Assembly: GCF_002982115.1 (NCBI RefSeq)
Contig: NZ_CP019980.1
Span: forward strand, 1,620,001 to 1,684,000
Source: Lysinibacillus sphaericus
Lineage (GTDB): Bacteria; Bacillota; Bacilli; Bacillales_A; Planococcaceae
Direction of reading: 5' to 3'
DNA length: 64,000 bases
Below, one piece after another: positions 1-64,000 of this stretch; within the stretch, counting starts at the first letter, position 1; each line of letters begins with the position of its first letter. The notes beneath the pieces are model-generated. The model saw only the letters and a list, made by a program, of their open reading frames with translations, was not told the DNA's origin and did no database searches. Made by a program: the position numbers and the translations under genes.

Positions 1-390
1 TTGGAAGAACAATTAAATGTTTTGTACATGGATTATCAGCATGAGCAAACAACTATTTTAGTTGTTGAAACGGCTGTTCGAGAAAATTTTTTCATCAAAC
101 TTGTTCAGAGTATTTTGTATATTGACAAAATTGTACCATTCTTTATCAATCCGGGAGATGACCAGCGCATTACGCAACTAATGGAGCATTGTGGAGTCAA
201 TGTTGCCTATTTTATTGAGGAAGAATTGACGATAGACAGACGAGTGCGTCCTATGCGCGAAGGGACATTTCTCTATTACTCTCTAAGTGATATTGAGGAA
301 CTGTTAGTAAACTTAGTAGGGATGAGTATGAAAAAGTTTCTATTTGAAGAAAAAATGCAAGAGCGATTATTTATATCGTTAAAAGCATAA
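1..390 (+). CDS. hypothetical protein, 5' end possibly cut by window edge
   Basis: I do not recognise this product. The frame is already open at the first base (TTG at 1), so the true start may lie outside the window. The 129 visible residues show no signal peptide, membrane segment or metal motif; they are mixed alpha/beta in character, and the C-terminal part is rich in charged residues. A strong intrinsic terminator lies 18 bp after the stop, so this is the last gene of its transcript. In Bacillus the gene upstream of this block is often recO, but I see nothing RecO-like here. Confidence 0.6.
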   Translation: MEEQLNVLYMDYQHEQTTILVVETAVRENFFIKLVQSILYIDKIVPFFINPGDDQRITQLMEHCGVNVAYFIEEELTIDRRVRPMREGTFLYYSLSDIEELLVNLVGMSMKKFLFEEKMQERLFISLKA

Positions 391-408
391 AGCAAGATAT
401 TTATGACG

Positions 409-438
409 ACCAAATCAACAGTTGATTTGGTTTTTTTT
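409..438 (+). terminator. intrinsic terminator
   Basis: Perfect 11-bp arms (ACCAAATCAAC at 409-419 and its complement at 421-431) are followed by a T run to 438. It ends the transcript of the first gene. Confidence 0.85.
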
Positions 439-494
439 GTAAGCTTGCAAGAGGGATTAGATAAGGCAGTTGCAATTTTAAAGGGGGAGTTCGA

Positions 495-1268
495 TTGGCA
501 ATTGATAGTATCATCGAATTGAATGAACAAAATATTGTTCAAAGTGGATGCTTTTGTCTACGCAGTAATCCACATGCTACAGGATATATAAATAAAAGTA
601 ACTGGCTTTATGAAAGATTTCATGAAGGATTAAAGTATATAAAAATAATGGACAATAATAAGCAGGCAGGTTTTATTGAGTATACACCGATTGAGTATTC
701 TTCAAGGGTTGTGTTTGGTGAAAACTATGTTGTGATTCATTGTTTGTGGGTAAGTATTACTGGAAAGGGCTATGCCTCGAAATTGATTGATAGTTGTATA
801 GAAGATGCAAAGAAACAACAGAAATCAGGTGTCATTGTCATTACAAACGCAAATAGTTCGTGGGTTCCGAGTAAGCAAATTTTTTTGAAACATAACTTTA
901 AAGAAGTAGAGCAGGCACCAAATGGATTTGAATTGCTTGTTTATAAGTTCAGAAATGCACCAAATCCATATTTTCCGAACGATTGGGATAAGCGGCTAGC
1001 ATCTTATCAGGAGCTAACAATATTCCGAACCCCTCAATGTCCCTTTGTAGATATTGCAACGGATAATGTTGTAGAGGCTGCAAAAAAACTAGGCATTCAT
1101 GCTGAAATCATTGATGTGCAAAATAGAGAAGAATTAGTCAGACTTTCTCCTACGCCTTATGGTGTCTATGGAGTCATCTATAAAGGAAAATTACTAGCCT
1201 TTCATCGACTTACTGTGCATTCGGCGATAAAGCGTTTAAAAGCCTTTCATCCAATTGATGGTAATTAG
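495..1268 (+). CDS. yoaP: GNAT acetyltransferase with C-terminal YoaP domain
   Basis: The 257-residue protein has a GNAT N-acetyltransferase fold in roughly residues 1-150; the acetyl-CoA loop reads as SITGKGYASKLID around 87-99. A second domain follows, starting near FRTPQCPFVD. This matches the layout of Bacillus YoaP, in which a small YoaP domain is fused to the acetyltransferase. The substrate is unknown. The TTG start at 495 is chosen because AAGGGGGAG lies at 481-489, right before it. The gene stands alone between two terminators. It sits where a recO-glyQS arrangement would be expected in Bacillus, so it is probably a lineage-specific insertion. Confidence 0.75.
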   Translation: MAIDSIIELNEQNIVQSGCFCLRSNPHATGYINKSNWLYERFHEGLKYIKIMDNNKQAGFIEYTPIEYSSRVVFGENYVVIHCLWVSITGKGYASKLIDSCIEDAKKQQKSGVIVITNANSSWVPSKQIFLKHNFKEVEQAPNGFELLVYKFRNAPNPYFPNDWDKRLASYQELTIFRTPQCPFVDIATDNVVEAAKKLGIHAEIIDVQNREELVRLSPTPYGVYGVIYKGKLLAFHRLTVHSAIKRLKAFHPIDGN

Positions 1269-1371
1269 AGCGCTAGTTTTAAAAGCGGAAGTGGGCAGTG
1301 ACTATTGTAAACAACTAGACATACACTAGTGTTACAGCTTACGTGTATGCCCACAAAAAGCATCGCCGAAG

Positions 1372-1410
1372 CAAAAACGTGTTAGATTGACTGTAATCAA
1401 TCTAACACGT
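1372..1410 (-). terminator. terminator of glyS, part of dispersed hairpin repeat (copy A)
   Basis: The hairpin arms ACGTGTTAGATTGA (1377-1390) and complement (1397-1410) are followed on the minus strand by a T run (complement of 1373-1377). The same core hairpin recurs at 29361-29392 and 58691-58722, with related flanking sequence (GCCGAAGC...GCAAAAA). It is therefore a member of a repeat family used as a terminator. Confidence 0.8.
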
Positions 1411-1443
1411 TTCCTTTGCTTAAAACCTAACTAATCGTTTGAA

Positions 1444-2829
1444 TTAAAATTGAAGATGCTTTTCGATATATGCTTTCACATCAGCGATTGGCATACGTAC
1501 TTGTTCCATTGAATCACGATGACGAACAGTTACTTGACCATCTTCTTTTGAATCGAAATCGAATGTAATACAGAATGGCGTACCGATTTCGTCTTGACGG
1601 CGGTAGCGTTTACCGATTGATTGAGACTCATCAAAATCAACAGGGAATGATTTGCGTAACGCTGACCATACATCTGCAGCTTCATCAGATAATTTTTTAG
1701 AAAGTGGAAGAACAGCTGCTTTAAATGGTGCTAAAGCAGGGTGGAAACGTAATACTGTACGTTTGTCATCACCTTCAAGCTCTTCTTCATCATAGGCGTC
1801 ACATAAAAATGCTAATGTCACACGGTCAGCACCTAAAGATGGTTCGATACAATATGGTACATAACGCTCGTTTGTTACTGGATCAATATAAGTGAAATCT
1901 TCGCCTGAATGTTCCATATGTTGTTTTAAGTCGTAGTCTGTACGATCAGCTACACCCCAAAGCTCGCCCCAGCCGAATGGGAATTTAAATTCGATATCAG
2001 TTGTTGCATTTGAGTAATGCGATAATTCATCTTCCTCGTGGTCACGTAGACGCATAGAATCTTCTTTCATACCTAAGTTTAACAACCAGTTTTTACAGAA
2101 TTCTTTCCAATAGGCATGCCACTCAAGATCTTCACCAGGCTTGCAGAAAAATTCAAGCTCCATTTGTTCAAATTCACGAGTACGGAATGTGAAGTTCCCT
2201 GGCGTAATTTCGTTACGGAAAGACTTCCCGATTTGTGCGATACCAAATGGTGTACGTTTACGCATAGAACGTTGTACGTTTTTAAAGTTAACGAAAATTC
2301 CTTGTGCTGTTTCTGGACGAAGGTAAATTTCGTTTGTTGAAGATTCTGTTACACCTTGGAATGTTTTAAACATTAAGTTGAACTGACGAATATCAGTGAA
2401 ATCTGCTTTGCCGCAATCAGGGCAGACAACATCGTATTTCACCATTGTTTCTTTCATTTGATCGAATGTCATACCATCAACGATAATTTCATCACCTTTT
2501 GCTAGCGCAGCATCTTCAATGATTTTATCTGCACGGTGACGCGCTTTACAAGCTTTACAGTCTACCATTGGGTCGTTGAAGTTGCCAACGTGACCAGATG
2601 CAACCCATGCTTTTGGATTCATCAGGATAGCCGCATCGATTCCAACATTATGTTCAGATTCTTGGACAAATTTTTGCCACCAAGCTTTTTTGACATTGTT
2701 TTTTAATTCCACACCCAGTGGACCATAATCCCAAGTATTTGCTAAACCTCCGTAGATTTCAGAACCCGGGAAGACAAAGCCACGATGCTTTGCTAAAGAT
2801 ACAATTGTTTCCATTGATTTGTTAGCCAT
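1444..2829 (-). CDS. glyS: glycyl-tRNA synthetase, single-chain (alpha2) type
   Basis: Charges tRNA-Gly with glycine in the cytoplasm. The 461-residue protein is the archaeal/eukaryotic-like homodimeric class II enzyme, not the alpha2beta2 GlyQ+GlyS enzyme found in Bacillus subtilis at this locus. Visible features are the N-terminal [14 protein letters not shown] segment, an inserted zinc site with Cys91/Cys94 and Cys136/Cys139, class II motif 2 (FRNEITP...[10 protein letters not shown]), and a C-terminal anticodon-binding domain. The frame runs open upstream through the leader, but the start at 2829 is fixed by AAGGAGG eight bases before it and by the conserved [10 protein letters not shown] beginning. 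The gene is transcribed against its neighbours and controlled by a glycine T-box. It ends at a repeat-type terminator. Confidence 0.96.
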
Positions 2830-2969
2830 AATAATAGCCTCCTTCGTAATTTTTCCTTGCATTTGAGTGAAACGTAACTGTCTGATAGGACGAATAGATA
2901 GACAACAATCATGATAGATTACCCTCATATTTGTTGAAAATAAGAATTCGCCATATCCAAAATAAAAAT

Positions 2970-3219
2970 AGCACCCGTCTCCGGGCACGAAAATGCCCAG
3001 GGACGAGTGCTAATACCCGCGGTTCCACCCTGATTGTTTTAAACGCTTTGTTTAAAACCTCTTTTCAAAAAGTTAGCTCAAGGAGTGCCTTTCTCTGTTG
3101 CTATGTAGACTTTCACCATCTTCTACTCGCTAAATAAATGAACAGATACTTTTTTCCTATCATCGCCTGTATAACGCAAGATTGCTCGAAAATACATGGA
3201 GAGCAAGCGTCTGTGTCAA
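2970..3219 (-). promoter_or_regulatory. T-box leader riboswitch (glycine) of glyS
   Basis: On the minus strand the T-box sequence AGGGTGGAACCGCGGG lies at complement 3016-3031. It is followed by a long terminator hairpin (arms about 2970-2988 and 2994-3012) with a T-rich tail. Stem I lies upstream. A GGC glycine codon (complement of 3087-3089), in the context GAGAAAGGCACTCC, matches the position of the specifier in the Bacillus glyQS leader. Uncharged tRNA-Gly should pair with it and favour antitermination. The T-box call is firm; the specifier assignment is by analogy. Confidence 0.93.
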
Positions 3220-3220
3220 T

Positions 3221-3249
3221 ATTGTAGCATGTAGTTCTTTTCTTCGCAA
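3221..3249 (-). promoter_or_regulatory. sigma-A promoter of the glyS leader
   Basis: On the minus strand, TTGCGA (complement 3244-3249) and TACAAT (complement 3221-3226) are separated by 17 bp. This places the start a few bases before stem I of the T-box. The divergent ccpN promoter must lie in the same about 80 bp. Confidence 0.75.
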
Positions 3250-3309
3250 TAACCATTAAAATAGTATATAATAATTGAGCATAAGTATAACACTATTAGA
3301 TTTGAGGCG

Positions 3310-3942
3310 GTGAGTCCAATCGAACTCAATAAACGTCAGGAAGACATTTTACAAATTGTGAAAGAGAACGGCCCGATAACAGGGGAACATATTGCAGAAC
3401 GTCTCAATCTGACAAGAGCGACTTTAAGACCAGATTTAGCCATTTTGACAATGGCTGGCTTTTTAGATGCTAGACCAAGAGTTGGTTATTTCTATTCTGG
3501 TAAAAAAACATCCGTAACATTAACGGATAGCATTAACAATTTAAAAGTTAAAGATTTTCACTCTGGACCTGTTGTTGTACCTGAAACAATGACGGTGTAT
3601 GATGCCATTTGCTTCATGTTTTCAGAGGATGTCGGGACCCTTTTCGTTGTCGATAAAAACGAATTTTTGACAGGTGTTCTGTCTCGTAAAGATTTACTGC
3701 GTACAAGTATTGGCACGCAGGATTTAAATAAAATTCCTGTACATATTATTATGACACGAATGCCAAATATCTCGTACTGTGAAAGATCCGATTCGTTAGT
3801 TGTTGCAGCTAATAAGCTAATAGAACGAGAAGTAGATTCATTACCGGTAATCGAACCACAAGAGGGTGGATTGACGATTGTAGGTCGTCTTACTAAAACG
3901 ACCATTACACGTGCTTTCCTGTCGCTTGCGCAAAATGTCTAA
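3310..3942 (+). CDS. ccpN: CcpN, repressor of gluconeogenic genes
   Basis: Transcription repressor that in Bacillus subtilis shuts off gapB and pckA during glycolytic growth. The 210 residues show an N-terminal winged helix-turn-helix (about 1-60, KRQEDILQIV...LTRATLRPDLAIL) and two CBS domains (about 80-205) that sense nucleotides. GTG at 3310 is taken as the start because MSPIELNKRQE aligns with the CcpN N terminus. The GAGG before it is very close to the start, so initiation may be modest. It forms an operon with ppsR (18 bp gap), as in Bacillus, and diverges from the glyS leader. Confidence 0.93.
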   Translation: MSPIELNKRQEDILQIVKENGPITGEHIAERLNLTRATLRPDLAILTMAGFLDARPRVGYFYSGKKTSVTLTDSINNLKVKDFHSGPVVVPETMTVYDAICFMFSEDVGTLFVVDKNEFLTGVLSRKDLLRTSIGTQDLNKIPVHIIMTRMPNISYCERSDSLVVAANKLIEREVDSLPVIEPQEGGLTIVGRLTKTTITRAFLSLAQNV

Positions 3943-3960
3943 AAATTGAAGGGGAACAGC

Positions 3961-4773
3961 ATGAAAAGACTACGAGTTTTTGTTGTATCTGATTCAGTCG
4001 GCGAAACTGGGGATCAAGTAGCCAAAGCCGTAATTAGCCAGTTCCGACCAGGCTTGGAAAATACGATTATTCGGCGCTTTCCACATATTCAAACAGAGGA
4101 GCTTGTTCGAAAAATTGTGTGCCTCGCTGCAAAACAGAAGGCATTTGTTGTCTATACACTTGTTCGACAAGACATGCGTACATTACTACATGATTTATGT
4201 GAGAAAGAAAAAGTACATGCTGTAGATATTTTAGGACCAGCGTTGAAATCGATGGCAACCTTTATGGAAGAAATGCCATTAGAGACACCGGGCATTGTGC
4301 ATCAACTTGATGACGACTATTTTAAAAAAATTGAGGCGATAGAATTTGCGGTGAAATACGATGATGGCAGAGATCCACGAGGCTTATTGCAAGCTGATAT
4401 TGTACTTGTGGGTGTTTCACGTACATCAAAAACGCCTCTTTCACAGTATTTAGCACATAAACGTTATAAGGTGGCAAATGTACCATTAGTCCCGGAGGTC
4501 GCGCCACCAGAAGAATTATTTAAAATCGATCCGAAGAAATGCTTTGGTTTAGTTATCTCTCCTGATAAATTAAATTCAATACGAAAAGAAAGATTAATGA
4601 CATTAGGGTTAAATGATGATGCCATCTATGCTCAGCATGTCCGTATTTTAGAGGAGATTCAACATTTTGAACAAGTTGTTGAGAAAATAGGTTGTAAAGT
4701 GATTGATGTAACAAATAAAGCTGTAGAGGAAACAGCGAATATTATTATTGAACAGCTAGCAAGTTGTAAATAA
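3961..4773 (+). CDS. ppsR: PEP synthase/PPDK regulatory protein family (YqfL)
   Basis: Belongs to the DUF299 family of bifunctional ADP-dependent kinases/Pi-dependent pyrophosphorylases that act on PEP synthase or pyruvate phosphate dikinase. In Bacillus the homologue YqfL modulates CcpN-dependent control. The 270-residue length is the usual one. The family P-loop is seen as GVSRTSKT at residues 151-158. The start ATG at 3961 has AAGGGG eight bases upstream; an in-frame TTG at 3946 lacks this. Directly after ccpN and followed by a terminator, so the two form one operon. No PPDK or PEP synthase gene lies in the window. Confidence 0.93.
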
Positions 4774-4788
4774 GAAACCAAATTGTGT

Positions 4789-4821
4789 AAACCACCTCGG
4801 GGTAGTAGAGGCGGTTTTTTT
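4789..4821 (+). terminator. intrinsic terminator after ppsR
   Basis: ACCACCTC (4791-4798) pairs with GAGGCGGT (4808-4815) around a short loop, followed by a T run to 4821. Confidence 0.8.
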
Positions 4822-4993
4822 GAGTGGGTTTTGAAATTGGTATAGATAAATACTAATTTTTGTTTTATAATAATAAAATTGTGGTAAAAATATTTAAAAA
4901 GAGAAAAATCCTATTTTTTTGTCGAGAAATAAAGGATTTTTAAAACGGATATCGAATTGTGTTCTAGAACGTAAATTAAAGATGGTGATGAAT

Positions 4994-6814
4994 TTGGCAG
5001 GGAAAATACCAGAAGAAGTGATTGAGCAGATTCGTACACAATCGGATATTGTCGATGTTATTAGCGAATATATGCAGCTAACAAAGCGCGGGCGCAATTG
5101 GTTTGGTCTCTGTCCTTTTCATGGAGAACAAACGCCATCTTTTTCTGTGTCAACCGACAAACAGATTTTTCATTGTTTTGGTTGCGGTGCAGGCGGTAAT
5201 GCCATTACTTTCGTCATGGATATCGAAGGGATTTCTTTCCCAGATGCAGTCGTCAAACTAGGTGAACGTGTGGGTGTACATTTAGATGTTGGTCCAACTT
5301 TGCCTCAAGCGACGACAAAGATTTCAAAAGCGGAAGAAAGGATGAAAGAAGCACATGCTTTTGCGGCAGATTTTTTTCATCATTTATTGCTGAACACAGA
5401 AGATGGGGAAGAGCCTTTAAATTATTTGCTAGAAAGAGGATTTACAAGGGAACTTATCGAATCTAATAGCATTGGATGGTCTCTCCCAAGCTTTGATGCA
5501 TTAACGATATTGCTTGAAAGAAAAGGTTATAACTTACAAGAAATCGCAGATAGTGGTCTAGTAATCAAACGTGAAGGAGAAGAACGCTATTTTGATCGTT
5601 TTCGGGGACGTATTATGTTTCCAATTCGTGATGAGAACGGTAAAATTATTGCCTTCTCAGGGCGAATTCTGTCATCGACAGGTGAAGAGGCAAAATATTT
5701 AAATAGTCCAGAATCACCAATTTTTCAAAAGAGTGAAGTGCTATATAACCTAGACAAAGCACGAACCTCTATTAGAAAAAATCGTCAAGTAGTGTTGATG
5801 GAAGGTTTTATGGATGTTTTAGCTGCAACTTCAGTTGGTGTAACAAATGCCGTAGCAACAATGGGTACTTCGCTTACGAATCAGCATATCACAAAGCTAA
5901 AGCGCTTAGTAGAGCAAGTTACGATTTGCTATGACGGTGATAATGCTGGATTTGATGCGGCGAAACGAGCGGCACAGTTATTACAAACGGAGCGCATGAA
6001 AGTGAATATTGCGGTGATACCAGATAAACTAGATCCTGATGAGTATATTCAAAGTCTAGGTGGACAGGCTTTTAAGGAACAGATTTTGGAAAACCCACAT
6101 ACGTATATTGCTTTTATGATGATGCATGCTAGACGAAATAAGAATTTTCAGTTTGAAAATGATACGCTTCAATATATTCAAGAAGTACTCGAACAATTAG
6201 TGGGTAGCTCCTCACCGATTGAACGAGATTTGTATATCCGACAGCTATCGAATGAAACAACGATTTCGGAAGAAGCAATTTATGCCCAATTCCGAAAACT
6301 AGAGGCAAATCAGGTACGCACTGCGAAAGTGGAAATGCCAACGCATACACCTTCGATGCCAGTCACGCAGCGACAAAAGCCTATGGACGCAGCAGAACGT
6401 GCCGAACGTTTATTACTGGCTCATATGCTTCATAATATAGATGTAGTGGACAGGGTATTACGTAGTGAGCAAAAAGAGCCTTTTGTACGAGATGCATATA
6501 TGGCAGTTTTTGTTCGATTGGTAGGATTTTATGAGGAATATGGTCATCCAGATTATCAGCGCTTTGTCGAGATATTAGATGACGCTGAATTACGCAAAAT
6601 TGTGATGGAAGCTGCTTTAGTGGAAAGGGATCCAGACCAAGCAGAGTCAGAGGTTACAGATTCTATTCGACAGCTTCAAAAATATAGAATTGAGCAGGAA
6701 ATTCATCAAAAGATGCATGAGTCAAAGGAAGCGGAGAAGATGCACGAGTATGCGCGTGCACTTGAAATCGCCCAACAGATTATTCATTTAAGAAAATCGT
6801 TATCGGCGATTTAA
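4994..6814 (+). CDS. dnaG: DNA primase DnaG
   Basis: Makes RNA primers at the replication fork with the DnaB-type helicase. From the chosen start the protein has 606 residues. It has a CHC2 zinc domain (Cys40, His43, Cys61, Cys64), a catalytic core with Toprim motifs ([10 protein letters not shown] and [12 protein letters not shown]), and a C-terminal helicase-binding domain. TTG at 4994 gives [14 protein letters not shown], the typical family beginning, with GGTGAT four bases upstream matching the distal part of the anti-Shine-Dalgarno. ATG at 4988 or 4982 in the same frame are alternatives with poorer sites. The frame is open to 4919, but that extension is unlike the family. It is directly followed by sigA (32 bp gap), the classic macromolecular-synthesis pairing. 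Confidence 0.96.
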
Positions 6815-6846
6815 CCCGATTCGGTTGTTTAGAAGGAGGAAGGTTT

Positions 6847-7974
6847 ATGGCGGACAAGTCTGAACGTTCAAAAGAGGTAGAAGTAGAAATTACATTAGAT
6901 GAAGCAAAAAAATTACTACAAGAAAAGGCGAAAACAGAAGGTGAAATTTCAATGAAAGAAATTTCAGAGAAATTACTGCCTTATGAGTTGGAAAATGAAG
7001 AAGTTTTTCATTTCGCTGAAGATCTTGAAAAACATAAAGACATTCAAATTATCGGTAAAGAAGAATTTGAAGAAGAAAGCTTAATGAAAGAAGAAGCTAA
7101 CGAAGAAACGTTCGATTTAAATGATTTAAGCGTACCACCAGGGGTAAAAATTAATGATCCTGTTCGTATGTATTTGAAAGAGATTGGTCGTGTAGATTTA
7201 CTTTCTGCTGAGCAAGAAATTGCACTGGCAGAACGTATTGAGCAAGGGGATGAAGAAGCGCGTAAACGTTTAGCTGAAGCGAATTTACGTCTTGTTGTAT
7301 CAATCGCCAAACGCTATGTGGGCCGTGGAATGTTATTCCTTGATTTAATTCAAGAGGGGAATATGGGACTTATTAAGGCAGTTGAAAAATTCGACTATCG
7401 TAAAGGTTTTAAGTTCTCCACTTATGCAACATGGTGGATTCGTCAAGCGATTACACGTGCGATAGCGGACCAAGCACGTACAATACGTATCCCTGTGCAC
7501 ATGGTAGAAACAATTAACAAATTAATTCGTGTGCAACGTCAATTATTACAGGACTTAGGTCGTGAACCGTCTCCAGAAGAAATTGGCGAGGAAATGGATT
7601 TAACACCTGAAAAAGTACGTGAAATTTTAAAAATCGCGCAAGAACCAGTATCTCTTGAAACGCCAATCGGTGAAGAAGACGATTCACATTTAGGGGACTT
7701 CATTGAAGACTCAGAGGCTCAATCTCCTTCTGATCATGCAGCCTATGAATTGTTAAAAGAACAGCTAGAAGATGTATTAGATACATTAACAGACCGTGAA
7801 GAAAACGTACTACGTTTACGTTTTGGCTTAGATGATGGACGTACACGCACGTTAGAAGAAGTAGGGAAAGTATTTGGTGTAACACGTGAACGTATTCGTC
7901 AAATTGAGGCAAAAGCACTTCGTAAATTGCGCCACCCTTCTCGCAGTAAACGTTTAAAAGATTTCTTAGAGTAA
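6847..7974 (+). CDS. rpoD: primary sigma factor SigA (RpoD)
   Basis: Housekeeping sigma-70 factor that directs RNA polymerase to vegetative promoters. The 375 residues contain an acidic region 1.1, region 1.2 ([14 protein letters not shown]), regions 2.1-2.4 ending in [17 protein letters not shown], region 3, and region 4.2 ([20 protein letters not shown]). Length and all motifs match Bacillus SigA. AAGGAGGAAGG sits directly before the ATG. Co-transcribed with dnaG and ended by the terminator at 8000-8036. Confidence 0.98.
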
Positions 7975-7999
7975 AACAGAACTTCAAACTTATATATGC

Positions 8000-8036
8000 A
8001 AACCCCGCCACTTAAATTTTGTAGCGGGGTTTGTTG
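8000..8036 (+). terminator. intrinsic terminator after sigA
   Basis: AAACCCCGC (8000-8008) pairs with GCGGGGTTT (8024-8032), followed by T-rich sequence. Confidence 0.85.
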
Positions 8037-8259
8037 TTTATAAGCTATTTTTAAAGTAGCTTTCCTTCTTTGGGGCATTTAGCAGTTTGAACACTATTAA
8101 ACCATGTAAATTTAACATAATGATATAAGAGATGTAAAAATACATAATTTGAACGGATGATAAGTTCCGTTTTTTGCGACTTTTTACAGATGTTCTTTCT
8201 TTAATTGTGAGATAAAATTGTAGTACAACCATTATTAAGCAATGTTTGGAGAAAATACG

Positions 8260-8823
8260 ATGACAAATCCACGGAAAAAAATTATTTTAAATGAGATATT
8301 GTTTTGGAAGCAAAATAAGCTATTACCAGAGCACTACTGTGACTTTCTAGCCACTCTTTATGCAGAGGGAAATGATGTGGAAGAGCTAGAGGAAGCAACT
8401 CATAAACAGGCAGTATTGCCTTTAGAAAAACGAAAAATGATGTTCTTCATAGTGGGATTATGCTTGGGTATGCTACTGCTCTTGTATATTTATTTTACAG
8501 TCACTTCTTTATTGCTTTTATTAACAGGTATTGTAGCCATTGCTACAATTACATTATTCATAATGGCTTTTCGAGTTGCGACCAAAAATAACTTATTAGC
8601 ACCTGTCTTTCATATTATTGCTGCTATCTTGTTATTTAGCTTATCTATTCGCATGTATACTACATATTTTAGTGGAAATAATACTGTGCTGTTTGTCATT
8701 ATCGCTGCAAATTGTGGGGTATGGCTAGTATCAGGTATCAAAATGAAGTTGCTTTATTTCACAGTATCTGGTGGTCTCGGGTTATTAGCACTTATTGGTT
8801 ATTATTTGTATAATTTTATGTAA
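8260..8823 (+). CDS. hypothetical polytopic membrane protein
   Basis: Function not recognised. The 187 residues begin with a soluble part of about 60 residues (ILFWKQNKLLPEHYCDFL...), which resembles the cytoplasmic head of DUF2157-type membrane proteins. About five hydrophobic segments follow from residue 65 on. ATG at 8260 is chosen because TTTGGAG precedes it by eight bases; the upstream in-frame ATG at 8242 has no such site. It stands alone, with a strong hairpin terminator touching its stop codon. In Bacillus this position, between sigA and cccA, usually has no such gene. Confidence 0.75.
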   Translation: MTNPRKKIILNEILFWKQNKLLPEHYCDFLATLYAEGNDVEELEEATHKQAVLPLEKRKMMFFIVGLCLGMLLLLYIYFTVTSLLLLLTGIVAIATITLFIMAFRVATKNNLLAPVFHIIAAILLFSLSIRMYTTYFSGNNTVLFVIIAANCGVWLVSGIKMKLLYFTVSGGLGLLALIGYYLYNFM

Positions 8824-8824
8824 A

Positions 8825-8876
8825 AAAATACACCGCTATGACGAACTTTTCATTCATAGCAGTGTATTTTATTTTT
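8825..8876 (+). terminator. intrinsic terminator
   Basis: Arms at 8825-8840 and 8855-8870 (AAAATACACCGCTATG and a near-perfect complement) are followed by a T-rich tract. Confidence 0.8.
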
Positions 8877-9312
8877 GTAATATAGTAGTATGACTTTTTT
8901 AAAAAAGTATAAATAGAAGAAAAAATAGAAAAAACATCGAATAATAATATATCAAAATAATAGTATAACCTATTTGTGAAATTGTTAGGATAAATCAACA
9001 GCATAATAGGACATAAAGGTTTTATACGACAGCTATTAAATTTTTCATTGGACGTATATGATTGCCAATATGGTGGCAAAATATTGGCGAGAAGTGAAAG
9101 AGTTGAGTTATTAGAAGGTACATTATCAGTCCATATTTTGGGTTTAACAAGACATAATTTATCCAATTGATACAGAAATGTCGAAATTGTTACAAACAAA
9201 GGAAAACTTAGCGAATGGGGCTTTTCGTTTCTTGTTTAATGCAGTACAATATTAGATGTTGACTGATTCTATATTATAATAGAAGTAGACTTATTATGAG
9301 GAGGGGAAACAT
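8877..9312. other. 436-bp gap without a gene
   Basis: AT-rich sequence with no reading frame I can support on either strand. It contains a perfect 8-bp inverted repeat GCCAATAT/ATATTGGC at 9064-9071 and 9081-9088, and a TATAAT at 9275-9280 that may belong to the cccA promoter. No convincing -35 box was found at the right spacing. Confidence 0.5.
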
Positions 9313-9663
9313 ATGAAAAACAATCCAGTCGTTCCTTACATCTTGATTCTGGCATTTGGTATAGGTCTTATTTTCTTCATGTCTTTACAAGGCGCAGATA
9401 ACAAGAAAGAAATTGCTGCTGAACAAGAGGGCGGTGGCGAAACTACAGAAGCTAATGATGATGGTTCTGCATTAGTACAAACTTGTATCGGTTGTCACGG
9501 TGGTGACTTAACTGGTGGTGTTGGTCCAAACCTACACGGTTTAGATGAAGCTCGTATCGTAGACGTGTTAACAAACGGTATCGAAGGCACACCTATGACA
9601 CCAGGAATGAAAAACGAAGCGGAAGCAAAAGCAATCGCTGAGTACATTTCTACTCTAAAATAG
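9313..9663 (+). CDS. cccA: membrane-anchored cytochrome c (CccA type)
   Basis: Small c-type cytochrome held at the outer face of the membrane, probably carrying electrons to a terminal oxidase. The 116 residues have one N-terminal membrane anchor (about 8-25), an acidic Gly-rich linker, and a haem domain with CIGCH (Cys58, Cys61, His62). Met95 or Met99 in TPMTPGM is the likely axial ligand. The gene follows sigA as in Bacillus, with a GAGGAGGGG site before the ATG. It is monocistronic: hairpins at 9676-9712 and 9723-9767 follow. Confidence 0.93.
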   Translation: MKNNPVVPYILILAFGIGLIFFMSLQGADNKKEIAAEQEGGGETTEANDDGSALVQTCIGCHGGDLTGGVGPNLHGLDEARIVDVLTNGIEGTPMTPGMKNEAEAKAIAEYISTLK

Positions 9664-9675
9664 TTTTAAAAAATG

Positions 9676-9767
9676 GCTGTACTAAAAAGTGTCTTTACGC
9701 TTTTAGTACAGCTTCTATTATGATGGAGTTGCTCAAAAATCTGAGACAACTCCATTTGTTTTTTTGT
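9676..9767 (+). terminator. two hairpins after cccA
   Basis: First hairpin: GCTGTACTAAAAAG (9676-9689) with CTTTTAGTACAGC (9700-9712), no clear T run. Second: ATGGAGTTG (9723-9731) with CAACTCCAT (9747-9755), then a T run to 9767. The second is the better terminator. Confidence 0.75.
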
Positions 9768-9821
9768 TCAACATCATACATACTAGAGTGGACTCTATAT
9801 TTATAAGGTAGGCGGTTTAAA

Positions 9822-10514
9822 ATGAACGCACAAAAATTATCAAAACGTTTAGAAACAGTGGCAAAATTTGTTCCAACTGGTGCGGTTGTAGCAGATATTG
9901 GCAGTGATCATGCATATTTACCATGCTATTTAATTCATAAGGGGATTGCTGCGAGCGCAGTAGCCGGCGAGGTTGTAAAAGGACCATATGAATCAGCGCT
10001 AGGACAAGTAAAAAAAGAAGGGTTAACGGAGAAAATTACTGTTAGACTGGCAGATGGCTTAGCTGCAGTGGAGGCAACTGATCATGTAGATACTGTAACA
10101 ATAGCTGGTATGGGTGGACCACTCATTGTGTCGATATTAGAGAAACATCCACAAAGCTTACAAGGTGTTACACGTCTGATTTTGCAACCTAATATTCATG
10201 CAAAAGTTATCCGGGAATGGGCTTTAACAAATAATTGGGCCATTCTCGATGAAGATATTTTAGAAGAAGATGAAAAAATTTACGAAATTCTTGTCTTACA
10301 AAGAGGAGCGATGACATTATCTCCATCGGAAATCTTATTTGGTCCTAAATTATTGTTACGTAAAGCACCAGCTTTTTTAAAGAAATGGCAACGAGAAAAA
10401 GAAAATTGGCAACGTGTTTTACAGTCCATTGAAGGGGCAGAGCCAACTCTTGAAATTGAGGAAAAACGTGCAGAATTAACAGCACTACTTGATTTAGTGG
10501 AAGGAGTTTTATAG
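9822..10514 (+). CDS. trmK: tRNA (adenine-22-N1)-methyltransferase TrmK
   Basis: Methylates N1 of A22 in tRNA, using S-adenosylmethionine. The 230 residues start with MNAQKLSKRLETVAKFVP, followed by the SAM-binding VADIGSDHAYLP motif (about 24-35), VTIAGMGGPLI, and a helical C-terminal tail. These are the hallmarks of the YqfN/TrmK family. The stop is one base from the next start, so the gene is co-transcribed and probably translationally coupled with the Nif3-like gene, the same pair as yqfN-yqfO in Bacillus. Confidence 0.95.
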   Translation: MNAQKLSKRLETVAKFVPTGAVVADIGSDHAYLPCYLIHKGIAASAVAGEVVKGPYESALGQVKKEGLTEKITVRLADGLAAVEATDHVDTVTIAGMGGPLIVSILEKHPQSLQGVTRLILQPNIHAKVIREWALTNNWAILDEDILEEDEKIYEILVLQRGAMTLSPSEILFGPKLLLRKAPAFLKKWQREKENWQRVLQSIEGAEPTLEIEEKRAELTALLDLVEGVL

Positions 10515-10515
10515 C

Positions 10516-11637
10516 ATGAAATCAGTAAATGGTCAGGAAATTATACAATTATTTGAATCATGGTCACCAAAGCATCTTGCATGTATGGAGAATGATCCAA
10601 TTGGACTTGCCATTGGAACGTTAAATAAACCTGTAAACAAAGTATTAGTGACATTAGATGTGAATGACGCCGTAGCAGACGAAGCGATTGCCCAAGGCTG
10701 TGAACTGATTATAGCGCATCATCCGCCTATTTTCCGTCGACTAGCGAATATTCGTACGGACAATCCCGCTGGACAATTATACGAAAAACTTATTAAACAT
10801 GATATTGCGGTCTATGCCGCACATACAAATTTAGATGTAGCGGAAGGTGGCGTCAATGATTTATTAGCTGATGCATTGCTGCTCGAAAATCGCTCTATTT
10901 TAGAGGAAACGTATGCTGAGGATGTTTTAAAACTAAGCGTTTTTGTACCGACTGCCGATGCAGACGTGCTGCGTGAGGCATTAGCAAAAGCGGGAGCAGG
11001 TCGTTTAGGTTCTTATGAAGCGTGCAGTTATACATCGAGTGGAGAAGGGCGTTTTCGTGCACTTGAAGGGGCAAATCCGCATGTTGGTTCTATTGGAGAA
11101 TTACATGTCGAGGAAGAAGTCAAAGTGGAAGTGGTTTTGCCCGCGTCCATTAAAAACCGCGTATTGAAGGCACTGTTAAATGCCCATCCATATGAGGAGC
11201 CTGCGTATGATATCATTCGCTTGGAGCAACAAACGAATCGTATGGGATTAGGTCGTGTTGGCTATTTACCAAAAGAAATGCTGTTACAAGATTTTGCAGA
11301 GTTTGTAAAGAAACAACTAGATGTACCAACTGTTCGTGTTGTCGGCGATTTGCAGTCAACAGTAAGAAAGATTGCACTAGTAGGTGGAGATGGAAATAAG
11401 TATATTTATACGGCAAAGCGTGCAGGTGCCGATGTCTTTTTAACAGGCGATATGTATTTCCATACGGCACAGGATGCACAAGCAATTGGTTTGCAAATTG
11501 TAGACCCAGGTCATCATGTTGAAAAAGTAATGATTGCGGGTGTTGCGAAAAAAATGGCAACATTGTGTGAGACCAAAAAATATAGAGTAGAATTTGTCCA
11601 ATCTACTATTCATACAGAACCATTTTTATTTGTTTAA
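10516..11637 (+). CDS. Nif3-like dinuclear metal protein (YqfO)
   Basis: Member of the Nif3/DUF34 family, often annotated GTP cyclohydrolase I type 2; the true substrate is unsettled. The 373 residues include the metal site IIAHHPPIF (His68, His69), AAHTNLD (His103, Asp107), and a C-terminal DPGHHVEK. A PII-like insert (about 130-235) splits the two halves, as in Bacillus YqfO. Forms an operon with trmK. In Bacillus ispH follows next; here about 18 kb of accessory genes separate them. Confidence 0.93.
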   Translation: MKSVNGQEIIQLFESWSPKHLACMENDPIGLAIGTLNKPVNKVLVTLDVNDAVADEAIAQGCELIIAHHPPIFRRLANIRTDNPAGQLYEKLIKHDIAVYAAHTNLDVAEGGVNDLLADALLLENRSILEETYAEDVLKLSVFVPTADADVLREALAKAGAGRLGSYEACSYTSSGEGRFRALEGANPHVGSIGELHVEEEVKVEVVLPASIKNRVLKALLNAHPYEEPAYDIIRLEQQTNRMGLGRVGYLPKEMLLQDFAEFVKKQLDVPTVRVVGDLQSTVRKIALVGGDGNKYIYTAKRAGADVFLTGDMYFHTAQDAQAIGLQIVDPGHHVEKVMIAGVAKKMATLCETKKYRVEFVQSTIHTEPFLFV

Positions 11638-11652
11638 GAGAGGGGAATACAT

Positions 11653-11877
11653 GTGGCAAATGGGAAACCTGCTGGGAATAATGCAGGCAAGTTATGGATT
11701 ATTATCGGCTTACTAATTGCTGTGTTTGGTGGCGGTATGACACTTATGACAAATATGATGAATGAGAAAAAAATAGATGCCATGACTGCGCAATGTGAAA
11801 ACGATGGAGGCAAAGCCATCGTGTCAAAAGAAAAGAGCTTTCTAGCAACAAATTATTCGTTTGAATGTAAAAAATAG
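11653..11877 (+). CDS. small membrane-anchored protein, unknown
   Basis: The 74-residue protein has one membrane segment (about residues 14-32, LWIIIGLLIAVFGGGMTLM) and a short polar C-terminal part with two cysteines, which would lie outside if the N terminus is inside. GTG at 11653 has GAGAGGGGAA upstream. The gene starts 15 bp after the Nif3-like gene and is followed by a strong terminator, so it ends that operon. Family not recognised. Confidence 0.7.
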   Translation: MANGKPAGNNAGKLWIIIGLLIAVFGGGMTLMTNMMNEKKIDAMTAQCENDGGKAIVSKEKSFLATNYSFECKK

Positions 11878-11896
11878 TATGATTCGCGTATGAATG

Positions 11897-11940
11897 AACG
11901 CAACTTTTAAAGGAAGTTCCTTTAAAGGTTGCGTTTTTTT
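11897..11940 (+). terminator. intrinsic terminator
   Basis: Long hairpin with arms AACGCAAC...AAAGGAA and TTCCTTT...GTTGCGTT, followed by seven T. It ends the trmK operon. Confidence 0.88.
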
Positions 11941-12128
11941 GCTATGGACTTACAGGTAAATCTACTATTTTTTTATTGTTATATAAATATTAAGAATATA
12001 TTGATTTTTCTATCATCTTATGCTATATAAAAAATAATTAAATGAGAATCCGTTGAGAATGTGAATTGTAGGAATGTGGAACAGTGTTGATGATAACAAA
12101 ATGCTAGAAATAGGAGGTATATTTCTAT

Positions 12129-12320
12129 ATGAAAAGAGGCGATAAAATTAAAAAGATTCCAGCACCATATATTTATCTAATGCTAATATTTATTTCGTTA
12201 CTATCATTAATCAGGGATTATGAAAGTAAGCCTATTTGGATAAAGATTATTGCGATACTTGGCATTTTAGGATTTTCAGTATTCACATATTTGGAGAGAG
12301 ATAAATTTTTTAGAAAGTAA
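12129..12320 (+). CDS. small membrane protein, unknown
   Basis: A 63-residue protein with two hydrophobic stretches (about 13-27 and 38-54) and positively charged ends. TAGGAGGTAT lies nine bases before the ATG. It lies alone, 80 bp before the bacteriocin precursor gene and in the same direction. A role as immunity or accessory peptide for that locus is possible, but nothing in the sequence proves it. Confidence 0.55.
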   Translation: MKRGDKIKKIPAPYIYLMLIFISLLSLIRDYESKPIWIKIIAILGILGFSVFTYLERDKFFRK

Positions 12321-12401
12321 AGTGTTCTATTAATTTCTATCCATTACATAATAAAAAATAGCCATAATTTCTTCCTTGTCAAATGAAAGGAGGTGAGCCA
12401 T

Positions 12402-12824
12402 ATGTTAGCCAAAAAAACTGTGAGGGTGAAAATAGTAGTGTTAGCGTTGATGGCATTATTGTTATTGCCATCTGGCGTTTTGGCAGTGTCCCATAAAGCT
12501 ATTCAGGAACCCATAATTGCTACAACATCAATGGTTGCCACACAAAGTGATCAATTCAACCGCGGAGACATTTCCCGTAAATGGCTAGCACCAGGACCAA
12601 TCACGCAATATCCACATGAAGGTGGCACTTGGGAGTATGGATTTTGGGATGTTAAAGTTCGTTCCTACTACACAGTGGATCGCTGTCATGGAAGCACAGT
12701 AGAGTTGAATGGTAATCGATCAAGATCAGCTGATACTGCAGCAGGACAAAAATCCATTGCTGAACTTTGGGCGGTGCAGTATCCTACTCACGTTGATCGA
12801 TATTACTATCGAGTATGCGATTAA
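12402..12824 (+). CDS. lactococcin 972 family bacteriocin precursor
   Basis: Secreted antibacterial protein candidate. The 140-residue precursor has a Sec signal peptide (hydrophobic core about 10-27, likely cut after VLA at 28). The C-terminal core GGTWEYG...SYY...HGSTVELNGNRSRSADTAAGQ...RYYY is the lactococcin 972 pattern; that bacteriocin binds lipid II and blocks septum formation. Unusual points are a linker of about 45 residues between signal and core, and two cysteines (Cys95, Cys139) that could form a disulfide; lactococcin 972 itself has none. ATG at 12402 is eight bases after AAAGGAGG. The membrane protein and ABC ATPase genes typical of this family follow directly. Confidence 0.88.
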   Translation: MLAKKTVRVKIVVLALMALLLLPSGVLAVSHKAIQEPIIATTSMVATQSDQFNRGDISRKWLAPGPITQYPHEGGTWEYGFWDVKVRSYYTVDRCHGSTVELNGNRSRSADTAAGQKSIAELWAVQYPTHVDRYYYRVCD

Positions 12825-12847
12825 TTACTAAAGATTCCATACTTTAG

Positions 12848-12886
12848 AGGCTTGGAATGTCTTTGGCAGTAGGCTTTCCAAGCTTC
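12848..12886 (+). promoter_or_regulatory. hairpin between bacteriocin and transporter genes
   Basis: GCTTGGAA (12850-12857) pairs perfectly with TTCCAAGC (12876-12883), extended by a few more pairs, with no T run behind it. It probably works as a 3' stabiliser or partial attenuator that keeps the peptide message more abundant than the downstream message. This is inference from position. Confidence 0.5.
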
Positions 12887-12913
12887 TCAATTAAGTATTT
12901 AGGAGGAGTGGTT

Positions 12914-14926
12914 ATGCTTAAAAGAGCAGTGCAACTGACATCTTTGATTTGTGTAATGATGCTGTCTCTGCTTATTTTTCAATATACCTCACTTGTCCAA
13001 CAGCGGTTGCCATTAGGCACTACGAATCAATTTGATTTAAATCTTGCTGAAACCACTATTGCAAAAGATCAATTGGTTTCGGATCTTAACCGACTAACAG
13101 ATCAATATAATGCAATTGTAGTCAAAACTTCAGTTGATCCAGAAAACTACGACAACAAAAAAGATATTCTCTATTTTGGGACTGCTATACCAGCATTTCA
13201 TGGTTTGCTTATAGAGCACAATGCGATTAAGTGGTTCGAATCTGCTTTAACAGGTGAATTGCTTTCAACTGCAGATATAGGCACCCGTTCTTTATCTGGC
13301 ACCTATGCTTTTAACGCTGGAAAAGATTTTCAAGAAGCACTGAAACATTGGGCGCAACAGCATCAAATTAGGATTTTATTTGTTCAAGAACCATCGCTAC
13401 TTACAATCGTTTATGCATATTTATTTCAAAATGGTATAGGAAATGCTTTGCTCGCTTCCTTGCTGTTATTAGTAACGACCATTATTACTTGGATATTTCA
13501 ACATGCAAAAGCAAGGTCTATTCGATTATTAGGTGGTGTTAAAGCAGGGAAAATTCATGTGGAAGATACAACGACTATATTATCTTTTATCTTTGTCGGA
13601 TTTTTGTTAGGTTTGTTCATTTCATTATGCTATGTAGGTGTCGTAAAGGACATTCGACAAATTCCATTCGTATTGAATCCTCTACTACTTTGTCTAATGC
13701 TATTCTTAATTGTTGTTGGCATCATCACAGCATTGCTTTCGCTAACTGCTAGTCCAAAAGCTGCCCATATAGCCAAAAGACAAATTCCGTTGAAGCGGTT
13801 TTTCGTAATGGGAAAGCTAAGTCAGGTTCTTGTTATGATTTTATCGCTAATTGTTATACCGACCATCATCACCTCTTTACTAATAACCAATCAACTGTCG
13901 AAAGAATATGCGCTTTGGGACAAAATGCACAATATCGTTCGGCTATCAATGTTTGACTTGGATTCATTAGAACAAGAGTCGACTCTTCCCGAGGTAGAAG
14001 CTTTTTTTTCTAAAATGCAAGAAGCTAATAATTTAAGTCTTTCTTTAGTTATCAATAAAGCGATTTTTTTAGAGTCACATCAAATGGGAGGATATGATCA
14101 TATTATTATAACAGATCGTGCTTGGATTGATTTGCTAGAAATAGGTGTGGAAACAGAAGGCAAGGGCGGGAAACTCATTGCAAAAAATGATAAAGATTTA
14201 CCAGATGAATTGGCATCGTTTTTAGAAGGGCAAATTCCGTTATGGACGAAACATAATGATGTTTATCCAGCGCAAGGTTTGACTTTTTACGAATATAAGG
14301 GAATGAAATTTCTTGCATTACCACCAAATGTTGGTTTAGCAGGTGAAACAGTGCAAGCAGAAAATCCGTTAGTTATACTGATAGATGGTCATCTAACAGA
14401 CATTGTAAAAACGAAAGGGTTCTTAATATCTTTAGCTTCTAGCGGAAATATCGTTTTTTTTGATGAAGATCATTTACAAGCCGCTTTAGCTAACTCCGTT
14501 ATGAAATCTTCTATCACGTCGATTAATGGGATAGCAGACGTTGCTTTGGAAACGGCTCAAAGGTTTAAACAACAATACGTTTACTATATTGTAGCGGGAC
14601 TGCTAATTTTCGTAACAATGCTGTTGACTGCTGTATTGAATGGCAGACTATGGGCTGGCACGAATGGTAAACGTATTTTCACCTTGCACACCTTTGGTTA
14701 CCCATACACATCGATTATTGGACCGGTTTTAAAGCGACAACTATTTATCATCATTCTAACAACAATTGTCGGTTCTGTAATTGGTTATTTTATACACTAT
14801 GTGCAACTTAGTGTTTTACTTCCATCTGCATTGATTGTCGGCTGTTTCTATCTGATAGGTAGTACTATTTCCTTTAAAAATTCAGCAAAACAAGCATTTT
14901 ATCGTACGAGTCATCGGTACAATTAA
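12914..14926 (+). CDS. bacteriocin-associated integral membrane protein (DUF1430 type)
   Basis: The 670-residue polytopic protein has one N-terminal membrane segment and an extracellular stretch of about 140 residues. Several membrane segments follow (about 170-290), then a second large loop (about 340-560), and a C-terminal membrane cluster ending with a basic tail. The layout is that of FtsX-like permeases and of the DUF1430 proteins found next to lactococcin 972 genes. It probably pairs with the ATPase just downstream for immunity or export. The start at 12914 is supported by AGGAGGAG seven bases upstream; an in-frame ATG at 12857 has no site and would run through the hairpin. Confidence 0.82.
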   Translation: MLKRAVQLTSLICVMMLSLLIFQYTSLVQQRLPLGTTNQFDLNLAETTIAKDQLVSDLNRLTDQYNAIVVKTSVDPENYDNKKDILYFGTAIPAFHGLLIEHNAIKWFESALTGELLSTADIGTRSLSGTYAFNAGKDFQEALKHWAQQHQIRILFVQEPSLLTIVYAYLFQNGIGNALLASLLLLVTTIITWIFQHAKARSIRLLGGVKAGKIHVEDTTTILSFIFVGFLLGLFISLCYVGVVKDIRQIPFVLNPLLLCLMLFLIVVGIITALLSLTASPKAAHIAKRQIPLKRFFVMGKLSQVLVMILSLIVIPTIITSLLITNQLSKEYALWDKMHNIVRLSMFDLDSLEQESTLPEVEAFFSKMQEANNLSLSLVINKAIFLESHQMGGYDHIIITDRAWIDLLEIGVETEGKGGKLIAKNDKDLPDELASFLEGQIPLWTKHNDVYPAQGLTFYEYKGMKFLALPPNVGLAGETVQAENPLVILIDGHLTDIVKTKGFLISLASSGNIVFFDEDHLQAALANSVMKSSITSINGIADVALETAQRFKQQYVYYIVAGLLIFVTMLLTAVLNGRLWAGTNGKRIFTLHTFGYPYTSIIGPVLKRQLFIIILTTIVGSVIGYFIHYVQLSVLLPSALIVGCFYLIGSTISFKNSAKQAFYRTSHRYN

Positions 14927-14948
14927 ATGTACTAAAGGAGTAATTGAT

Positions 14949-15575
14949 ATGATTATTAAAACACAAAAAATTGGCATTGAAATTAGTGGAAAAACGATTT
15001 TTTCTAATATTTCCTTAGAGATCAACCCGAATGAAATGATTGCCATTACCGGTCCATCTGGTAGTGGCAAAACAACACTTTTAAATTGTTTAGGGCTTAT
15101 CCAATCAGTTAATAGCGGGGACATCCTAATAGAAAATCAAAATGCTAGTAAATGGAAGGAAAAAGAAAAAACAAGTTTTTGGAAAGATAAAGCGGCATTT
15201 ATTTATCAAGATTATGGGATTATTGAGGATGAAAACATTAGTTATAACGTGACATTAAATAAGCAACAAGCAAAGGCAAAGATTGTGGAGGAAATTCTAC
15301 ATACGGTTGGACTTGGGGGAAGAGGTCAGGAAATGGCGGCTGTGTTATCAGGAGGAGAAAAACAGCGACTAGGCGTAGCGCGTGCAATTTATAAGAAGGC
15401 TTCAATTATCTATGCGGATGAACCAACAGCATCACTTGATCAAATGAACAGAGAAGTCATTATTAATCTACTAAGAAAGTGTAGTGAAAACGGTGCTAGT
15501 GTGATTATTGCAACGCATGATGAAAGGCTTGTAAGTGTTTGTGATCGAAGTATTAATTTGAATCCATTTATGTAA
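14949..15575 (+). CDS. ABC transporter ATPase of the lactococcin 972 locus
   Basis: The 208-residue ATP-binding subunit has Walker A GPSGSGKT (35-42), signature LSGGEKQRLG, Walker B IIYADEPTASLD and the switch His in ATHDE. It is short and of the LolD/MacB-like class that works with FtsX-type permeases. It starts 22 bp after the membrane protein gene and belongs to the same operon. A hairpin without T run (about 15579-15619) follows. Best read as the energy subunit for self-immunity or export of the bacteriocin. Confidence 0.88.
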   Translation: MIIKTQKIGIEISGKTIFSNISLEINPNEMIAITGPSGSGKTTLLNCLGLIQSVNSGDILIENQNASKWKEKEKTSFWKDKAAFIYQDYGIIEDENISYNVTLNKQQAKAKIVEEILHTVGLGGRGQEMAAVLSGGEKQRLGVARAIYKKASIIYADEPTASLDQMNREVIINLLRKCSENGASVIIATHDERLVSVCDRSINLNPFM

Positions 15576-15722
15576 AAGAAGCGAAACGGTGGAATATTGT
15601 TCTGGTGTTCCAGGGCTTCATGACAACCTACATTTAAATGTAATAAAAATAAAAATTCACTATACAAATTTCTACCTTCGTCTATACTTGATTTAACGCA
15701 ATGCAGAAGGGAGTGGCGAAAT

Positions 15723-15971
15723 GTGTTTATTCGTTTAACTAAGGAGCAACAAGAACAAATCATCGCCGATATACAACGCTTTTTCTATAATCAACGTGAA
15801 GAGGATATTTCCGATTTTGAGGCACAAAGGGTATTTGATTTTGTAAAAGAGAATATTGCTCCATATATTTATAATGCGGCCATTTCAGATGCAAAATATG
15901 TAGTGGAAAGTCAATTATCAGCGCTGGACGAAGAACTTATCGCTTTGGAACGCCCAATAAAAATAAAATGA
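15723..15971 (+). CDS. DUF2164 family protein
   Basis: An 82-residue soluble, mainly helical acidic protein. The RLTKEQQEQIIADIQRFF and AISDAKYVVE segments are typical of the DUF2164 family, of unknown function. GTG at 15723 is the start, with GAAGGGAG upstream; an overlapping ATG at 15721 is in another frame that stops at once. Monocistronic, with a weak hairpin (15980-16010) behind it. Confidence 0.75.
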   Translation: MFIRLTKEQQEQIIADIQRFFYNQREEDISDFEAQRVFDFVKENIAPYIYNAAISDAKYVVESQLSALDEELIALERPIKIK

Positions 15972-15979
15972 CAAGTAAA

Positions 15980-16010
15980 AGAGAAACAATGCAGCAAATT
16001 GTTTCTCTTA
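15980..16010 (+). terminator. probable terminator after DUF2164 gene
   Basis: AAGAGAAACAAT pairs with ATTGTTTCTCTT around a short loop. The T tract behind it is poor. Confidence 0.55.
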
Positions 16011-16066
16011 TTAGTATTTCAATTTGGTATACATTGGTTTAAAAACAAAAAAATACAATTAAATAA

Positions 16067-16096
16067 TTGACAAATAGAAGGAATATATGGTAATTT
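16067..16096 (+). promoter_or_regulatory. candidate promoter of the FMN reductase gene
   Basis: TTGACA (16067-16072) and TAATTT (16091-16096) with 18 bp between them. The operator-like palindrome at 16097-16115 directly abuts the -10, as expected for a repressed promoter. The leader to the gene would be about 190 nt. Confidence 0.5.
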
Positions 16097-16115
16097 TATC
16101 TCGAATTAAAGATAA
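16097..16115 (+). promoter_or_regulatory. MhqR-like operator, upstream copy
   Basis: TATCTCGAATTAAAGATAA is an imperfect palindrome close to the operator of MhqR (the MarR-family sensor of quinones in Bacillus), recalled as ATCTCGAATTCGAGAT-like. It lies at the likely transcription start of the FMN reductase gene. Confidence 0.6.
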
Positions 16116-16162
16116 TTGACTCCAAAGTATATAACTCCAAGATAAATTTGTACAAAGTATAT

Positions 16163-16178
16163 ATCTTGAATTCAAGAT
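16163..16178 (+). promoter_or_regulatory. MhqR-like operator, downstream copy (perfect palindrome)
   Basis: ATCTTGAATTCAAGAT is a perfect 16-bp palindrome with the same half site as the copy 66 bp upstream. Two sites upstream of a flavin reductase gene fit quinone-responsive repression. No MarR-family gene lies in the window. Confidence 0.6.
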
Positions 16179-16298
16179 TTAAAGCCTGCTTTATCGTATT
16201 TTTATTGAATAAAGTGCTGTTGTCTTGCACACCATGGCTAAGAGAATGCATTTTACAGGCTGTTAATACACTTTCGTTATTATTAAGGAGGAATAGAA

Positions 16299-16835
16299 AT
16301 GTTGAAAATTGGGATTATTTTAGGTAGCACACGTGAAGGACGGTTAAGCCCACAAGTGGGGCAGTGGGTAAAAGAAATAGCTGAAAAACGCCGCGATGCA
16401 GAATATGAAATGATTGATATTGCTGAATTCAAACTACCCCTTTTAGGAGAGCCAGGTGGCGATGCTTCGGGCGCAGCTGCGTGGTCACAAAGAGTTGCTG
16501 CATGTGATGGTTTTGTATTTATTGTGCAAGAGTATAATCACTCTATTTCAGGAGCACTTAAAAACGCTTTAGATTATTTACGTCAAGAATGGAATAATAA
16601 AGCAGCAGGTATTGTGTCTTACGGTTCTGTAGGTGGTGCTCGTGCCGCAGAACATTTACGCGGAATTCTTGGTGAATTATTAGTAGCAGATGTTCGTGTA
16701 CATCCTGCACTATCTTTATTCACAGATTTTGAAAATGGCACAGTATTTAAGCCAAAAGAGGTGCAAGCCGATTCAGTCAACCAAATGCTCGATCAAGTTA
16801 TTCCATGGGCGAATGCTTTAAAAACCATTCGCTAA
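16299..16835 (+). CDS. NADPH-dependent FMN reductase (azoreductase/quinone reductase type)
   Basis: The 178-residue flavodoxin-like protein has the FMN-binding GSTREGRLSPQVGQWV loop (8-24), the second flavin motif QEYNHSISGALKNALDYL, and SYGSVGGARAAEHLR near the dimer contact. This is the family of YhdA/azobenzene reductases, which reduce quinones or azo dyes with NAD(P)H. AAGGAGG precedes the ATG. Monocistronic. Two MhqR-like palindromes upstream suggest induction by quinones, which agrees with a detoxifying role. Confidence 0.87.
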   Translation: MLKIGIILGSTREGRLSPQVGQWVKEIAEKRRDAEYEMIDIAEFKLPLLGEPGGDASGAAAWSQRVAACDGFVFIVQEYNHSISGALKNALDYLRQEWNNKAAGIVSYGSVGGARAAEHLRGILGELLVADVRVHPALSLFTDFENGTVFKPKEVQADSVNQMLDQVIPWANALKTIR

Positions 16836-16861
16836 GCAGCACTAGCATACACCAGTATGCT

Positions 16862-16883
16862 AGTGCCAGTCACCCAAACAATT
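16862..16883 (+). repeat. 22-bp dispersed repeat, copy 1
   Basis: Begins AGTGCCAGTCAC and ends CAAACAATT. The same 22 bp with one change occurs at 17898-17919, and a version with four changes at 57946-57967. Copies 1 and 2 directly flank the PhzF gene. Confidence 0.75.
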
Positions 16884-17007
16884 ATGAAAATTCAAAGAAA
16901 CTTCTCCATTGGATAATCAAATGCATTATGATAAAGGTAGCAGAATTCATTAGAAAAAAGTTCTGGCAAATACCTTGATAACATTCTAACAAAAAGTGGG
17001 GAAGTTT

Positions 17008-17898
17008 ATGCAAATAGTAACTGTTCAACATTATGATGCATTTAGTACGGAGCCTAATAAGGGGAATCCTGCTGGGGTTGTAGTGGAAGGAAGCCAATAC
17101 AGTGAGCAAGAAATGCAAGAGATTGCTAAAATGGTAGGCTTTAATGAAACTGCCTTTGCCTTGCCATCTAATCAAGCAGACATACGTATCCGTTATTTTA
17201 CACCAGGGCACGAGGTGGATTTATGTGGACACGCCACAATGGCAACCATTTATGCTCTACAAACACAAGGGTTTTTAGCAAATAAATCAAGCATTACAAT
17301 TGAAACGAAGGCGGGGATATTGCCAATCCTGCTGGAAGAAAAAGAGGAAAAGCTATACATAACAATGCAACATGCGGCACCACAATTCGTAGATTTTAAC
17401 GGTTCTAAGGCAGCGCTTGCACAGTCGATCGGTTTAAACGAAGATGAATTACATGCAGAATTACCCATTGTCTATGGGAGCACAGGCTTATGGACTTTAT
17501 TAATACCTGTCCAACACTTAGCCTCGTTTGAAAAAATGAGTCCACAAACTGCTACATTTCCGTCTATATTACAAGAAATGCCAACAGCATCGTTGCATCC
17601 ATTTTGTTTACAAGCATTCGATAAGTCGGCAGATATGCATGCTAGACATTTTTCATCGCCATACTCTGGCACAATACAAGATATCGTAACGGGGACGGCT
17701 TCAGGCGTCATGGGAGCATATTACGCAAAGTACATCGATTCTGAAGTGTTATATCCAAAAACACTCGTTGTTGAGCAAGGTCAAGAGCTTGACCGAGATG
17801 GTCGCGTCCATGTTCATGTAAACAAAGTAGATGGTGAATTGGACATTTCAATCACAGGAACAGCTGTCTATGTAAAGGAATTAAAAGTCCAAATTTAA
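17008..17898 (+). CDS. PhzF family isomerase
   Basis: The 296-residue protein has the diaminopimelate epimerase-like fold of PhzF proteins. N-terminal VQHYDAFSTEPNKGNPAGVV contains the conserved NPAGVV motif. NETAF carries the likely catalytic Glu, GHEVDLCGHATMA is the family signature, and a second half-domain ends with GTAVYVKE. The substrate is unknown; no phenazine genes are near. Start ATG 17008 follows GTGGGGAAG. The gene is bounded by a 22-bp direct repeat on both sides (one mismatch), and its own stop overlaps the second copy, which suggests the gene arrived or was duplicated together with the repeat. Confidence 0.9.
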   Translation: MQIVTVQHYDAFSTEPNKGNPAGVVVEGSQYSEQEMQEIAKMVGFNETAFALPSNQADIRIRYFTPGHEVDLCGHATMATIYALQTQGFLANKSSITIETKAGILPILLEEKEEKLYITMQHAAPQFVDFNGSKAALAQSIGLNEDELHAELPIVYGSTGLWTLLIPVQHLASFEKMSPQTATFPSILQEMPTASLHPFCLQAFDKSADMHARHFSSPYSGTIQDIVTGTASGVMGAYYAKYIDSEVLYPKTLVVEQGQELDRDGRVHVHVNKVDGELDISITGTAVYVKELKVQI

Positions 17899-17919
17899 GT
17901 GCCAGTCACTCAAACAATT
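17898..17919 (+). repeat. 22-bp dispersed repeat, copy 2
   Basis: One base differs from copy 1. It begins at the last base of the PhzF stop codon. Confidence 0.75.
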
Positions 17920-17933
17920 CTCATACAATTTCA

Positions 17934-17974
17934 AACAAAAGAGACTGTTCTTTATTAGAACAGTCTCTTTTGTT
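17934..17974. terminator. bidirectional terminator between phzF and ywbE
   Basis: Perfect long hairpin: AACAAAAGAGACTGTTCT (17934-17951) with its complement at 17957-17974. Poly-A on one arm and poly-T on the other allow use by both convergent genes. Confidence 0.88.
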
Positions 17975-17983
17975 ATACGTTCT

Positions 17984-18181
17984 TTACTTTTGTAGTATGT
18001 CACACACTCTACCTATTTGGCCATCTGTTAAACGAACTTTAATACCATGTGGATGGTTCGAGGAGTTGGTTAAAATATCTTTCACGATACCTCTCGTTTT
18101 AACACCTGTTCGCTGATCTTTTTTAAGAATTATATTGACCTCTAGGCCCGGATAAATATCTTTTCGATTTTGACCGTTCAT
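17984..18181 (-). CDS. ywbE: YwbE family protein
   Basis: A 65-residue basic protein beginning MNGQNRKDIYPGLEVNIILKKDQRTG, with GIVKDILTNSSNHPHGIKV, the highly conserved pattern of YwbE (DUF2196); its role is unknown. The start at 18181 has GTGAGGT six bases upstream; four codons of open frame before it are probably untranslated. Convergent with the PhzF gene. Confidence 0.88.
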   Translation of the reverse strand: MNGQNRKDIYPGLEVNIILKKDQRTGVKTRGIVKDILTNSSNHPHGIKVRLTDGQIGRVCDILQK

Positions 18182-18231
18182 ACTGTACCTCACATTTATA
18201 TAGCATGACTCAAATTATAGCATATGTGTCG

Positions 18232-18768
18232 TTAGTTACCTATGGCAAATAGAGATTGAAAAAGTGAGGCTACTAAAGCGACAAATAAAGTATCATCTGA
18301 TTGAAACAGTTTAAAGACAATTCCTTCGCGACGAATCCCACTATCTACAAAGCTTGCACTCGCAATTTTTTCATCATTGCAATATAAAAATGCGGTTGAA
18401 GTAAAGTCTTTCTCAAAACGAAAGACGAGGCCATCCATTGTAAAGGAATAGGAAGATTCCAATAATTGAACCGTTTTTCGCTGAATAGCTATCATGCTTC
18501 CATCTGGCATGATTAAGTGATGGCTTACACCTTGTGTTATCAGTGTGGAACGCACTTGAAAAAGAGCTTCTCCTTTCGTAGTGCGCGTTTCATAGCGATG
18601 TGGCAACGATTGTTGTGTTGCTACTAGCGCAGCTACATTCAGTACTTTTACAATATTGGAACGTTCGACAGGTTGGAGAATACAAACTGTTTCATGGTGA
18701 CTATTTAGGATAGGGTACTTTGACGGTCTATCAAATGCTTGGGAATATGTAAGTGTAAATGTTGCCAT
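18232..18768 (-). CDS. Tubby/LURP-like fold protein (tentative)
   Basis: A 178-residue soluble protein without signal peptide. Predicted alternating short beta strands (MATFTLTYSQAF, ALFQVRSTLI, SMIAIQRKT, SYSFTMDGLVFRFEKDFTS, KIASASFVDSG) and one long C-terminal hydrophobic helix (DDTLFVALVASLFQSLF) suggest the Tubby C-terminal/LURP-one barrel with its central helix. This is a fold guess, not a motif match. The Shine-Dalgarno GGAGG lies inside a hairpin that ends in a T run just before the ATG (see 18773-18818), so its expression is probably attenuated. Confidence 0.6.
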   Translation of the reverse strand: MATFTLTYSQAFDRPSKYPILNSHHETVCILQPVERSNIVKVLNVAALVATQQSLPHRYETRTTKGEALFQVRSTLITQGVSHHLIMPDGSMIAIQRKTVQLLESSYSFTMDGLVFRFEKDFTSTAFLYCNDEKIASASFVDSGIRREGIVFKLFQSDDTLFVALVASLFQSLFAIGN

Positions 18769-18772
18769 AAAA

Positions 18773-18818
18773 AAACCTCCAATTTACTTACTATACGAGT
18801 AAGCAAGACTGGAGGTTT
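18773..18818 (-). promoter_or_regulatory. hairpin that buries the Shine-Dalgarno of the next gene
   Basis: On the minus strand AAACCTCCA pairs with TGGAGGTTT (arms complement 18810-18818 and 18773-18781, perfect). A second inner helix CTTAC/GTAAG is also present. The 3' arm holds the GGAGG site of the 18232-18768 gene, and a T run follows up to the ATG. It can act as an intrinsic terminator and as a translation lock. Confidence 0.65.
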
Positions 18819-18908
18819 CATTATTGAGTGTTGGGAATCATTTTAACTTTGTGCATGCTGTCTGCTCCGAATCGATGTTATTTCTTCCTGTGAAACGGCA
18901 TTTAACTT

Positions 18909-18926
18909 TTTGTAATTTCACTACAT
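18909..18926 (-). promoter_or_regulatory. putative RpiR operator, distal copy
   Basis: The minus strand reads ATGTAGTGAAATTACAAA, 17 of 18 identical with the copy at 19011-19028 in opposite orientation. Core is the imperfect palindrome TGTA-N7-TACA. Confidence 0.55.
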
Positions 18927-18992
18927 TTTTTAATATATATATGATTAAATTAAAATAATAATAACAATAATATGTCTTTTTTCTAAAAAAAC

Positions 18993-19022
18993 TTGTATCA
19001 CGCTTTTTTTATGTAGTAAAAT
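18993..19022 (+). promoter_or_regulatory. candidate promoter of the rpiR gene
   Basis: TTGTAT (18993-18998) and TAAAAT (19017-19022) with 18 bp spacing. The -10 lies inside the proximal operator copy. Confidence 0.5.
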
Positions 19023-19028
19023 TACAAA
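19011..19028 (+). promoter_or_regulatory. putative RpiR operator, proximal copy
   Basis: ATGTAGTAAAATTACAAA covers the -10 of the candidate promoter. It is an inverted partner of the 18909-18926 copy, about 102 bp apart centre to centre. Fits autoregulation with looping; inferred from position and repetition only. Confidence 0.55.
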
Positions 19029-19051
19029 TAAATTTGGGAGGTGATTTTCAA

Positions 19052-19900
19052 TTGTTAAGCTTTGAAGAAAGAATTAATAGCAAAATGAGCTCGCTAACTA
19101 TTTCTGAGAGGAAGGTAGTCGAGCAGCTAAAAATGCATGAGCAACCCTTTTTGCTGTCAATGAACGAACTTTCACTATTAAGCAAGGTGAGTGAGCCGAG
19201 TGTTGTTCGACTGTATAGAAAGCTTGGATATGCTAGTTACCAAGAGTTAAAAGTAGCACTTGCTCAAGAACAAGTAAATAACGGTATCACATCAATAGGG
19301 AATTACAATGAGATTAAGGATGAAGATCTTGCTGATGTCGTTTTCGATAAAATGGCCGATCAGCTTGCCACAGCGATGTCGATGACGAAAGAAAAAATAA
19401 ACGTTCAACAGATGGAAGAAGCGGTTCAAATTATCTCAAAAGCAGACAGAGTGTTTTTTTTCGGACAAGGTCTTTCTGGTAACATTGCAGAAGACGGTGC
19501 TCATAAATTTATGAGAATGGGCGGTACGACAATTGCTGTAAAGGATCCACATTACCAAGCGATTTATGCTAACCATATGTGTAAAGATGATGTTGTCATT
19601 GTCATATCGCATTCTGGAGAAACAGTCAATATTATAGAGGTAGTGAAAATGAGTCAAAAAAGTGGAGCATTTGTCATTGTTATTACATCGAATTCAAACA
19701 CAACGCTTGCTCAAATGGCTGATACGTTGCTTCTTACGCAGGCGCAAGAGACAGAAAAGCGATCGGATGCGATGGTCAGTCGCCTCGTGCAACTTGCTTT
19801 AATTGACACCTTATTTACAAGGGTTGTTGCAATCGGAGGGAGTCATGTAAAAGAATCCATTAATCGTTCAAGATTAGCTGTTACTAGAATGAAGAAGTAA
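19052..19900 (+). CDS. MurR/RpiR family transcriptional regulator
   Basis: Sugar-phosphate-sensing regulator of 282 residues. It has an N-terminal HTH_6 domain (about 1-75, LSLLSKVSEPSVVRLYRKLGYASYQELK) and a C-terminal SIS domain (about 120-255, VFFFGQGLSGNIAEDGAHKFMR...VVIVISHSGETVNIIEVV) that binds a phosphosugar or sugar-acid phosphate. TTG at 19052 is chosen because GGAGGTGAT lies six bases before it; an in-frame TTG at 19034 precedes that site. It is the first gene of the sugar-acid cluster and most likely controls it. A cre site between it and gntP adds catabolite control of the genes downstream. Confidence 0.92.
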   Translation: MLSFEERINSKMSSLTISERKVVEQLKMHEQPFLLSMNELSLLSKVSEPSVVRLYRKLGYASYQELKVALAQEQVNNGITSIGNYNEIKDEDLADVVFDKMADQLATAMSMTKEKINVQQMEEAVQIISKADRVFFFGQGLSGNIAEDGAHKFMRMGGTTIAVKDPHYQAIYANHMCKDDVVIVISHSGETVNIIEVVKMSQKSGAFVIVITSNSNTTLAQMADTLLLTQAQETEKRSDAMVSRLVQLALIDTLFTRVVAIGGSHVKESINRSRLAVTRMKK

Positions 19901-19912
19901 ATGATAAATAAA

Positions 19913-19927
19913 ATGTAAGCGTTGTCA
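19913..19927 (+). promoter_or_regulatory. CcpA cre site before gntP
   Basis: ATGTAAGCGTTGTCA fits the Bacillus cre consensus WTGNAANCGNWNNCW at every position. It lies 12 bp after the rpiR stop and 38 bp before the permease start, so glucose should repress the catabolic genes. Confidence 0.85.
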
Positions 19928-19964
19928 CCTTAACTAACTTTTTACTTAAGGAGGATACACTACA

Positions 19965-21326
19965 ATGTTAACAGGTCATACACTCATTTTTGGATTTGTT
20001 CTTGCTTTAATTGTTTTATTTGTCCTTATTATTAGATTCAAATGGGATGCCTTTGTCTCTCTTTTAGTGGTTGCCCTTGGTCTTGGCTTATTGTCAGGCA
20101 TTCCAGCGAAAGAAATCCCTGGCATTATCGCTACCGGATTTGGCAATACACTAGCTGGTGTTGGTATTCTAATCGGACTTGGAATATTATTTGGTCAATT
20201 TTTAGCATCATCAGGGGCCATTAATAAAATTGCTACTGGGATGCTAAGCGTCTTTGAGGTGAAAAAATCTCCTTACGCTATTGCAATGACATCGATTACT
20301 GTTTCAATTCCTGTATTCTTTGATGCAGCGTTTATTATTTTACATAAATTAATCCAAAATATTTCTCTTAAAACAAAAATAGCACTTTCTACTTTTGTTG
20401 CAATTCTTTCGATTGGATTAATTACTGCCCATAGTTTAATTATCCCGACACCAGGGCCATTAGTGGTTGCTGACCAAACAGGCTCGGATATCGGAGTATT
20501 TCTTCTTTATGGATTGCTTGTTTCCATTCCTGGCGTACTCGTAGGTGGCGTCATGTATGGAAAGTTTATCGGGAAGCGCATTGCAAATAATGGACGTCTT
20601 GATGATTATGAAATGTCTGAAGGAAATAGCACAATTGCTGACAGAAAAGAAATTTCAACAGTTCTTTCATTTAGCATACTCGCTTTACCAATTATATTGA
20701 TTTTATCGAACACATTCATGAATTTACTATTCAGAGGCAACCCAGAACATTTCGTTCCGACCTTTTTTTCCGTTATTGGAGATAAAAATGTTGCACTGTT
20801 AATTAGTTTAGTTGTCGCGATGTTTGCCTTAAAGCCATACATCAAGGAAGATTCTAAAACTGTGTTTGCCAAAGCGTTTAATCAAAGCGGTTTGGTCATC
20901 CTTATTACTGGAGCAGGTGGTGCCTTTGGTAAAGTGGTTCAAGAAACAGGCATTGGTGATTTACTTATTGCTATGATGCAAGGGCTTAATATGCCTGCCT
21001 TATTACTTGCATTTTTATTTTCGCAAATTCTTCGTGCATCGCTTGGGTCTGCCACGGTTGCGTTAGTGACAACATCTGCAATCATGGGTCCGATAGCGAC
21101 GGAACTTGGCGTATCGCCAGTCCTATTGGGTCTTGCAATTTGTGCAGGCGGGGTCGGTTTATCACTTCCTAACGATTCAGGTTTTTGGGTAGTAAGTAAA
21201 TTTGGACGTTTATCTATAACAGAAACAATAAGAGTTTGGACAATTGGGGGCTTCTTATCAGGTGTAACCGTATTACTATTCGTCTACATTCTCAGCATAT
21301 TCCAAGGGATTTTACCAGGGTTATAA
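19965..21326 (+). CDS. GntP family sugar-acid permease
   Basis: The 453-residue inner-membrane transporter has about 12-14 hydrophobic segments. Family signatures are SIPVFFDAAFIIL, ITAHSLIIPTPGPLVVA and RASLGSATVALVTTSAI...SLPNDSGFWVVSKF. GntP members carry gluconate, glycerate, threonate or related acids with protons; the neighbours (hydroxyacid dehydrogenase, four-carbon acid sugar kinase) point to a C4 acid such as threonate or erythronate. AAGGAGG precedes the ATG. Likely controlled by the RpiR gene upstream and by the cre site. Confidence 0.92.
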   Translation: MLTGHTLIFGFVLALIVLFVLIIRFKWDAFVSLLVVALGLGLLSGIPAKEIPGIIATGFGNTLAGVGILIGLGILFGQFLASSGAINKIATGMLSVFEVKKSPYAIAMTSITVSIPVFFDAAFIILHKLIQNISLKTKIALSTFVAILSIGLITAHSLIIPTPGPLVVADQTGSDIGVFLLYGLLVSIPGVLVGGVMYGKFIGKRIANNGRLDDYEMSEGNSTIADRKEISTVLSFSILALPIILILSNTFMNLLFRGNPEHFVPTFFSVIGDKNVALLISLVVAMFALKPYIKEDSKTVFAKAFNQSGLVILITGAGGAFGKVVQETGIGDLLIAMMQGLNMPALLLAFLFSQILRASLGSATVALVTTSAIMGPIATELGVSPVLLGLAICAGGVGLSLPNDSGFWVVSKFGRLSITETIRVWTIGGFLSGVTVLLFVYILSIFQGILPGL

Positions 21327-21411
21327 TTTACTTGTTTAATAGCGTTGCTTTAGATACGAAAAAGGTATTTATCACTGATTAATAAACAACTAGATTGGAG
21401 CTGAAGTCAAA

Positions 21412-22308
21412 ATGAAGAAAAAAATAGGATTTATTGGACTTGGCATTATGGGGGCACCAATGGTTCGCAACCTTTTAAAAAAAGGTAATGATGTGACTGT
21501 ATACGATATAAATACAACCACAGTTGATATGCTTGCACAAGATGGTGCTAACAAGGCAACTTCTAGTAAGGAAGTAGCATTAACAAGTGATGTGGTGATT
21601 ACAATGCTACCGCAAGGGGCAGATGTTTTCCAAGCTATTTTCGGCGAACATGGGGTAATGGAAGGTGCTCGTCGGGATATGATTATTATCGACATGAGCT
21701 CAGTCACACCGTCAGAATCAAAAGAAATGTTTGAGCTCTCTGCCAATCGAGGCGTCCATTTCCTTGATGCACCAGTTAGTGGTGGAGAGCCAAAGGCAAT
21801 TGATGGAACATTGACAATTATGGTTGGTGGAAAGGAAGAGGTATTTGAAAAGGTAAAAGACATTCTTGGGAATATGGGGAGTAACATTGTCCATGTTGGT
21901 GATCCAGGTTGTGGCACTACAGCAAAGCTAGCCAATCAAATCATTGTAAATTTAAATATTGCTGCTATTTCCGAAGCACTTGTGCTAGCGACAAAAGCCG
22001 GTATTAATGTGGGGAAAATGTACGAGGCAATTCGTGGAGGACTTGCGGGAAGCACCGTAATGGATGCTAAAATTCCAATGATTCTTAATCGAAACTTTCA
22101 AGCGGGTGGCCGTGTCGACATTAATCTGAAAGATATAAAAAATGTAATGAATACTGCACATGAGCTAGCTGTTCCACTGCCATTATCGGCGCAACTTTTA
22201 GAAATTTTTTATAGTTTAAAGGCAGATGGAAAAGAGAGATTGGATCACGCAAGCATTGTTCAACATTATGAGAAATTAGCGAATGTTGAAGTTTCAAGAG
22301 AGGGGTAA
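21412..22308 (+). CDS. beta-hydroxyacid dehydrogenase (GarR/LtnD type)
   Basis: The 298-residue NAD(P)-dependent dehydrogenase has Rossmann motif GFIGLGIMGAPMVRNLLKKG at the N terminus, substrate motif DAPVSGGEPKAIDGTLTIMVGG, and catalytic Lys in GTTAKLANQIIVNLNIAA. The family includes tartronate semialdehyde reductase and L-threonate dehydrogenase. Next to a DUF1537 kinase it most likely oxidises a four-carbon acid such as threonate to the 3-oxo acid (LtnD role). The next gene starts 5 bp after its stop, so they are translationally close. Confidence 0.9.
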   Translation: MKKKIGFIGLGIMGAPMVRNLLKKGNDVTVYDINTTTVDMLAQDGANKATSSKEVALTSDVVITMLPQGADVFQAIFGEHGVMEGARRDMIIIDMSSVTPSESKEMFELSANRGVHFLDAPVSGGEPKAIDGTLTIMVGGKEEVFEKVKDILGNMGSNIVHVGDPGCGTTAKLANQIIVNLNIAAISEALVLATKAGINVGKMYEAIRGGLAGSTVMDAKIPMILNRNFQAGGRVDINLKDIKNVMNTAHELAVPLPLSAQLLEIFYSLKADGKERLDHASIVQHYEKLANVEVSREG

Positions 22309-22313
22309 TAATC

Positions 22314-23750
22314 GTGGTAAAGAAAAAAACATCGGAAGTGTTATCGAGCCTTCTTGAAGCGAATCATAAGCAAATTCAACTAAAATTAAAGGATGAGCTA
22401 AGGAGTTTTCATCATAAAATCGTTGTTCTTGATGATGACCCAACCGGCGTTCAAACCGTTCATGGTGTTTCGGTTTATACGGATTGGACAGAAGAAAGCA
22501 TTAAGCAAGGATTTCGCGAAAAGAATCAGGTTTTTTTTCTGTTAACAAACTCCCGCAGTTTTTCAGCAGAGGAAACAGCAGTCGTCCATCGGGACATCGC
22601 ACACCGTGTACATGCTATTTCTTTGCAAGAAGGAAAGCCTTATGTGTTGATTAGTCGAGGGGATTCCACATTGCGAGGCCATTACCCTCTAGAGACGGAA
22701 ACATTGAAAACTTCAATTGAAGAAATTTCTGATACAACGTTTGATGGGGAAATTATTATTCCTTTTTTTGAAGAAGGCGGTCGTTTAACAATCCATAATA
22801 TTCATTATGTTCAGTATGGAGATGAACTTGTTCCAGCAGGTGAAACTGAATTTGCAAAAGACCGTACTTTTGGTTTTGTTTCCTCTCATTTGGGCGAATG
22901 GATTGAAGAAAAAACAAAAGGTGCTTATACAAAAGAAGATACAATTTATATCACTCTTGAAGACTTACGCTCACAAAATATGAAAGCCATACAAGCGCAA
23001 TTACTAGCTGCAAAAAATTTTAGGAAAATCGTTGTCAATGCAGCAGCTTATAGTGATGTTGAAGTATTTGTTATTGCCTTGCTTCAAGTCATGAAAGCAG
23101 GGAAATCATTTATTTTTAGGAGTGCCGCTTCATTAACAAAAGTTTTAGGCGGTATTTCATATAAGCCACTTTTATCAAGAGATGAGCTGATGACAGATAA
23201 GTCGTCCAGCGGGGGACTGATTGTAGTTGGTTCCCATGTGCAAAAAACAACAGACCAATTATACGCACTTCTGGATAGTGGTCTTGTCACAGGGGTAGAG
23301 CTTGACGTTCATCTTGTACATGATGATGAGAAGTTTCAACAAGAGATTCAACGTGTTCGCACTACTTGCGAAGAGTTAATCAGTGCAGGTAAATCTGTAG
23401 TGTATTACACTCGTCGCGAGAGGCTAGATTTAGGAGAAAACCAAGGTGAAAACGAACTTCAATTAGCCGTTAAAATTTCAAATGCTGTGACAAGTATTGT
23501 TTACAACTTACAGGTACAGCCAAAATACATTGTTGCAAAAGGCGGAATTACTTCTTCAAGCGTGGGAACAATTGGACTATCGGTTAAGCGTGCGACAGTA
23601 GCTGGCCAAATAAAACCCGGAATTCCCGTATGGAAAATAGGACAAGAAAGCAAATTCCCCGATTCATGTTACATCATTTTCCCTGGCAATGTCGGCACAA
23701 TCAATACGCTAAAAGAAGTGATTGAAGTGTTGGAAGGAGAAATAAAGTAA
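22314..23750 (+). CDS. four-carbon acid sugar kinase (DUF1537)
   Basis: The 478-residue kinase of the OtnK/DtnK family phosphorylates 3-oxotetronate, threonate or erythronate. Seen are the N-terminal substrate domain with VVLDDDPTGVQTVHG and SRGDSTLRGHYPLE, and a C-terminal nucleotide-binding domain with KGGITSSSVG and IFPGNVGT. GTG at 22314 follows GAGGGG. With the dehydrogenase upstream it would give 3-oxotetronate 4-phosphate. The usual next enzyme, an OtnC-type aldolase/decarboxylase, is not in this cluster. An imperfect hairpin with CGGTTTTTC end lies near 23785-23830. Confidence 0.9.
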   Translation: MVKKKTSEVLSSLLEANHKQIQLKLKDELRSFHHKIVVLDDDPTGVQTVHGVSVYTDWTEESIKQGFREKNQVFFLLTNSRSFSAEETAVVHRDIAHRVHAISLQEGKPYVLISRGDSTLRGHYPLETETLKTSIEEISDTTFDGEIIIPFFEEGGRLTIHNIHYVQYGDELVPAGETEFAKDRTFGFVSSHLGEWIEEKTKGAYTKEDTIYITLEDLRSQNMKAIQAQLLAAKNFRKIVVNAAAYSDVEVFVIALLQVMKAGKSFIFRSAASLTKVLGGISYKPLLSRDELMTDKSSSGGLIVVGSHVQKTTDQLYALLDSGLVTGVELDVHLVHDDEKFQQEIQRVRTTCEELISAGKSVVYYTRRERLDLGENQGENELQLAVKISNAVTSIVYNLQVQPKYIVAKGGITSSSVGTIGLSVKRATVAGQIKPGIPVWKIGQESKFPDSCYIIFPGNVGTINTLKEVIEVLEGEIK

Positions 23751-23931
23751 CCATTTTGAACATATTTAACCTTTTAGAGAAAAGATAAACCGAACTTCTT
23801 GCTACTAATGAAGGCGTTACGGTTTTTCTTTTTATGTTAAAATAGTTATTTATTCCATAGAAAAGGGAAGTGGAAAAATTGATGATTTGGTGTACATTCT
23901 TTCCTATGTTTCAGCTAACTAGGAAAAGTTT

Positions 23932-24210
23932 ATGCTGAAAACGGCTGTGCAGGCATTTTTTTGTTCGTTAGTCCTACATATACTATTCGTTTTCATTATG
24001 TATGGATGGTCATATATTAAAGAGATTTTCGGAAAGGTAAAACTAGGGGAGAGATATGTAGCAGAAAGTCATACCGATGTGATGTTCGTTTTTATAGGTT
24101 CCCCGATCGTTTTTATAGTGACGTCGTTTTTGGGAATAGCAATAGTAAGTGCTTTTCTGATTCGCTTGACTACAAAATTTCTTAAGACACGGGGCGTGGA
24201 AGAAAACTAG
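23932..24210 (+). CDS. small two-pass membrane protein, unknown
   Basis: 92 residues with membrane segments about 8-28 and 50-75 and a conserved-looking loop KLGERYVAESHTDVMFVFIGSP. AGGAAAAG is the only upstream site, so translation may be weak. It stands alone before a strong bidirectional terminator. Family not recognised. Confidence 0.55.
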   Translation: MLKTAVQAFFCSLVLHILFVFIMYGWSYIKEIFGKVKLGERYVAESHTDVMFVFIGSPIVFIVTSFLGIAIVSAFLIRLTTKFLKTRGVEEN

Positions 24211-24232
24211 CAAAAGGATTGACTTACTATAA

Positions 24233-24275
24233 AAAACATCCAATCTACTAACTTTACAAGTAGATTGGATGTTTT
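24233..24275. terminator. bidirectional terminator
   Basis: Perfect 16-bp arms AAAACATCCAATCTAC (24233-24248) and complement (24260-24275), A-rich on the left and T-rich on the right. It serves the small membrane gene and dctP, which converge here. Confidence 0.88.
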
Positions 24276-24279
24276 ATGT

Positions 24280-25545
24280 TTAAGCGTTGTGAATCATTTC
24301 ACCTGAAAGAGCGCGTTTTTCTTGGTCCGTATCAAATTCTTTTTCCATCTTCGATACGACAACTGTTGCTACACCGTTACCAATTAGGTTAGTGACAGCA
24401 CGAGCCTCTGACATAAAGCGGTCTACACCTATTAACAGAGCAATACCTTCTACAGGAATCATCGGGAATGCAGCAAGTGTTGCAGCTAGCGTAATAAAGC
24501 CTGAGCCTGTGACACCGGCAGCACCTTTAGAAGTTAACATTAAAATCCCTAGTAAAGTAAGCTGATGCCAAATATCTAAATCTACCCCATAAGCTTGGGC
24601 AATAAAAATAGCCGCCATGGATAAATAAATGGAAGTACCGTCCAAGTTAAAAGAATAACCTGTTGGCATAACAAGTCCAACAACTTGTTTTGAACAACCG
24701 TAATTTTCTAATTTGCGCATCATAGAAGGTAGCGCAGATTCTGAAGAAGAAGTACCGATTACGATAAAAATTTCATCTTTGATGTATTTAATAAATTTAA
24801 AAATATTAAAGCCAAAGTAACGTGTAATTAAACCAATAATGACAACAATAAATAGGAACATTGTAAGGTACACAGAGAGCATTAAGAAACCTAAATTACC
24901 AAGCGATTTTAAACCGAAGTTCCCAATTGTGTAACTCATCGCACCAAATGCACCAATTGGAGAAATTTTCATCACCATATTGACAATTTTAAAGAAAATA
25001 TCTGCAACGTGTTCAAAAAATTTGATAACAGGTTTTGCTGGTTCACCTATAGCAGCAGCAGCTAAACCGAATAATACTGCAGAAAATAAGACAGGCAATA
25101 ACTCGCCATTTGCTAGTGCACCAACTACATTATCAGGGATAATTTGCATTATAAATGCTCCAAATCCATGCTCAGCAGCAGCAGCTTGCTCTGTATATTG
25201 AGCAACATCTGCAGCATTGGCTGCATCAGTATTAAATCCTTTACCAGGTTGAATAATATTTACTACAAGTAAGCCAATCGCAAGTGCGAAAGTAGAGACA
25301 ATTTCAAAATAAATTAATGCTTTCCCACCAATTTTTCCGACCTTTTTCACATCGCCCATGCTACCAATTCCGATAACGACCGTTAAGAAAATTATAGGTG
25401 CAATTAACATCTTAATTAATTTAATAAATATATCAGCTAGTATTTTTAAGCTAGCACCGAACTCTGGGAATGCGGCTCCAACAATAATACCGAGTACGAT
25501 GGCAATCAGCACTTGTACCGTTAAGTTTTTAAAATTTATACGCAT
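24280..25545 (-). CDS. dctP: C4-dicarboxylate:proton symporter (DctP/DctA)
   Basis: Imports succinate, fumarate and malate. The 421-residue SDF-family transporter has eight membrane segments and two re-entrant loops. Typical motifs are PIIFLTVVIGIGSMGD, GTSSSESALPSMMRKLENYG (serine-rich loop), MPTGYSFNLDGTSIYLS (unwound NLDGT of TM7) and TSKGAAGVTGSGFITLAATL. With dctB, dctS and dctR nearby it is the transporter of the Bacillus dct system. Control signs upstream: a cre site (25575-25589) and a tandem 9-bp repeat (25646-25663) that may bind DctR. Confidence 0.95.
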   Translation of the reverse strand: MRINFKNLTVQVLIAIVLGIIVGAAFPEFGASLKILADIFIKLIKMLIAPIIFLTVVIGIGSMGDVKKVGKIGGKALIYFEIVSTFALAIGLLVVNIIQPGKGFNTDAANAADVAQYTEQAAAAEHGFGAFIMQIIPDNVVGALANGELLPVLFSAVLFGLAAAAIGEPAKPVIKFFEHVADIFFKIVNMVMKISPIGAFGAMSYTIGNFGLKSLGNLGFLMLSVYLTMFLFIVVIIGLITRYFGFNIFKFIKYIKDEIFIVIGTSSSESALPSMMRKLENYGCSKQVVGLVMPTGYSFNLDGTSIYLSMAAIFIAQAYGVDLDIWHQLTLLGILMLTSKGAAGVTGSGFITLAATLAAFPMIPVEGIALLIGVDRFMSEARAVTNLIGNGVATVVVSKMEKEFDTDQEKRALSGEMIHNA

Positions 25546-25574
25546 AATACTTCCCCCTTGAAAAATGTATAATT

Positions 25575-25589
25575 TGTGAACGCTTTCAT
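25575..25589 (-). promoter_or_regulatory. CcpA cre site before dctP
   Basis: The minus strand reads ATGAAAGCGTTCACA, a full match to WTGNAANCGNWNNCW. It lies in the dctP leader, suited to a roadblock or start-site repression by glucose. Confidence 0.85.
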
Positions 25590-25645
25590 GTGGTTATCAT
25601 AGCTGAAATTTTCCGACAATAGTTTTTATGACCGTAAAGTTTCTA

Positions 25646-25663
25646 TTGTTCATTTTGTTCATT
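25646..25663 (-). promoter_or_regulatory. tandem 9-bp repeat, candidate DctR site
   Basis: TTGTTCATT occurs twice head to tail, about 100 bp upstream of the dctP start. A promoter that depends on a CitB-type response regulator is expected here, and no good -35 box is visible. Confidence 0.45.
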
Positions 25664-25751
25664 TTTCGTTTCGATAGTTTGGAAGTTAGTAATATCAAGG
25701 GTTGAAGGCTGTTTTATAGTAGATTATAAATTATTGAATCTATTATAATAC

Positions 25752-25784
25752 AAAAGAAAAAATCCTCACGAAAAGTGAGGATTT
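25752..25784 (-). terminator. terminator after dctB
   Basis: AAATCCTCAC (25760-25769) with complement (25775-25784); a T run follows on the minus strand. It separates dctB from dctP, which therefore needs its own promoter. Confidence 0.85.
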
Positions 25785-25804
25785 AGCCAAAATGACCAAA
25801 AAGT

Positions 25805-26851
25805 TTAGGGAGAAACAATTTTTTGGATTTCAGATAGTATATGATGCTGTTTGACATCGGCTTTATAGAAATCATAGACAGGAGCTAGTTTTTCTTGAAA
25901 ACGTTGTCGTTCTGCATCATTCATTGTGTAAATTTCAAAATCGTTCTCTTGTTGTAGTTTACGTAAATCATTGCTGTTCATAAAAACTGCTTGCTTAAAT
26001 TGCCAGTCAGTAGTTTCTTTCATCGCTTCCATTAGTTGTTTTTGAACTTTGGGTGGTAGCTGTTCCCAAAATTTTTCATTCATTAAAACCGAATAACCTA
26101 AAATACCATGTTTAGTTAATGTCATATTTTTTTGAACTTTGTAAAAGCCTTTGGAAAAAATATTAGATGCCGTGTTCTCTTGTGCATCGATAGCGTGTGC
26201 TTCAAGGTCAGTAAAAATTTCACTAAAGGAAATCGATACTGGCGTTGCACCTGCTAAGCTGAATTGTTTTTCAAGTGTTTTGCTTGGCATGGTACGTATG
26301 CGTAACCCTTGTAAATCCTCAAATGAATGAATTGGATGCTCGGCAGTTAAATGTTTAAAGCCATTATGCCAAAAACCGAGGCCGCGAACATTAAAAGGCT
26401 TCAGCTCATCTAGTAATTGTTCACCGATGGGTCCTGTCAAAACTTCACGTACTTCATCATCTGTATGAAATAGATAGGGCAGATCAAGTACTTGCCAATC
26501 TGGTAGGTAAGAAGTCATTTTAGAAAAAGTAGGGATAATCATTTCAACTTTTCCATCTTGTAACGCTTGGAATTCATTTTCATCGTTATATAGCGAGGCA
26601 TTTGGATAGACATGTACTTTAACCTTACCATTTGTTTTTTCTTCAACAAGTTCTGCAAATTTAGTTGCAGCTTGTCCTTTCGGCGTATTCTCCGCTACAA
26701 CATGACTTAAATGGATGGTAATTTGTTTGTCGAGTCCTTTTTGTTCATCATCATACGGCAAGGTTTTCGAAAACAGAAAACCTTGCTGTATACTAAATAC
26801 AATCGTTAAAACGAAAACAGTGGCAATCGTTCCAAAAATAAAATTTTTCAT
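25805..26851 (-). CDS. dctB: TRAP-type solute-binding protein DctB
   Basis: Extracellular C4-dicarboxylate-binding protein of the DctP (TRAP) fold, 348 residues, with one N-terminal signal/anchor segment (about 3-22). Family features are IHLSHVVAENTPKGQAATKFAELVEE, FQALQDGKVEMIIPTF, GFWHNGFKHLT and LRIRTMPS, and the QENTASNIF strand. In Bacillus subtilis DctB does not feed a TRAP transporter but works with the DctS kinase as ligand sensor. No TRAP membrane subunits are near, and dctS is divergent next door. ATG at 26851 (GGGTG upstream) is preferred over the in-frame GTG at 26881. Confidence 0.9.
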   Translation of the reverse strand: MKNFIFGTIATVFVLTIVFSIQQGFLFSKTLPYDDEQKGLDKQITIHLSHVVAENTPKGQAATKFAELVEEKTNGKVKVHVYPNASLYNDENEFQALQDGKVEMIIPTFSKMTSYLPDWQVLDLPYLFHTDDEVREVLTGPIGEQLLDELKPFNVRGLGFWHNGFKHLTAEHPIHSFEDLQGLRIRTMPSKTLEKQFSLAGATPVSISFSEIFTDLEAHAIDAQENTASNIFSKGFYKVQKNMTLTKHGILGYSVLMNEKFWEQLPPKVQKQLMEAMKETTDWQFKQAVFMNSNDLRKLQQENDFEIYTMNDAERQRFQEKLAPVYDFYKADVKQHHILSEIQKIVSP

Positions 26852-26942
26852 ATAATACACCCAATTGATTCGTATTTTCACATGTTTTTGTTATTCTAAC
26901 ATAGGGAGAAAGCTAATACATAGTAAGAAGGAGGCAATGATA

Positions 26943-28544
26943 TTGAAATTTCAAAAATTATCGATGAAGGGAAAAATCATGTCTCTTACTTTTTTTATAC
27001 TCATGCTTTCCTTTAGTATTGGTGGTACGTTTTTACTAGGGTTTGTGATGAACGAGCAAAAAGAAAAGTTAGCAGAACAGGCGTTATTGGTAGCAAAAAC
27101 CGTATCACAGTTACCAGAATTAAAATCGGCCATTGCAAACAGCGATTTTTTAGAAGCAACTAAACATATAAATCCTGTTGTGGAAGAAATTCGAGATATT
27201 AACGGAGCACAGTATATTGTGGTTCTCGATATGCAACGACGCAAGTATTCCCATCCGAACTCGGAAGAAATAGGGACCATATCACAGTCAGGTGATTTAA
27301 ACGCGGCATTTTCGGAGCATTATTATACATCAATCGCGCATGGTGAACATGGCGATATGGTGCGTGCTTTTGTCCCGATTATGAATGATGACGGACGTCA
27401 AATTGGCGTAGTGATTGTAGGGTTTAGTGTGTTAACAGTTAGCGAGCTACTATCGTCTATACAAAAAGAGCTAATCATTACATTAGTTATGTCATTGTTA
27501 TTTAGCGCATGGGGTGCTCAAACTTTAGGGCGACATATGAAAAAGCAAATGTTTGGATTAGAACCACACGAAATTGCTAAAATGTATGTGGAACGAACTG
27601 AAACATTTAACGCAATGCATGAGGGAATTATTGCCATTGATAAAGAATTTACAATTACAATCTTTAATGAAAAAGCATGTGATATATTAGGCGTAGCACA
27701 CCGCCCTTCGGCATTAATAGGCAAAAAAATCTTCGACGTATTACCAGATACACGTCTACCCGAGATATTAGCGCTAGATCGCCCACTATATAATCGTGAA
27801 CTTTATATCAATAATCATAGTATTATGAGTAATCGGATTCCTATACAGGTAAATGGTGAAACCGTTGGTGCGGTGGCTATGTTCAAGGATCGTACAGAAG
27901 TGAAAAAGCTAGCCGAAGAACTTACAGGTGTAAAGGCGTTTGTACAGGCATTACGTGTCCAAACGCATGAACATAAAAATAAATTGCATACGATTGCTGG
28001 TCTTTTACAGCTTGGCCATTATGATCAGGCACTTACTTACTTAACGCAAGTAAAAGAAGAACATGATGAAATTACGAAGTTTTTAAATGAGCGCATTAAA
28101 AATGAAAATATATCGGGTCTATTGCTCAGTAAAATTGCCCATGCGAAAGAGCATGGGATTACACTTGAAATAGACAGAGCTAGTCGTCTGACAACATTTC
28201 CGAAAAATTTAGATCATCACGATTTTGTTATTATTTTTGGGAATCTAATCGAAAATGCCTTTGATGCATTAAGGGATAGTCCGATGGAAGAAAAGGTTGT
28301 GCATATTTCGGTGGATGAAGATGAAGATGTACTGGCAATATTAGTAACGGATAACGGTGTCGGCATGTCAGAGGCAGTAAAGGCACATATTTTTGATAAT
28401 GGCTATTCGACGAAAGAAAAAAAGGGTCGAGGAATTGGACTATATTTAATAAAAGAAATTGTCCAAAAAGGACAGGGTGAAATTGAAGTAATAAGTGAGC
28501 CGAACAAAGGGACGAGCTTTTTATTAACATTTTATCATTCTTAA
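26943..28544 (+). CDS. dctS: sensor histidine kinase DctS
   Basis: The 533-residue membrane kinase of the CitA/DcuS family senses C4-dicarboxylates. TM1 (about 10-32), an extracellular PAS-like sensor (about 35-170) and TM2 (about 175-195) come first. They are followed by a cytoplasmic PAS (about 215-320), a phospho-acceptor helix with THEHKNKLHTIAGLLQLG, and an ATPase domain with FGNLIENAFDAL, VTDNGVGMS and GRGIGLYLIKEIV. TTG at 26943 fits AAGGAGG with eight-base spacing; ATG 26937 is too close to that site. Divergent from dctB and 55 bp ahead of dctR. Confidence 0.93.
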   Translation: MKFQKLSMKGKIMSLTFFILMLSFSIGGTFLLGFVMNEQKEKLAEQALLVAKTVSQLPELKSAIANSDFLEATKHINPVVEEIRDINGAQYIVVLDMQRRKYSHPNSEEIGTISQSGDLNAAFSEHYYTSIAHGEHGDMVRAFVPIMNDDGRQIGVVIVGFSVLTVSELLSSIQKELIITLVMSLLFSAWGAQTLGRHMKKQMFGLEPHEIAKMYVERTETFNAMHEGIIAIDKEFTITIFNEKACDILGVAHRPSALIGKKIFDVLPDTRLPEILALDRPLYNRELYINNHSIMSNRIPIQVNGETVGAVAMFKDRTEVKKLAEELTGVKAFVQALRVQTHEHKNKLHTIAGLLQLGHYDQALTYLTQVKEEHDEITKFLNERIKNENISGLLLSKIAHAKEHGITLEIDRASRLTTFPKNLDHHDFVIIFGNLIENAFDALRDSPMEEKVVHISVDEDEDVLAILVTDNGVGMSEAVKAHIFDNGYSTKEKKGRGIGLYLIKEIVQKGQGEIEVISEPNKGTSFLLTFYHS

Positions 28545-28599
28545 TATACAGCGATTTTTTCGCTAATGAGTTGTACTAGAGTATATGGAGGGCTTGACA

Positions 28600-29301
28600 G
28601 TGACACAAATAAACGTGTTATTAATAGAGGACGATCCGATGGTGCGGGAAGTAAACCGTCAATTCATCGAAAAAGTAGCCGGATTTGAGGTAATAGGACA
28701 AGCCTCAAACGGCGTAGAGGGCATAGAGCAAATTTGTTCACTACAACCAGACCTTGTATTTATGGATATTTTTATGCCAGAGCAGGATGGCCTAACAAGC
28801 TTGCGGAAAATTCGAGAATTGAAAATACCAGTCGACGTTATTACCGTAACAGCAGCCAATGATATGGAAACCGTTAAACAAGTTTTGCACCTTGGTGTCT
28901 TCGATTATATTATGAAGCCTTTTTCATTTGAGCGCGTACAAGGAACGCTGGAAAATTACAAGCGCTTTAAGCAACAAATGCAAACAGAAAGAGAATTTAC
29001 GCAAGGAGAGCTCGATCAATTATTCCATTATCATAATGAGCAAGAAAAACGTGAGCTAGCAAATGAAGAAAAGTCTGAAAAAACGTTGCCGAAAGGCTTT
29101 AATCGAGCAACACTTGAAAAAGTGGTCCATTATTTACAATCAGTGGACGGTGCATCAGCAGAAGATGTTGCCAGTGGGGTGGGCATTGCGCGTGTAACAG
29201 CAAGACGGTACTTAGATTATTTAGAAAAACAACAGGAAATTACGATGGATGTCCATTACGGTGGCATTGGTCGCCCAATTAATTATTATTTTAGTAAATG
29301 A
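28600..29301 (+). CDS. dctR: response regulator DctR (CitB family)
   Basis: The 233-residue regulator is phosphorylated by DctS at Asp56 (LVFMDIFMP) and should activate dctP. Receiver domain 1-125, then a C-terminal helix-turn-helix (VASGVGIARVTARRYLDYLE) and the GGIGRPINYYF ending typical of CitB/DcuR regulators. GTG at 28600 is seven bases after GGAGGG; an ATG at 28585 overlaps that site. Ends at the repeat-type bidirectional terminator. Confidence 0.93.
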   Translation: MTQINVLLIEDDPMVREVNRQFIEKVAGFEVIGQASNGVEGIEQICSLQPDLVFMDIFMPEQDGLTSLRKIRELKIPVDVITVTAANDMETVKQVLHLGVFDYIMKPFSFERVQGTLENYKRFKQQMQTEREFTQGELDQLFHYHNEQEKRELANEEKSEKTLPKGFNRATLEKVVHYLQSVDGASAEDVASGVGIARVTARRYLDYLEKQQEITMDVHYGGIGRPINYYFSK

Positions 29302-29312
29302 CACTAAGGTGT

Positions 29313-29396
29313 GCTAAGCGGAAAGTAGCGCCGAAGCGGACAACAACGGCGTAGCAAAAAAGTGTTAGATTGATGACAATCAATCTAACACTTTTT
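29313..29396. repeat. dispersed hairpin repeat, copy B (bidirectional terminator)
   Basis: The unit reads GCGGAAAGTAGCGCCGAAGC, then about 20 bp, then GCAAAAAA. It ends in a perfect 14-bp hairpin AGTGTTAGATTGAT (29361-29374) / complement (29379-29392), with A and T runs outside. It terminates dctR and the convergent ispH. A near-identical unit lies inverted at 58686-58780, and a shortened one at 1350-1410. Confidence 0.85.
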
Positions 29397-29433
29397 CGTT
29401 TTGTTCAAGTACTTTAACATCGCCCTAAGTCAA

Positions 29434-30402
29434 TTAGTAAGGCATAATTTTATCGACAGGTTTAGGCGTTTTAATTTTTGGTAAAATTTTATCAAGTGTC
29501 ACCGTCCGTTGGATCGTATGAGTTGTTTCGTCTTTTTCATCGAATTGCTCAAGGAAAGTAATAACCTCTTTTACAATAGGGGTTGGAGTTGAGGCACCGG
29601 CAGTGACAGCAACAGTATTAATTCCTTTTAACCAATCAATTTTAAGCTCCGAAACGTCTGCAATACGATATGAAGGTGTGCCAGCAATTTCTACTGATAC
29701 TTGTGTAAGACGGTTTGAGTTATTAGATTTTGGATCACCAACAACAATTAGTAAATCAGCTTCCCCTGCTTGTTTCGCAACTGCTTCTTGACGTACTTGT
29801 GTCGCTAAACAAATTTCTTTATGAACTTCGATATGTGGGAACTTTTCTTTTAAACTATCCATTAAATGTGCAACGTCCCATTGACTCATAGTCGTTTGGT
29901 TCGTGACGAGCAATTTATCATTCGTTAAGTTTAATGCATCGATATCCGATGAAGATTGTACTAAATGAACATGGTCTGGAGCAACACCAATTGCCCCCTC
30001 TGGCTCTGGATGACCTTTCTTACCGATATAAATAATATCATAGCCCTCAGCTGATTTTTCACGAATCAAATCGTGTGTTACTGTTACGTCAGGACATGTA
30101 GCATCAATGGATACTAGGCCTTTGCGTTTCGCAATTTCACGAATTTCAGGTGAAACACCATGTGCTGTGAAAATAACAGTGCCTGTTTCAACCTGTTCAA
30201 TAATTTCTAAGCGATTATCACCATCTAGTGTAATGATACCATCCTCTTCAAAGGCATCTGTAACATGCTTATTGTGCACAATCATCCCTAAAATGTAGAT
30301 AGGTCTTGGTAATGTTTTATCGAGTGCGGCGTTACGTGCAATGACCATCGCATCAACAACACCGTAGCAATAGCCACGTGGATTAATTTTTAATACTTGC
30401 AT
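29434..30402 (-). CDS. ispH: 4-hydroxy-3-methylbut-2-enyl diphosphate reductase IspH
   Basis: Last step of the MEP isoprenoid pathway: makes IPP and DMAPP with an iron-sulfur cluster. The 322 residues carry the three cluster cysteines in [10 protein letters not shown] (Cys13), IDATCPDV and KEICLATQ. Also seen are the VHNKHVTD and TAHGVS substrate motifs and NSNRLTQVS near the C terminus. ATG 30402 follows GAAAGGAG. In Bacillus ispH (yqfP) follows yqfO directly; here it is inverted and 18 kb away, still next to yqfQ. Confidence 0.96.
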
Positions 30403-30471
30403 GGTTGTGACTCCTTTCAAGCTTACCTACCTACATTATAACGGACAGGCACGGCGAATACAAAGAAACGT

Positions 30472-31011
30472 TCACTCCATAGGTGGCTGGAAAATGCGCG
30501 GCTTCGATGGAAGTGGTTGTCGCGGAGTAGTCGACGCACTTTGTTGTGTTGAACGTCTAGTTCTTGTTGAACCTGCGACATTGCTAGCAGCGGCTGCATC
30601 AGTTGCAGCCGCTGCCGCACCCGCCGCCGCTCCAGCTGCAGGGAGCCCTGAAAAACCTTTATATAGTTTTAATAGTGAAGGAATGTTTTTTACCATAGGC
30701 ATTGCTTGTTGTATATAAGGGGTATACGTTTTGGCAGAGTTAAATAAACTATTTGCCTGTTGTAAAAATGAACCGATTTTAGAAGGCTCCTGTACAGGTG
30801 GTGTCGGCATTTGCCCTCCGAATGCCCCCCTCATGCCCCCAGACATTGGAAAGCCACCTGGAATTCGTGGTTGAGGAAAGCCTCCAGGCGGGTAAAAGGA
30901 CTGCGGTGGCATTTGTGGAGGTGTTGGCATCCGCATTTGCATGGGCATTTGCGCAGGCATTTGCATGCCATTTGGATACATAGGGAATTGATAAGGTGGT
31001 CTAAATACCAT
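30472..31011 (-). CDS. yqfQ: YqfQ-like protein (Pro/Met-rich)
   Basis: The 179-residue protein has an N-terminal Pro-Met-Gly-rich segment (about 1-75) and a short amphipathic region IGSFLQQANSLFNSAKTYTPYIQQAMPMVKNIPSLLKLYKG. A run of alanines and a basic Ser/Thr-rich tail follow. This is the YqfQ/VrrA-like family, of unknown function, and its place next to ispH is conserved in Bacillus. The GC-rich Ala stretch (30590-30640) is locally unlike its surroundings and may vary in length between strains. Confidence 0.82.
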   Translation of the reverse strand: MVFRPPYQFPMYPNGMQMPAQMPMQMRMPTPPQMPPQSFYPPGGFPQPRIPGGFPMSGGMRGAFGGQMPTPPVQEPSKIGSFLQQANSLFNSAKTYTPYIQQAMPMVKNIPSLLKLYKGFSGLPAAGAAAGAAAAATDAAAASNVAGSTRTRRSTQQSASTTPRQPLPSKPRIFQPPME

Positions 31012-31403
31012 AATGATCTCCTTTCATTGTACGTTTTTCATTGATGACATACCTGATTATAGATATGATATGCAGACGCTGATGTTAGCGTTCGACAACG
31101 ACTAATAACTAGAAAGTGGAAGAAATCGTAAGGAATCATGAAAGAACAGCTGTAAATACATCGTTCCATCAACTGCTTTGTAAATAAAATTCTAAAAAAA
31201 TACACAATATTTTTACTTGAGCAAGCGTATAATAATTTGTTGGTAAGTGCTAACTTAGGCAAAAAGAATGTGTATTATGGATTATATTAGTGGAAAAATG
31301 AATAATAGCGATTGGATTGTAAGAAATATGTTACAGTTATGTAAATGTGGTTTGTTATTTTTACAAAACTGTAATAGTCGGGTCCAATTGAGGAGGGTTT
31401 TTT
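31012..31403. other. 392-bp gap between yqfQ and the chemoreceptor
   Basis: No supported gene. Both flanking genes read away from the gap, so two promoters must lie here. I found no clear sigma-A or sigma-D (TAAA-N15-GCCGATAT) promoter. Confidence 0.45.
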
Positions 31404-33092
31404 GTGACAATTAAATTAAGAAGTGTGTTATCGTTTGGTATTATTATATTGCTTGTTCTAGTAATGGGGATTGTTCAACAACGAAATGCATCTTCGCAGC
31501 TAAAGGAAATACAAGTAATAAAGGAAAAGACATTTCAATCTACATTGCTAGCAGATGAAATGAAGTTGTCAGTTGTGCAGGTACAACAGTATTTAACGGA
31601 TATTAGTGCCACACGTGCCCAAAATAATTTAGATGATGGGTTTGACTTGGCACAAAAATATAGTGAAATTTTTTATCGAGACTTAGAACAATTGAAAAGC
31701 CTTCATCCCCAACAGCAAGAAAAATTAGATACGATTAAACGTGCATTTGATGCCTACTATAGCACTGGGCAGAAAATGGCAACTAGTTATATAGAAGGTG
31801 GCCATGAGGCTGGTAATCAAATAATGCTTGAATTTGATACAACGTCAATAGAAATTAATGAAAAAGTAGATGTATTCCAACAAGATAGCATTGCCGAAAT
31901 GCAAAAAAAATTAGACAATGTTGAACATCTTGTCGACCATAATAGAGACGTGTTCTTATGGATATTTGGCATTATTTTAGTCATTTGTTTAGCAGTTGGC
32001 GTCTTGTTAGTTCGTTCAATTGTAGTGCCAGTAAATAAATTGGCGGCAGCGGCTGAAGTGATTGCAAAAGGCGATTTATGTCAAAAGGATATAGAAGTTC
32101 GAACAAATGATGAAATAAGAAAATTAGCAGATTCATTTAATTTGATGAAATCTAATTTACATTCACTTATTCATAACATGACATTGAATGTGGAACATAC
32201 CACTTCCGCAGCGGAGCAATTAGCAGCTAGTACGGACGAGATATCACATTCTTCAAACGATATTGCCAATCTTGTCGAACGAATGGCTTTTAGTGATAAT
32301 CAATCTGCTGCAACTGGGCGGGAGAGTTCGATAGCGATGGATGAAACTGCACAAGGTGTTCAACGTATTGCAGAAGCTACACAAATGCTTCATACAAAAG
32401 CAATCAGTACACAATCTGCTGCAAACGAAGGCGAACAAACCTTACAAATTGCAGAAAAGCAAATGTCGATTATTCAACAATCATCTCAATCAACAAGTGA
32501 TCGAATCGATCAGCTAAGTACTCAATCTGCTGAAATTGTTAATATTACAAAAGTGATTTCTGCTATTACGGAACAAACGAATCTGTTGGCACTTAATGCC
32601 GCAATCGAAGCAGCCCGTGCAGGAGAGCATGGGAAAGGTTTTGCAATTGTTGCAGATGAAGTACGCAAACTAGCAGAGGAATCCAAAGAATCCGCAAAAC
32701 AAATTGTCGAGCTAGTAACGCTTATTCAACAAGATACGCAAGAAGTGGAAAAGGCGGTAGGGGAAACAGTAGGCAATGTTGAGGAAGGCGTGAAATTTAT
32801 TCGCAATGCCCAACATTCCTTCGATAATATTTTAAAATCTATTGAAGAGATGACGGACCAAATTGAAGATGTCTCGGCTTCAACCCAACAAATTTCAGCA
32901 AGTACAGAAGAAATGGCCGCCTCGGTAAATGAAATGTCTTCCGCTGCTGTCCATGCTGCTGAACAGTCAGATGCCGTTGCAGCGACCATTGAAGAACAAG
33001 TGGCAACTATACAGGAGATTAACACGGTTGCTAAATCGTTAAGTGAGGAAGCTTTATCAGTGAAAGAAGTTATCAATAAATTTAATATCTAA
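31404..33092 (+). CDS. methyl-accepting chemotaxis protein
   Basis: The 562-residue chemoreceptor has TM1 (about 6-24) and an extracellular four-helix sensor of about 155 residues, then TM2 (about 185-205). A HAMP domain ([21 protein letters not shown]) comes next, and a long coiled-coil signalling domain with the tip [40 protein letters not shown]. It passes ligand information to CheA/CheW. The ligand cannot be told from the sequence. GTG 31404 follows GAGGAGGG. Monocistronic with a terminator behind; no che genes nearby. Confidence 0.95.
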
Positions 33093-33122
33093 TACGTTGT
33101 CGTTTCATATGCGAAATACAAA

Positions 33123-33160
33123 AGGCATGACTCCTATACTTGGGAGCCATGCCTATTTTA
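33123..33160 (+). terminator. terminator after the chemoreceptor gene
   Basis: AGGCATG...CTCC pairs with GGGAG...CATGCCT (33123-33154), followed by ATTTTA. Confidence 0.7.
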
Positions 33161-33182
33161 ATACCTTTGTAAAGTTGCTGTG

Positions 33183-33362
33183 TTAATGTTGATTGGAATC
33201 GTTTATTTTAGCCGGAGGTGCGCACGTATTGGTTGTACAACTTTTCTGTAAAGAACAGGCTGCACATTTCCCTTTTTTCTGCTTCTTAATGCTCTTATAT
33301 AAAGTAACCCCTGCATAGCCAAAAATAATACCGCCAATGACTACATTGATGATTATCGACAT
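33183..33362 (-). CDS. FeoB-associated Cys-rich membrane protein
   Basis: A 59-residue protein: one N-terminal membrane segment (MSIIINVVIGGIIFGYAG) and a basic stretch KSIKKQKKGK. Then a cysteine cluster follows, CAAC and five residues later CTTNTC. This is the pattern of the small Cys-rich partners (FeoC-like) encoded after feoB in Firmicutes, thought to assist FeoB in the membrane. It starts 13 bp after the feoB stop; its GAGGTG site overlaps the feoB stop codon, so it is co-translated. Confidence 0.88.
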   Translation of the reverse strand: MSIIINVVIGGIIFGYAGVTLYKSIKKQKKGKCAACSLQKSCTTNTCAPPAKINDSNQH

Positions 33363-33372
33363 CTTCTACACC

Positions 33373-35352
33373 TCAAATAAATAGATTCCCAATTGCGTAA
33401 ACAACGAGTGCAATTAAATAGGCAACAACAAACGGATAAATAGTAGCGAATAACGTCCATTTAGTAGATTGTGTTTCTCTTTTAATAGCGCCAACCGTTG
33501 CTAAACAAGGCATGTAGAGCAACACAAAAACTAAAAAGGTATAGGCACTTAATGCATTAAAATGGGTTGTCATAGTGGACGATAATACACCTTCATTTAC
33601 ACCATAAATAATTGCCATTGTTGAAACAATTACCTCTTTTGCTAAAAAGCCCGATATAAGGGATGCTCCAGCTTGCCATGTCCCAAATCCAAGTGGTATA
33701 AAGAGGACCCCAAAAGCGCCGCCAATCATTGCGAGAAAGCTTTCATCCATCGCTACATTTGTGCCATGTGGTCCTATATAGGATAATAGCCAAATGATAA
33801 CGGAGCCCGCAAAGATAATTGTCCCAGCTTTGCGAAGAAATCCTTTCCCTTTTTCCCATGTTGAACGCCAAAGGGTTTTAAACTGGGGCATATGATAGGA
33901 AGGCAATTCCACAAAGAAAACTGACGTCTCATTTTTTAGGAGTGTCATAGACAATAACTTTGTGACAAGTAATGCTATTACAATTCCTAATAGATATAAA
34001 GATAAGACAACCAATGATTGATGTTTTGCAAAGAATGCTGCGCCAAACAAAGCATAAACCGGTAACCGAGCTGAACAACTCATAAAGGGAGCTACAAGAA
34101 TAGTTAAAAGTCTTTCCTTTGGTTGTTCAATTGTTCTAGCCGCCATAATGCCGGGAACATTGCAACCAAAACTGATAATCATGGGAATAAAAGCTTTCCC
34201 GTTCAAGCCAAAGAATTCCATTAGACGGTCCATAACGACTGCAATTCTTGCCATATAGCCCGAATCCTCTAGTAAAGAAATAAAGAAAAACAAGACAAAG
34301 ATTTGAGGAATAAAAACGATTACCCCTCCAACACCGGCAATAATACCATCACAAATTAAATGAATAATAAAAGATGATGCGCCGATTGCCGTTAACCCAT
34401 TATAAACCGTTTCACTAAAAGGTCCACCAACAAAGCGATCCAAAAGATCTGAAAGGGGCCCGCCAATCCAAGCAAACGTTGCTTGAAACATGAAATACAT
34501 CAACGCTAAGAAGATTGGTACACCTAAAACAGGGTGTGTTAAAACTTTATCTATATGTTCGGTCCATTGTTTTTCACTTTTCTCTTGAATGACCAATTCA
34601 TTTTTAATGGTTGCGATGTAGCTGTCCCGTTGATTTGTAATGGCGCCACTTAACGACTCACCTATTTCAGTTGCTAGTGCCGTTCGAATCGTTTGTATTT
34701 TATGCAAGTAGTCCTCGTTTTGTAAGAAAGCATCGATAGCCTGATTGCCCATTAAAAATTGAATCGCACACCATCTTTTTTGCTCAGCAGCCACATTTTG
34801 TAGCAGGTCTTCAATCGTTGCAATGGCTGTTTCGATAGGGGTATCGTATGTTAACGTAAAATGTTGTTCGAGTTGGGAAGTGCTTTCTAATGCTTGATAA
34901 ATCCCCTCGATGCCTTTTCCTGTACGAGCGACAATTGGAATTACAGGTACACCTAAAGTACTTTGTAATTTCTCTATGTTAATGGAGATGCCCTTTTTCT
35001 TCGCAACGTCCATCATATTTAAGCAAATAATAATAGGCTTTCTTAGTTCTAATAAATCGAGTGTTAGTTGCATATTTCGTTCGAAATTGGATGCATCGAT
35101 AATATTTAAAAGCCCATCTATTTGTTCTTCTAGTAGAAATGTAGTAACGACGCTTTCATCTCTAGAAATAGGATTAAGTGTATAAACACCAGGCAAATCG
35201 ATAATTTCTTTATTGAGCTTCTTTACCTGTCCTACCTTTTTTTCAACCGTTACACCACTCCAATTGCCAACATATTCGTATGAATTTGTTAATGTATTAA
35301 ATAATGATGTTTTTCCAATATTAGGGTTTCCTATTAAAGCTAATCGCCTCAT
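33373..35352 (-). CDS. feoB: ferrous iron transporter FeoB
   Basis: The 659-residue Fe2+ transporter has an N-terminal G domain: G1 GNPNIGKTS (8-16), G3 DLPGVYTL, and G4 NMMD. A GDI-like helical domain follows, then two Gate repeats with about eight membrane segments (core motif SFGCNVPGIMAARTI with the Cys implicated in iron passage, and GFLAKEVIVSTM). The ATG overlaps the feoA stop (ATGA). Operon feoA-feoB-Cys-rich gene, with a Fur box upstream. Confidence 0.96.
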   Translation of the reverse strand: MRRLALIGNPNIGKTSLFNTLTNSYEYVGNWSGVTVEKKVGQVKKLNKEIIDLPGVYTLNPISRDESVVTTFLLEEQIDGLLNIIDASNFERNMQLTLDLLELRKPIIICLNMMDVAKKKGISINIEKLQSTLGVPVIPIVARTGKGIEGIYQALESTSQLEQHFTLTYDTPIETAIATIEDLLQNVAAEQKRWCAIQFLMGNQAIDAFLQNEDYLHKIQTIRTALATEIGESLSGAITNQRDSYIATIKNELVIQEKSEKQWTEHIDKVLTHPVLGVPIFLALMYFMFQATFAWIGGPLSDLLDRFVGGPFSETVYNGLTAIGASSFIIHLICDGIIAGVGGVIVFIPQIFVLFFFISLLEDSGYMARIAVVMDRLMEFFGLNGKAFIPMIISFGCNVPGIMAARTIEQPKERLLTILVAPFMSCSARLPVYALFGAAFFAKHQSLVVLSLYLLGIVIALLVTKLLSMTLLKNETSVFFVELPSYHMPQFKTLWRSTWEKGKGFLRKAGTIIFAGSVIIWLLSYIGPHGTNVAMDESFLAMIGGAFGVLFIPLGFGTWQAGASLISGFLAKEVIVSTMAIIYGVNEGVLSSTMTTHFNALSAYTFLVFVLLYMPCLATVGAIKRETQSTKWTLFATIYPFVVAYLIALVVYAIGNLFI

Positions 35353-35576
35353 AATTGTTCTACCTTTATGTTCATTAAGTCTTTTTTACGCAGGCCGATT
35401 TTCTGACCTTGGCATTCCATTATACAGGCGCCAGAAAACCAACCTTTTTGAACCATACATACTTGGCAGCCCTCTTTTATGCCAAATGCATTTAAACGTT
35501 TCATTAAGAGTGCATCGACTTGCTGTAGGTCTTTAACTTTAACTTTTTCACCCAATTGAACCGCATGAAGGTCCAT
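35349..35576 (-). CDS. feoA: FeoA
   Basis: A 75-residue SH3-like cytosolic partner of FeoB. Matches the family in size and in DALLMKRLNAFGIKEGCQVCMVQKG and IGLRKKDLMNIKVE. First gene of the Fur-controlled feo operon. Confidence 0.92.
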   Translation of the reverse strand: MDLHAVQLGEKVKVKDLQQVDALLMKRLNAFGIKEGCQVCMVQKGWFSGACIMECQGQKIGLRKKDLMNIKVEQL

Positions 35577-35600
35577 GAAATCTACCTACTTCCTTGTGAG

Positions 35601-35615
35601 TGATAATCATTGTCA
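35601..35615 (-). promoter_or_regulatory. Fur box of the feo operon
   Basis: TGATAATCATTGTCA differs from the Bacillus 7-1-7 Fur consensus TGATAATNATTATCA at one base. It lies 25-39 bp before the feoA start. Confidence 0.85.
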
Positions 35616-35906
35616 AAATAAATAATATAGTATCACCTTTTATGCAATCTATCAATAAGAGGTTTACAGTAGGAAACAATATGAAAGTCGCTTTAAGCTA
35701 TAAGGATGGTTGGGGAATAGTCATGCTTCCTATAAAGCAGGTAGAAAGTAAAAAGGAGACAATCCAATAGGGGAAGTTGTCTGTCGCCAATGAAGTGGTG
35801 TCATGTCATGTAACTGGCACCTTATTCAAAGGCATAACGGACTTTTCCCCAATAGGAGTGTGGTTACTAGAGGTAAATGCGCTTGCTAACTTGCCCTATC
35901 GGTTTT
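35616..35906. other. gap between feoA promoter and kdpE
   Basis: No gene I would stand behind. There is a 29-codon frame on the plus strand (ATG 35681 to TAG 35770, starting MKVALSYKDGWGIV, with AGGAAA upstream) that could be a tiny peptide or a gene remnant. An inverted repeat AGACAA/TTGTCT lies near 35758-35781. No clear terminator for kdpE was found. Confidence 0.35.
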
Positions 35907-36611
35907 TTAGTCATCATCATGATAACGAAGCATGCGATAGCCAACACGAACGTGTGTCTGAATGTACTTTGGTTGGGATGGATTATCTTCTATTTTTTTG
36001 CGCAGGGTTGCCATAAAAACTCGAAGACTAGGGACGTCCGATTGTAATACATTTTGCCAAATTTCCTTCAATAAGAAGTTATGTGTCAACACTTTGCCTA
36101 CATGCTTGGATAGCACGACTAATAGTTTATATTCGATGGGGGTTAAATGTACTTCCACACCGTTGACAAACACTGTGTTAGCCAAGTAATCAATTTCTAA
36201 ATGACCATTGACAAACACGGCTGATTCATTTTCTATTTGATGTTCGCTGACCGTTCTTCTTAAAGCTACTCGAATGCGTGCAAGTAGCTCTTCGACACTA
36301 AAAGGTTTTGTAACATAATCATCTGCCCCTGCATCAAGCGCATTAATTTTATCAAGCTCTGCACCGCGGGCACTAACGACGATAATCGGCGTTTGTGTCC
36401 AACTGCGGATTTTGTGAATAAAGTCTAGGCCATCCATATCAGGCAATCCTAAGTCAAGGATAATTACATTCGGTTTGAACGTTATGGCTTTTTGTAAAGC
36501 ACTTGAACCATCTTGCATAATATCGAATTCATAATTTTGGGTAGTTAAGGTCATTTTAATTAAATTGCCAATTGCTATGTCGTCTTCAACGACTAAAATC
36601 CGTTTATTCAT
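35907..36611 (-). CDS. kdpE: response regulator KdpE
   Basis: The 234-residue OmpR-type regulator is phosphorylated by KdpD at Asp53 (ILDLGLPDMDG). It has a receiver domain 1-118 and a winged-helix DNA-binding domain with LTPIEYKLLVVLSKHVGKVLTHNFLLKEIW. Activates kdpFABC when potassium is low or turgor drops. The start codon lies just before the kdpD stop, so the two overlap by 8 bp and are coupled. An earlier in-frame TTG at 36623 is too close to AAGGAG. Confidence 0.94.
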   Translation of the reverse strand: MNKRILVVEDDIAIGNLIKMTLTTQNYEFDIMQDGSSALQKAITFKPNVIILDLGLPDMDGLDFIHKIRSWTQTPIIVVSARGAELDKINALDAGADDYVTKPFSVEELLARIRVALRRTVSEHQIENESAVFVNGHLEIDYLANTVFVNGVEVHLTPIEYKLLVVLSKHVGKVLTHNFLLKEIWQNVLQSDVPSLRVFMATLRKKIEDNPSQPKYIQTHVRVGYRMLRYHDDD

Positions 36612-39312
36612 CGATACTGACAACTCCTTTTTTTAAAGTAAAACGAAAGATGGTTCCGTTCGGGTAGTTATCTTCAACTACTAATTTACTATCGTGTAAA
36701 GTTAAAATCGTCTGACATAATGCTAATCCTAACCCTAAGCCTCTTCGGCTATCACTGCGCTGCACTTTCCCAGTGATAAATGGTTCAAACAGCTTTTCTT
36801 TTAATGAATCGTCAATACCTGGTCCATTATCAGCTATACTAAAATGTACATATTCGCCTTCCTCTTTTGCGATAAAAGAGATGTCACTACCAGCAGGTGT
36901 ATACGTTAGGGCATTATTAATAATATTAATAAGCACTTGAATAATCAGACGTGCATCCATCAAAGCCATGACTAATTCGGGCTCTACATGATAAGAAATA
37001 TGATGCGTATTGTTGCGTGGAATTACATGTAGCAACGCCTCTTGAATAATATCCTCCACTAGCTCCAGCTGCATTTCGAGGGCAAATTGTCCATCCTCTA
37101 ACATCGAAACGGCTAGTAAGTTTTCGACCATTTGCACAAGCCATCTTGAATTTTTATAGATATCTTCATATAATCGAGTTTTTTCTGTATCTGGAATTTG
37201 AACTGTATTCGTTAACAATATATCCGCATTCCCAGAAATCGTGGTCAGTGGTGTCCGTAAATCATGCGAGATAGCACGCAAAAGATTCGCTCTCATTTGT
37301 TCAAGTTCAGCTTCTCTTGCAACTTTTTCATTTAAGTTTTGCAAATACCATTTATCTAACGCAAACGAAAAATCATTCATAATGGCATTTAAAATATGGC
37401 GTTCAAATGCAGGTAATGGGGTTTGCTTTGAAAGCGCAATGCCAACGACACCCTTTACACTGCCACTTGAAAGAACGGGCAAATAATAGCCGTTTACTTC
37501 TGGGAAAATGTCAGTTGACACGCCAGCAAAGTGGTTATTGTTGATGACCCAATGAACGACGCCTAGTTCATTTGTATTTTTAAATAGGGTAGCTACTTTC
37601 GTATTTTCAGTATTTGATAGAGTTGGTGTTGGAAAAAAAACAGATTTAGCAATCATGTTATTTTCTATTTCAAAAAATTGGACAGGTTTCTCTACTAATT
37701 TAACAATTTGAGACATGCCTTCTGTAATGATATCTTCAATGGACTTAGCGTGTTGTAATTTGCGATTCGTTTCAAGCAACACTTCCATTCGATAGGATTT
37801 TCGGACGGCTACGATGGCCTGCTCTTTTATCTTTTTCGTTAAGCTACTTGTAATAATGCCAGAGAAAAACATAATCATAAATGTCATCGGATAGTCTCGA
37901 TGATATGCTTCCAGTGAAAATCGTGGCTCTGTAAATAAAAAGTTGAATAATAGTACAGCTACAGCCGAGCTAATAATAGTCATGAGCCATCCAGATGACC
38001 AAATCGCAAGAATTAACACACTAAGAATATATATTGTAATAATATTCGATTCGCTGACGCCCATTGTGAAGAAAAATAAGGCTAAACATGACGCCAAGCT
38101 AAACACGACGGACATCTTCAACAAATCTAACCATTCAAAAGTTAGTCGATTGCGAAGATCTGGAAAATAAAATTGTTCGTTTTCTTGGTCTGGCACGATA
38201 TGAATAGCGAGATTTGGTACATAATCATTGAGTCGATCGATGATTTTTGCATTGGGCTGCCACCATTTCTTTTTCATCACCGTCCTGCCGAGTACCAGTT
38301 TTGTGACGCCACTCATTTGAGCATAATTAGCAAGCGCTGCTGCGACATCATTCTCCTGCACGATTACGACATGTCCGCCAAGTTGTTCGGTCAATTTAAT
38401 ATGCTGTTGTAACCGCTCCGAGTTCGCGTCGTTATCGTCACCTTCTTTCACCTTTTGTACATAAAGCGCCGTGAATTTACCATGTAAGGCTTGAGCAAGT
38501 CTGGCAGCAGTGCGAATGACTTTTGCGTTGGTTGGGGAGCTACTAATACCAACTAAAATATGCTCTTCAATTTGTGTCGTTTGCCTAATCGATTCGCTGT
38601 CATTTATTTGTTTGTAATTAATCGTATCTGCCGTTCTACGCAGGGCGATTTCCCGCAGTGCTACTAAATTTTGTTTGCGAAAAAAAGATGCTAACGCTTT
38701 TTCAGCTTGTTGTTTGGAATATATTTTTCCTTCTATTAAGCGTTGAATTAACTCATCAGGTTCGATATCTACAATTTTAATAAGCGCGGCTTGATCGATT
38801 AAATAATCTGGAATACGTTCGCGCACTTTTACCCCAGTAATTTCTTCTACAACATCATGAAGACTTTCAATATGTTGAATATTAACGGTTGTATAGACAT
38901 GAATGCCTTTTGCTAGTAATTCTTCCACGTCTCCAAAACGTTTTGTATGTCGCATAACCGGAACGTTGCTATGAGCCAACTCATCGATAAGGACAATTTC
39001 CGGTTTACGCTCCAATACCGCATCAATATCCAATTCTTGAAAAGTTCTCCCTTTATAATGGATTGTTCTAGTAGGTATTTGTTCAAGCCCATCAAGTAAT
39101 GCTAATGTTTCTGGTCGAGGATGTGGCTCTATATAGCCAATTACTACATCTTTTCCAAGTTTTTTTGCTAAATGTGCGGCATCTAGCATAGCATACGTTT
39201 TTCCGACGCCGGCTGCATACCCAATAAATATCTTCAATCTACCGACAGTTGTTTGTTCCTGATGAAACCTTGTTAAAAGCTCTTCGGGAGTGGGGCGCAT
39301 TTTTTCCATCAT
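36604..39312 (-). CDS. kdpD: potassium-sensing histidine kinase KdpD
   Basis: The 902-residue sensor has the full KdpD layout. The N-terminal KdpD domain carries Walker A GYAAGVGKTYAML (31-43) and LIDELAHSNVPVMRH. A universal-stress-like domain (about 250-375), four membrane segments (about 395-490), a GAF-like domain, and the kinase core with AISHDLRTPLTTISGNADIL and DNGPGID...RRGLGLGLALC complete it. The presence of both the USP-like domain and the transporter genes shows a complete, working-type system. Start at 39312 (GAGGTG upstream); ATG 39309 is equally possible. Divergent from kdpFABC. Confidence 0.95.
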   Translation of the reverse strand: MMEKMRPTPEELLTRFHQEQTTVGRLKIFIGYAAGVGKTYAMLDAAHLAKKLGKDVVIGYIEPHPRPETLALLDGLEQIPTRTIHYKGRTFQELDIDAVLERKPEIVLIDELAHSNVPVMRHTKRFGDVEELLAKGIHVYTTVNIQHIESLHDVVEEITGVKVRERIPDYLIDQAALIKIVDIEPDELIQRLIEGKIYSKQQAEKALASFFRKQNLVALREIALRRTADTINYKQINDSESIRQTTQIEEHILVGISSSPTNAKVIRTAARLAQALHGKFTALYVQKVKEGDDNDANSERLQQHIKLTEQLGGHVVIVQENDVAAALANYAQMSGVTKLVLGRTVMKKKWWQPNAKIIDRLNDYVPNLAIHIVPDQENEQFYFPDLRNRLTFEWLDLLKMSVVFSLASCLALFFFTMGVSESNIITIYILSVLILAIWSSGWLMTIISSAVAVLLFNFLFTEPRFSLEAYHRDYPMTFMIMFFSGIITSSLTKKIKEQAIVAVRKSYRMEVLLETNRKLQHAKSIEDIITEGMSQIVKLVEKPVQFFEIENNMIAKSVFFPTPTLSNTENTKVATLFKNTNELGVVHWVINNNHFAGVSTDIFPEVNGYYLPVLSSGSVKGVVGIALSKQTPLPAFERHILNAIMNDFSFALDKWYLQNLNEKVAREAELEQMRANLLRAISHDLRTPLTTISGNADILLTNTVQIPDTEKTRLYEDIYKNSRWLVQMVENLLAVSMLEDGQFALEMQLELVEDIIQEALLHVIPRNNTHHISYHVEPELVMALMDARLIIQVLINIINNALTYTPAGSDISFIAKEEGEYVHFSIADNGPGIDDSLKEKLFEPFITGKVQRSDSRRGLGLGLALCQTILTLHDSKLVVEDNYPNGTIFRFTLKKGVVSIDE

Positions 39313-39346
39313 CCTTCACCTCATTTGTATTATAGCGTTATCTGCC

Positions 39347-39389
39347 ATTAAGAAAGTGTAAAGATTTAACACCTTTATCGTTTCTTAAT
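39347..39389 (+). promoter_or_regulatory. nested inverted repeats in the kdp control region
   Basis: Outer arms ATTAAGAAA (39347-39355) and TTTCTTAAT (39381-39389). Inside them is the palindrome GTGTAAAGATTTAACAC (39356-39372). They lie between kdpD and the kdp structural genes, where KdpE must bind. Assignment as KdpE site is inference. Confidence 0.5.
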
Positions 39390-39473
39390 ACAAAGAAGCG
39401 ATATCCTAACACTACATTAATTTGAAAGTCAGTATGATAAAAACATCAAATAGAGAGAAGGGTGATGCAATTG

Positions 39474-39563
39474 ATGGATTTATATATGGTTGGCTTATTA
39501 CTCATTAGTTTTGCCAGTCTATATGCGTTAACGACTTGGTGCTACAAGCTAGTCGAAGAGTAA
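39474..39563 (+). CDS. 29-residue membrane peptide ahead of kdpF
   Basis: Single hydrophobic segment, MDLYMVGLLLISFASLYALT then a polar tail ending VEE. AAGGGTGAT lies eight bases before the ATG; a TTG one codon earlier is also possible. It is the first frame of the kdp operon and lies 14 bp before kdpF. Small peptides of this type stand before kdpF in various bacteria, but no function is established that I know of. Confidence 0.65.
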   Translation: MDLYMVGLLLISFASLYALTTWCYKLVEE

Positions 39564-39577
39564 GGGGAGGAATTGCT

Positions 39578-39658
39578 ATGTGGATTGTTATTGGAATAAT
39601 ACTTATATTGCTTTTTGGATATTTAGGGCATGCCCTATTATATCCGGAAAAATATTAA
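39578..39658 (+). CDS. kdpF: KdpF subunit
   Basis: A 26-residue single-span peptide, MWIVIGIILILLFGYLGHAL then LYPEKY. The hydrophobic span followed by a short tail ending P-E-K-aromatic matches KdpF, the lipid-like stabilising subunit of the Kdp ATPase. GGGGAGG precedes the ATG, and kdpA follows after 23 bp. Confidence 0.88.
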   Translation: MWIVIGIILILLFGYLGHALLYPEKY

Positions 39659-39681
39659 TAGGTATTTAGGAGGAATAGAGT

Positions 39682-41376
39682 ATGTGGCAAATAGCCATTG
39701 TTTGTATTATTTATTTACCGCTTGTTATCCTGACCGGCCATTATCTTTTTCGTGTGACAATGCATAAAAAAACATGGCTCGATCCATTAATGGATAAAGT
39801 GGATCATGTGATTTATAAGGTATGCGGCATTAAACAAGTGGATATGACAGGTAAGCAATATGTATTGTCATTAATTATTTCAAATGCTTTTATGGTTTTT
39901 ATCGGATACATTCTTTTACGCATTCAATCTTTTTTGCTGTTAAATCCAAATGATATAGAAAATATGGAGGCATCACTTTCTTTTAATACCATCATTTCGT
40001 TTATGACCAACACCAATCTACAACATTATAGTGGTGAATCTGGTTTAAGTTATTTGTCACAAATGCTTGTTATTATTTTTATGATGTTTACATCTGCAGC
40101 GACTGGCTACGCTGCTTGTATGGCGTTCTGTAGACGATTAGTTGCAAAAAGTGATACATTAGGCAATTTCTTTGTAGATTTTGTGCGTGTGATTACACGT
40201 GTTTTAATGCCTATTTCCATCGTAGTTGCCATTATTTTAGTATCGCAAGGAGCACCTCAAACATTCAGTGCCAATCAAACTGTTCAAACAATCGAAGGAA
40301 AAATGCAAGATATCGCATTGGGACCAGTTGCCTCACTTGAATCTATTAAACATGTAGGTACAAATGGAGGTGGGTTTAATGGTGCTAATTCCACAACGCC
40401 TTTTGAAAACCCTACGGTTATATCAAATATCGTAGAAATGCTATCTATGATGTTGCTACCAGGTGCTTGTGTTGTTGCCTTTAGTCTAATGGTTGCTTAT
40501 AGAAAGAAAAAAACAATATTCGGCAAGCAAGGGCTAGCGATCTTTGCTGCAATGGGTATGCTATTTCTTATAGGGTTAGTGACAGTGTATATTGCTGAGC
40601 GTGCGGGTAACCCCCTTATTAGTAACCTGGGAATTACTCAGGAGCTTGGCAGTATGGAAGGAAAAGAAATGCGCTTTGGGGTAGCCCAATCTGCCCTTTT
40701 CACTACAGTCACAACTGCCTTTACAACGGGCTCGGTCAATAACATGCACGATACATTAACCCCAATTGGTGGAATGGTGCCGATGTTTAATATGATGTTA
40801 AATGTTGTATTTGGGGGCAAGGGTGTTGGGCTGATGAATATGATGATGTATGTCTTACTAACGATTTTCATCGCATGTTTAATGATTGGTCGCACGCCAC
40901 AGTTTTTAGGAAAGAAAATTGAGGAAAAGGAAATGAAGTTAATAGCACTTTGTATTTTAATTCATCCTGCAATTATCCTACTGTTTTCTGCGCTTGCTGT
41001 TGCCACAACATCTGGGGTAGCTGGTATTACAAATCCAGGGGCACACGGTTTATCGCAAGTACTATATGAGTTTGCTTCAGCATCTGCCAACAATGGCTCT
41101 GGCTTTGAAGGATTAGCTGATAACTCAACGTTTTGGAATGTGACGACAGGGTTAGCTATGTTTTTTGGTCGCTATTTAACCATTATCCTTCAATTAGCAA
41201 TTGCTTCACTACTTGCTAAAAAAATGTGGCACAGCGATTCAGTTGGAACATTGAAAACAGATACCTCAATGTTTACATTTTTGCTTGTTGCCATTGTACT
41301 GATGATTGGTGCGCTAACATTTTTACCCGCATTAGCACTTGGACCAATTACGGAGCATTTACAAATACATTCCTAA
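39682..41376 (+). CDS. kdpA: KdpA, potassium-binding channel subunit
   Basis: The 564-residue membrane subunit takes up K+ in the high-affinity Kdp ATPase. About ten membrane segments; four pore loops with selectivity-filter-like sequences, for example NTNLQHYSGE, GTNGGGFNGANSTTPFENPT, TTVTTAFTTGSVNNMHDT and SASANNGSGFEGL. TTAGGAGGAATAG precedes the ATG. Confidence 0.97.
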   Translation: MWQIAIVCIIYLPLVILTGHYLFRVTMHKKTWLDPLMDKVDHVIYKVCGIKQVDMTGKQYVLSLIISNAFMVFIGYILLRIQSFLLLNPNDIENMEASLSFNTIISFMTNTNLQHYSGESGLSYLSQMLVIIFMMFTSAATGYAACMAFCRRLVAKSDTLGNFFVDFVRVITRVLMPISIVVAIILVSQGAPQTFSANQTVQTIEGKMQDIALGPVASLESIKHVGTNGGGFNGANSTTPFENPTVISNIVEMLSMMLLPGACVVAFSLMVAYRKKKTIFGKQGLAIFAAMGMLFLIGLVTVYIAERAGNPLISNLGITQELGSMEGKEMRFGVAQSALFTTVTTAFTTGSVNNMHDTLTPIGGMVPMFNMMLNVVFGGKGVGLMNMMMYVLLTIFIACLMIGRTPQFLGKKIEEKEMKLIALCILIHPAIILLFSALAVATTSGVAGITNPGAHGLSQVLYEFASASANNGSGFEGLADNSTFWNVTTGLAMFFGRYLTIILQLAIASLLAKKMWHSDSVGTLKTDTSMFTFLLVAIVLMIGALTFLPALALGPITEHLQIHS

Positions 41377-41391
41377 TGAGGAGAGAATCAA

Positions 41392-43455
41392 ATGGAAACT
41401 GTAAGAAAAGGTTTTATCACGAGCGATTTAGTAAAGAGCTCATTGATAGGCGCATTGAAGAAATTTAATCCAGTTACGATGATAAAAAATCCCGTCATGT
41501 TTGTCGTAGAAATCGGTTTTATTTTTGTTCTGTTGTTATCGTTTTTTCCTAATCTACTTGGCGGCGCGGAAGGAGAGCATGCTCAGCTCTATAATGCCAT
41601 TGTCGCTATCATTCTCTTTGTTACGATTTTATTTGCTAACTTTGCAGAATCCATCGCTGAAGGGCGGGGAAAAGCACAAGTACAAACGTTAAAAAATACA
41701 AAGACAGATACACAAGCACGTGTCCTTTTAGCGGATGGTACAGAAGTGATGAAACAGGCACATGAGCTGAAAAAAGGGGATATTGTTTTAGTGCAAGCAG
41801 GGGAAGTGATTCCAAATGATGGCGAGGTCATTGAAGGGATTGCCACAGTCGATGAATCAGCCATTACTGGTGAGTCTGCACCAGTTGTAAAAGAACGCAG
41901 TGGAGATTTTTCATCTGTTACTGGTGGTACGACTGTCACAAGTGATTGGCTAATGATTGAAATTACTTCACTGCCAGGAGAGTCATTTTTAGATAAAATG
42001 ATTGCCCTCATCGAAGGAGCAAGTCGGAAAAAAACACCTAATGAAATAGCGTTAAATACATTGTTAGTTAGCTTGACAATCATCTTTTTATTAGTGGTCG
42101 TGACATTATATCCAATGACTACTTATTTAAATGTACACATTTCCATTGCAACGTTAATTGCACTGACAGTTTGCTTAATACCAACGACCATCGGCGGTTT
42201 ACTTTCTGCTATTGGTATTGCTGGTATGGACCGAGTGACGCAGTTTAATGTCATTGCAATGTCTGGTAGAGCTGTGGAAGCTTGCGGAGACGTAGATACT
42301 CTTATATTAGATAAAACAGGCACAATAACGTACGGTAATCGCATGGCAACTGAGTTTTTACCAGTCAAAGGAGTTGACCAACAAACTTTGATGCAAGCTG
42401 CATGGCTTAGTTCGCTGACAGATGATACACCAGAAGGGAAATCTATCTTATCATTGGCATGTGATTTAGGGGTAACTACAACGGATGAACAACAACTGAT
42501 TCAATATAGTGAGCATATTCCCTTTACTGCACAGACAAGGATGAGTGGATTGAACTTGCAGGATGGGACGATCATTCGAAAAGGGGCTTATGATACGATT
42601 AAACAAGATAGTCTTGCAGCAGGACAACATATTCCTACAAATTTGGAACAGTTAGTGCATCAAGTATCTGCTGTTGGGGGCACACCACTTGTTGTGTCGT
42701 TGAATCATAATATCTTGGGTGTCATCCATCTGAAAGATGTTGTAAAATCCGGTTTGAAAGAACGCTTTGAACAGTTGCGAGCAATGGGCATCAAAACAAT
42801 TATGTGCACAGGGGATAATCCACTAACAGCAGCCGCTATTGCTAAAGAATCCGGCGTTGACAGTTTTATTGCTGAAAGTAAGCCAGAGGATAAAATAAAG
42901 GTGATTAAAGATGAGCAGGCACTTGGAAAAGTTGTGGCGATGACTGGGGACGGTACCAATGACGCACCAGCTTTAGCACAGGCGAATGTCGGTCTTGCTA
43001 TGAATTCAGGAACGAATGCAGCAAAAGAAGCTGCCAACATGGTTGATTTAGATTCAAATCCAACTAAAATAATTGAAGTTGTAGAGATTGGAAAGCAATT
43101 ATTAATGACGCGTGGTGCACTTACAACATTCAGTATTGCAAACGATGTGGCAAAATATTTCGCTATTATACCTGCTATGTTAATGGTTGCAGTACCTGAA
43201 ATGAATGCGCTCAACATTATGCAACTTCATTCGCCGACAAGTGCCATCATTTCCGCTTTAATTTTCAATGCGGTGATTATTCCGATGTTAATTCCCATTG
43301 CGATAAAAGGCGTAAAGTATAAGCCGATGAGTGCTACAAAATTATTACAGAAAAACTTATTTGTTTATGGACTAGGTGGTATCCTTGCGCCGTTTATCGG
43401 TATAAAGGTGATCGATTTACTAACAGGGCCACTGTTAACCATGCTTGGTCTATAG
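41392..43455 (+). CDS. kdpB: KdpB, P-type ATPase subunit
   Basis: The 687-residue catalytic subunit is phosphorylated at Asp307 in the DKTGT motif. TGES actuator motif (ITGESAP), [21 protein letters not shown] hinge, and a membrane helix pattern typical of KdpB. The Ser in the TGES loop (TGESAPV) that inhibits the pump when phosphorylated in Escherichia coli is present. Lies between kdpA and kdpC with gaps of 15 and 12 bp. Confidence 0.97.
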
Positions 43456-43467
43456 GAGGAAAATAAT

Positions 43468-44109
43468 ATGAATAGATTTTGGGACAATGTCAAGCAAGCA
43501 ATAATGGTTTCTTTCATCATGTTTGTAGTCTGTGGTTTAATTTACCCTGTGACGGTAACGGGTATCGCACAAGGGCTATTTAAGCATCAGGCGAATGGTA
43601 GCATTGTGGAAGTTGACGGAAAAGCTGTTGGTTCGGAAAAGCTTGGGCAAGCCTTTACATCAGCAGCGTTTTTTAAGGGCCGTGTTTCATCTATTAACTA
43701 TAATGTTTATACACAAGAAGATATTGTACCAGATAACAATGGTGAGATAGCTTATGGTGGCGTGAGCTCTGGAACGTTCAATTATGCTCCGTCCAATCCA
43801 GAATTAACAAAACGTATAGAGGGAGATATTCAAGCGTTTTTACAGGCAAACCCGACTATAAAAAGACAAGACATTCCTGCTGATCTTATGACGGCATCCG
43901 GATCGGGTTTAGACCCACATATTAGTGTGCAAGCAGCGCGCATTCAAATCGATCGAATTGCCAATGCAAGCGGGCTGTCAGAGAAGGAAATCGAAAAAAT
44001 TGTGGAGGCTAATACAGAAGGGCGGGCGCTCGGTCTATTTGGGGAAGAGAAAGTGAACTTCTTAATGGCGAATTTAGCTATTTTTAAACAAATGAAGGAC
44101 AATGAATAA
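43468..44109 (+). CDS. kdpC: KdpC subunit
   Basis: The 213-residue accessory subunit has one N-terminal membrane span (about 10-32) and a soluble domain with SASGSGLDPHISVQAA-like motif (TASGSGLDPHISVQAARIQIDRIA), the family signature. It promotes ATP binding by KdpB. TAGGAGGAAA precedes the ATG. Last gene of the operon. Confidence 0.96.
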   Translation: MNRFWDNVKQAIMVSFIMFVVCGLIYPVTVTGIAQGLFKHQANGSIVEVDGKAVGSEKLGQAFTSAAFFKGRVSSINYNVYTQEDIVPDNNGEIAYGGVSSGTFNYAPSNPELTKRIEGDIQAFLQANPTIKRQDIPADLMTASGSGLDPHISVQAARIQIDRIANASGLSEKEIEKIVEANTEGRALGLFGEEKVNFLMANLAIFKQMKDNE

Positions 44110-44135
44110 GTAGTGTAAAGTATAACTTCAATAGG

Positions 44136-44176
44136 GCAGATAGAGAGAATGGTATAGAGGTATTTTCTCTATCTGC
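44136..44176. terminator. hairpin between convergent kdpC and bdhA
   Basis: GCAGATAGAGAGAAT (44136-44150) pairs with ATTTTCTCTATCTGC (44162-44176). No long T run on either side, but the position between convergent genes fits a shared terminator. Confidence 0.65.
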
Positions 44177-44196
44177 TTACAATAAAAGGGTCTATA

Positions 44197-45252
44197 TTAG
44201 CTTTGTGAATTGACAAGAATTTTAATATGGTTTTTCTCTTTCATTAACGCTTCAAAGCCTTCTGTTACAACATCATCGAGCCCAATGCGCTTAGTTACAA
44301 GTTTGTCCGCTGGGAAATATCCTTTGGTCATTAACTCCATAACAGCTGGGAAGATATCTCGATAGGCAATAATACCTTTCACAGTACGCTCAGACAATAC
44401 AATATTATTTGGCTGGATAGAAGCGCTTGATTCCCATATAGAAACGATGATTGTTTCACCTTCGAACGTAGTGGAGTCAATAGCTTGCTGTAAAACAACA
44501 GGAACGCCAGTAACTTCAAATGCCACATCCACACCGCCATTTGTTAAGGCATGAAGACGTTCAACAGCATCTTCATCTTGCGGATTAATAACAGCTGTTG
44601 CTCCTAGTTCCATCGCCTTTGCAGCACGTTCTGCTGAAAGTTCCACCGCATAAATTTCGGAAGCTCCAGATGCCCGTAATGCTTCGATAACAAGAAGACC
44701 AATTGGCCCTGTTCCAAAAACTGCGGCTTTATCGCCAGCTTTTAATTTGCTTTGGCGAACTGCATGTAAAGCTACTGCGGCTGGTTCTACAAGAGCACCT
44801 TGTTCATAAGAAAGTCCTGCTGGCATTTTGTGTACCATGTGGTCATCTACCACAGTATATTCTGACAATCCGCCACCACCGCCAGAAAGTCCGTGGAAAC
44901 CTAGTTGTTTACAAATGTTGTACTTCCCTTTTTTACAAGCAGCACATTCGCCACAAGAGAGAATAGGTTCGACAACGACAGCATCTCCAATTTTTACTTT
45001 TGTAACACCTTCCCCAACTTCAACTACCTCGCCAGAAAACTCATGGCCCATTACAATAGGTGCTATATCTTTACTGATAGAGTGTGGCTGTTCAACTGGA
45101 ATAAAGATTGGTCCTGCTGCATACTCATGTAAATCGCTTCCACAAATGCCTGTCCAATGTACTTTAATTTTTACTTTACCGGATGCAATGGAAGGCTCCT
45201 CAATGTTTTCTACACGGATATCTCTTGCTTTATACCATCTTGCTGCTTTCAT
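44197..45252 (-). CDS. bdhA: 2,3-butanediol/acetoin dehydrogenase (zinc MDR family)
   Basis: The 351-residue zinc-dependent medium-chain dehydrogenase interconverts acetoin and (R,R)-2,3-butanediol. Catalytic zinc ligands Cys37, His70 and Glu71; structural zinc Cys100, Cys103, Cys106 and Cys114; NAD site AVFGTGPIGLLVIEALRASG. The VHWTGICGSDLHEYAAGPIFIP beginning is the BdhA type. Start 45252 has GGAGGT with good spacing; an in-frame start three codons upstream is less likely. No acetoin genes nearby. Confidence 0.9.
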   Translation of the reverse strand: MKAARWYKARDIRVENIEEPSIASGKVKIKVHWTGICGSDLHEYAAGPIFIPVEQPHSISKDIAPIVMGHEFSGEVVEVGEGVTKVKIGDAVVVEPILSCGECAACKKGKYNICKQLGFHGLSGGGGGLSEYTVVDDHMVHKMPAGLSYEQGALVEPAAVALHAVRQSKLKAGDKAAVFGTGPIGLLVIEALRASGASEIYAVELSAERAAKAMELGATAVINPQDEDAVERLHALTNGGVDVAFEVTGVPVVLQQAIDSTTFEGETIIVSIWESSASIQPNNIVLSERTVKGIIAYRDIFPAVMELMTKGYFPADKLVTKRIGLDDVVTEGFEALMKEKNHIKILVNSQS

Positions 45253-45551
45253 CACTATCAACCTCCAATACTATTATTCATGTTTATATTAACATGTGGA
45301 AAATATGCAAATCATTAGTTGGACAAAAATTGACATAAAAAATACGAAATGTCCATTAAATTATTTCACATTTTTCACACTTTACTTTTTTCATTGCATA
45401 ATAGTCGTAATTAAAGTAAGTTTGTTAAGGGTTAGCGTTGCATCGATGAAAAAAACAAGAGAATATTGTAAATGCTTATGTTAATAGTACGTAAACATCC
45501 CTAAAAGGCCGAATCATGGTACAATGGGAAAGATGTAAGGAGGAACGAATT
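45253..45551. other. gap upstream of bdhA and cshB
   Basis: Divergent promoter region of about 300 bp, AT-rich, with no supported gene. TACAAT at about 45520 may be the -10 of cshB. No clear operator was seen. Confidence 0.4.
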
Positions 45552-46853
45552 ATGTCAAAATATACTGATTATAATTTTCAGCCATTTTTGCAGGACGCAA
45601 TTGCAAAGCTTGGCTTCACAGAACCAACACCAATACAAAAGGAAATTATTCCACTAATCCTGAAAGGGAAAAGTGCGATTGGACAAGCACATACGGGTAC
45701 AGGGAAAACACATAGTTTCCTTATTCCAATCGTACAACGCATTCAAGTCGACAAACAAGAGGTACAAGCGGTTATTACCTCTCCAACACGCGAGTTGGCT
45801 CAACAAATTTTTGATGCGTTAAATCAATTAATAGAAGGAACAGACATTCAAGCGAAATTATTTATTGGGGGTACGGACAAACAACGCTCCATTGATAAGT
45901 TAAAAACGCAACCACAAATCGTTGTTGGTACACCAGGACGTATTCGTGACCTTGTTTCAGCTCAAGCGTTATTTGTGCATACGGCACCAATGTTAGTTGT
46001 GGACGAAGCGGACTTAGCGTTCGATATGGGCTTTATCGAAGAGATTGATGGCTTTGCTTCTCAAATGCCAGAAAAGCTTGAAATGTTCGTGTTCTCTGCA
46101 ACAATTCCAGAACGCTTACAGCCATTCTTAAAAAAATACATGGAAGCGCCTGTTCATGTTCATATGAACGATAAACGTCCCGTGGCAGAAGGTATTGATT
46201 TCGTCCTTGTACCTGTTCGTTCGAAATCTCGTAACAGACGTTTACAGGATGTTATTGAAGGCATTAACCCGTTTTTAGCGGTCATTTTTACCAATACACG
46301 TAAAAATGCAGAGCAAGTTGCGGGCTATTTAAACGAGCAAGGGATTCGTTGTGGTCAAATTCATGGTGATTTAACGCCACGTGATCGTAAAAAAATGATG
46401 AAGCAAATTCGCGATTTAGAGTTTCAATATATCGTAGCAACAGATCTTGCAGCGCGCGGTATCGATATTCAAGGAATTTCACATGTCATTAACTATGAAA
46501 TTCCAGAAGATCTAGAATTCTTTATTCACCGTGTTGGACGAACAGCACGTGCAGGCAATAAAGGAACAGCGATTACATTATTTGAGCCTTCTGACGAGGA
46601 TGCATTAGCTCGTATTGAGAAAATGGGTATACCGTTTGTACAAAAGGATGTCAAAGATGGTGAATGGTCGGAACTAAAAGAGCGTCATGCACGTAAAAAC
46701 CGCGTGAAGCACGAAAATGAGATTGATGCGAAAGCAAAATCTTTAGTACGTAAGCCGAAAAAAGTAAAACCAGGTTACAAACGTAATATGAAATGGGAAA
46801 TGGAAAAAATTAAAAAACGCGAACGTCGCATAAAAGCTCGCGGCAAAAAATAA
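45552..46853 (+). CDS. cshB: DEAD-box RNA helicase CshB
   Basis: The 433-residue ATP-dependent RNA helicase acts in cold adaptation, ribosome assembly and RNA turnover. Motifs: Q motif PTPIQKEIIP, I AHTGTGKT (46-53), Ia SPTRELAQQ, II VVDEADLAFD, III SAT, IV-VI with HRVGRTARAG. A strongly basic tail follows (KPKKVKPGYKRNMKWEMEKIKKRERRIKARGKK-like). Start at 45552 after AAGGAGG; 12 upstream codons of open frame are untranslated. Pair with nfo as yqfR-yqfS in Bacillus. Confidence 0.95.
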   Translation: MSKYTDYNFQPFLQDAIAKLGFTEPTPIQKEIIPLILKGKSAIGQAHTGTGKTHSFLIPIVQRIQVDKQEVQAVITSPTRELAQQIFDALNQLIEGTDIQAKLFIGGTDKQRSIDKLKTQPQIVVGTPGRIRDLVSAQALFVHTAPMLVVDEADLAFDMGFIEEIDGFASQMPEKLEMFVFSATIPERLQPFLKKYMEAPVHVHMNDKRPVAEGIDFVLVPVRSKSRNRRLQDVIEGINPFLAVIFTNTRKNAEQVAGYLNEQGIRCGQIHGDLTPRDRKKMMKQIRDLEFQYIVATDLAARGIDIQGISHVINYEIPEDLEFFIHRVGRTARAGNKGTAITLFEPSDEDALARIEKMGIPFVQKDVKDGEWSELKERHARKNRVKHENEIDAKAKSLVRKPKKVKPGYKRNMKWEMEKIKKRERRIKARGKK

Positions 46854-46865
46854 GGAGGCATAAAT

Positions 46866-47762
46866 ATGTTACTTGGCTCACATGTTTCAATGAGCGGCAA
46901 AGAAATGTTGCTCGGCTCTAGTAAAGAAGCTCTTTCTTATGGTGCGAACACCTTTATGATTTATACAGGTGCTCCACAAAACACGCGTCGAAAATCCATT
47001 GCAGACCTTAATATTATGAATGGTCTGTTGCACATGAAAGAGCACGGCATGACAAATATTGTTGTGCATGCTCCTTATATTATTAATATTGCTAATACAG
47101 AAAAACCAGAAACATTCCGTCTCGGTGTAGATTTCCTACAATCTGAAATTGAACGCACTGCTGCGTTGGAAGCTACACAAATAGTTTTACATCCTGGTGC
47201 CCATGTAGGTGCAGGGGCAGATGCTGGTATTGCTAAAATTATTGAAGGTTTAAATGAAGTACTTTCACAAGACTATCCCGTGCAAATTGCATTAGAAACA
47301 ATGGCAGGGAAAGGAACAGAGTGTGGACGTTCTTTCGAAGAGCTTGCAAAAATAATCGATGGTGTGACACATAACGAGCGCCTTTCTGTATGCTTTGATA
47401 CATGCCATACACATGATGCTGGCTATAATATTGTTGAAGATTTTGATGGGGTATTAAACGAGTTTGATAAAATAATCGGTGTAGATCGCATCAAAGTTCT
47501 TCATATAAATGACTCTAAAAACGTTCGTGGTGCAGGTAAAGACCGCCATGAAAATATCGGTTTTGGACATATCGGATTTGATGCATTAAAATACGTGGTT
47601 CATCATCCGCAATTAATGGCGGTACCGAAGATTTTAGAAACACCATTTGTTGCTCTAAATAGTGATGCGAAAACTAAAACAGCACCGTATAAATATGAAA
47701 TTGATATGCTACGTAGTGGAGAATATAAGCCAGAGCTTATTAACGCCTTACGAGGAGAGTAA
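46866..47762 (+). CDS. nfo: endonuclease IV (AP endonuclease)
   Basis: Cuts DNA 5' of abasic sites in base excision repair. The 298-residue TIM barrel has the three-zinc ligand motifs [44 protein letters not shown] and HINDSKN...[11 protein letters not shown]. Starts 12 bp after cshB with AAGGAGG, so one operon. A clean terminator follows, then the 21-bp periodic repeats. Confidence 0.96.
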
Positions 47763-47768
47763 GAGAAC

Positions 47769-47812
47769 CGTAGACCAACGCAATGCAAATTGTGTTTGGT
47801 CTACGTTTTTTT
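47769..47812 (+). terminator. intrinsic terminator after nfo
   Basis: CGTAGACCAA (47769-47778) with TTGGTCTACG (47796-47805), then a T run to 47812. Confidence 0.88.
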
Positions 47813-47818
47813 ATGAAT

Positions 47819-47931
47819 CGCGGGTAAACGAGGCTATATCGCGGGTATTTGAACGGCTTCCGCGGGTAAAGAGAGTTTTATCGCGGGTATTTAAACACCA
47901 ATCGCGGGTAAACAGTTTAAATTCGCGGGTA
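47819..47931. repeat. six CGCGGGTA motifs at exact 21-bp spacing
   Basis: Identical octamers CGCGGGTA start at 47819, 47840, 47861, 47882, 47903 and 47924: every step is 21 bp. What follows alternates: TAAA after copies 1, 3 and 5; TATTT or TATC after copies 2, 4 and 6, so the larger unit is 42 bp. The 13 bp between motifs are otherwise unlike each other. On the plus strand one frame reads (S/P)RV every seven residues, but it has no start or ribosome site of its own. Not a CRISPR: repeats and spacers are too short. Confidence 0.92.
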
Positions 47932-48012
47932 TCTCAATCGTGCGGTTCGGAACTATTTTGAAATTCAAACGTCTACATGTGAAATAATGGGAAAGAACAT
48001 TAGGTATAGAGA

Positions 48013-48828
48013 ATGGAAATAATTACTGATAAATTAATTATGATTGCTTTATTTATTCTCATCATTCATTCAATCGAGACACTTGCCTATGCGGTACGTT
48101 TATCAGGGGCACGTGTAAAGTTACTAGCTTCAGCTTTATCTCTGTTTAATGTAATGGTGATGGTTTCAAGGCTAGCGAATATGATGCAACAACCGTTTAC
48201 GGGGAGTTTAGTGGATACAGCGCCTGCTGACAATGCGCTAGCTTTTGTAGAAAGCCAATATCGCTTTATTATAGGAGCGGCATCATTAGGGACACTAATG
48301 GGGATATTATTACTGCCGACTTTCGTAGCCATCTTTTCACGAGGCATCATTCATTTGGCTGAGGAAAGAGGGTCGATTCCAGCTTTATTGAAGAAAGGCT
48401 TCACATTTGACTATGTAAGAAGAGGTATTAAACATATTCGCAAGCCAAGCTTGGCTTATGTAAAGGGCATTGGCTTACGAGATATTCCAGTTAAACTATT
48501 TGTGATGAACATTGTGATTACAGCGATTTATACTATTGGTGTTTTATCTTCTTTATATGCTGGTTTATTAGTCCCTGAATTAAAGGCAACAGCTGTCATG
48601 GCGTCTGGATTAATCAATGGCGTAGCAACAATTTTGTTAATTATTTTTATTGACCCTAAAATTTCTATACTTGCGGATGATGTTATCAATCAGCGGGGAA
48701 GTTATCTTGATTTAAAAAGAGCATCTGTTATGATGATGACCTCTAGATTTTTAGGAACGATTTTGGCGCAAGTGTTATTTATACCTGGGGCACATTATGT
48801 AGCTTGGTTTGCAAAGCTTATTACTTAG
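48013..48828 (+). CDS. amj: lipid II flippase Amj
   Basis: The 271-residue membrane protein has about six hydrophobic segments. IHSIETLAYAVRLSGARVKLLASALSLFNVMVMVSR and ANMMQQPFTGSLVD are the strongly conserved beginning of the Amj family (YdaH in Bacillus subtilis). That protein flips lipid II across the membrane when MurJ is absent. In Bacillus subtilis amj is induced by cell-envelope stress through sigma-M; I see no clear sigma-M promoter here. The site before the ATG is weak (AGGTATAGAG). Located between the 21-bp repeats and a terminator, hence monocistronic. Confidence 0.93.
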   Translation: MEIITDKLIMIALFILIIHSIETLAYAVRLSGARVKLLASALSLFNVMVMVSRLANMMQQPFTGSLVDTAPADNALAFVESQYRFIIGAASLGTLMGILLLPTFVAIFSRGIIHLAEERGSIPALLKKGFTFDYVRRGIKHIRKPSLAYVKGIGLRDIPVKLFVMNIVITAIYTIGVLSSLYAGLLVPELKATAVMASGLINGVATILLIIFIDPKISILADDVINQRGSYLDLKRASVMMMTSRFLGTILAQVLFIPGAHYVAWFAKLIT

Positions 48829-48931
48829 GTGCTAAGACAGAAATGGCTGTTAAAACGAGGCATTCATCTACTGGAAGAAGTAAGAATTACAACATATCGT
48901 AAGCTTAATCCTATAATATAGTTTAGATTTT

Positions 48932-48968
48932 AAGGCACATTTTCTACAAGGAAATGTGTCTTTTTTTA
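48932..48968 (+). terminator. intrinsic terminator after amj
   Basis: AGGCACATTT pairs with AAATGTGTCT around CTACAAGG-like loop, followed by a run of T to 48967. It sits about 100 bp after the amj stop. Confidence 0.75.
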
Positions 48969-49088
48969 TGTCTTCACTGTAAATCACTTTGCATTTTGTA
49001 ATTTATAAATAACTAAATGCAATTTATATGTTGCAAAAAGCAATATAATTTCATATTCTAATAGTAATAAAACAAATGGAGGGAAATT

Positions 49089-49592
49089 ATGTATAAGAAA
49101 CAAAAAAAGCAAGTAGATGAACGTGTTAAAAATTTACAAAATAAAATATACAAAGAGATGTATGTGCTGATTATGATTGTCTGTTCCATTTCTATTGTAA
49201 TAAAGTTCTTTAAAATGGGCGTGTCGTTGGACAATGTATTAACAGAGTGGTTGATTATATTTGTGTCATCTGTTTATTATTATGTTAGGACGGCTTATCT
49301 AGGTATCTTAACAGATGAAGTAGAGGTTCATGATAGTAACAGTAAAATAAAATTACAGACGAAAAATATCATTTATGGAGTGGCTACTGGTTTGGTACTG
49401 GCGATTTTTTTTGGTCTTAATAGTGCCTTTAACTATGCAGATAGCACACAACAAGCATATAAATATTTCTTCATGGTTTTCTTAGTATCGCTAATTATCT
49501 ATGTACCATTTTTTGCAGGATTTTTAGGCTTATCATATATGGCTGCAAAAAAGAAAAGTGACCAAGTCGTACAAAAAAATCTAGAAGATTAA
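49089..49592 (+). CDS. small polytopic membrane protein (DUF6773-like)
   Basis: The 167-residue protein has a charged N terminus (MYKKQKKQVDERVKNLQNKIYKE) and four hydrophobic segments (about 24-42, 52-70, 97-115, 127-150). Proteins of this kind are commonly encoded just before a short XRE regulator, as here (14 bp to the next start). GGAGGGAAATT precedes the ATG. The pair probably forms a small membrane-stress module in which the membrane protein affects the regulator; this is inference. Confidence 0.75.
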   Translation: MYKKQKKQVDERVKNLQNKIYKEMYVLIMIVCSISIVIKFFKMGVSLDNVLTEWLIIFVSSVYYYVRTAYLGILTDEVEVHDSNSKIKLQTKNIIYGVATGLVLAIFFGLNSAFNYADSTQQAYKYFFMVFLVSLIIYVPFFAGFLGLSYMAAKKKSDQVVQKNLED

Positions 49593-49606
49593 CAGTGGTG
49601 ATAAGC

Positions 49607-49801
49607 ATGAAAAACATCCGTTTAAAAATGGCTCGAATAGAGCATGATTTGTCACAGGAAGATTTAGCTCAAAAAGTAGGGGTTACCCGCCAAACAATCG
49701 GTTTAATTGAAGTTGGGAAATATAATCCGACGTTAAACTTATGTATTGCGATTTGTAAAACGTTAAATAAAACGTTGGATGAATTATTTTGGGAAGAGTA
49801 A
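49607..49801 (+). CDS. short XRE-family transcriptional regulator
   Basis: The 64-residue single-domain Cro/C1 regulator: KNIRLKMARIEHDLSQEDLAQKVGVTRQTIGLIEVGKYNPTLNLCIAICKTLNKTLDELF, the compact form often linked to small membrane proteins. ATG 49607 follows GTGGTGAT; an in-frame upstream start is less likely. Second gene of the pair, ended by a strong terminator. It faces the ABC locus and might control it. Confidence 0.88.
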   Translation: MKNIRLKMARIEHDLSQEDLAQKVGVTRQTIGLIEVGKYNPTLNLCIAICKTLNKTLDELFWEE

Positions 49802-49807
49802 GACAAT

Positions 49808-49846
49808 AAAAACCGCCATTTAGCCCTTCGCTAAATGGCGGTTTTT
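49808..49846. terminator. bidirectional terminator
   Basis: AAAAACCGCCATTTAGC (49808-49824) with its complement (49830-49846); A and T runs on both ends. Serves the XRE gene and the convergent ABC operon. Confidence 0.9.
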
Positions 49847-49868
49847 CGCTTAACTTTAGAAAATAAAT

Positions 49869-50504
49869 TCAATAGGTTTCAGTTAACACGCCTTCACGCA
49901 GTCTATAAACTTGATCGCATAAAGACTCAATATCATTTTTATTATGGGATGTTAATAAAATAGTTGCTCCTCGCTGTTTTTCAGCGTTAATAATGTCATA
50001 GACATTTTGTACAGAATCTTCATCCAAACCATTCATGGGTTCATCTAGTAAAATCAATTCAGGTGTTTCCATAATGCTTTGAGCAATGGCTAGTTTTTGT
50101 TTCATCCCAAGAGAGTATGCTTTAACAGGGCGTTTATCTTCGGGGTCTAAACCTACTTTTGCTATCGCAGCTTTTATATTCTGGTCAGTAATTTGATTGC
50201 GAATCGCTGCTAAAAATTTTAAGTTGGAGAATCCTGAGTAGTGCTCTAAAAAACCAGGTTTTTCAAGGATAACACTTGCACTTTTAGGAAACGAAATATC
50301 ATGATGTAACACATCTCCGAATAATTTTACTGTTCCAGCACTGGGCTTCACTAAGCCGCAAATTACCCGAAACAACATTGATTTCCCTGAACCGTTGTGC
50401 CCCACAAAACCATAAATGTTGCCCCGCTCTAGCTGAAAACTAATATTTTGTAGCACCATGCGTTTTTTGATCACCTTGGAAACGTTTGATACTTCAATCG
50501 ACAT
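49869..50504 (-). CDS. ABC transporter ATPase of the three-permease locus
   Basis: The 211-residue ATP-binding subunit has Walker A GHNGSGKS (35-42), signature SLGMKQKLAIAQ (the LGMKQ form typical of drug, lantibiotic-immunity and ABC-2 exporters), Walker B LILLDEP and switch His in TSHNK. Last gene of an operon of four genes behind a secreted protein. Likely powers export of, or protection against, a peptide. Confidence 0.9.
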   Translation of the reverse strand: MSIEVSNVSKVIKKRMVLQNISFQLERGNIYGFVGHNGSGKSMLFRVICGLVKPSAGTVKLFGDVLHHDISFPKSASVILEKPGFLEHYSGFSNLKFLAAIRNQITDQNIKAAIAKVGLDPEDKRPVKAYSLGMKQKLAIAQSIMETPELILLDEPMNGLDEDSVQNVYDIINAEKQRGATILLTSHNKNDIESLCDQVYRLREGVLTETY

Positions 50505-50517
50505 CTAGCAACCCTCC

Positions 50518-51216
50518 CTAATAATAATCATTTTTTAAGCCGATTCGAACAATAAATAAACACATAAGACAAATAAATAGCCCTTCAATCACTAGAATGA
50601 CAGCGAACATGTTTGCGTCGAAATTTCCCATTAGCCCATAATAGAACGGAATATAAGGAGCTGATCGTTTAATACCTGCAAAAAATAGGACGATCAGTAA
50701 AACCGTCGCTATTTTTGCTGAAAATAATAATTCGATTATTTTCCATAGCAATGCATGACAGTACATATTAATGAGTAGAAAGAATGCCTGTAGAACAATC
50801 AAGATATCAAATTGTAGCGTCACGTGAGCTTTTAAAAAAAGGAAAAAGCACATGATATAAGTGATTGCGACATAGCACGCCGTGAATATAAGTAGGATTA
50901 GTAGCCGATTAAGCCAAAACCAACCTTTTGTTGGATAGCGTAATAGCATATTGTAGGAAAAAGAAGTGGAGCGAGGCTTCCAAACAATTTGAATTAATAG
51001 CACATAACCAAACCATAACAAAGTCCAATACATCCAAGTAAGTTCCTCCACTTTACCTAAAAGCGCAGTATATGCTTGGTACAATGTCAGTCCATCAAAA
51101 AGAGATGTCATATGGAGTAGCAATAAAGTAGTACATAATGGATAGACAATACAAATACAACTAATTTTAAGGGCATCTTCTCGCAGTAGTTTCCACTCTA
51201 ACGAAAATGTTGTCAT
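50518..51216 (-). CDS. ABC-locus membrane subunit C, unknown family
   Basis: The 232-residue membrane protein has about six hydrophobic segments and no recognisable conserved motif. It overlaps the preceding gene by 4 bp (ATGA type) and is followed by the ATPase after 13 bp, so all are made together. Probably a permease half or an accessory immunity subunit. Confidence 0.75.
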   Translation of the reverse strand: MTTFSLEWKLLREDALKISCICIVYPLCTTLLLLHMTSLFDGLTLYQAYTALLGKVEELTWMYWTLLWFGYVLLIQIVWKPRSTSFSYNMLLRYPTKGWFWLNRLLILLIFTACYVAITYIMCFFLFLKAHVTLQFDILIVLQAFFLLINMYCHALLWKIIELLFSAKIATVLLIVLFFAGIKRSAPYIPFYYGLMGNFDANMFAVILVIEGLFICLMCLFIVRIGLKNDYY

Positions 51217-51950
51217 GAATCATCATCTCGCACGTAAAAGTCTAGTTTATTGACTAAGTAATGAATGGCATTGATTAATAATATCGTAACAGCCACTAAT
51301 ATAAAGAATGAACTAATAGGGGACGTATATTCACTTTTATGAAAGGCAATAAACACAAAGTGCTTTATATATCGATCCAACATGCCAAGAATCATAACTA
51401 TAATTGCACTAATGAAGTTATTTTTGAAAAGTTGTTGGAACACGATATAAAGCAACCCGAAAATAACCGTAACACAATAAAACATATAGATAAAGTAAAG
51501 TAATGAACCGTTTTCTTTAGGCTCAGGCACATATAATAATAAGGCACTGTAATTTGTGAGATACGGTGAAAAAAGCGACTTCGCTAGCGATGTGCTCAAC
51601 AAACTACTTCCGAAAACAATTGCTGTAAAAAAGGCGGTCACGATAAAAACGAAGCAAACTTTATACGAAGCAAATTGCTGCCGGTGTCGATATCTTCTAA
51701 GTAATAGCCAATCATTGTCTTTTGATGAAAAAGGCGCTAATAATAATAAAAAAACAGGAATATAGAAGTGCTCATAACGAGAGGCTACTATAAAGTCTTT
51801 CAGTGTATGCCATCTATTAGCCACTGAAGTGATAGGTAATACTTCAAATAGATGTAACATTATCATAAAACATGCCACAATCCAAAAGAGCAATTTTTTT
51901 AAGCGAATATCCTGCAGACAATATGTCAAGTATTTATAAAACATCTTCAT
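51213..51950 (-). CDS. ABC-locus membrane subunit B, unknown family
   Basis: The 245-residue membrane protein has six predicted spans (first about 18-38). The short soluble loop KDNDWLLLRRYRHRQQFASYK after the second span looks like the coupling element of ABC-2 permeases. Overlaps both neighbours (17 bp upstream, 4 bp downstream). Not similar enough to subunits A and C by eye to call a duplication. Confidence 0.75.
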   Translation of the reverse strand: MKMFYKYLTYCLQDIRLKKLLFWIVACFMIMLHLFEVLPITSVANRWHTLKDFIVASRYEHFYIPVFLLLLAPFSSKDNDWLLLRRYRHRQQFASYKVCFVFIVTAFFTAIVFGSSLLSTSLAKSLFSPYLTNYSALLLYVPEPKENGSLLYFIYMFYCVTVIFGLLYIVFQQLFKNNFISAIIVMILGMLDRYIKHFVFIAFHKSEYTSPISSFFILVAVTILLINAIHYLVNKLDFYVRDDDS

Positions 51951-52828
51951 ATTTCCTCATGCCAATAAAGTAGATGACAAATGTAAGTGAAATTTGCATC
52001 AGGAATTCGACAACCATAATGGAAATGGTGTTGTCTCCATGTATACCATCTGGGGCTAAAAAGAAAAAGGGAGCCCATTTTGGGTTATTGGTAGCTAAAA
52101 ACCAAATACTTGTATAAATAATTTGCGGCATAAAAATCATTAAATAATAATTTTTAATAAACATGGAAAGCGCTAGCCCCATACAAACATACGCACTAGC
52201 AAACAATCCACCGATAATATAAAATACAGCAGCATATAAATAAGGAGATATACTGAGTAAATCCGAAAAAAGAGGTTGGATATCTCCTTTAAAAACACTT
52301 ATCGCATTATCAGGTATCGCCAATGTCCCTTCAACAAACCCTATATAAATATTAGTATAGGCTGTATAATCCCAATGATTCGTAAATAGATTAACAAGCA
52401 CTACACCTAAACATAGTGGCACTACGAACATAAAAAAGGTAGTGAAAAAAGTAGTGGCAAACTTTGCTGTGTAATATTTTCGTTTATCCATCCGCATAAA
52501 GATAAAATGTTGATAGCCACTTTTTCTTTCACGATAAATTGAATCTACAAGTGCAATAGAAATCAACAACGGAAATAGTAAATAATACAATTCAGATGCG
52601 AAATTATTCGTAAAACCGAGCCATTGCTTATGCGGAGAAATAAAAATAAGCACATCTTTCACAATTTCTTCGTCATAGTATTGGCTATAAATCCGTTCAG
52701 TTAATTGATACTCTTCGTTATGTTCTTTCACACCTATTACGACAGCAATCACAACAAGCAGTATTAAGGCACAAATGCTAAGATAAAAGTTTTTATTGTT
52801 AAATAGTTTTTTTATATTCGATAAGCAT
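51934..52828 (-). CDS. ABC-2 type permease subunit A, frame broken at an A7 run
   Basis: A good start exists at 52828 (AGGAGG, then MLIEYKK), but it runs into a stop after nine codons. Removing one A from the run of seven (complement of 52807-52813) joins it to the long frame and gives MLIEYKKLFNNKNFYLSICA..., a typical ABC-2 permease N terminus with its first membrane span. The open frame that remains codes about 290 residues with six spans and DSIYRERKSGYQHFIFMRM after span two. So the gene is either mutated, mis-sequenced, or expressed through slippage at A7. Without the shift, GTG 52752 is the first possible start, and it lacks a ribosome site. Confidence 0.75.
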
Positions 52829-52844
52829 TGATATCCTCCTACTC

Positions 52845-52883
52845 AAAAACAGGGTTGTCCCTATTCTTGAATAAGACAACCCT
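52845..52883 (-). terminator. attenuator between the secreted-protein gene and the ABC genes
   Basis: AGGGTTGTC (complement 52875-52883) pairs with GACAACCCT (complement 52851-52859), followed on the minus strand by five T. It should reduce read-through into the transporter genes, a common layout in peptide/transporter operons. Confidence 0.8.
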
Positions 52884-52946
52884 TTCTAAAAATCGATAAA
52901 AGAATGACAATGAACGTTGTTATATTAATATTTGGCGTGCTCTATT

Positions 52947-53339
52947 TCATCTTGTGTCTGGATAAAATCTTCCTGAGATTTCTACACTCACCAATTTTCT
53001 TTGGTCATTTTCTGCTACTAGTGTTACATCGCCACCAACAGCACTTTGATCTACAATGAAGAAACGTGTATCATTATCAGTTACATCTTTAGCAGTATTA
53101 GAAACCTTTTTCCCTTTAGCATCCACAATCCACATAGTTGCTCTGTAATCTTGACCAACTATAGAGTTTTCAACTTTTGAGTTACTATTATTGTCTTTAG
53201 TCCCTGTTGCTAAATAGATATTTCTCGATAAACTGGGCAGTTCCTTCGCATAGGTGATAGCACTCGTTCCCGCACTTGCTACACCCGCACTCACCAATAA
53301 TCCTAAGGCACAAACGGTTGTTGCTAGTCTTTTCTTCAT
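52947..53339 (-). CDS. secreted small protein, DUF2712-like (tentative)
   Basis: The 130-residue protein has a Sec signal peptide (MKKRLATTVCALGLLVSAG, likely cut after ASA or a few residues later). The mature part is polar, predicted beta-rich and Cys-free after the signal. The ending VTLVAENDQRKLVSVEISGRFYPD resembles the C-terminal pattern of DUF2712 secreted proteins found next to ABC exporters. ATG 53339 follows AAGGAG with ten-base spacing; the open frame before it is not coding-like. An attenuator separates it from the three-permease ABC genes, so it is probably their substrate or partner. Confidence 0.7.
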   Translation of the reverse strand: MKKRLATTVCALGLLVSAGVASAGTSAITYAKELPSLSRNIYLATGTKDNNSNSKVENSIVGQDYRATMWIVDAKGKKVSNTAKDVTDNDTRFFIVDQSAVGGDVTLVAENDQRKLVSVEISGRFYPDTR

Positions 53340-53571
53340 GTAAAATCCAACTCCTTCTTTGTATTTTGATGAGAATAAACCAAAAGCAACAAAACAACGA
53401 AGTAACAATAAAGATTCATAGAGAAAGGGGTATTTCATTCTCTAATTATCAATTATTATAAAATTCAAAACTTTTGAACTTCAATATTTTTTGCAAAGAA
53501 AAGCCAATTTTTCTAGCATTAAAATTCAAAAAAAATTCGAAAAATAGGTAGGTTTTGGAAGGTTGAAAAGA

Positions 53572-53608
53572 CATAAAAAAGCCCGAAAGTCTAAATTGAC
53601 TTTCGGGC
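53572..53608 (-). terminator. intrinsic terminator
   Basis: GCCCGAAAGTC (53581-53591) with complement (53598-53608) and a T run on the minus strand. It ends the 78-residue gene next to it. Confidence 0.9.
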
Positions 53609-53617
53609 AATACTCTA

Positions 53618-53854
53618 TTATTTAGTAAAAAGTGCAATAAGCTGGCGAGAACGTTTTCGTCCGAGTACTGCTTCCACTTCACTGAGTACATCTTTTGGAA
53701 TACCTAAAAAGAGCCAAGAAAAAGAGAATTGCTCTAGATAAGGTCGAAGCTTTTTCACTTCAGAAGTGGTAATGTCAAAACCTTCGGCACGGGCAATCGC
53801 TACAACTTCTTTATCACTACTTTGAGATAATTGTTGCAAAAATTGAATACTCAC
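53618..53854 (-). CDS. small helical protein, DUF2624 or Nif11-like
   Basis: 78 residues, no signal or membrane span. Position between nfo and zur is that of yqfT (DUF2624) in Bacillus, but inverted. The first half, FLQQLSQSSDKEVVAIARAEGFDITTSEVKKL, looks like the Nif11 leader-peptide domain; the second half (VLGRKRSRQLIALF) does not look like a processed core, and no maturase is near. I favour the DUF2624 reading by synteny. GTG start after AAAGGAGGG. Confidence 0.6.
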   Translation of the reverse strand: MSIQFLQQLSQSSDKEVVAIARAEGFDITTSEVKKLRPYLEQFSFSWLFLGIPKDVLSEVEAVLGRKRSRQLIALFTK

Positions 53855-53884
53855 AAAAAATCCCTCCTTTTAAGTTTTGTTTTC

Positions 53885-53913
53885 TTTACAAATACTAAAC
53901 TTTCATTTATACT
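53885..53913 (+). promoter_or_regulatory. promoter of the znu operon
   Basis: TTTACA (53885-53890) and TATACT (53908-53913), 17 bp apart. Transcription would begin just before the Zur box. Confidence 0.65.
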
Positions 53914-53923
53914 TACAATTTGT

Positions 53924-53944
53924 AAATCGTAATGATTTTGAATT
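53924..53944 (+). promoter_or_regulatory. Zur box
   Basis: The left half AAATCGTAAT matches the Bacillus Zur consensus exactly (AAATCGTAAT-N-ATTACGATTT); the right half ATTTTGAATT matches partly. It lies just after the promoter, so zinc-loaded Zur would block transcription. Confidence 0.85.
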
Positions 53945-53962
53945 AGAAAGAAGCGATCATGC

Positions 53963-54709
53963 ATGAAACAAGCATTAATTGACATTGAAAATGTGTCATT
54001 TCAATATGACTATACACAAGTATTAAAAAACATCTCATTTCGTGTGGAAGAAGGAGATTTTTTGGCGCTCCTAGGTCCGAATGGCTCTGGGAAATCGACA
54101 TTACTGAAAATTATTTTAGGTTTATTAAAACCGATGTCTGGTGAAATTACATTATTTGGAGAGCCAAGTGCAACGTTTAAACATCGTGAATGGATTGGCT
54201 ATGTTTCTCAAAAATCCAATGCCTTCAACTCTGGTTTTCCTGCAACGGTTCAAGAAGTAGTTATTAGTGGATTATCAAAAAAATTAGGGCTCTTTAAGCG
54301 TCCTTCGAAGGATGCCAAAAGCAAAGTATACGAGGCATTAAAAGCCGTAGGGATGGACGCCTTTATGAAACGAAATATTGGCGAGTTATCTGGTGGACAA
54401 CAACAGCGCGTATTTATTGCACGTGCTTTAGTCAGTGAGCCACGATTACTAATTTTAGATGAACCAACAGTCGGCATTGATCACGAGAATGTGCAGTCCT
54501 TTTATGATATGCTGGCGAAATTGAATAGGGAACAAGGAATTACGATGATTCTTGTTACACATGATGTTGATACGGTATCAAACCGCATTAGCCATGTTGC
54601 TTGCCTTAATCAAACAATTCATTTCCACGGCTACAAAAACGAATTTGATTCGATTTCTCAGGATGCGCTAGACGCTTGGTATGGCCATTCGGTGAGAAAG
54701 ATTCACTAA
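53963..54709 (+). CDS. znuC: zinc ABC transporter ATPase
   Basis: ATP-binding subunit of the high-affinity zinc importer, 248 residues. Walker A GPNGSGKST (38-46), Q-loop VSQKSNAFNSGFPATVQEVV (manganese/zinc-importer type), signature LSGGQQQRVFIARAL, Walker B LLILDEPTVGID. Operon with znuB and zur under a Zur box. The ribosome site before ATG 53963 is weak (GAAAGAAG). The zinc-binding lipoprotein gene (znuA/adcA) is not in the window and must be elsewhere. Confidence 0.94.
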   Translation: MKQALIDIENVSFQYDYTQVLKNISFRVEEGDFLALLGPNGSGKSTLLKIILGLLKPMSGEITLFGEPSATFKHREWIGYVSQKSNAFNSGFPATVQEVVISGLSKKLGLFKRPSKDAKSKVYEALKAVGMDAFMKRNIGELSGGQQQRVFIARALVSEPRLLILDEPTVGIDHENVQSFYDMLAKLNREQGITMILVTHDVDTVSNRISHVACLNQTIHFHGYKNEFDSISQDALDAWYGHSVRKIH

Positions 54710-54723
54710 AAGGAGAAGGCACA

Positions 54724-55587
54724 ATGATTGAAGCAATTTTTCACTATGAGTTTTTACAAAATGCCTTTTTCTCTGGCTTATTAATTGGCATCATCGCACC
54801 ACTATTAGGTGTATTTATCGTAGTTCGTAGGCTATCACTGATTGCTGATGCATTATCCCATGTTACACTTGCGGGGATTGCTGGTAGCTTATATGTAAGT
54901 CAGTCTGTTGCTGCATTAGCAATGCTCAACCCAATTTACTTAGGCATACTTGCTTCTGTGAGTGGCTCGATATTAATTGAGCGCTTACGCCGTTTATATA
55001 AGCATTATGAAGAACTTGCCATTCCGATAATTATGTCTGGTGGAATTGGCATTAGCGCAATTTTTATTTCACTTGCCAGTGGCTTTAGCACCGATTTAAT
55101 GAGCTATTTATTTGGTTCTGTTTCGGCTGTGTCGAGGCAGGATTTATGGGTCGTTATTGGGATTGCGATTGTAGTTATTGTGTTTTTATATTTCTTCTTT
55201 AAAGAATTATTTGTGCTATCGTTTGATGAGGAATATGCCAAAGCAAGTGGTTTGCCAGCTCGCTGGGTTCACCTGTTGTTTATGATTGTGACAGCACTAG
55301 TAATTGCTGCTAGTATGCGCATCGTAGGTATTTTACTTGTTTCATCTTTAATGACTTTGCCAGTGGCTGCCGCCATGCGTCTGGCTAAAGGTTTTAAACA
55401 AACGATACTCTATGCAATTGTATTTGGCGAGGTAGCAGTGTTCATAGGATTAGTAAGTGCATTTTACTTAGATTTAGCGCCAGGTGGTACGATTGTCGTT
55501 ACGTCTATTCTTATTTTATTGCTAGTTATTATCGTGAAGAAAATAATGTTAAAGGTATCTGTAAAACAAGGGGAGGAAGCACTGTGA
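54724..55587 (+). CDS. znuB: zinc ABC transporter permease
   Basis: Membrane subunit of the zinc importer, 287 residues with about eight spans. [34 protein letters not shown] is the conserved start of this family, and [13 protein letters not shown] the coupling helix. ATG 54724 follows AAAGGAGAAGG; the open frame before it overlaps znuC and is not used. Its stop overlaps the zur start by 4 bp. Confidence 0.95.
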
Positions 55588-56012
55588 ATATTTCAAGAGC
55601 GTGGGAAATTTTAAAAGAAAACGGCTATAAAAAAACAGATAAACGTGAGTTAATTTTAAATATGTTTGCGGAAACGGATAAATATTTAACCGCTCGAGAT
55701 TTATTAGATGTGCTGAAAAAAGATTTTCCAGGTATGAGCTTCGATACAATTTATCGTAATCTTTCAACGTTTGTAAAGCTTGGCATTTTAGAAGAGACTG
55801 AGTTGTCTGGTGAACGAAATTTTCGTATGCATTGTGAATCTGAACATCATCACCATCATTTCATTTGTATGGATTGTGGCAATGTAAAAGAGCTGAATGT
55901 TTGCCCGATGGAAATGTTAGGTGAGAAGCTTCCAGATTATGAAATTGAAAATCATAAATTTGAAATTTACGGAAAATGCCCAGAATGTAAACATGAAACC
56001 CTGTCAAATTAG
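55584..56012 (+). CDS. zur: zinc uptake repressor Zur (Fur family)
   Basis: The 142-residue Fur-family repressor has a winged helix in 1-80 ([24 protein letters not shown]) and a dimer domain with regulatory ligands [18 protein letters not shown]. Two structural Cys pairs are seen (Cys95/Cys98, Cys132/Cys135). Placed in the zinc operon behind a Zur box, it is Zur rather than Fur or PerR, and is autoregulated. GTG start overlaps the znuB stop. The terminator overlaps its last codons. Confidence 0.95.
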
Positions 56013-56028
56013 TTTTGACAGGGTTTTT
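55996..56028 (+). terminator. intrinsic terminator overlapping the zur stop
   Basis: AAACCCTGTCAAA (55996-56008) with TTTGACAGGGTTT (from about 56014), then T run to 56028. Confidence 0.85.
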
Positions 56029-56092
56029 ACTTATATCAAAGGAGTATGTTTAGAAGGAAAGGGTATACTCCATTCTCAGTGAAAGAAGGCTA

Positions 56093-56428
56093 CTATGCTC
56101 TTACTACACGAATAGCATCTATTTTTTTGCAATCGATAATAAGTGGTGATGTTGAACCAGCTTCTAGGAAATAAGCACAGCAATTTCTACAATTGAAGCT
56201 CACAAAAGTTAAACCAAGGAAACTAAGACCGCCTGCTAAGAAAACATCAACTACAGCTCCAACTTCTAATTTTCTTAATTGCTCACAGATGCAGCTTCTG
56301 CAGTTGTTCACTGCTTTGTGGCATTTCTCTTCTTTACATTCATGTTCTTTTTTGTGGCTACATTTGCAAGGTTTATGACATTTACAAGGAGCCCAGTTCA
56401 TATGAGTAACATAACGTCTATCTTCCAT
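56093..56428 (-). CDS. Cys/His-rich protein, possibly spore coat
   Basis: The 111-residue protein carries 14 cysteines. N-terminal half CKCHKPCKCSHKKEHECKEEKCH is a metal-site-like cluster. The second half, CRSCICEQLRKLEVGAVVDVFLAGG...CRNCCAYFL, recalls the CotY/CotZ/exosporium cysteine-rich proteins of Bacillus spores (CICE/CVCD motif). No signal peptide. GGAGGTAATATG-type start. Lone gene between zur and serC. Coat protein is my best guess; a metal-binding protein next to zur is the alternative. Confidence 0.65.
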   Translation of the reverse strand: MEDRRYVTHMNWAPCKCHKPCKCSHKKEHECKEEKCHKAVNNCRSCICEQLRKLEVGAVVDVFLAGGLSFLGLTFVSFNCRNCCAYFLEAGSTSPLIIDCKKIDAIRVVRA

Positions 56429-56680
56429 TCATATTACCTCCTTTCTCCATCACTTAATGTAAAGCTATTGCCTTACACTAATAATCTATGTTTTGTTGAA
56501 GAATGGAGGGTGGTAATATGTCCGATAAACAAAGAAAAAACTATTTTTTTCTTTTAATAAATGTTGTTAAAGTTTATTTTATATGGCAAAGGTGTGATTG
56601 TACCGATATGGTTGTCATAGAGATAGAAGTCTATCGGTGGGGAATAGGAAAGAATGTTATGTTTAAAGAGCAGAATATGC

Positions 56681-56737
56681 ATTTTAAAAAAAGAAACGAC
56701 GAATGTTGTTATTTTTACAAGCATTCGTCGTTGTTTC
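56681..56737 (-). terminator. terminator after serC
   Basis: GAAACGACGAATG (56693-56705) pairs with CATTCGTCGTTGTTTC (56722-56737); a T run follows on the minus strand. It touches the serC stop. Confidence 0.8.
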
Positions 56738-56738
56738 A

Positions 56739-57827
56739 TTATTGGTGTTTTTGTTGGAATGCTACCATGAAATCGCGAAGTGCTTCGCAAGTTTCTAATG
56801 GCACAGCATTATATGTTGATGCACGGCAACCACCTACTGAGCGGTGACCATTTAAACCGATAAATCCAGCTGCTTTTGCTTCAGCTAGGAATTGTTTTTC
56901 AAGTTCTTCATCAGCGACGCGGAACGTGATGTTCATTAATGAACGGCTTTCTGGCGTTGCGTGACCTTTATAAAAGCCATTGCTGTTATCGATCGCATCG
57001 TAAATTACTTGTGCTTTAGCTTCATTAAGTTTAGCAACAGCTTCGACGCCACCTTTAGCTTCCACCCATTTCAATACTTCACCTAACATGTAGATACCGA
57101 ATGTTGGTGGTGTATTATATAATGAGTTACCATCCGCATGTGTTGTATATTTAAGCATTGTTGGAATTTCTTTATTTGCTTTTTCTAGTAAATCCTTGCG
57201 AATAATAACGACTGTTACACCAGAAGGACCAAGGTTTTTTTGCGCACCTGCATAAATGATACCAAATTTACTTACGTCTACAGGTTTAGATAGGATGTCA
57301 CTTGACATATCTGCTACTAAAGGAACATGACCTGTTTCAGGGAATTCTTTCCATTGAGTACCATAAATTGTATTGTTAGAAGTAATGTGCACGTATGCAT
57401 CGTCTTCATTAAATTGAATATCTGATAATGCTGGGATATTACGATATTTATTTTCCTTTGTGCTTGCTGCTTCAACAGGTGTACCGAATAATTTAGCTTC
57501 TTTGAATGCTTTTTCTGACCATGAACCAGATAATACATAGCTTGCTTTTTTATCGGCTTGGAGGAAGTTCATCGGTACCATTGTGAATTGAAGGCTTGCC
57601 CCACCTTGTAAGAATAGTACTTCATAGTTTTCTGGAATAGCATAAAGTTTTTTTAATAGAGCAATTGCTTCGTTATGTACTTCGTCGAAAATTGCACTAC
57701 GGTGACTCATTTCCATAATAGACATACCTGAATTACGGAAGTTTACTAATTGTTGTTGAGCGTTTTCTAATACTTCTAGGGGTAGTGCAGAAGGACCTGC
57801 GTTAAAATTGTATGCTCGTTGTGTCAA
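56739..57827 (-). CDS. serC: phosphoserine aminotransferase
   Basis: Makes 3-phosphoserine from 3-phosphohydroxypyruvate (serine pathway); PLP enzyme. The 362 residues begin with YNFNAGPSALPLEVLE and carry LQGGASLQF and the PLP lysine Lys197 in YAGAQKNLGPSG. The end GLNGHRSVGGCRASTYNA contains the substrate arginines. TTG start nine bases after AAGGAG. Monocistronic; serA and serB are not near. A copy of the 22-bp repeat lies in its upstream region. Confidence 0.96.
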   Translation of the reverse strand: MTQRAYNFNAGPSALPLEVLENAQQQLVNFRNSGMSIMEMSHRSAIFDEVHNEAIALLKKLYAIPENYEVLFLQGGASLQFTMVPMNFLQADKKASYVLSGSWSEKAFKEAKLFGTPVEAASTKENKYRNIPALSDIQFNEDDAYVHITSNNTIYGTQWKEFPETGHVPLVADMSSDILSKPVDVSKFGIIYAGAQKNLGPSGVTVVIIRKDLLEKANKEIPTMLKYTTHADGNSLYNTPPTFGIYMLGEVLKWVEAKGGVEAVAKLNEAKAQVIYDAIDNSNGFYKGHATPESRSLMNITFRVADEELEKQFLAEAKAAGFIGLNGHRSVGGCRASTYNAVPLETCEALRDFMVAFQQKHQ

Positions 57828-57945
57828 AATGGTACACTCCTTGTTTTGTTTAATAAAAGCACCTTTATTGGATTATAACTTAATTTTCAAGAGAAAAAAC
57901 AAAATTCTCAATTTTTTATTTATGTACGATGAAAACGAGCATTTT

Positions 57946-57967
57946 AGTGTCAGGCACGCACACAATT
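57946..57967 (+). repeat. 22-bp dispersed repeat, copy 3 (diverged)
   Basis: Starts AGTGTCAGGCAC and ends CACACAATT; 18 of 22 positions agree with the copies at 16862 and 17898. Lies in the gap between serC and the isochorismatase gene. Confidence 0.6.
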
Positions 57968-58068
57968 GGCACACAATTTGTTTTATGTATCGCATATTGA
58001 TGAAAAACTACATAGATAAAAAATTTTCGGTATACTGAAAGGTAAGAAATAGTGAAAGGGGTGTATGT

Positions 58069-58605
58069 ATGTTTACAATAGAACAAGCAAGTCTGATTGT
58101 TGTGGATGTCCAAGGCAAATTGGCAACGATTGTAGAGGATAGTGAAACAGTCATTCAAAATGTAGCAAAACTAGTACAAGCGATGGACGCTTTGGATGTA
58201 CCTGTGTTATGGCTTGAACAAAATCCAAGTCGTTTAGGTGGAACTGCCTTAGAAATAGCGCAGCATCTTCAGGGGGCCCCGATTGCCAAAATGGCTTTTA
58301 GTGCTTGTCAGGAGCAAGCCTTTATCGATGCAGTTAAAGCAAGTGGTCGTACCCAATTTATCGTGACAGGTATTGAAGCGCATATTTGCGTTTATCAAAC
58401 AGCAAGACAACTGAAAGAACAAGGCTTTGAGGTGGAAGTAGTTGTGGATGCGGTGTCCTCTCGTACAAAAGCCAATAAGGAAATAGGGCTAGATAAAATG
58501 AAGGCACTAGGTATATTGCCAACGAGCACAGAAATGATTTTATATGAGCTTTTACAAGGTGCGAATCATCCACATTTTAAAACAGTGTTACAACTCGTTA
58601 AATAA
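58069..58605 (+). CDS. isochorismatase-fold hydrolase
   Basis: The 178-residue cysteine hydrolase has triad Asp13 (VVDVQG), Lys74 and Cys107 (GIEAHICVYQTA). The family covers nicotinamidases, isochorismatases and many unknown hydrolases (YcaC type). The substrate is not inferable: no siderophore or NAD genes are near. GAAAGGGGTG precedes the ATG. Confidence 0.88.
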   Translation: MFTIEQASLIVVDVQGKLATIVEDSETVIQNVAKLVQAMDALDVPVLWLEQNPSRLGGTALEIAQHLQGAPIAKMAFSACQEQAFIDAVKASGRTQFIVTGIEAHICVYQTARQLKEQGFEVEVVVDAVSSRTKANKEIGLDKMKALGILPTSTEMILYELLQGANHPHFKTVLQLVK

Positions 58606-58668
58606 CGATTTACTTGCCAGCAACCTTTAAAAGTAAATGCATAGCAGACAAAGGCGATAGCAAAAAAA

Positions 58669-58983
58669 GTGGCTGGGACATAAGAGAAAAAGTGTTAAAT
58701 TGAACCTAATCAATCTAACACTTTTTTGCTATGCCGTTGTTGTCCGCTACGACGGTGCTTTCCGCTCAGCACAGTAAGCCGCAATCCTCGCTACGCGCGG
58801 TCTGCCCGCGGCTAACATTATGTGCTGTTCTGAGCTGGAGTCACTGCCTTCGCTACCAACAACTAGTGAACACTTCTAATTTTTTTAATTGCAAAAGCAA
58901 GAATAGCTAAGGTCTCCATATAGCAAAAATTTACGAACAGCTTTCCTCTGTTCCTTAATATTTTTTAGTTTTGTCCCAGCCAC
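58669..58983. mobile_element. 315-bp repeat element with 12-bp inverted ends
   Basis: Left end GTGGCTGGGACA (58669-58680) and right end TGTCCCAGCCAC (58972-58983) are perfect inverted repeats. Inside lie hairpin repeat copy C (58686-58780) and GC-richer sequence (58780-58860) unlike the AT-rich surroundings. No protein is encoded. It fills the gap between the hydrolase and PCYCGC genes. The size and ends recall a non-autonomous (MITE-like) element, but target-site duplication is not evident. Confidence 0.65.
58686..58780 (-). repeat. dispersed hairpin repeat, copy C
   Basis: Inverted relative to copy B at 29313-29396. The minus strand reads GCGGAAAGCACCGTCGTAGC, GGACAACAACGGCATAGC, then AAAAAA and the AGTGTTAGATTGA hairpin (58691-58722). 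The arms differ by one base. Confidence 0.8.
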
Positions 58984-59008
58984 CTTTTCTCTTTTGTGTC
59001 AGCACTTT

Positions 59009-59518
59009 TTATGCAGGCATTTCCGTTGGAGTTGGTTTTGCATAACCATTTTTGTATGTTTCATCAATTGTTTGGCGGATTTCTTTTAGAGTCATGCCAT
59101 CTTTATGCATTTTTGCGGATTGTAGTGCGATTTCCAAACAAACAGCGCAACGTGTGCCATGATCATCCCATACAATTGTTCCGTCTTGCTTTTTTTCTTG
59201 AATAAAGCAGTTTAAATTACTTTTATGTCCAACAGATTCTCCACAGCCACAGTAGCATGGCATCCATTCTAAAATTTCGGTTGATTGTCCAGCTATTTGG
59301 TAGACTAAGCGAATATTTTCAGATTGGCTATCTAAAAATGTTGGCAGGACATCAGCACTTGCTGTCTCTTCCTGAATATCTCCTGTTACATGAGCATGTC
59401 CATCATGTGAAGCTTCATTTTGAGTATCTTTTGGCTGTTCTTCCGTCGCTTGTTTGTCAGTTCCGCAAGCACTTAACACGAGCAATAACAACGTAAAAAT
59501 GGATATTAATTTTTTCAA
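59009..59518 (-). CDS. PCYCGC-motif lipoprotein
   Basis: The 169-residue lipoprotein has a signal with lipobox LSAC (Cys18) and a His-rich linker (HDGHAHVTGD). The family motif PCYCGCGE follows, then CFIQEKK and RCAVCLEIA. The PCYCGC family is confined to spore-forming Bacilli and of unknown role; its cysteines and histidines suggest metal handling. Next to a thioredoxin-like gene 2.6 kb away, but not in the same operon. Confidence 0.87.
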   Translation of the reverse strand: MKKLISIFTLLLLVLSACGTDKQATEEQPKDTQNEASHDGHAHVTGDIQEETASADVLPTFLDSQSENIRLVYQIAGQSTEILEWMPCYCGCGESVGHKSNLNCFIQEKKQDGTIVWDDHGTRCAVCLEIALQSAKMHKDGMTLKEIRQTIDETYKNGYAKPTPTEMPA

Positions 59519-59597
59519 AAAAACGCCTCCTACATGTTTACAATATTTTCATTATAACATTGGTCACGTCAATATTTATAGCTAGCGTAGTCACAAA

Positions 59598-61910
59598 TCA
59601 GTGAAAAATATCTAATCCGCGTGTTTTGTTCATTAAAAGTTCCATTTTTTCGCCTAGCAATTTTTTTAAGAACAAGCCAAACAACAGAAAAACTAACCAG
59701 AAGCTTAGTAAGAATGTAAGATCTATCCATATTTTGGACCAAATGATGCCACCAACTGCTTCACGCATCATGCCGATTGCATAAGTAAACGGTAAAAATG
59801 GATTAATTACTTGGAAAAACGTTGGTAACAATTCAACGGGGTAAGTACCGCCAGAACCAGCAATTTGTAAAACCAACATCACAATGGCTAGTGCTTTACC
59901 TACATTTCCAAATACAGATACTAGCGTGTAGACCACTGTAATAAAAACAAAGCTAATGATTAAACCAAAAAGAATAAAGGAAAGAGGCGCACGAATGGAG
60001 ATGTCTAACAGTAAAATATCACCAATTGTAATAATCAATGTTTGGATAATGGAGATAGTTGCAAAAGTCATTAATCGCCCAAAATATATTTCACGAATGC
60101 TATATTGTGGGTTGTCGTGAATATTCACTGCAAGAAGAGAAATCAGCAACAAACAACCGACCCAAATAGATAAAACGGTATAAAATGGTGTCATGGCTGT
60201 TCCGTAATTTGCAATTGGAAATATTCTATGTTCTGCTAGTTTGACTGGTTCTTCAAAAAAATCTCGCTCTGCTTCGACATCATTTTTTAATAATTGAACG
60301 ATTTCAGAGATATCGGTTTCGTTTTCTAATGTCCGTAGCTTATTAGCAAGGTCGATAATCTTTTTACTTAGTGTAGGGAAGTCAGATTGAATGGTAGCTA
60401 TAGCCTTATTGGCCGTTACTAACGTATTTTTGGCATTGCTTAATCGTTGTTTTGCCTGTGGAATGGAGCTTTGCACTTTCGTTAGCATAGTTGATGCATT
60501 TGTTAATGTATCCTTTGCAGCATTCAAGGTTGTATGAATTTGTGGTTCCAGTTTATCTGAATAGTAACTAAGAAACTGATTTAAATGATTTGCAGCATCT
60601 TGAGCCGTTTGTTGGACTGCGGCAATATCTTTTTTTATTGTTTGCTCGTCGATATTATTGAATTGTTGTACTTTATTTGAGACATCCGTTACTACAGCAT
60701 TTAGTTGACGTAATGTAGAGAGCACACTAATCATAGAGTCGCTAGCAATCGGATTTGCTTGTAACTTTCCTTGTATGGACTCCAATTGCTGAATAATACC
60801 TTTATTATCTAATAGAGCGATAACATCATTCGATCGCTCCTGTTGAAGCGATGAAATCACCGTTTGGAGAGAGTTTTCCAGTTGTTTACGAGAGGAGGCA
60901 TCTGCCTGTGTTAACTTCTGTAAAGCTTCCAACGTTTGGATACTATTATTTACTTTATCTTGTGAAGATGTTAACTGCTTTTGCAGTTCGTCTTTAGATT
61001 TTGCTAAGGTAGCTGTATCTGTCTGGATAGTTTGCAATTGCTCTAAAAGCTGTGAGAATCGTTGAGCGATTGTTTGTACGCTTTCTAAATCTGCTTTTAC
61101 AATGGGGGAAAGCTGAGTGAACAGCGTATCTGCCTCGTTTATCAGCTGTAAACCATTGTGGATAGTTGTTAGACCGCTAGTTGTCATTTTTTCTATCTCG
61201 GGTATTTCACTGATAGTGGTGTCCAATAATTTTTCAGCATCTTTTCCACCTTTTGCAGTTTGAGCTAAAAATGATTCAATATCAGGAAGATGTTGTTCAA
61301 TTGTGAAAATATAATGTTCAAATTTTTTGAAGTCTGGAATCTCGTGTTCGATTTCAATGCCAATGGTATTAAACATAGAAAAAAGTGTGCCATTGACTGT
61401 TGAGATAAATTCACTCGAAACTTGTTGGGTAATAACACCGGCGCCTTTACCTGTAATTTTGGGAGCAATAGGATTAATTTTTTCATTTACATAATAATCA
61501 ATATGCGCTTTTGTAGGTTGATCGGTCAAAATGGATGTAAGCTTTTCTGAAAAATCGTTAGGAACGATAAGTACTGCAAAATAATCACCAATGTTTAATG
61601 AATCGAGCGCTTCTTTCCTTGGGAGAAAGTACCATGAAAAGCTATTGTTTGCTTGTAAATTGCTCATTAATTCCTTTCCAATGTTTAAATTTTCACCTTT
61701 AATTGTAGTGCCATCATCTTCATTGACAACAGCAATTTTCATATTTGCCGTGTGCGCGTATGGATCCATCGAAGCATAGATATTCAACCATGCATACAAA
61801 GAAGGTAAAAAAATGAGCCCACCAACAATGACAGCAACTACCCAGTTTGATACTATATTTAAGATATCACTTTTATAAATTCGAAAAACATGTTGGAAAG
61901 TAGGTTTCAT
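59598..61910 (-). CDS. YhgE/Pip family membrane protein
   Basis: The 770-residue protein has one N-terminal span (about 22-42), a very long extracellular part (about 45-560) with extended coiled-coil heptads in 230-530, and six C-terminal spans of ABC-2-like type. ANMKIAVVNEDDGTTIKGENLNIGKEL and YFAVLIVPNDFSEKL are typical of YhgE/Pip proteins (phage infection protein; also partners of WXG100 secretion). Start at 61910 (MKPTFQHVFRIYKSD); the open frame before it has no good site (GGAG at long distance). No secretion genes nearby. Confidence 0.88.
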   Translation of the reverse strand: MKPTFQHVFRIYKSDILNIVSNWVVAVIVGGLIFLPSLYAWLNIYASMDPYAHTANMKIAVVNEDDGTTIKGENLNIGKELMSNLQANNSFSWYFLPRKEALDSLNIGDYFAVLIVPNDFSEKLTSILTDQPTKAHIDYYVNEKINPIAPKITGKGAGVITQQVSSEFISTVNGTLFSMFNTIGIEIEHEIPDFKKFEHYIFTIEQHLPDIESFLAQTAKGGKDAEKLLDTTISEIPEIEKMTTSGLTTIHNGLQLINEADTLFTQLSPIVKADLESVQTIAQRFSQLLEQLQTIQTDTATLAKSKDELQKQLTSSQDKVNNSIQTLEALQKLTQADASSRKQLENSLQTVISSLQQERSNDVIALLDNKGIIQQLESIQGKLQANPIASDSMISVLSTLRQLNAVVTDVSNKVQQFNNIDEQTIKKDIAAVQQTAQDAANHLNQFLSYYSDKLEPQIHTTLNAAKDTLTNASTMLTKVQSSIPQAKQRLSNAKNTLVTANKAIATIQSDFPTLSKKIIDLANKLRTLENETDISEIVQLLKNDVEAERDFFEEPVKLAEHRIFPIANYGTAMTPFYTVLSIWVGCLLLISLLAVNIHDNPQYSIREIYFGRLMTFATISIIQTLIITIGDILLLDISIRAPLSFILFGLIISFVFITVVYTLVSVFGNVGKALAIVMLVLQIAGSGGTYPVELLPTFFQVINPFLPFTYAIGMMREAVGGIIWSKIWIDLTFLLSFWLVFLLFGLFLKKLLGEKMELLMNKTRGLDIFH

Positions 61911-62103
61911 AGTAAATTTCACTCCAAATTCATTTTGCGCATTATAGTAAGTAGGTTTCCATAAATACATTAAATTATGTTTGAATTGTGCGAAAACTTA
62001 CTATGAAAGACGAATTAGTTTACTAGCTTCTAAAAACACTTTATAATCAATTCCAAATACACTAAAAGTAGGACATTTTTTATGTGAAATCGGAGGAGTT
62101 TAA

Positions 62104-62583
62104 TTGAAAAAGCTACTAATTATTGGTTCGGTTATTGTTGTATTATTTGCAGCGATTATTGTACTTACAAATGTATCAAACAAAAACAAACTGGCGAGTG
62201 CGAATAATCCATACGGAGACAAAAATCTAAAACAAGAAACAATTGACCAATTAGATGATGAAAATTACCAAAATATTATGTTGCCTGATGAGCTAGAAAA
62301 GAAGATTAAAGCTGGGGAAGATGTCAATGCGTATTTCTTTAGTCCAGTTTGTGTACACTGTCAAGCATTCACACCCGTATTAATGCCGGTTGCAGATGAT
62401 TTAGGCGTAAATATTGCACAATTAAACGTATATGAATATGGAGATTTATGGGATAAGTATAATCTCGAAGCAACGCCAACTTTTATTCGTTTTGAAGATG
62501 GCAAAGAAACTGCACGTTTTGTAGGGGCATTAGCTGAAGAAGATTTACGAGCTTTCTTAGATAAAGAAGTATTAAAAAAATAA
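62104..62583 (+). CDS. membrane-anchored thioredoxin-like protein
   Basis: The 159-residue protein has an N-terminal anchor (about 4-23) and a thioredoxin fold outside, with the active site CVHC (Cys83, Cys86) in YFFSPVCVHCQAFTP and the cis-Pro loop ATPTFI. Likely a thiol-disulfide oxidoreductase of the BdbA/StoA type. TTG start after CGGAGGAG. Monocistronic. Confidence 0.9.
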   Translation: MKKLLIIGSVIVVLFAAIIVLTNVSNKNKLASANNPYGDKNLKQETIDQLDDENYQNIMLPDELEKKIKAGEDVNAYFFSPVCVHCQAFTPVLMPVADDLGVNIAQLNVYEYGDLWDKYNLEATPTFIRFEDGKETARFVGALAEEDLRAFLDKEVLKK

Positions 62584-62590
62584 CGCACAG

Positions 62591-62625
62591 AAGAGACTGA
62601 ACCAATGGGACAGTCTCTTTTTTAT
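62591..62625 (+). terminator. intrinsic terminator
   Basis: AAGAGACTG (62591-62599) with CAGTCTCTT (62611-62619), followed by a T run. Confidence 0.87.
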
Positions 62626-62725
62626 TCAAATAGATAGCAAACGAAATGGAGAGTGCTTTATAGAGTGAAGTATGTATAATATATACTATATAGAATGAGG
62701 TGTATGAAAACTGGAGGAAGAATGG

Positions 62726-63427
62726 ATGACAATGGAAGAATACTTTTATAATGGAGAGCTGATGAAATGTTATAAGGCTGCTATGCAAATTGCAGATGGG
62801 CCTGATAAGGAGTTAGCTACTAAATATATTACTTTGTTGGATGAGTACGATGTTGCTACATTGCCGAAGCCAACACTTTTCTTGGAAACTCAGCATAGTG
62901 AACGAGCGAATGAAAGTTATCCTGAATCAGATGATGTTTTAGCAATACGTGCTATAAAAGATGAAGCGGCATTTGCGAAGCGAGTAAAAGCGCTAGAGGA
63001 CATGGCTAAATCAGGTTCAGCTAATGAAAAGGCACAATCATTTTTTACACAGGGCGAGCTGTTTTTATTTGCCCATCATTACAATGAAAGTGTCCATTGC
63101 TTCAAGCAGGCAGTAAAAGCAAATCCTAATAAGGCTTTGTATTGGGGCATAACAGGTCAAACGATGCATCGTTTTGGTTGGATGCCATTTGATGCACTTG
63201 CTTATTTAGAGCAAGCCATTGACTTAGATCCGACAAATGCTCGCTGGAAGTGGAATAAAGCCCTTGTGTTAATTCAGCTTGCAAAAGATTTACAGATGGC
63301 ACCGTTTATAGCGAATGCAGCGATTACATTAGAGGAAGCCATTGCTTCTTGTGGTGAGCATCAGCGATCTCTAAAAGATGCAATCCAAAATACCATTGAT
63401 AATATGGATAGTTATGTATTTTCATAA
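62726..63427 (+). CDS. TPR-repeat protein, unknown
   Basis: The 233-residue soluble helical protein has at least two tetratricopeptide repeats: FFTQGELFLFAHHYNESVHCFKQAVKANPNKALYW and the following ...ALAYLEQAIDLDPTNARWKWNKALVLIQLA. Probably a protein-interaction scaffold. ATG 62726 lies eight bases after GGAGG; an overlapping ATG at 62722 is out of frame. Monocistronic. Confidence 0.82.
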   Translation: MTMEEYFYNGELMKCYKAAMQIADGPDKELATKYITLLDEYDVATLPKPTLFLETQHSERANESYPESDDVLAIRAIKDEAAFAKRVKALEDMAKSGSANEKAQSFFTQGELFLFAHHYNESVHCFKQAVKANPNKALYWGITGQTMHRFGWMPFDALAYLEQAIDLDPTNARWKWNKALVLIQLAKDLQMAPFIANAAITLEEAIASCGEHQRSLKDAIQNTIDNMDSYVFS

Positions 63428-63439
63428 AATGAACATGCT

Positions 63440-63492
63440 AAGACTGAAGATAAACTCGTTAATTACGAGGATATTTTCAGTCTTCTTCCTTT
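63440..63492 (+). terminator. intrinsic terminator
   Basis: AAGACTGAAGATA pairs with TATTTTCAGTCTT, with an inner CTCGTTAATTACGAG palindrome; T-rich sequence follows. Confidence 0.8.
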
Positions 63493-63642
63493 TTTCAACA
63501 GTTGAAACATTTTATCCATTTTTCTTTGATTGAATTTTAGGTATATCATGGTAATCTATTAGTAGAATCATCTCAAAATTATTTATACATAATGAATTAT
63601 TATAAAGTAGCGGTTATCAGCCAAGTGAAAGTAGGGATCATC

Positions 63643-64000
63643 GTGTGGGAATTAAATAAACATTTTTCTTTATTTAGGAAAGGGATACTATTCATATTAT
63701 TCTCTAGCGTATTATTGATGATCATTGGTTATTGGAGTGATGAATTTTACGGGATTTTTGGAAAGAGTAATTATGTTTCGATTCATTTGCTAATAGAAAT
63801 TTTGATCATTGTTGTGACGATGACGATTGCCATCCAATCATGGTTAACAACACCTTATATTCTATCTAATAGAACTCTATACATAGGTGCATTATTTTTA
63901 ACGTATAGCTTAATTGAAATTGCACATGCACTTTCTTATAAGGGGATGCCGCATTTTATTATGGAGAGCACCCCCTATGCTGCAACATGGTTTTATATTA
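63643..64000 (+). CDS. MASE3-domain membrane sensor, cut by window end
   Basis: The frame is open from GTG 63643 to the window edge (119 residues seen). Three hydrophobic segments and LIEIAHALSYKGMPHFIMESTPYAATWFYI, the signature of the MASE3 sensory domain, which precedes histidine-kinase or GGDEF output domains. The output domain is beyond the window. The site before the GTG is weak (GTAGGGATC). Confidence 0.75.
   Translation, partial: MWELNKHFSLFRKGILFILFSSVLLMIIGYWSDEFYGIFGKSNYVSIHLLIEILIIVVTMTIAIQSWLTTPYILSNRTLYIGALFLTYSLIEIAHALSYKGMPHFIMESTPYAATWFYI

Follow-up and report, generated by a model that had tools for sequence, protein, structure and literature searches.

Intergenic octamer arrays in Lysinibacillus sphaericus as probable recognition sites of a NERD-domain protein

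The window analyzed here is a 64,000-nucleotide stretch of the Lysinibacillus sphaericus chromosome (NZ_CP019980.1, positions 1,620,001 to 1,684,000), in which a short direct-repeat array begins just past the terminator-like hairpin that follows nfo (Table 1). The whole window holds seven copies of the octamer CGCGGGTA against 0.49 expected, a number reached in 0 of 100 shuffles. The original prediction, made from the sequence of the window, described six identical octamers with every step 21 bp long, and this is exact at all six positions. The strictness of the 21-bp register holds for the window array but not elsewhere, where steps of 19, 20, 40, 41 and 42 bp occur. Likewise, the proposed 42-bp alternation was recovered here by Tandem Repeats Finder as a period of 42, the bases after the octamers being TAAA and TATTT by turns (TATCT after the sixth copy), but genome-wide it is found in only some arrays. 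The gene on the downstream flank, whose product we take to be Amj-like, has a homologue in 30 of the 32 Lysinibacillus genomes, with G013 and G024 giving partial matches. At the orthologous site of G029, a close relative, the window array showed no octamer changes and seven spacer changes; the nfo site of G021 is read as holding a degenerate remnant only.

Table 1. Features at the window array and the gene of its candidate partner protein. Positions are those of the window unless a genome and contig are given.
Feature	Position	Strand	Remarks
nfo (name from the original prediction), upstream flank	46866..47762	+	Open frame, 298 aa
Terminator-like hairpin and T tract 3′ of nfo	47770..47812	+	Identified by reading the sequence
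Six-octamer array of CGCGGGTA	47819..47931	+	Starts 47819, 47840, 47861, 47882, 47903, 47924; 13-bp variable spacers
271-aa gene, downstream flank	48013..48828	+	Open frame; anchor for orthologous sites in relatives
NERD and zinc-ribbon gene, 323 aa	G000:C1:4070909-4071877		Outside the window, 2.4 Mb away

A search of the window's own genome (G000; 4.68 Mb, one contig) for CGCGGGTA repeated at 21-bp spacing returned 151 pairs, and none for the reversed control pattern. The control pattern, ATGGGCGC, did itself occur in 21-bp steps in G178, G179, G182 and G190, all from a different genus; these four genomes probably carry arrays of a different motif. The original prediction had turned on whether other phased arrays exist, and at least 28, of 3 to 78 copies each, were placed against predicted genes in G000; this list is a minimum, comprising 100 of the 151 pairs plus five further arrays met separately. 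Chains in the G000 stretches examined, at one octamer mismatch or fewer, contained 229 steps of 21 bp, 33 of 19 bp, five of 42 bp, four of 40 bp and one of 41 bp; 20-bp steps are present in the relative G011. The arrays are intergenic, and they lie near gene 3′ ends: 10 have convergent neighbour genes, 18 tandem and none divergent, and 16 of the 18 tandem-gene arrays were closer to the 3′ end. Within 621 kb of tiles, which include stretches picked near arrays, 22.6% of intergenic bases were divergent and 12.2% convergent, and array placement deviated from the tiles with p = 0.001 per deviation by bases and 0.006 and 0.007 by regions. The gene calls behind both placement and tile composition came from our own simple script.

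Short G000 arrays have diverse spacers and are mostly co-oriented with neighbouring genes. In long arrays the spacers are pyrimidine-rich and the orientation is mostly opposed to that of the neighbours, leaving the gene strand purine-rich over the spacers. One array of 78 copies and 1.7 kb, with higher-order repeats, lies at G000:C1:4473189 (L171). Spread by plasmids or phages was considered and rejected, since a blastn search of plasmid and phage collections with this array gave no match, although low-complexity filtering could mask matches.

Conservation of the arrays was followed in G029, where an array was present at 27 of 28 G000 sites and one site was anchored on a single flank. At the G029 counterpart of the 78-copy site, a search for an array of two exact octamers found none. 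Array length, which the original prediction had proposed to compare between strains, differed between G000 and its relative by whole units. Across 119 aligned units, 23 of 952 octamer positions had changed versus 197 of 1547 spacer positions, under a unit filter that favours conserved octamers (at most one octamer mismatch in G000 and two in G029, with nine or more of the 13 spacer positions matching). Eleven of the 23 octamer changes were G/A at octamer position 6. Unit positions 9 and 20 changed only 2 and 4 times, and the conserved site extends beyond eight bases, reading about W-Y-CGCGGGTA-W-W.

The same alignments bear on the rival that the original prediction had itself named, a decayed protein with an (S/P)RV heptad encoded in one frame of the array. 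In this frame, 28 of 56 spacer changes fell at third codon positions and 11 of 56 were synonymous, the latter count standing without a computed neutral expectation. Stops were few, occurring in 2 of 52 units of spacer-diverse arrays, where column shuffles gave 7.3, and in 0 of 140 units of the remaining arrays, where they gave 2.5. The third-position excess in the spacers and the scarcity of stops point towards coding. Inside the octamer the third codon positions (2, 5 and 8) changed 3, 1 and 0 times, not above the other positions. The octamer is therefore constrained as nucleotides, which makes a decayed SRV protein unlikely.

Exact CGCGGGTA triples were found in 13 of the 32 Lysinibacillus genomes and triples with up to three mismatches in 24 of them, while exact pairs were found in 23 of 261 family genomes, spread over 4 of 19 genera. 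CGCGGGTA triples at 21 bp were also seen in unrelated genomes, among them Geomonas paludis (L078, L138) and Siminovitchia thermophila (L088, L159). The locus of a conserved array, read in 30 genomes, adjoins the gene for a protein with a nuclease-related (NERD) domain. Among 119 stretches around arrays, mostly of 8 kb, a NERD gene was found at Lysinibacillus loci only, and at none of L078, L138, L088 and L159. An orthologue of the G000 protein is present in 19 of the 32 genus genomes at 61% identity or more, other homologues reaching at most 39%, and at 19 of 19 loci the gene has an array on its downstream side. All 19 genomes have at least seven near-exact triples, as against 0 to 2 in 12 of the 13 genomes without an orthologue (Fisher, 6e-8). 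The sole exception, G031, has no orthologue, 74 near-matching triples, no exact triple and three exact pairs, counts that would fit array decay after a recent loss of the gene. Two of the 19 gene copies, those of G013 and G026, are interrupted, and G026 has the most mixed octamers. On a neighbour-gene tree of 28 genomes the presence label needs seven changes, of which six are forced, and 52 of 500 shuffles needed as few; given these seven changes, the match between gene and array does not reduce to a single division of the genus. Presence differs between sisters in pairs such as G002/G003, G028/G015 and G018/G023, and G003 is read as retaining a remnant of the NERD gene.

The G000 protein scored 59.1 bits against PF08378 (NERD), above the cut-off of 22.1, and five paralogues scored 57.8 to 62.8 bits. 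The score against PF12760 (IS1595-type zinc ribbon), 20.3 bits, is below the cut-off of 25.4; the four cysteines are invariant all the same among ten diverse family members, as are E46, D81, E94 and K96, and the nuclease domain appears to retain catalytic-type residues (PD-(D/E)XK-like). The structure model has a C-terminal helical domain, weakly modelled (mean pLDDT 62.7; residues 261-270 average 62), and the C-terminal end is predicted to be a winged helix. A PDB sequence search with a 10-row profile gave a best E of 0.011 and no convincing relative. Among PADLOC and NCBIfam defence families there was no full-length match; partial matches in the NERD region were to PglW, PDC-M16A and MAD6, and the NCBIfam defence matches reached at most 31 bits versus cut-offs of 460 and 990.

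The association of NERD genes with arrays extends to paralogues. Of 51 paralogous NERD genes in the genus, 43 pass a lag-21 test within 700 bp downstream, compared with 22 of 986 random control windows, drawn from G000 alone; other lags from 12 to 39 never exceeded four of the 51 loci. The test counts positions at which a 7-mer recurs 21 bp on, so that one repeated 9-mer can give three. A family match, in some cases weak, was present in 26 of 27 genomes of other genera, and downstream sequence was sufficient at 26 of their loci, of which 18 pass the test and a further four show an upstream signal only. By this test, 8 of the 51 loci in the genus and 4 of the 26 in other genera are without an array. 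The motif varies by paralogue group, GACGGATA, TGGATAG, TTCCGATAAA, TCGATAAA, CGCTGATAA and others being represented among the 70 NERD homologue matches used, of roughly 100 listed. Of the 32 genus genomes, 26 have near-exact GACGGATA triples; the six without them are G000, G010, G013, G021, G027 and G029. As assigned from the available loci, they are found in 21 of 22 genomes with the matching paralogue and 5 of 10 without it, and GACGGATA arrays follow their proteins less well than CGCGGGTA-type arrays do. In G021, CGGCGAT arrays flank the second NERD gene and recur at four other places within 400 kb. The second NERD homologue of G000 contains a stop, and no second lag-21 family was over threshold in 813 kb of G000 loci.

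Octamer letters also differ between lineages. In G007 and G008 nearly all octamers among the copies listed are CGCGAGTA; those of G030 are mostly CGCGAGTA with some loci mixed, G026 has a mixture, and G027 has CGCCGGTA at two places. The octamers counted at eight G008 loci were CGCGAGTA in 85 of 85 cases, the count taking only octamers that fit CGC[GC][GA]GTA or CGCGGATA. Four of these eight loci are orthologous to mostly-CGCGGGTA arrays in other species, with one (G004, L268) mixed. A 400-kb portion of G021 contained 29 CGCGGAAT pairs and no CGCGGGTA pairs. Nine G000 array sites were sought in this genome: three carry CGCGGAA-type arrays, 4079144 is without an array, the anchors of 4040073 are about 2.5 kb apart, and 3875166, 3897443, 4222990 and 4242237 were not anchored on both flanks. 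At G021:C1:2071336 and 2090025, both orthologous to G000 sites, CGCGGAA is followed by A or T, which mirrors the AA/TT alternation after CGCGGGTA. As judged from the sequences, the octamer has switched at several separate orthologous loci per genome, to CGCGAGTA in two lineages and to CGCGGAAT in one.

Two columns of the protein, R to Q and S/N to I, separate G007, G008 and G030 from 13 CGCGGGTA genomes, and R to Q is also found in G021 and G027. In the structure model the former is residue 265, at the end of helix 255-267, and the latter residue 286, at the start of helix 286-295. As a baseline, 70 comparable lineage sets were compared; four of them, the observed set included, have one or more exclusive columns in common. 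Grouping G007 and G008 with one distant genome gave no such columns for seven genomes, one for G028 and two for G030. The interrupted copies of G013 and G026 were left out of both comparisons, and G021 and G027 were also outside the comparison group in the second. The coincidence of R to Q in the C-terminal domain with the octamer switches is suggestive but falls short of proof. Arginine typically reads G and glutamine A. The Q-bearing paralogue G024_L335 misfits a simple R:G / Q:A rule, and in another paralogue group K is found in place of R in the four members whose motif is TGGATAG.

Taken together, these data indicate that the window array probably belongs to a set of 28 or more arrays, distributed over the chromosome, that are recognized by a NERD, zinc-ribbon and winged-helix protein. 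The idea in the original prediction that a protein reads a signal in the DNA has good support from the constraint on the octamer, the co-occurrence of gene and array, and the switching of the octamer at multiple loci. The C-terminal domain would read one octamer per protomer, with adjacent protomers spaced by about two helical turns (19- and 20-bp steps also occur), and selection for binding would preserve the octamers while the spacers drift. There is also a reasonable case, somewhat better than even, for a new general kind of system, in which every such paralogue would have intergenic 21-bp arrays of its own throughout the genome, several pairs would coexist per genome (400 kb of G021 contain two motif families), and protein specificity and tens of arrays would switch together, like a chromosome-wide centromere or drive system. 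As for a role, the likeliest, though of low probability in itself, would be a nucleoprotein barrier near gene 3′ ends, limiting read-through or marking chromosome addresses; the window array lies behind a terminator and is therefore not an obvious read-through block.

A selfish drive is a doubtful alternative, and one that is compatible with the reading as recognition arrays. Here the NERD protein would nick or cut the motif, and repair between neighbouring units would expand, homogenize and re-seed arrays that are useless to the host, as might be suggested by the retained nuclease-type residues, the whole-unit shifts in copy number, the private motifs of paralogues and the long homogeneous arrays of up to 78 copies, the largest of which was not found at its G029 site. 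Arrays that are old, with diverged spacers around near-perfect octamers, argue against such a drive, because conversion of units would copy spacers too and mutated sites should escape cutting. Under the drive, arrays would be missing from promoter regions through the purging of insertions there. That the arrays act as RNA, transcribed near gene 3′ ends and read as transcripts by the NERD protein or another factor, is improbable: the location near 3′ ends would suit such a role, but both orientations relative to flanking genes occur, and the window array is beyond the terminator. Very little likelihood attaches to a neutral interspersed satellite without a partner, linked to the NERD gene by hitchhiking from the gene-adjacent array; the constant array behind the orthologue is what such hitchhiking would leave, but array presence and letters at many distant loci track the gene, and the paralogues are accompanied by other motifs. 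A decayed or cryptic (S/P)RV-heptad repeat protein is scarcely credible, despite the two residual coding points of few stops and excess third-position changes, given a frame broken by 19-bp steps, synonymous changes numbering 11 of 56 in the spacers, octamer third positions that are no freer than others, and non-synonymous octamer changes in other lineages.

The interpretation of the arrays as recognition sites proposes a DNA target for NERD, a widespread bacterial domain, and nature offers matched sets of proteins and sites, including lost genes and motif switches, on which protein-DNA co-evolution can be tested directly. It also raises the question whether other orphan interspersed bacterial repeats have a dedicated nuclease-like partner too. 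Arrays with cooperative binding proteins, partition proteins among them, are familiar from ParB/parS and RHH centromeres, where a DNA-binding protein has multiple cognate sites. The present arrays differ from these in numbering tens of intergenic arrays per chromosome, with several protein-array pairs per family.

Among described repeats, the STAR elements of staphylococci are similar: they too are direct repeats scattered through intergenic regions, with a signature that stays constant, spacers that differ from locus to locus, changing copy number and an abundance that depends on the lineage, and their function was still undescribed in 2012 (PMC3532100). Their signature, T(G/A/T)TGTTG(G/T)GGCCC(C/A), is 14 bp long with at least 40 bp between copies, and the account of them describes no partner protein (PMC3532100), whereas the present arrays have 8-12 bp at 19-21 bp. 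An assignment to STAR elements was rejected, the STAR signature being absent and CGCGGGTA at 19-21 bp found instead. The TAACTGA direct repeats of Beggiatoaceae are also abundant, short and intergenic, but have another motif and are proposed to be part of a possible post-transcriptional network (PMC4679880). The NERD domain is common to the array-linked family and SmdA of Staphylococcus aureus, which is described as a cell-division membrane protein without several of the most conserved NERD residues in a paper that called the functional importance of NERD in bacterial proteins unstudied in 2022 (PMC9040797). The array-linked family differs from SmdA in its zinc ribbon and C-terminal helical domain. 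A search of the open-access literature found no report tying NERD proteins to repeats. The CGCGGGTA string was met there in one paper, on an amplicon method.
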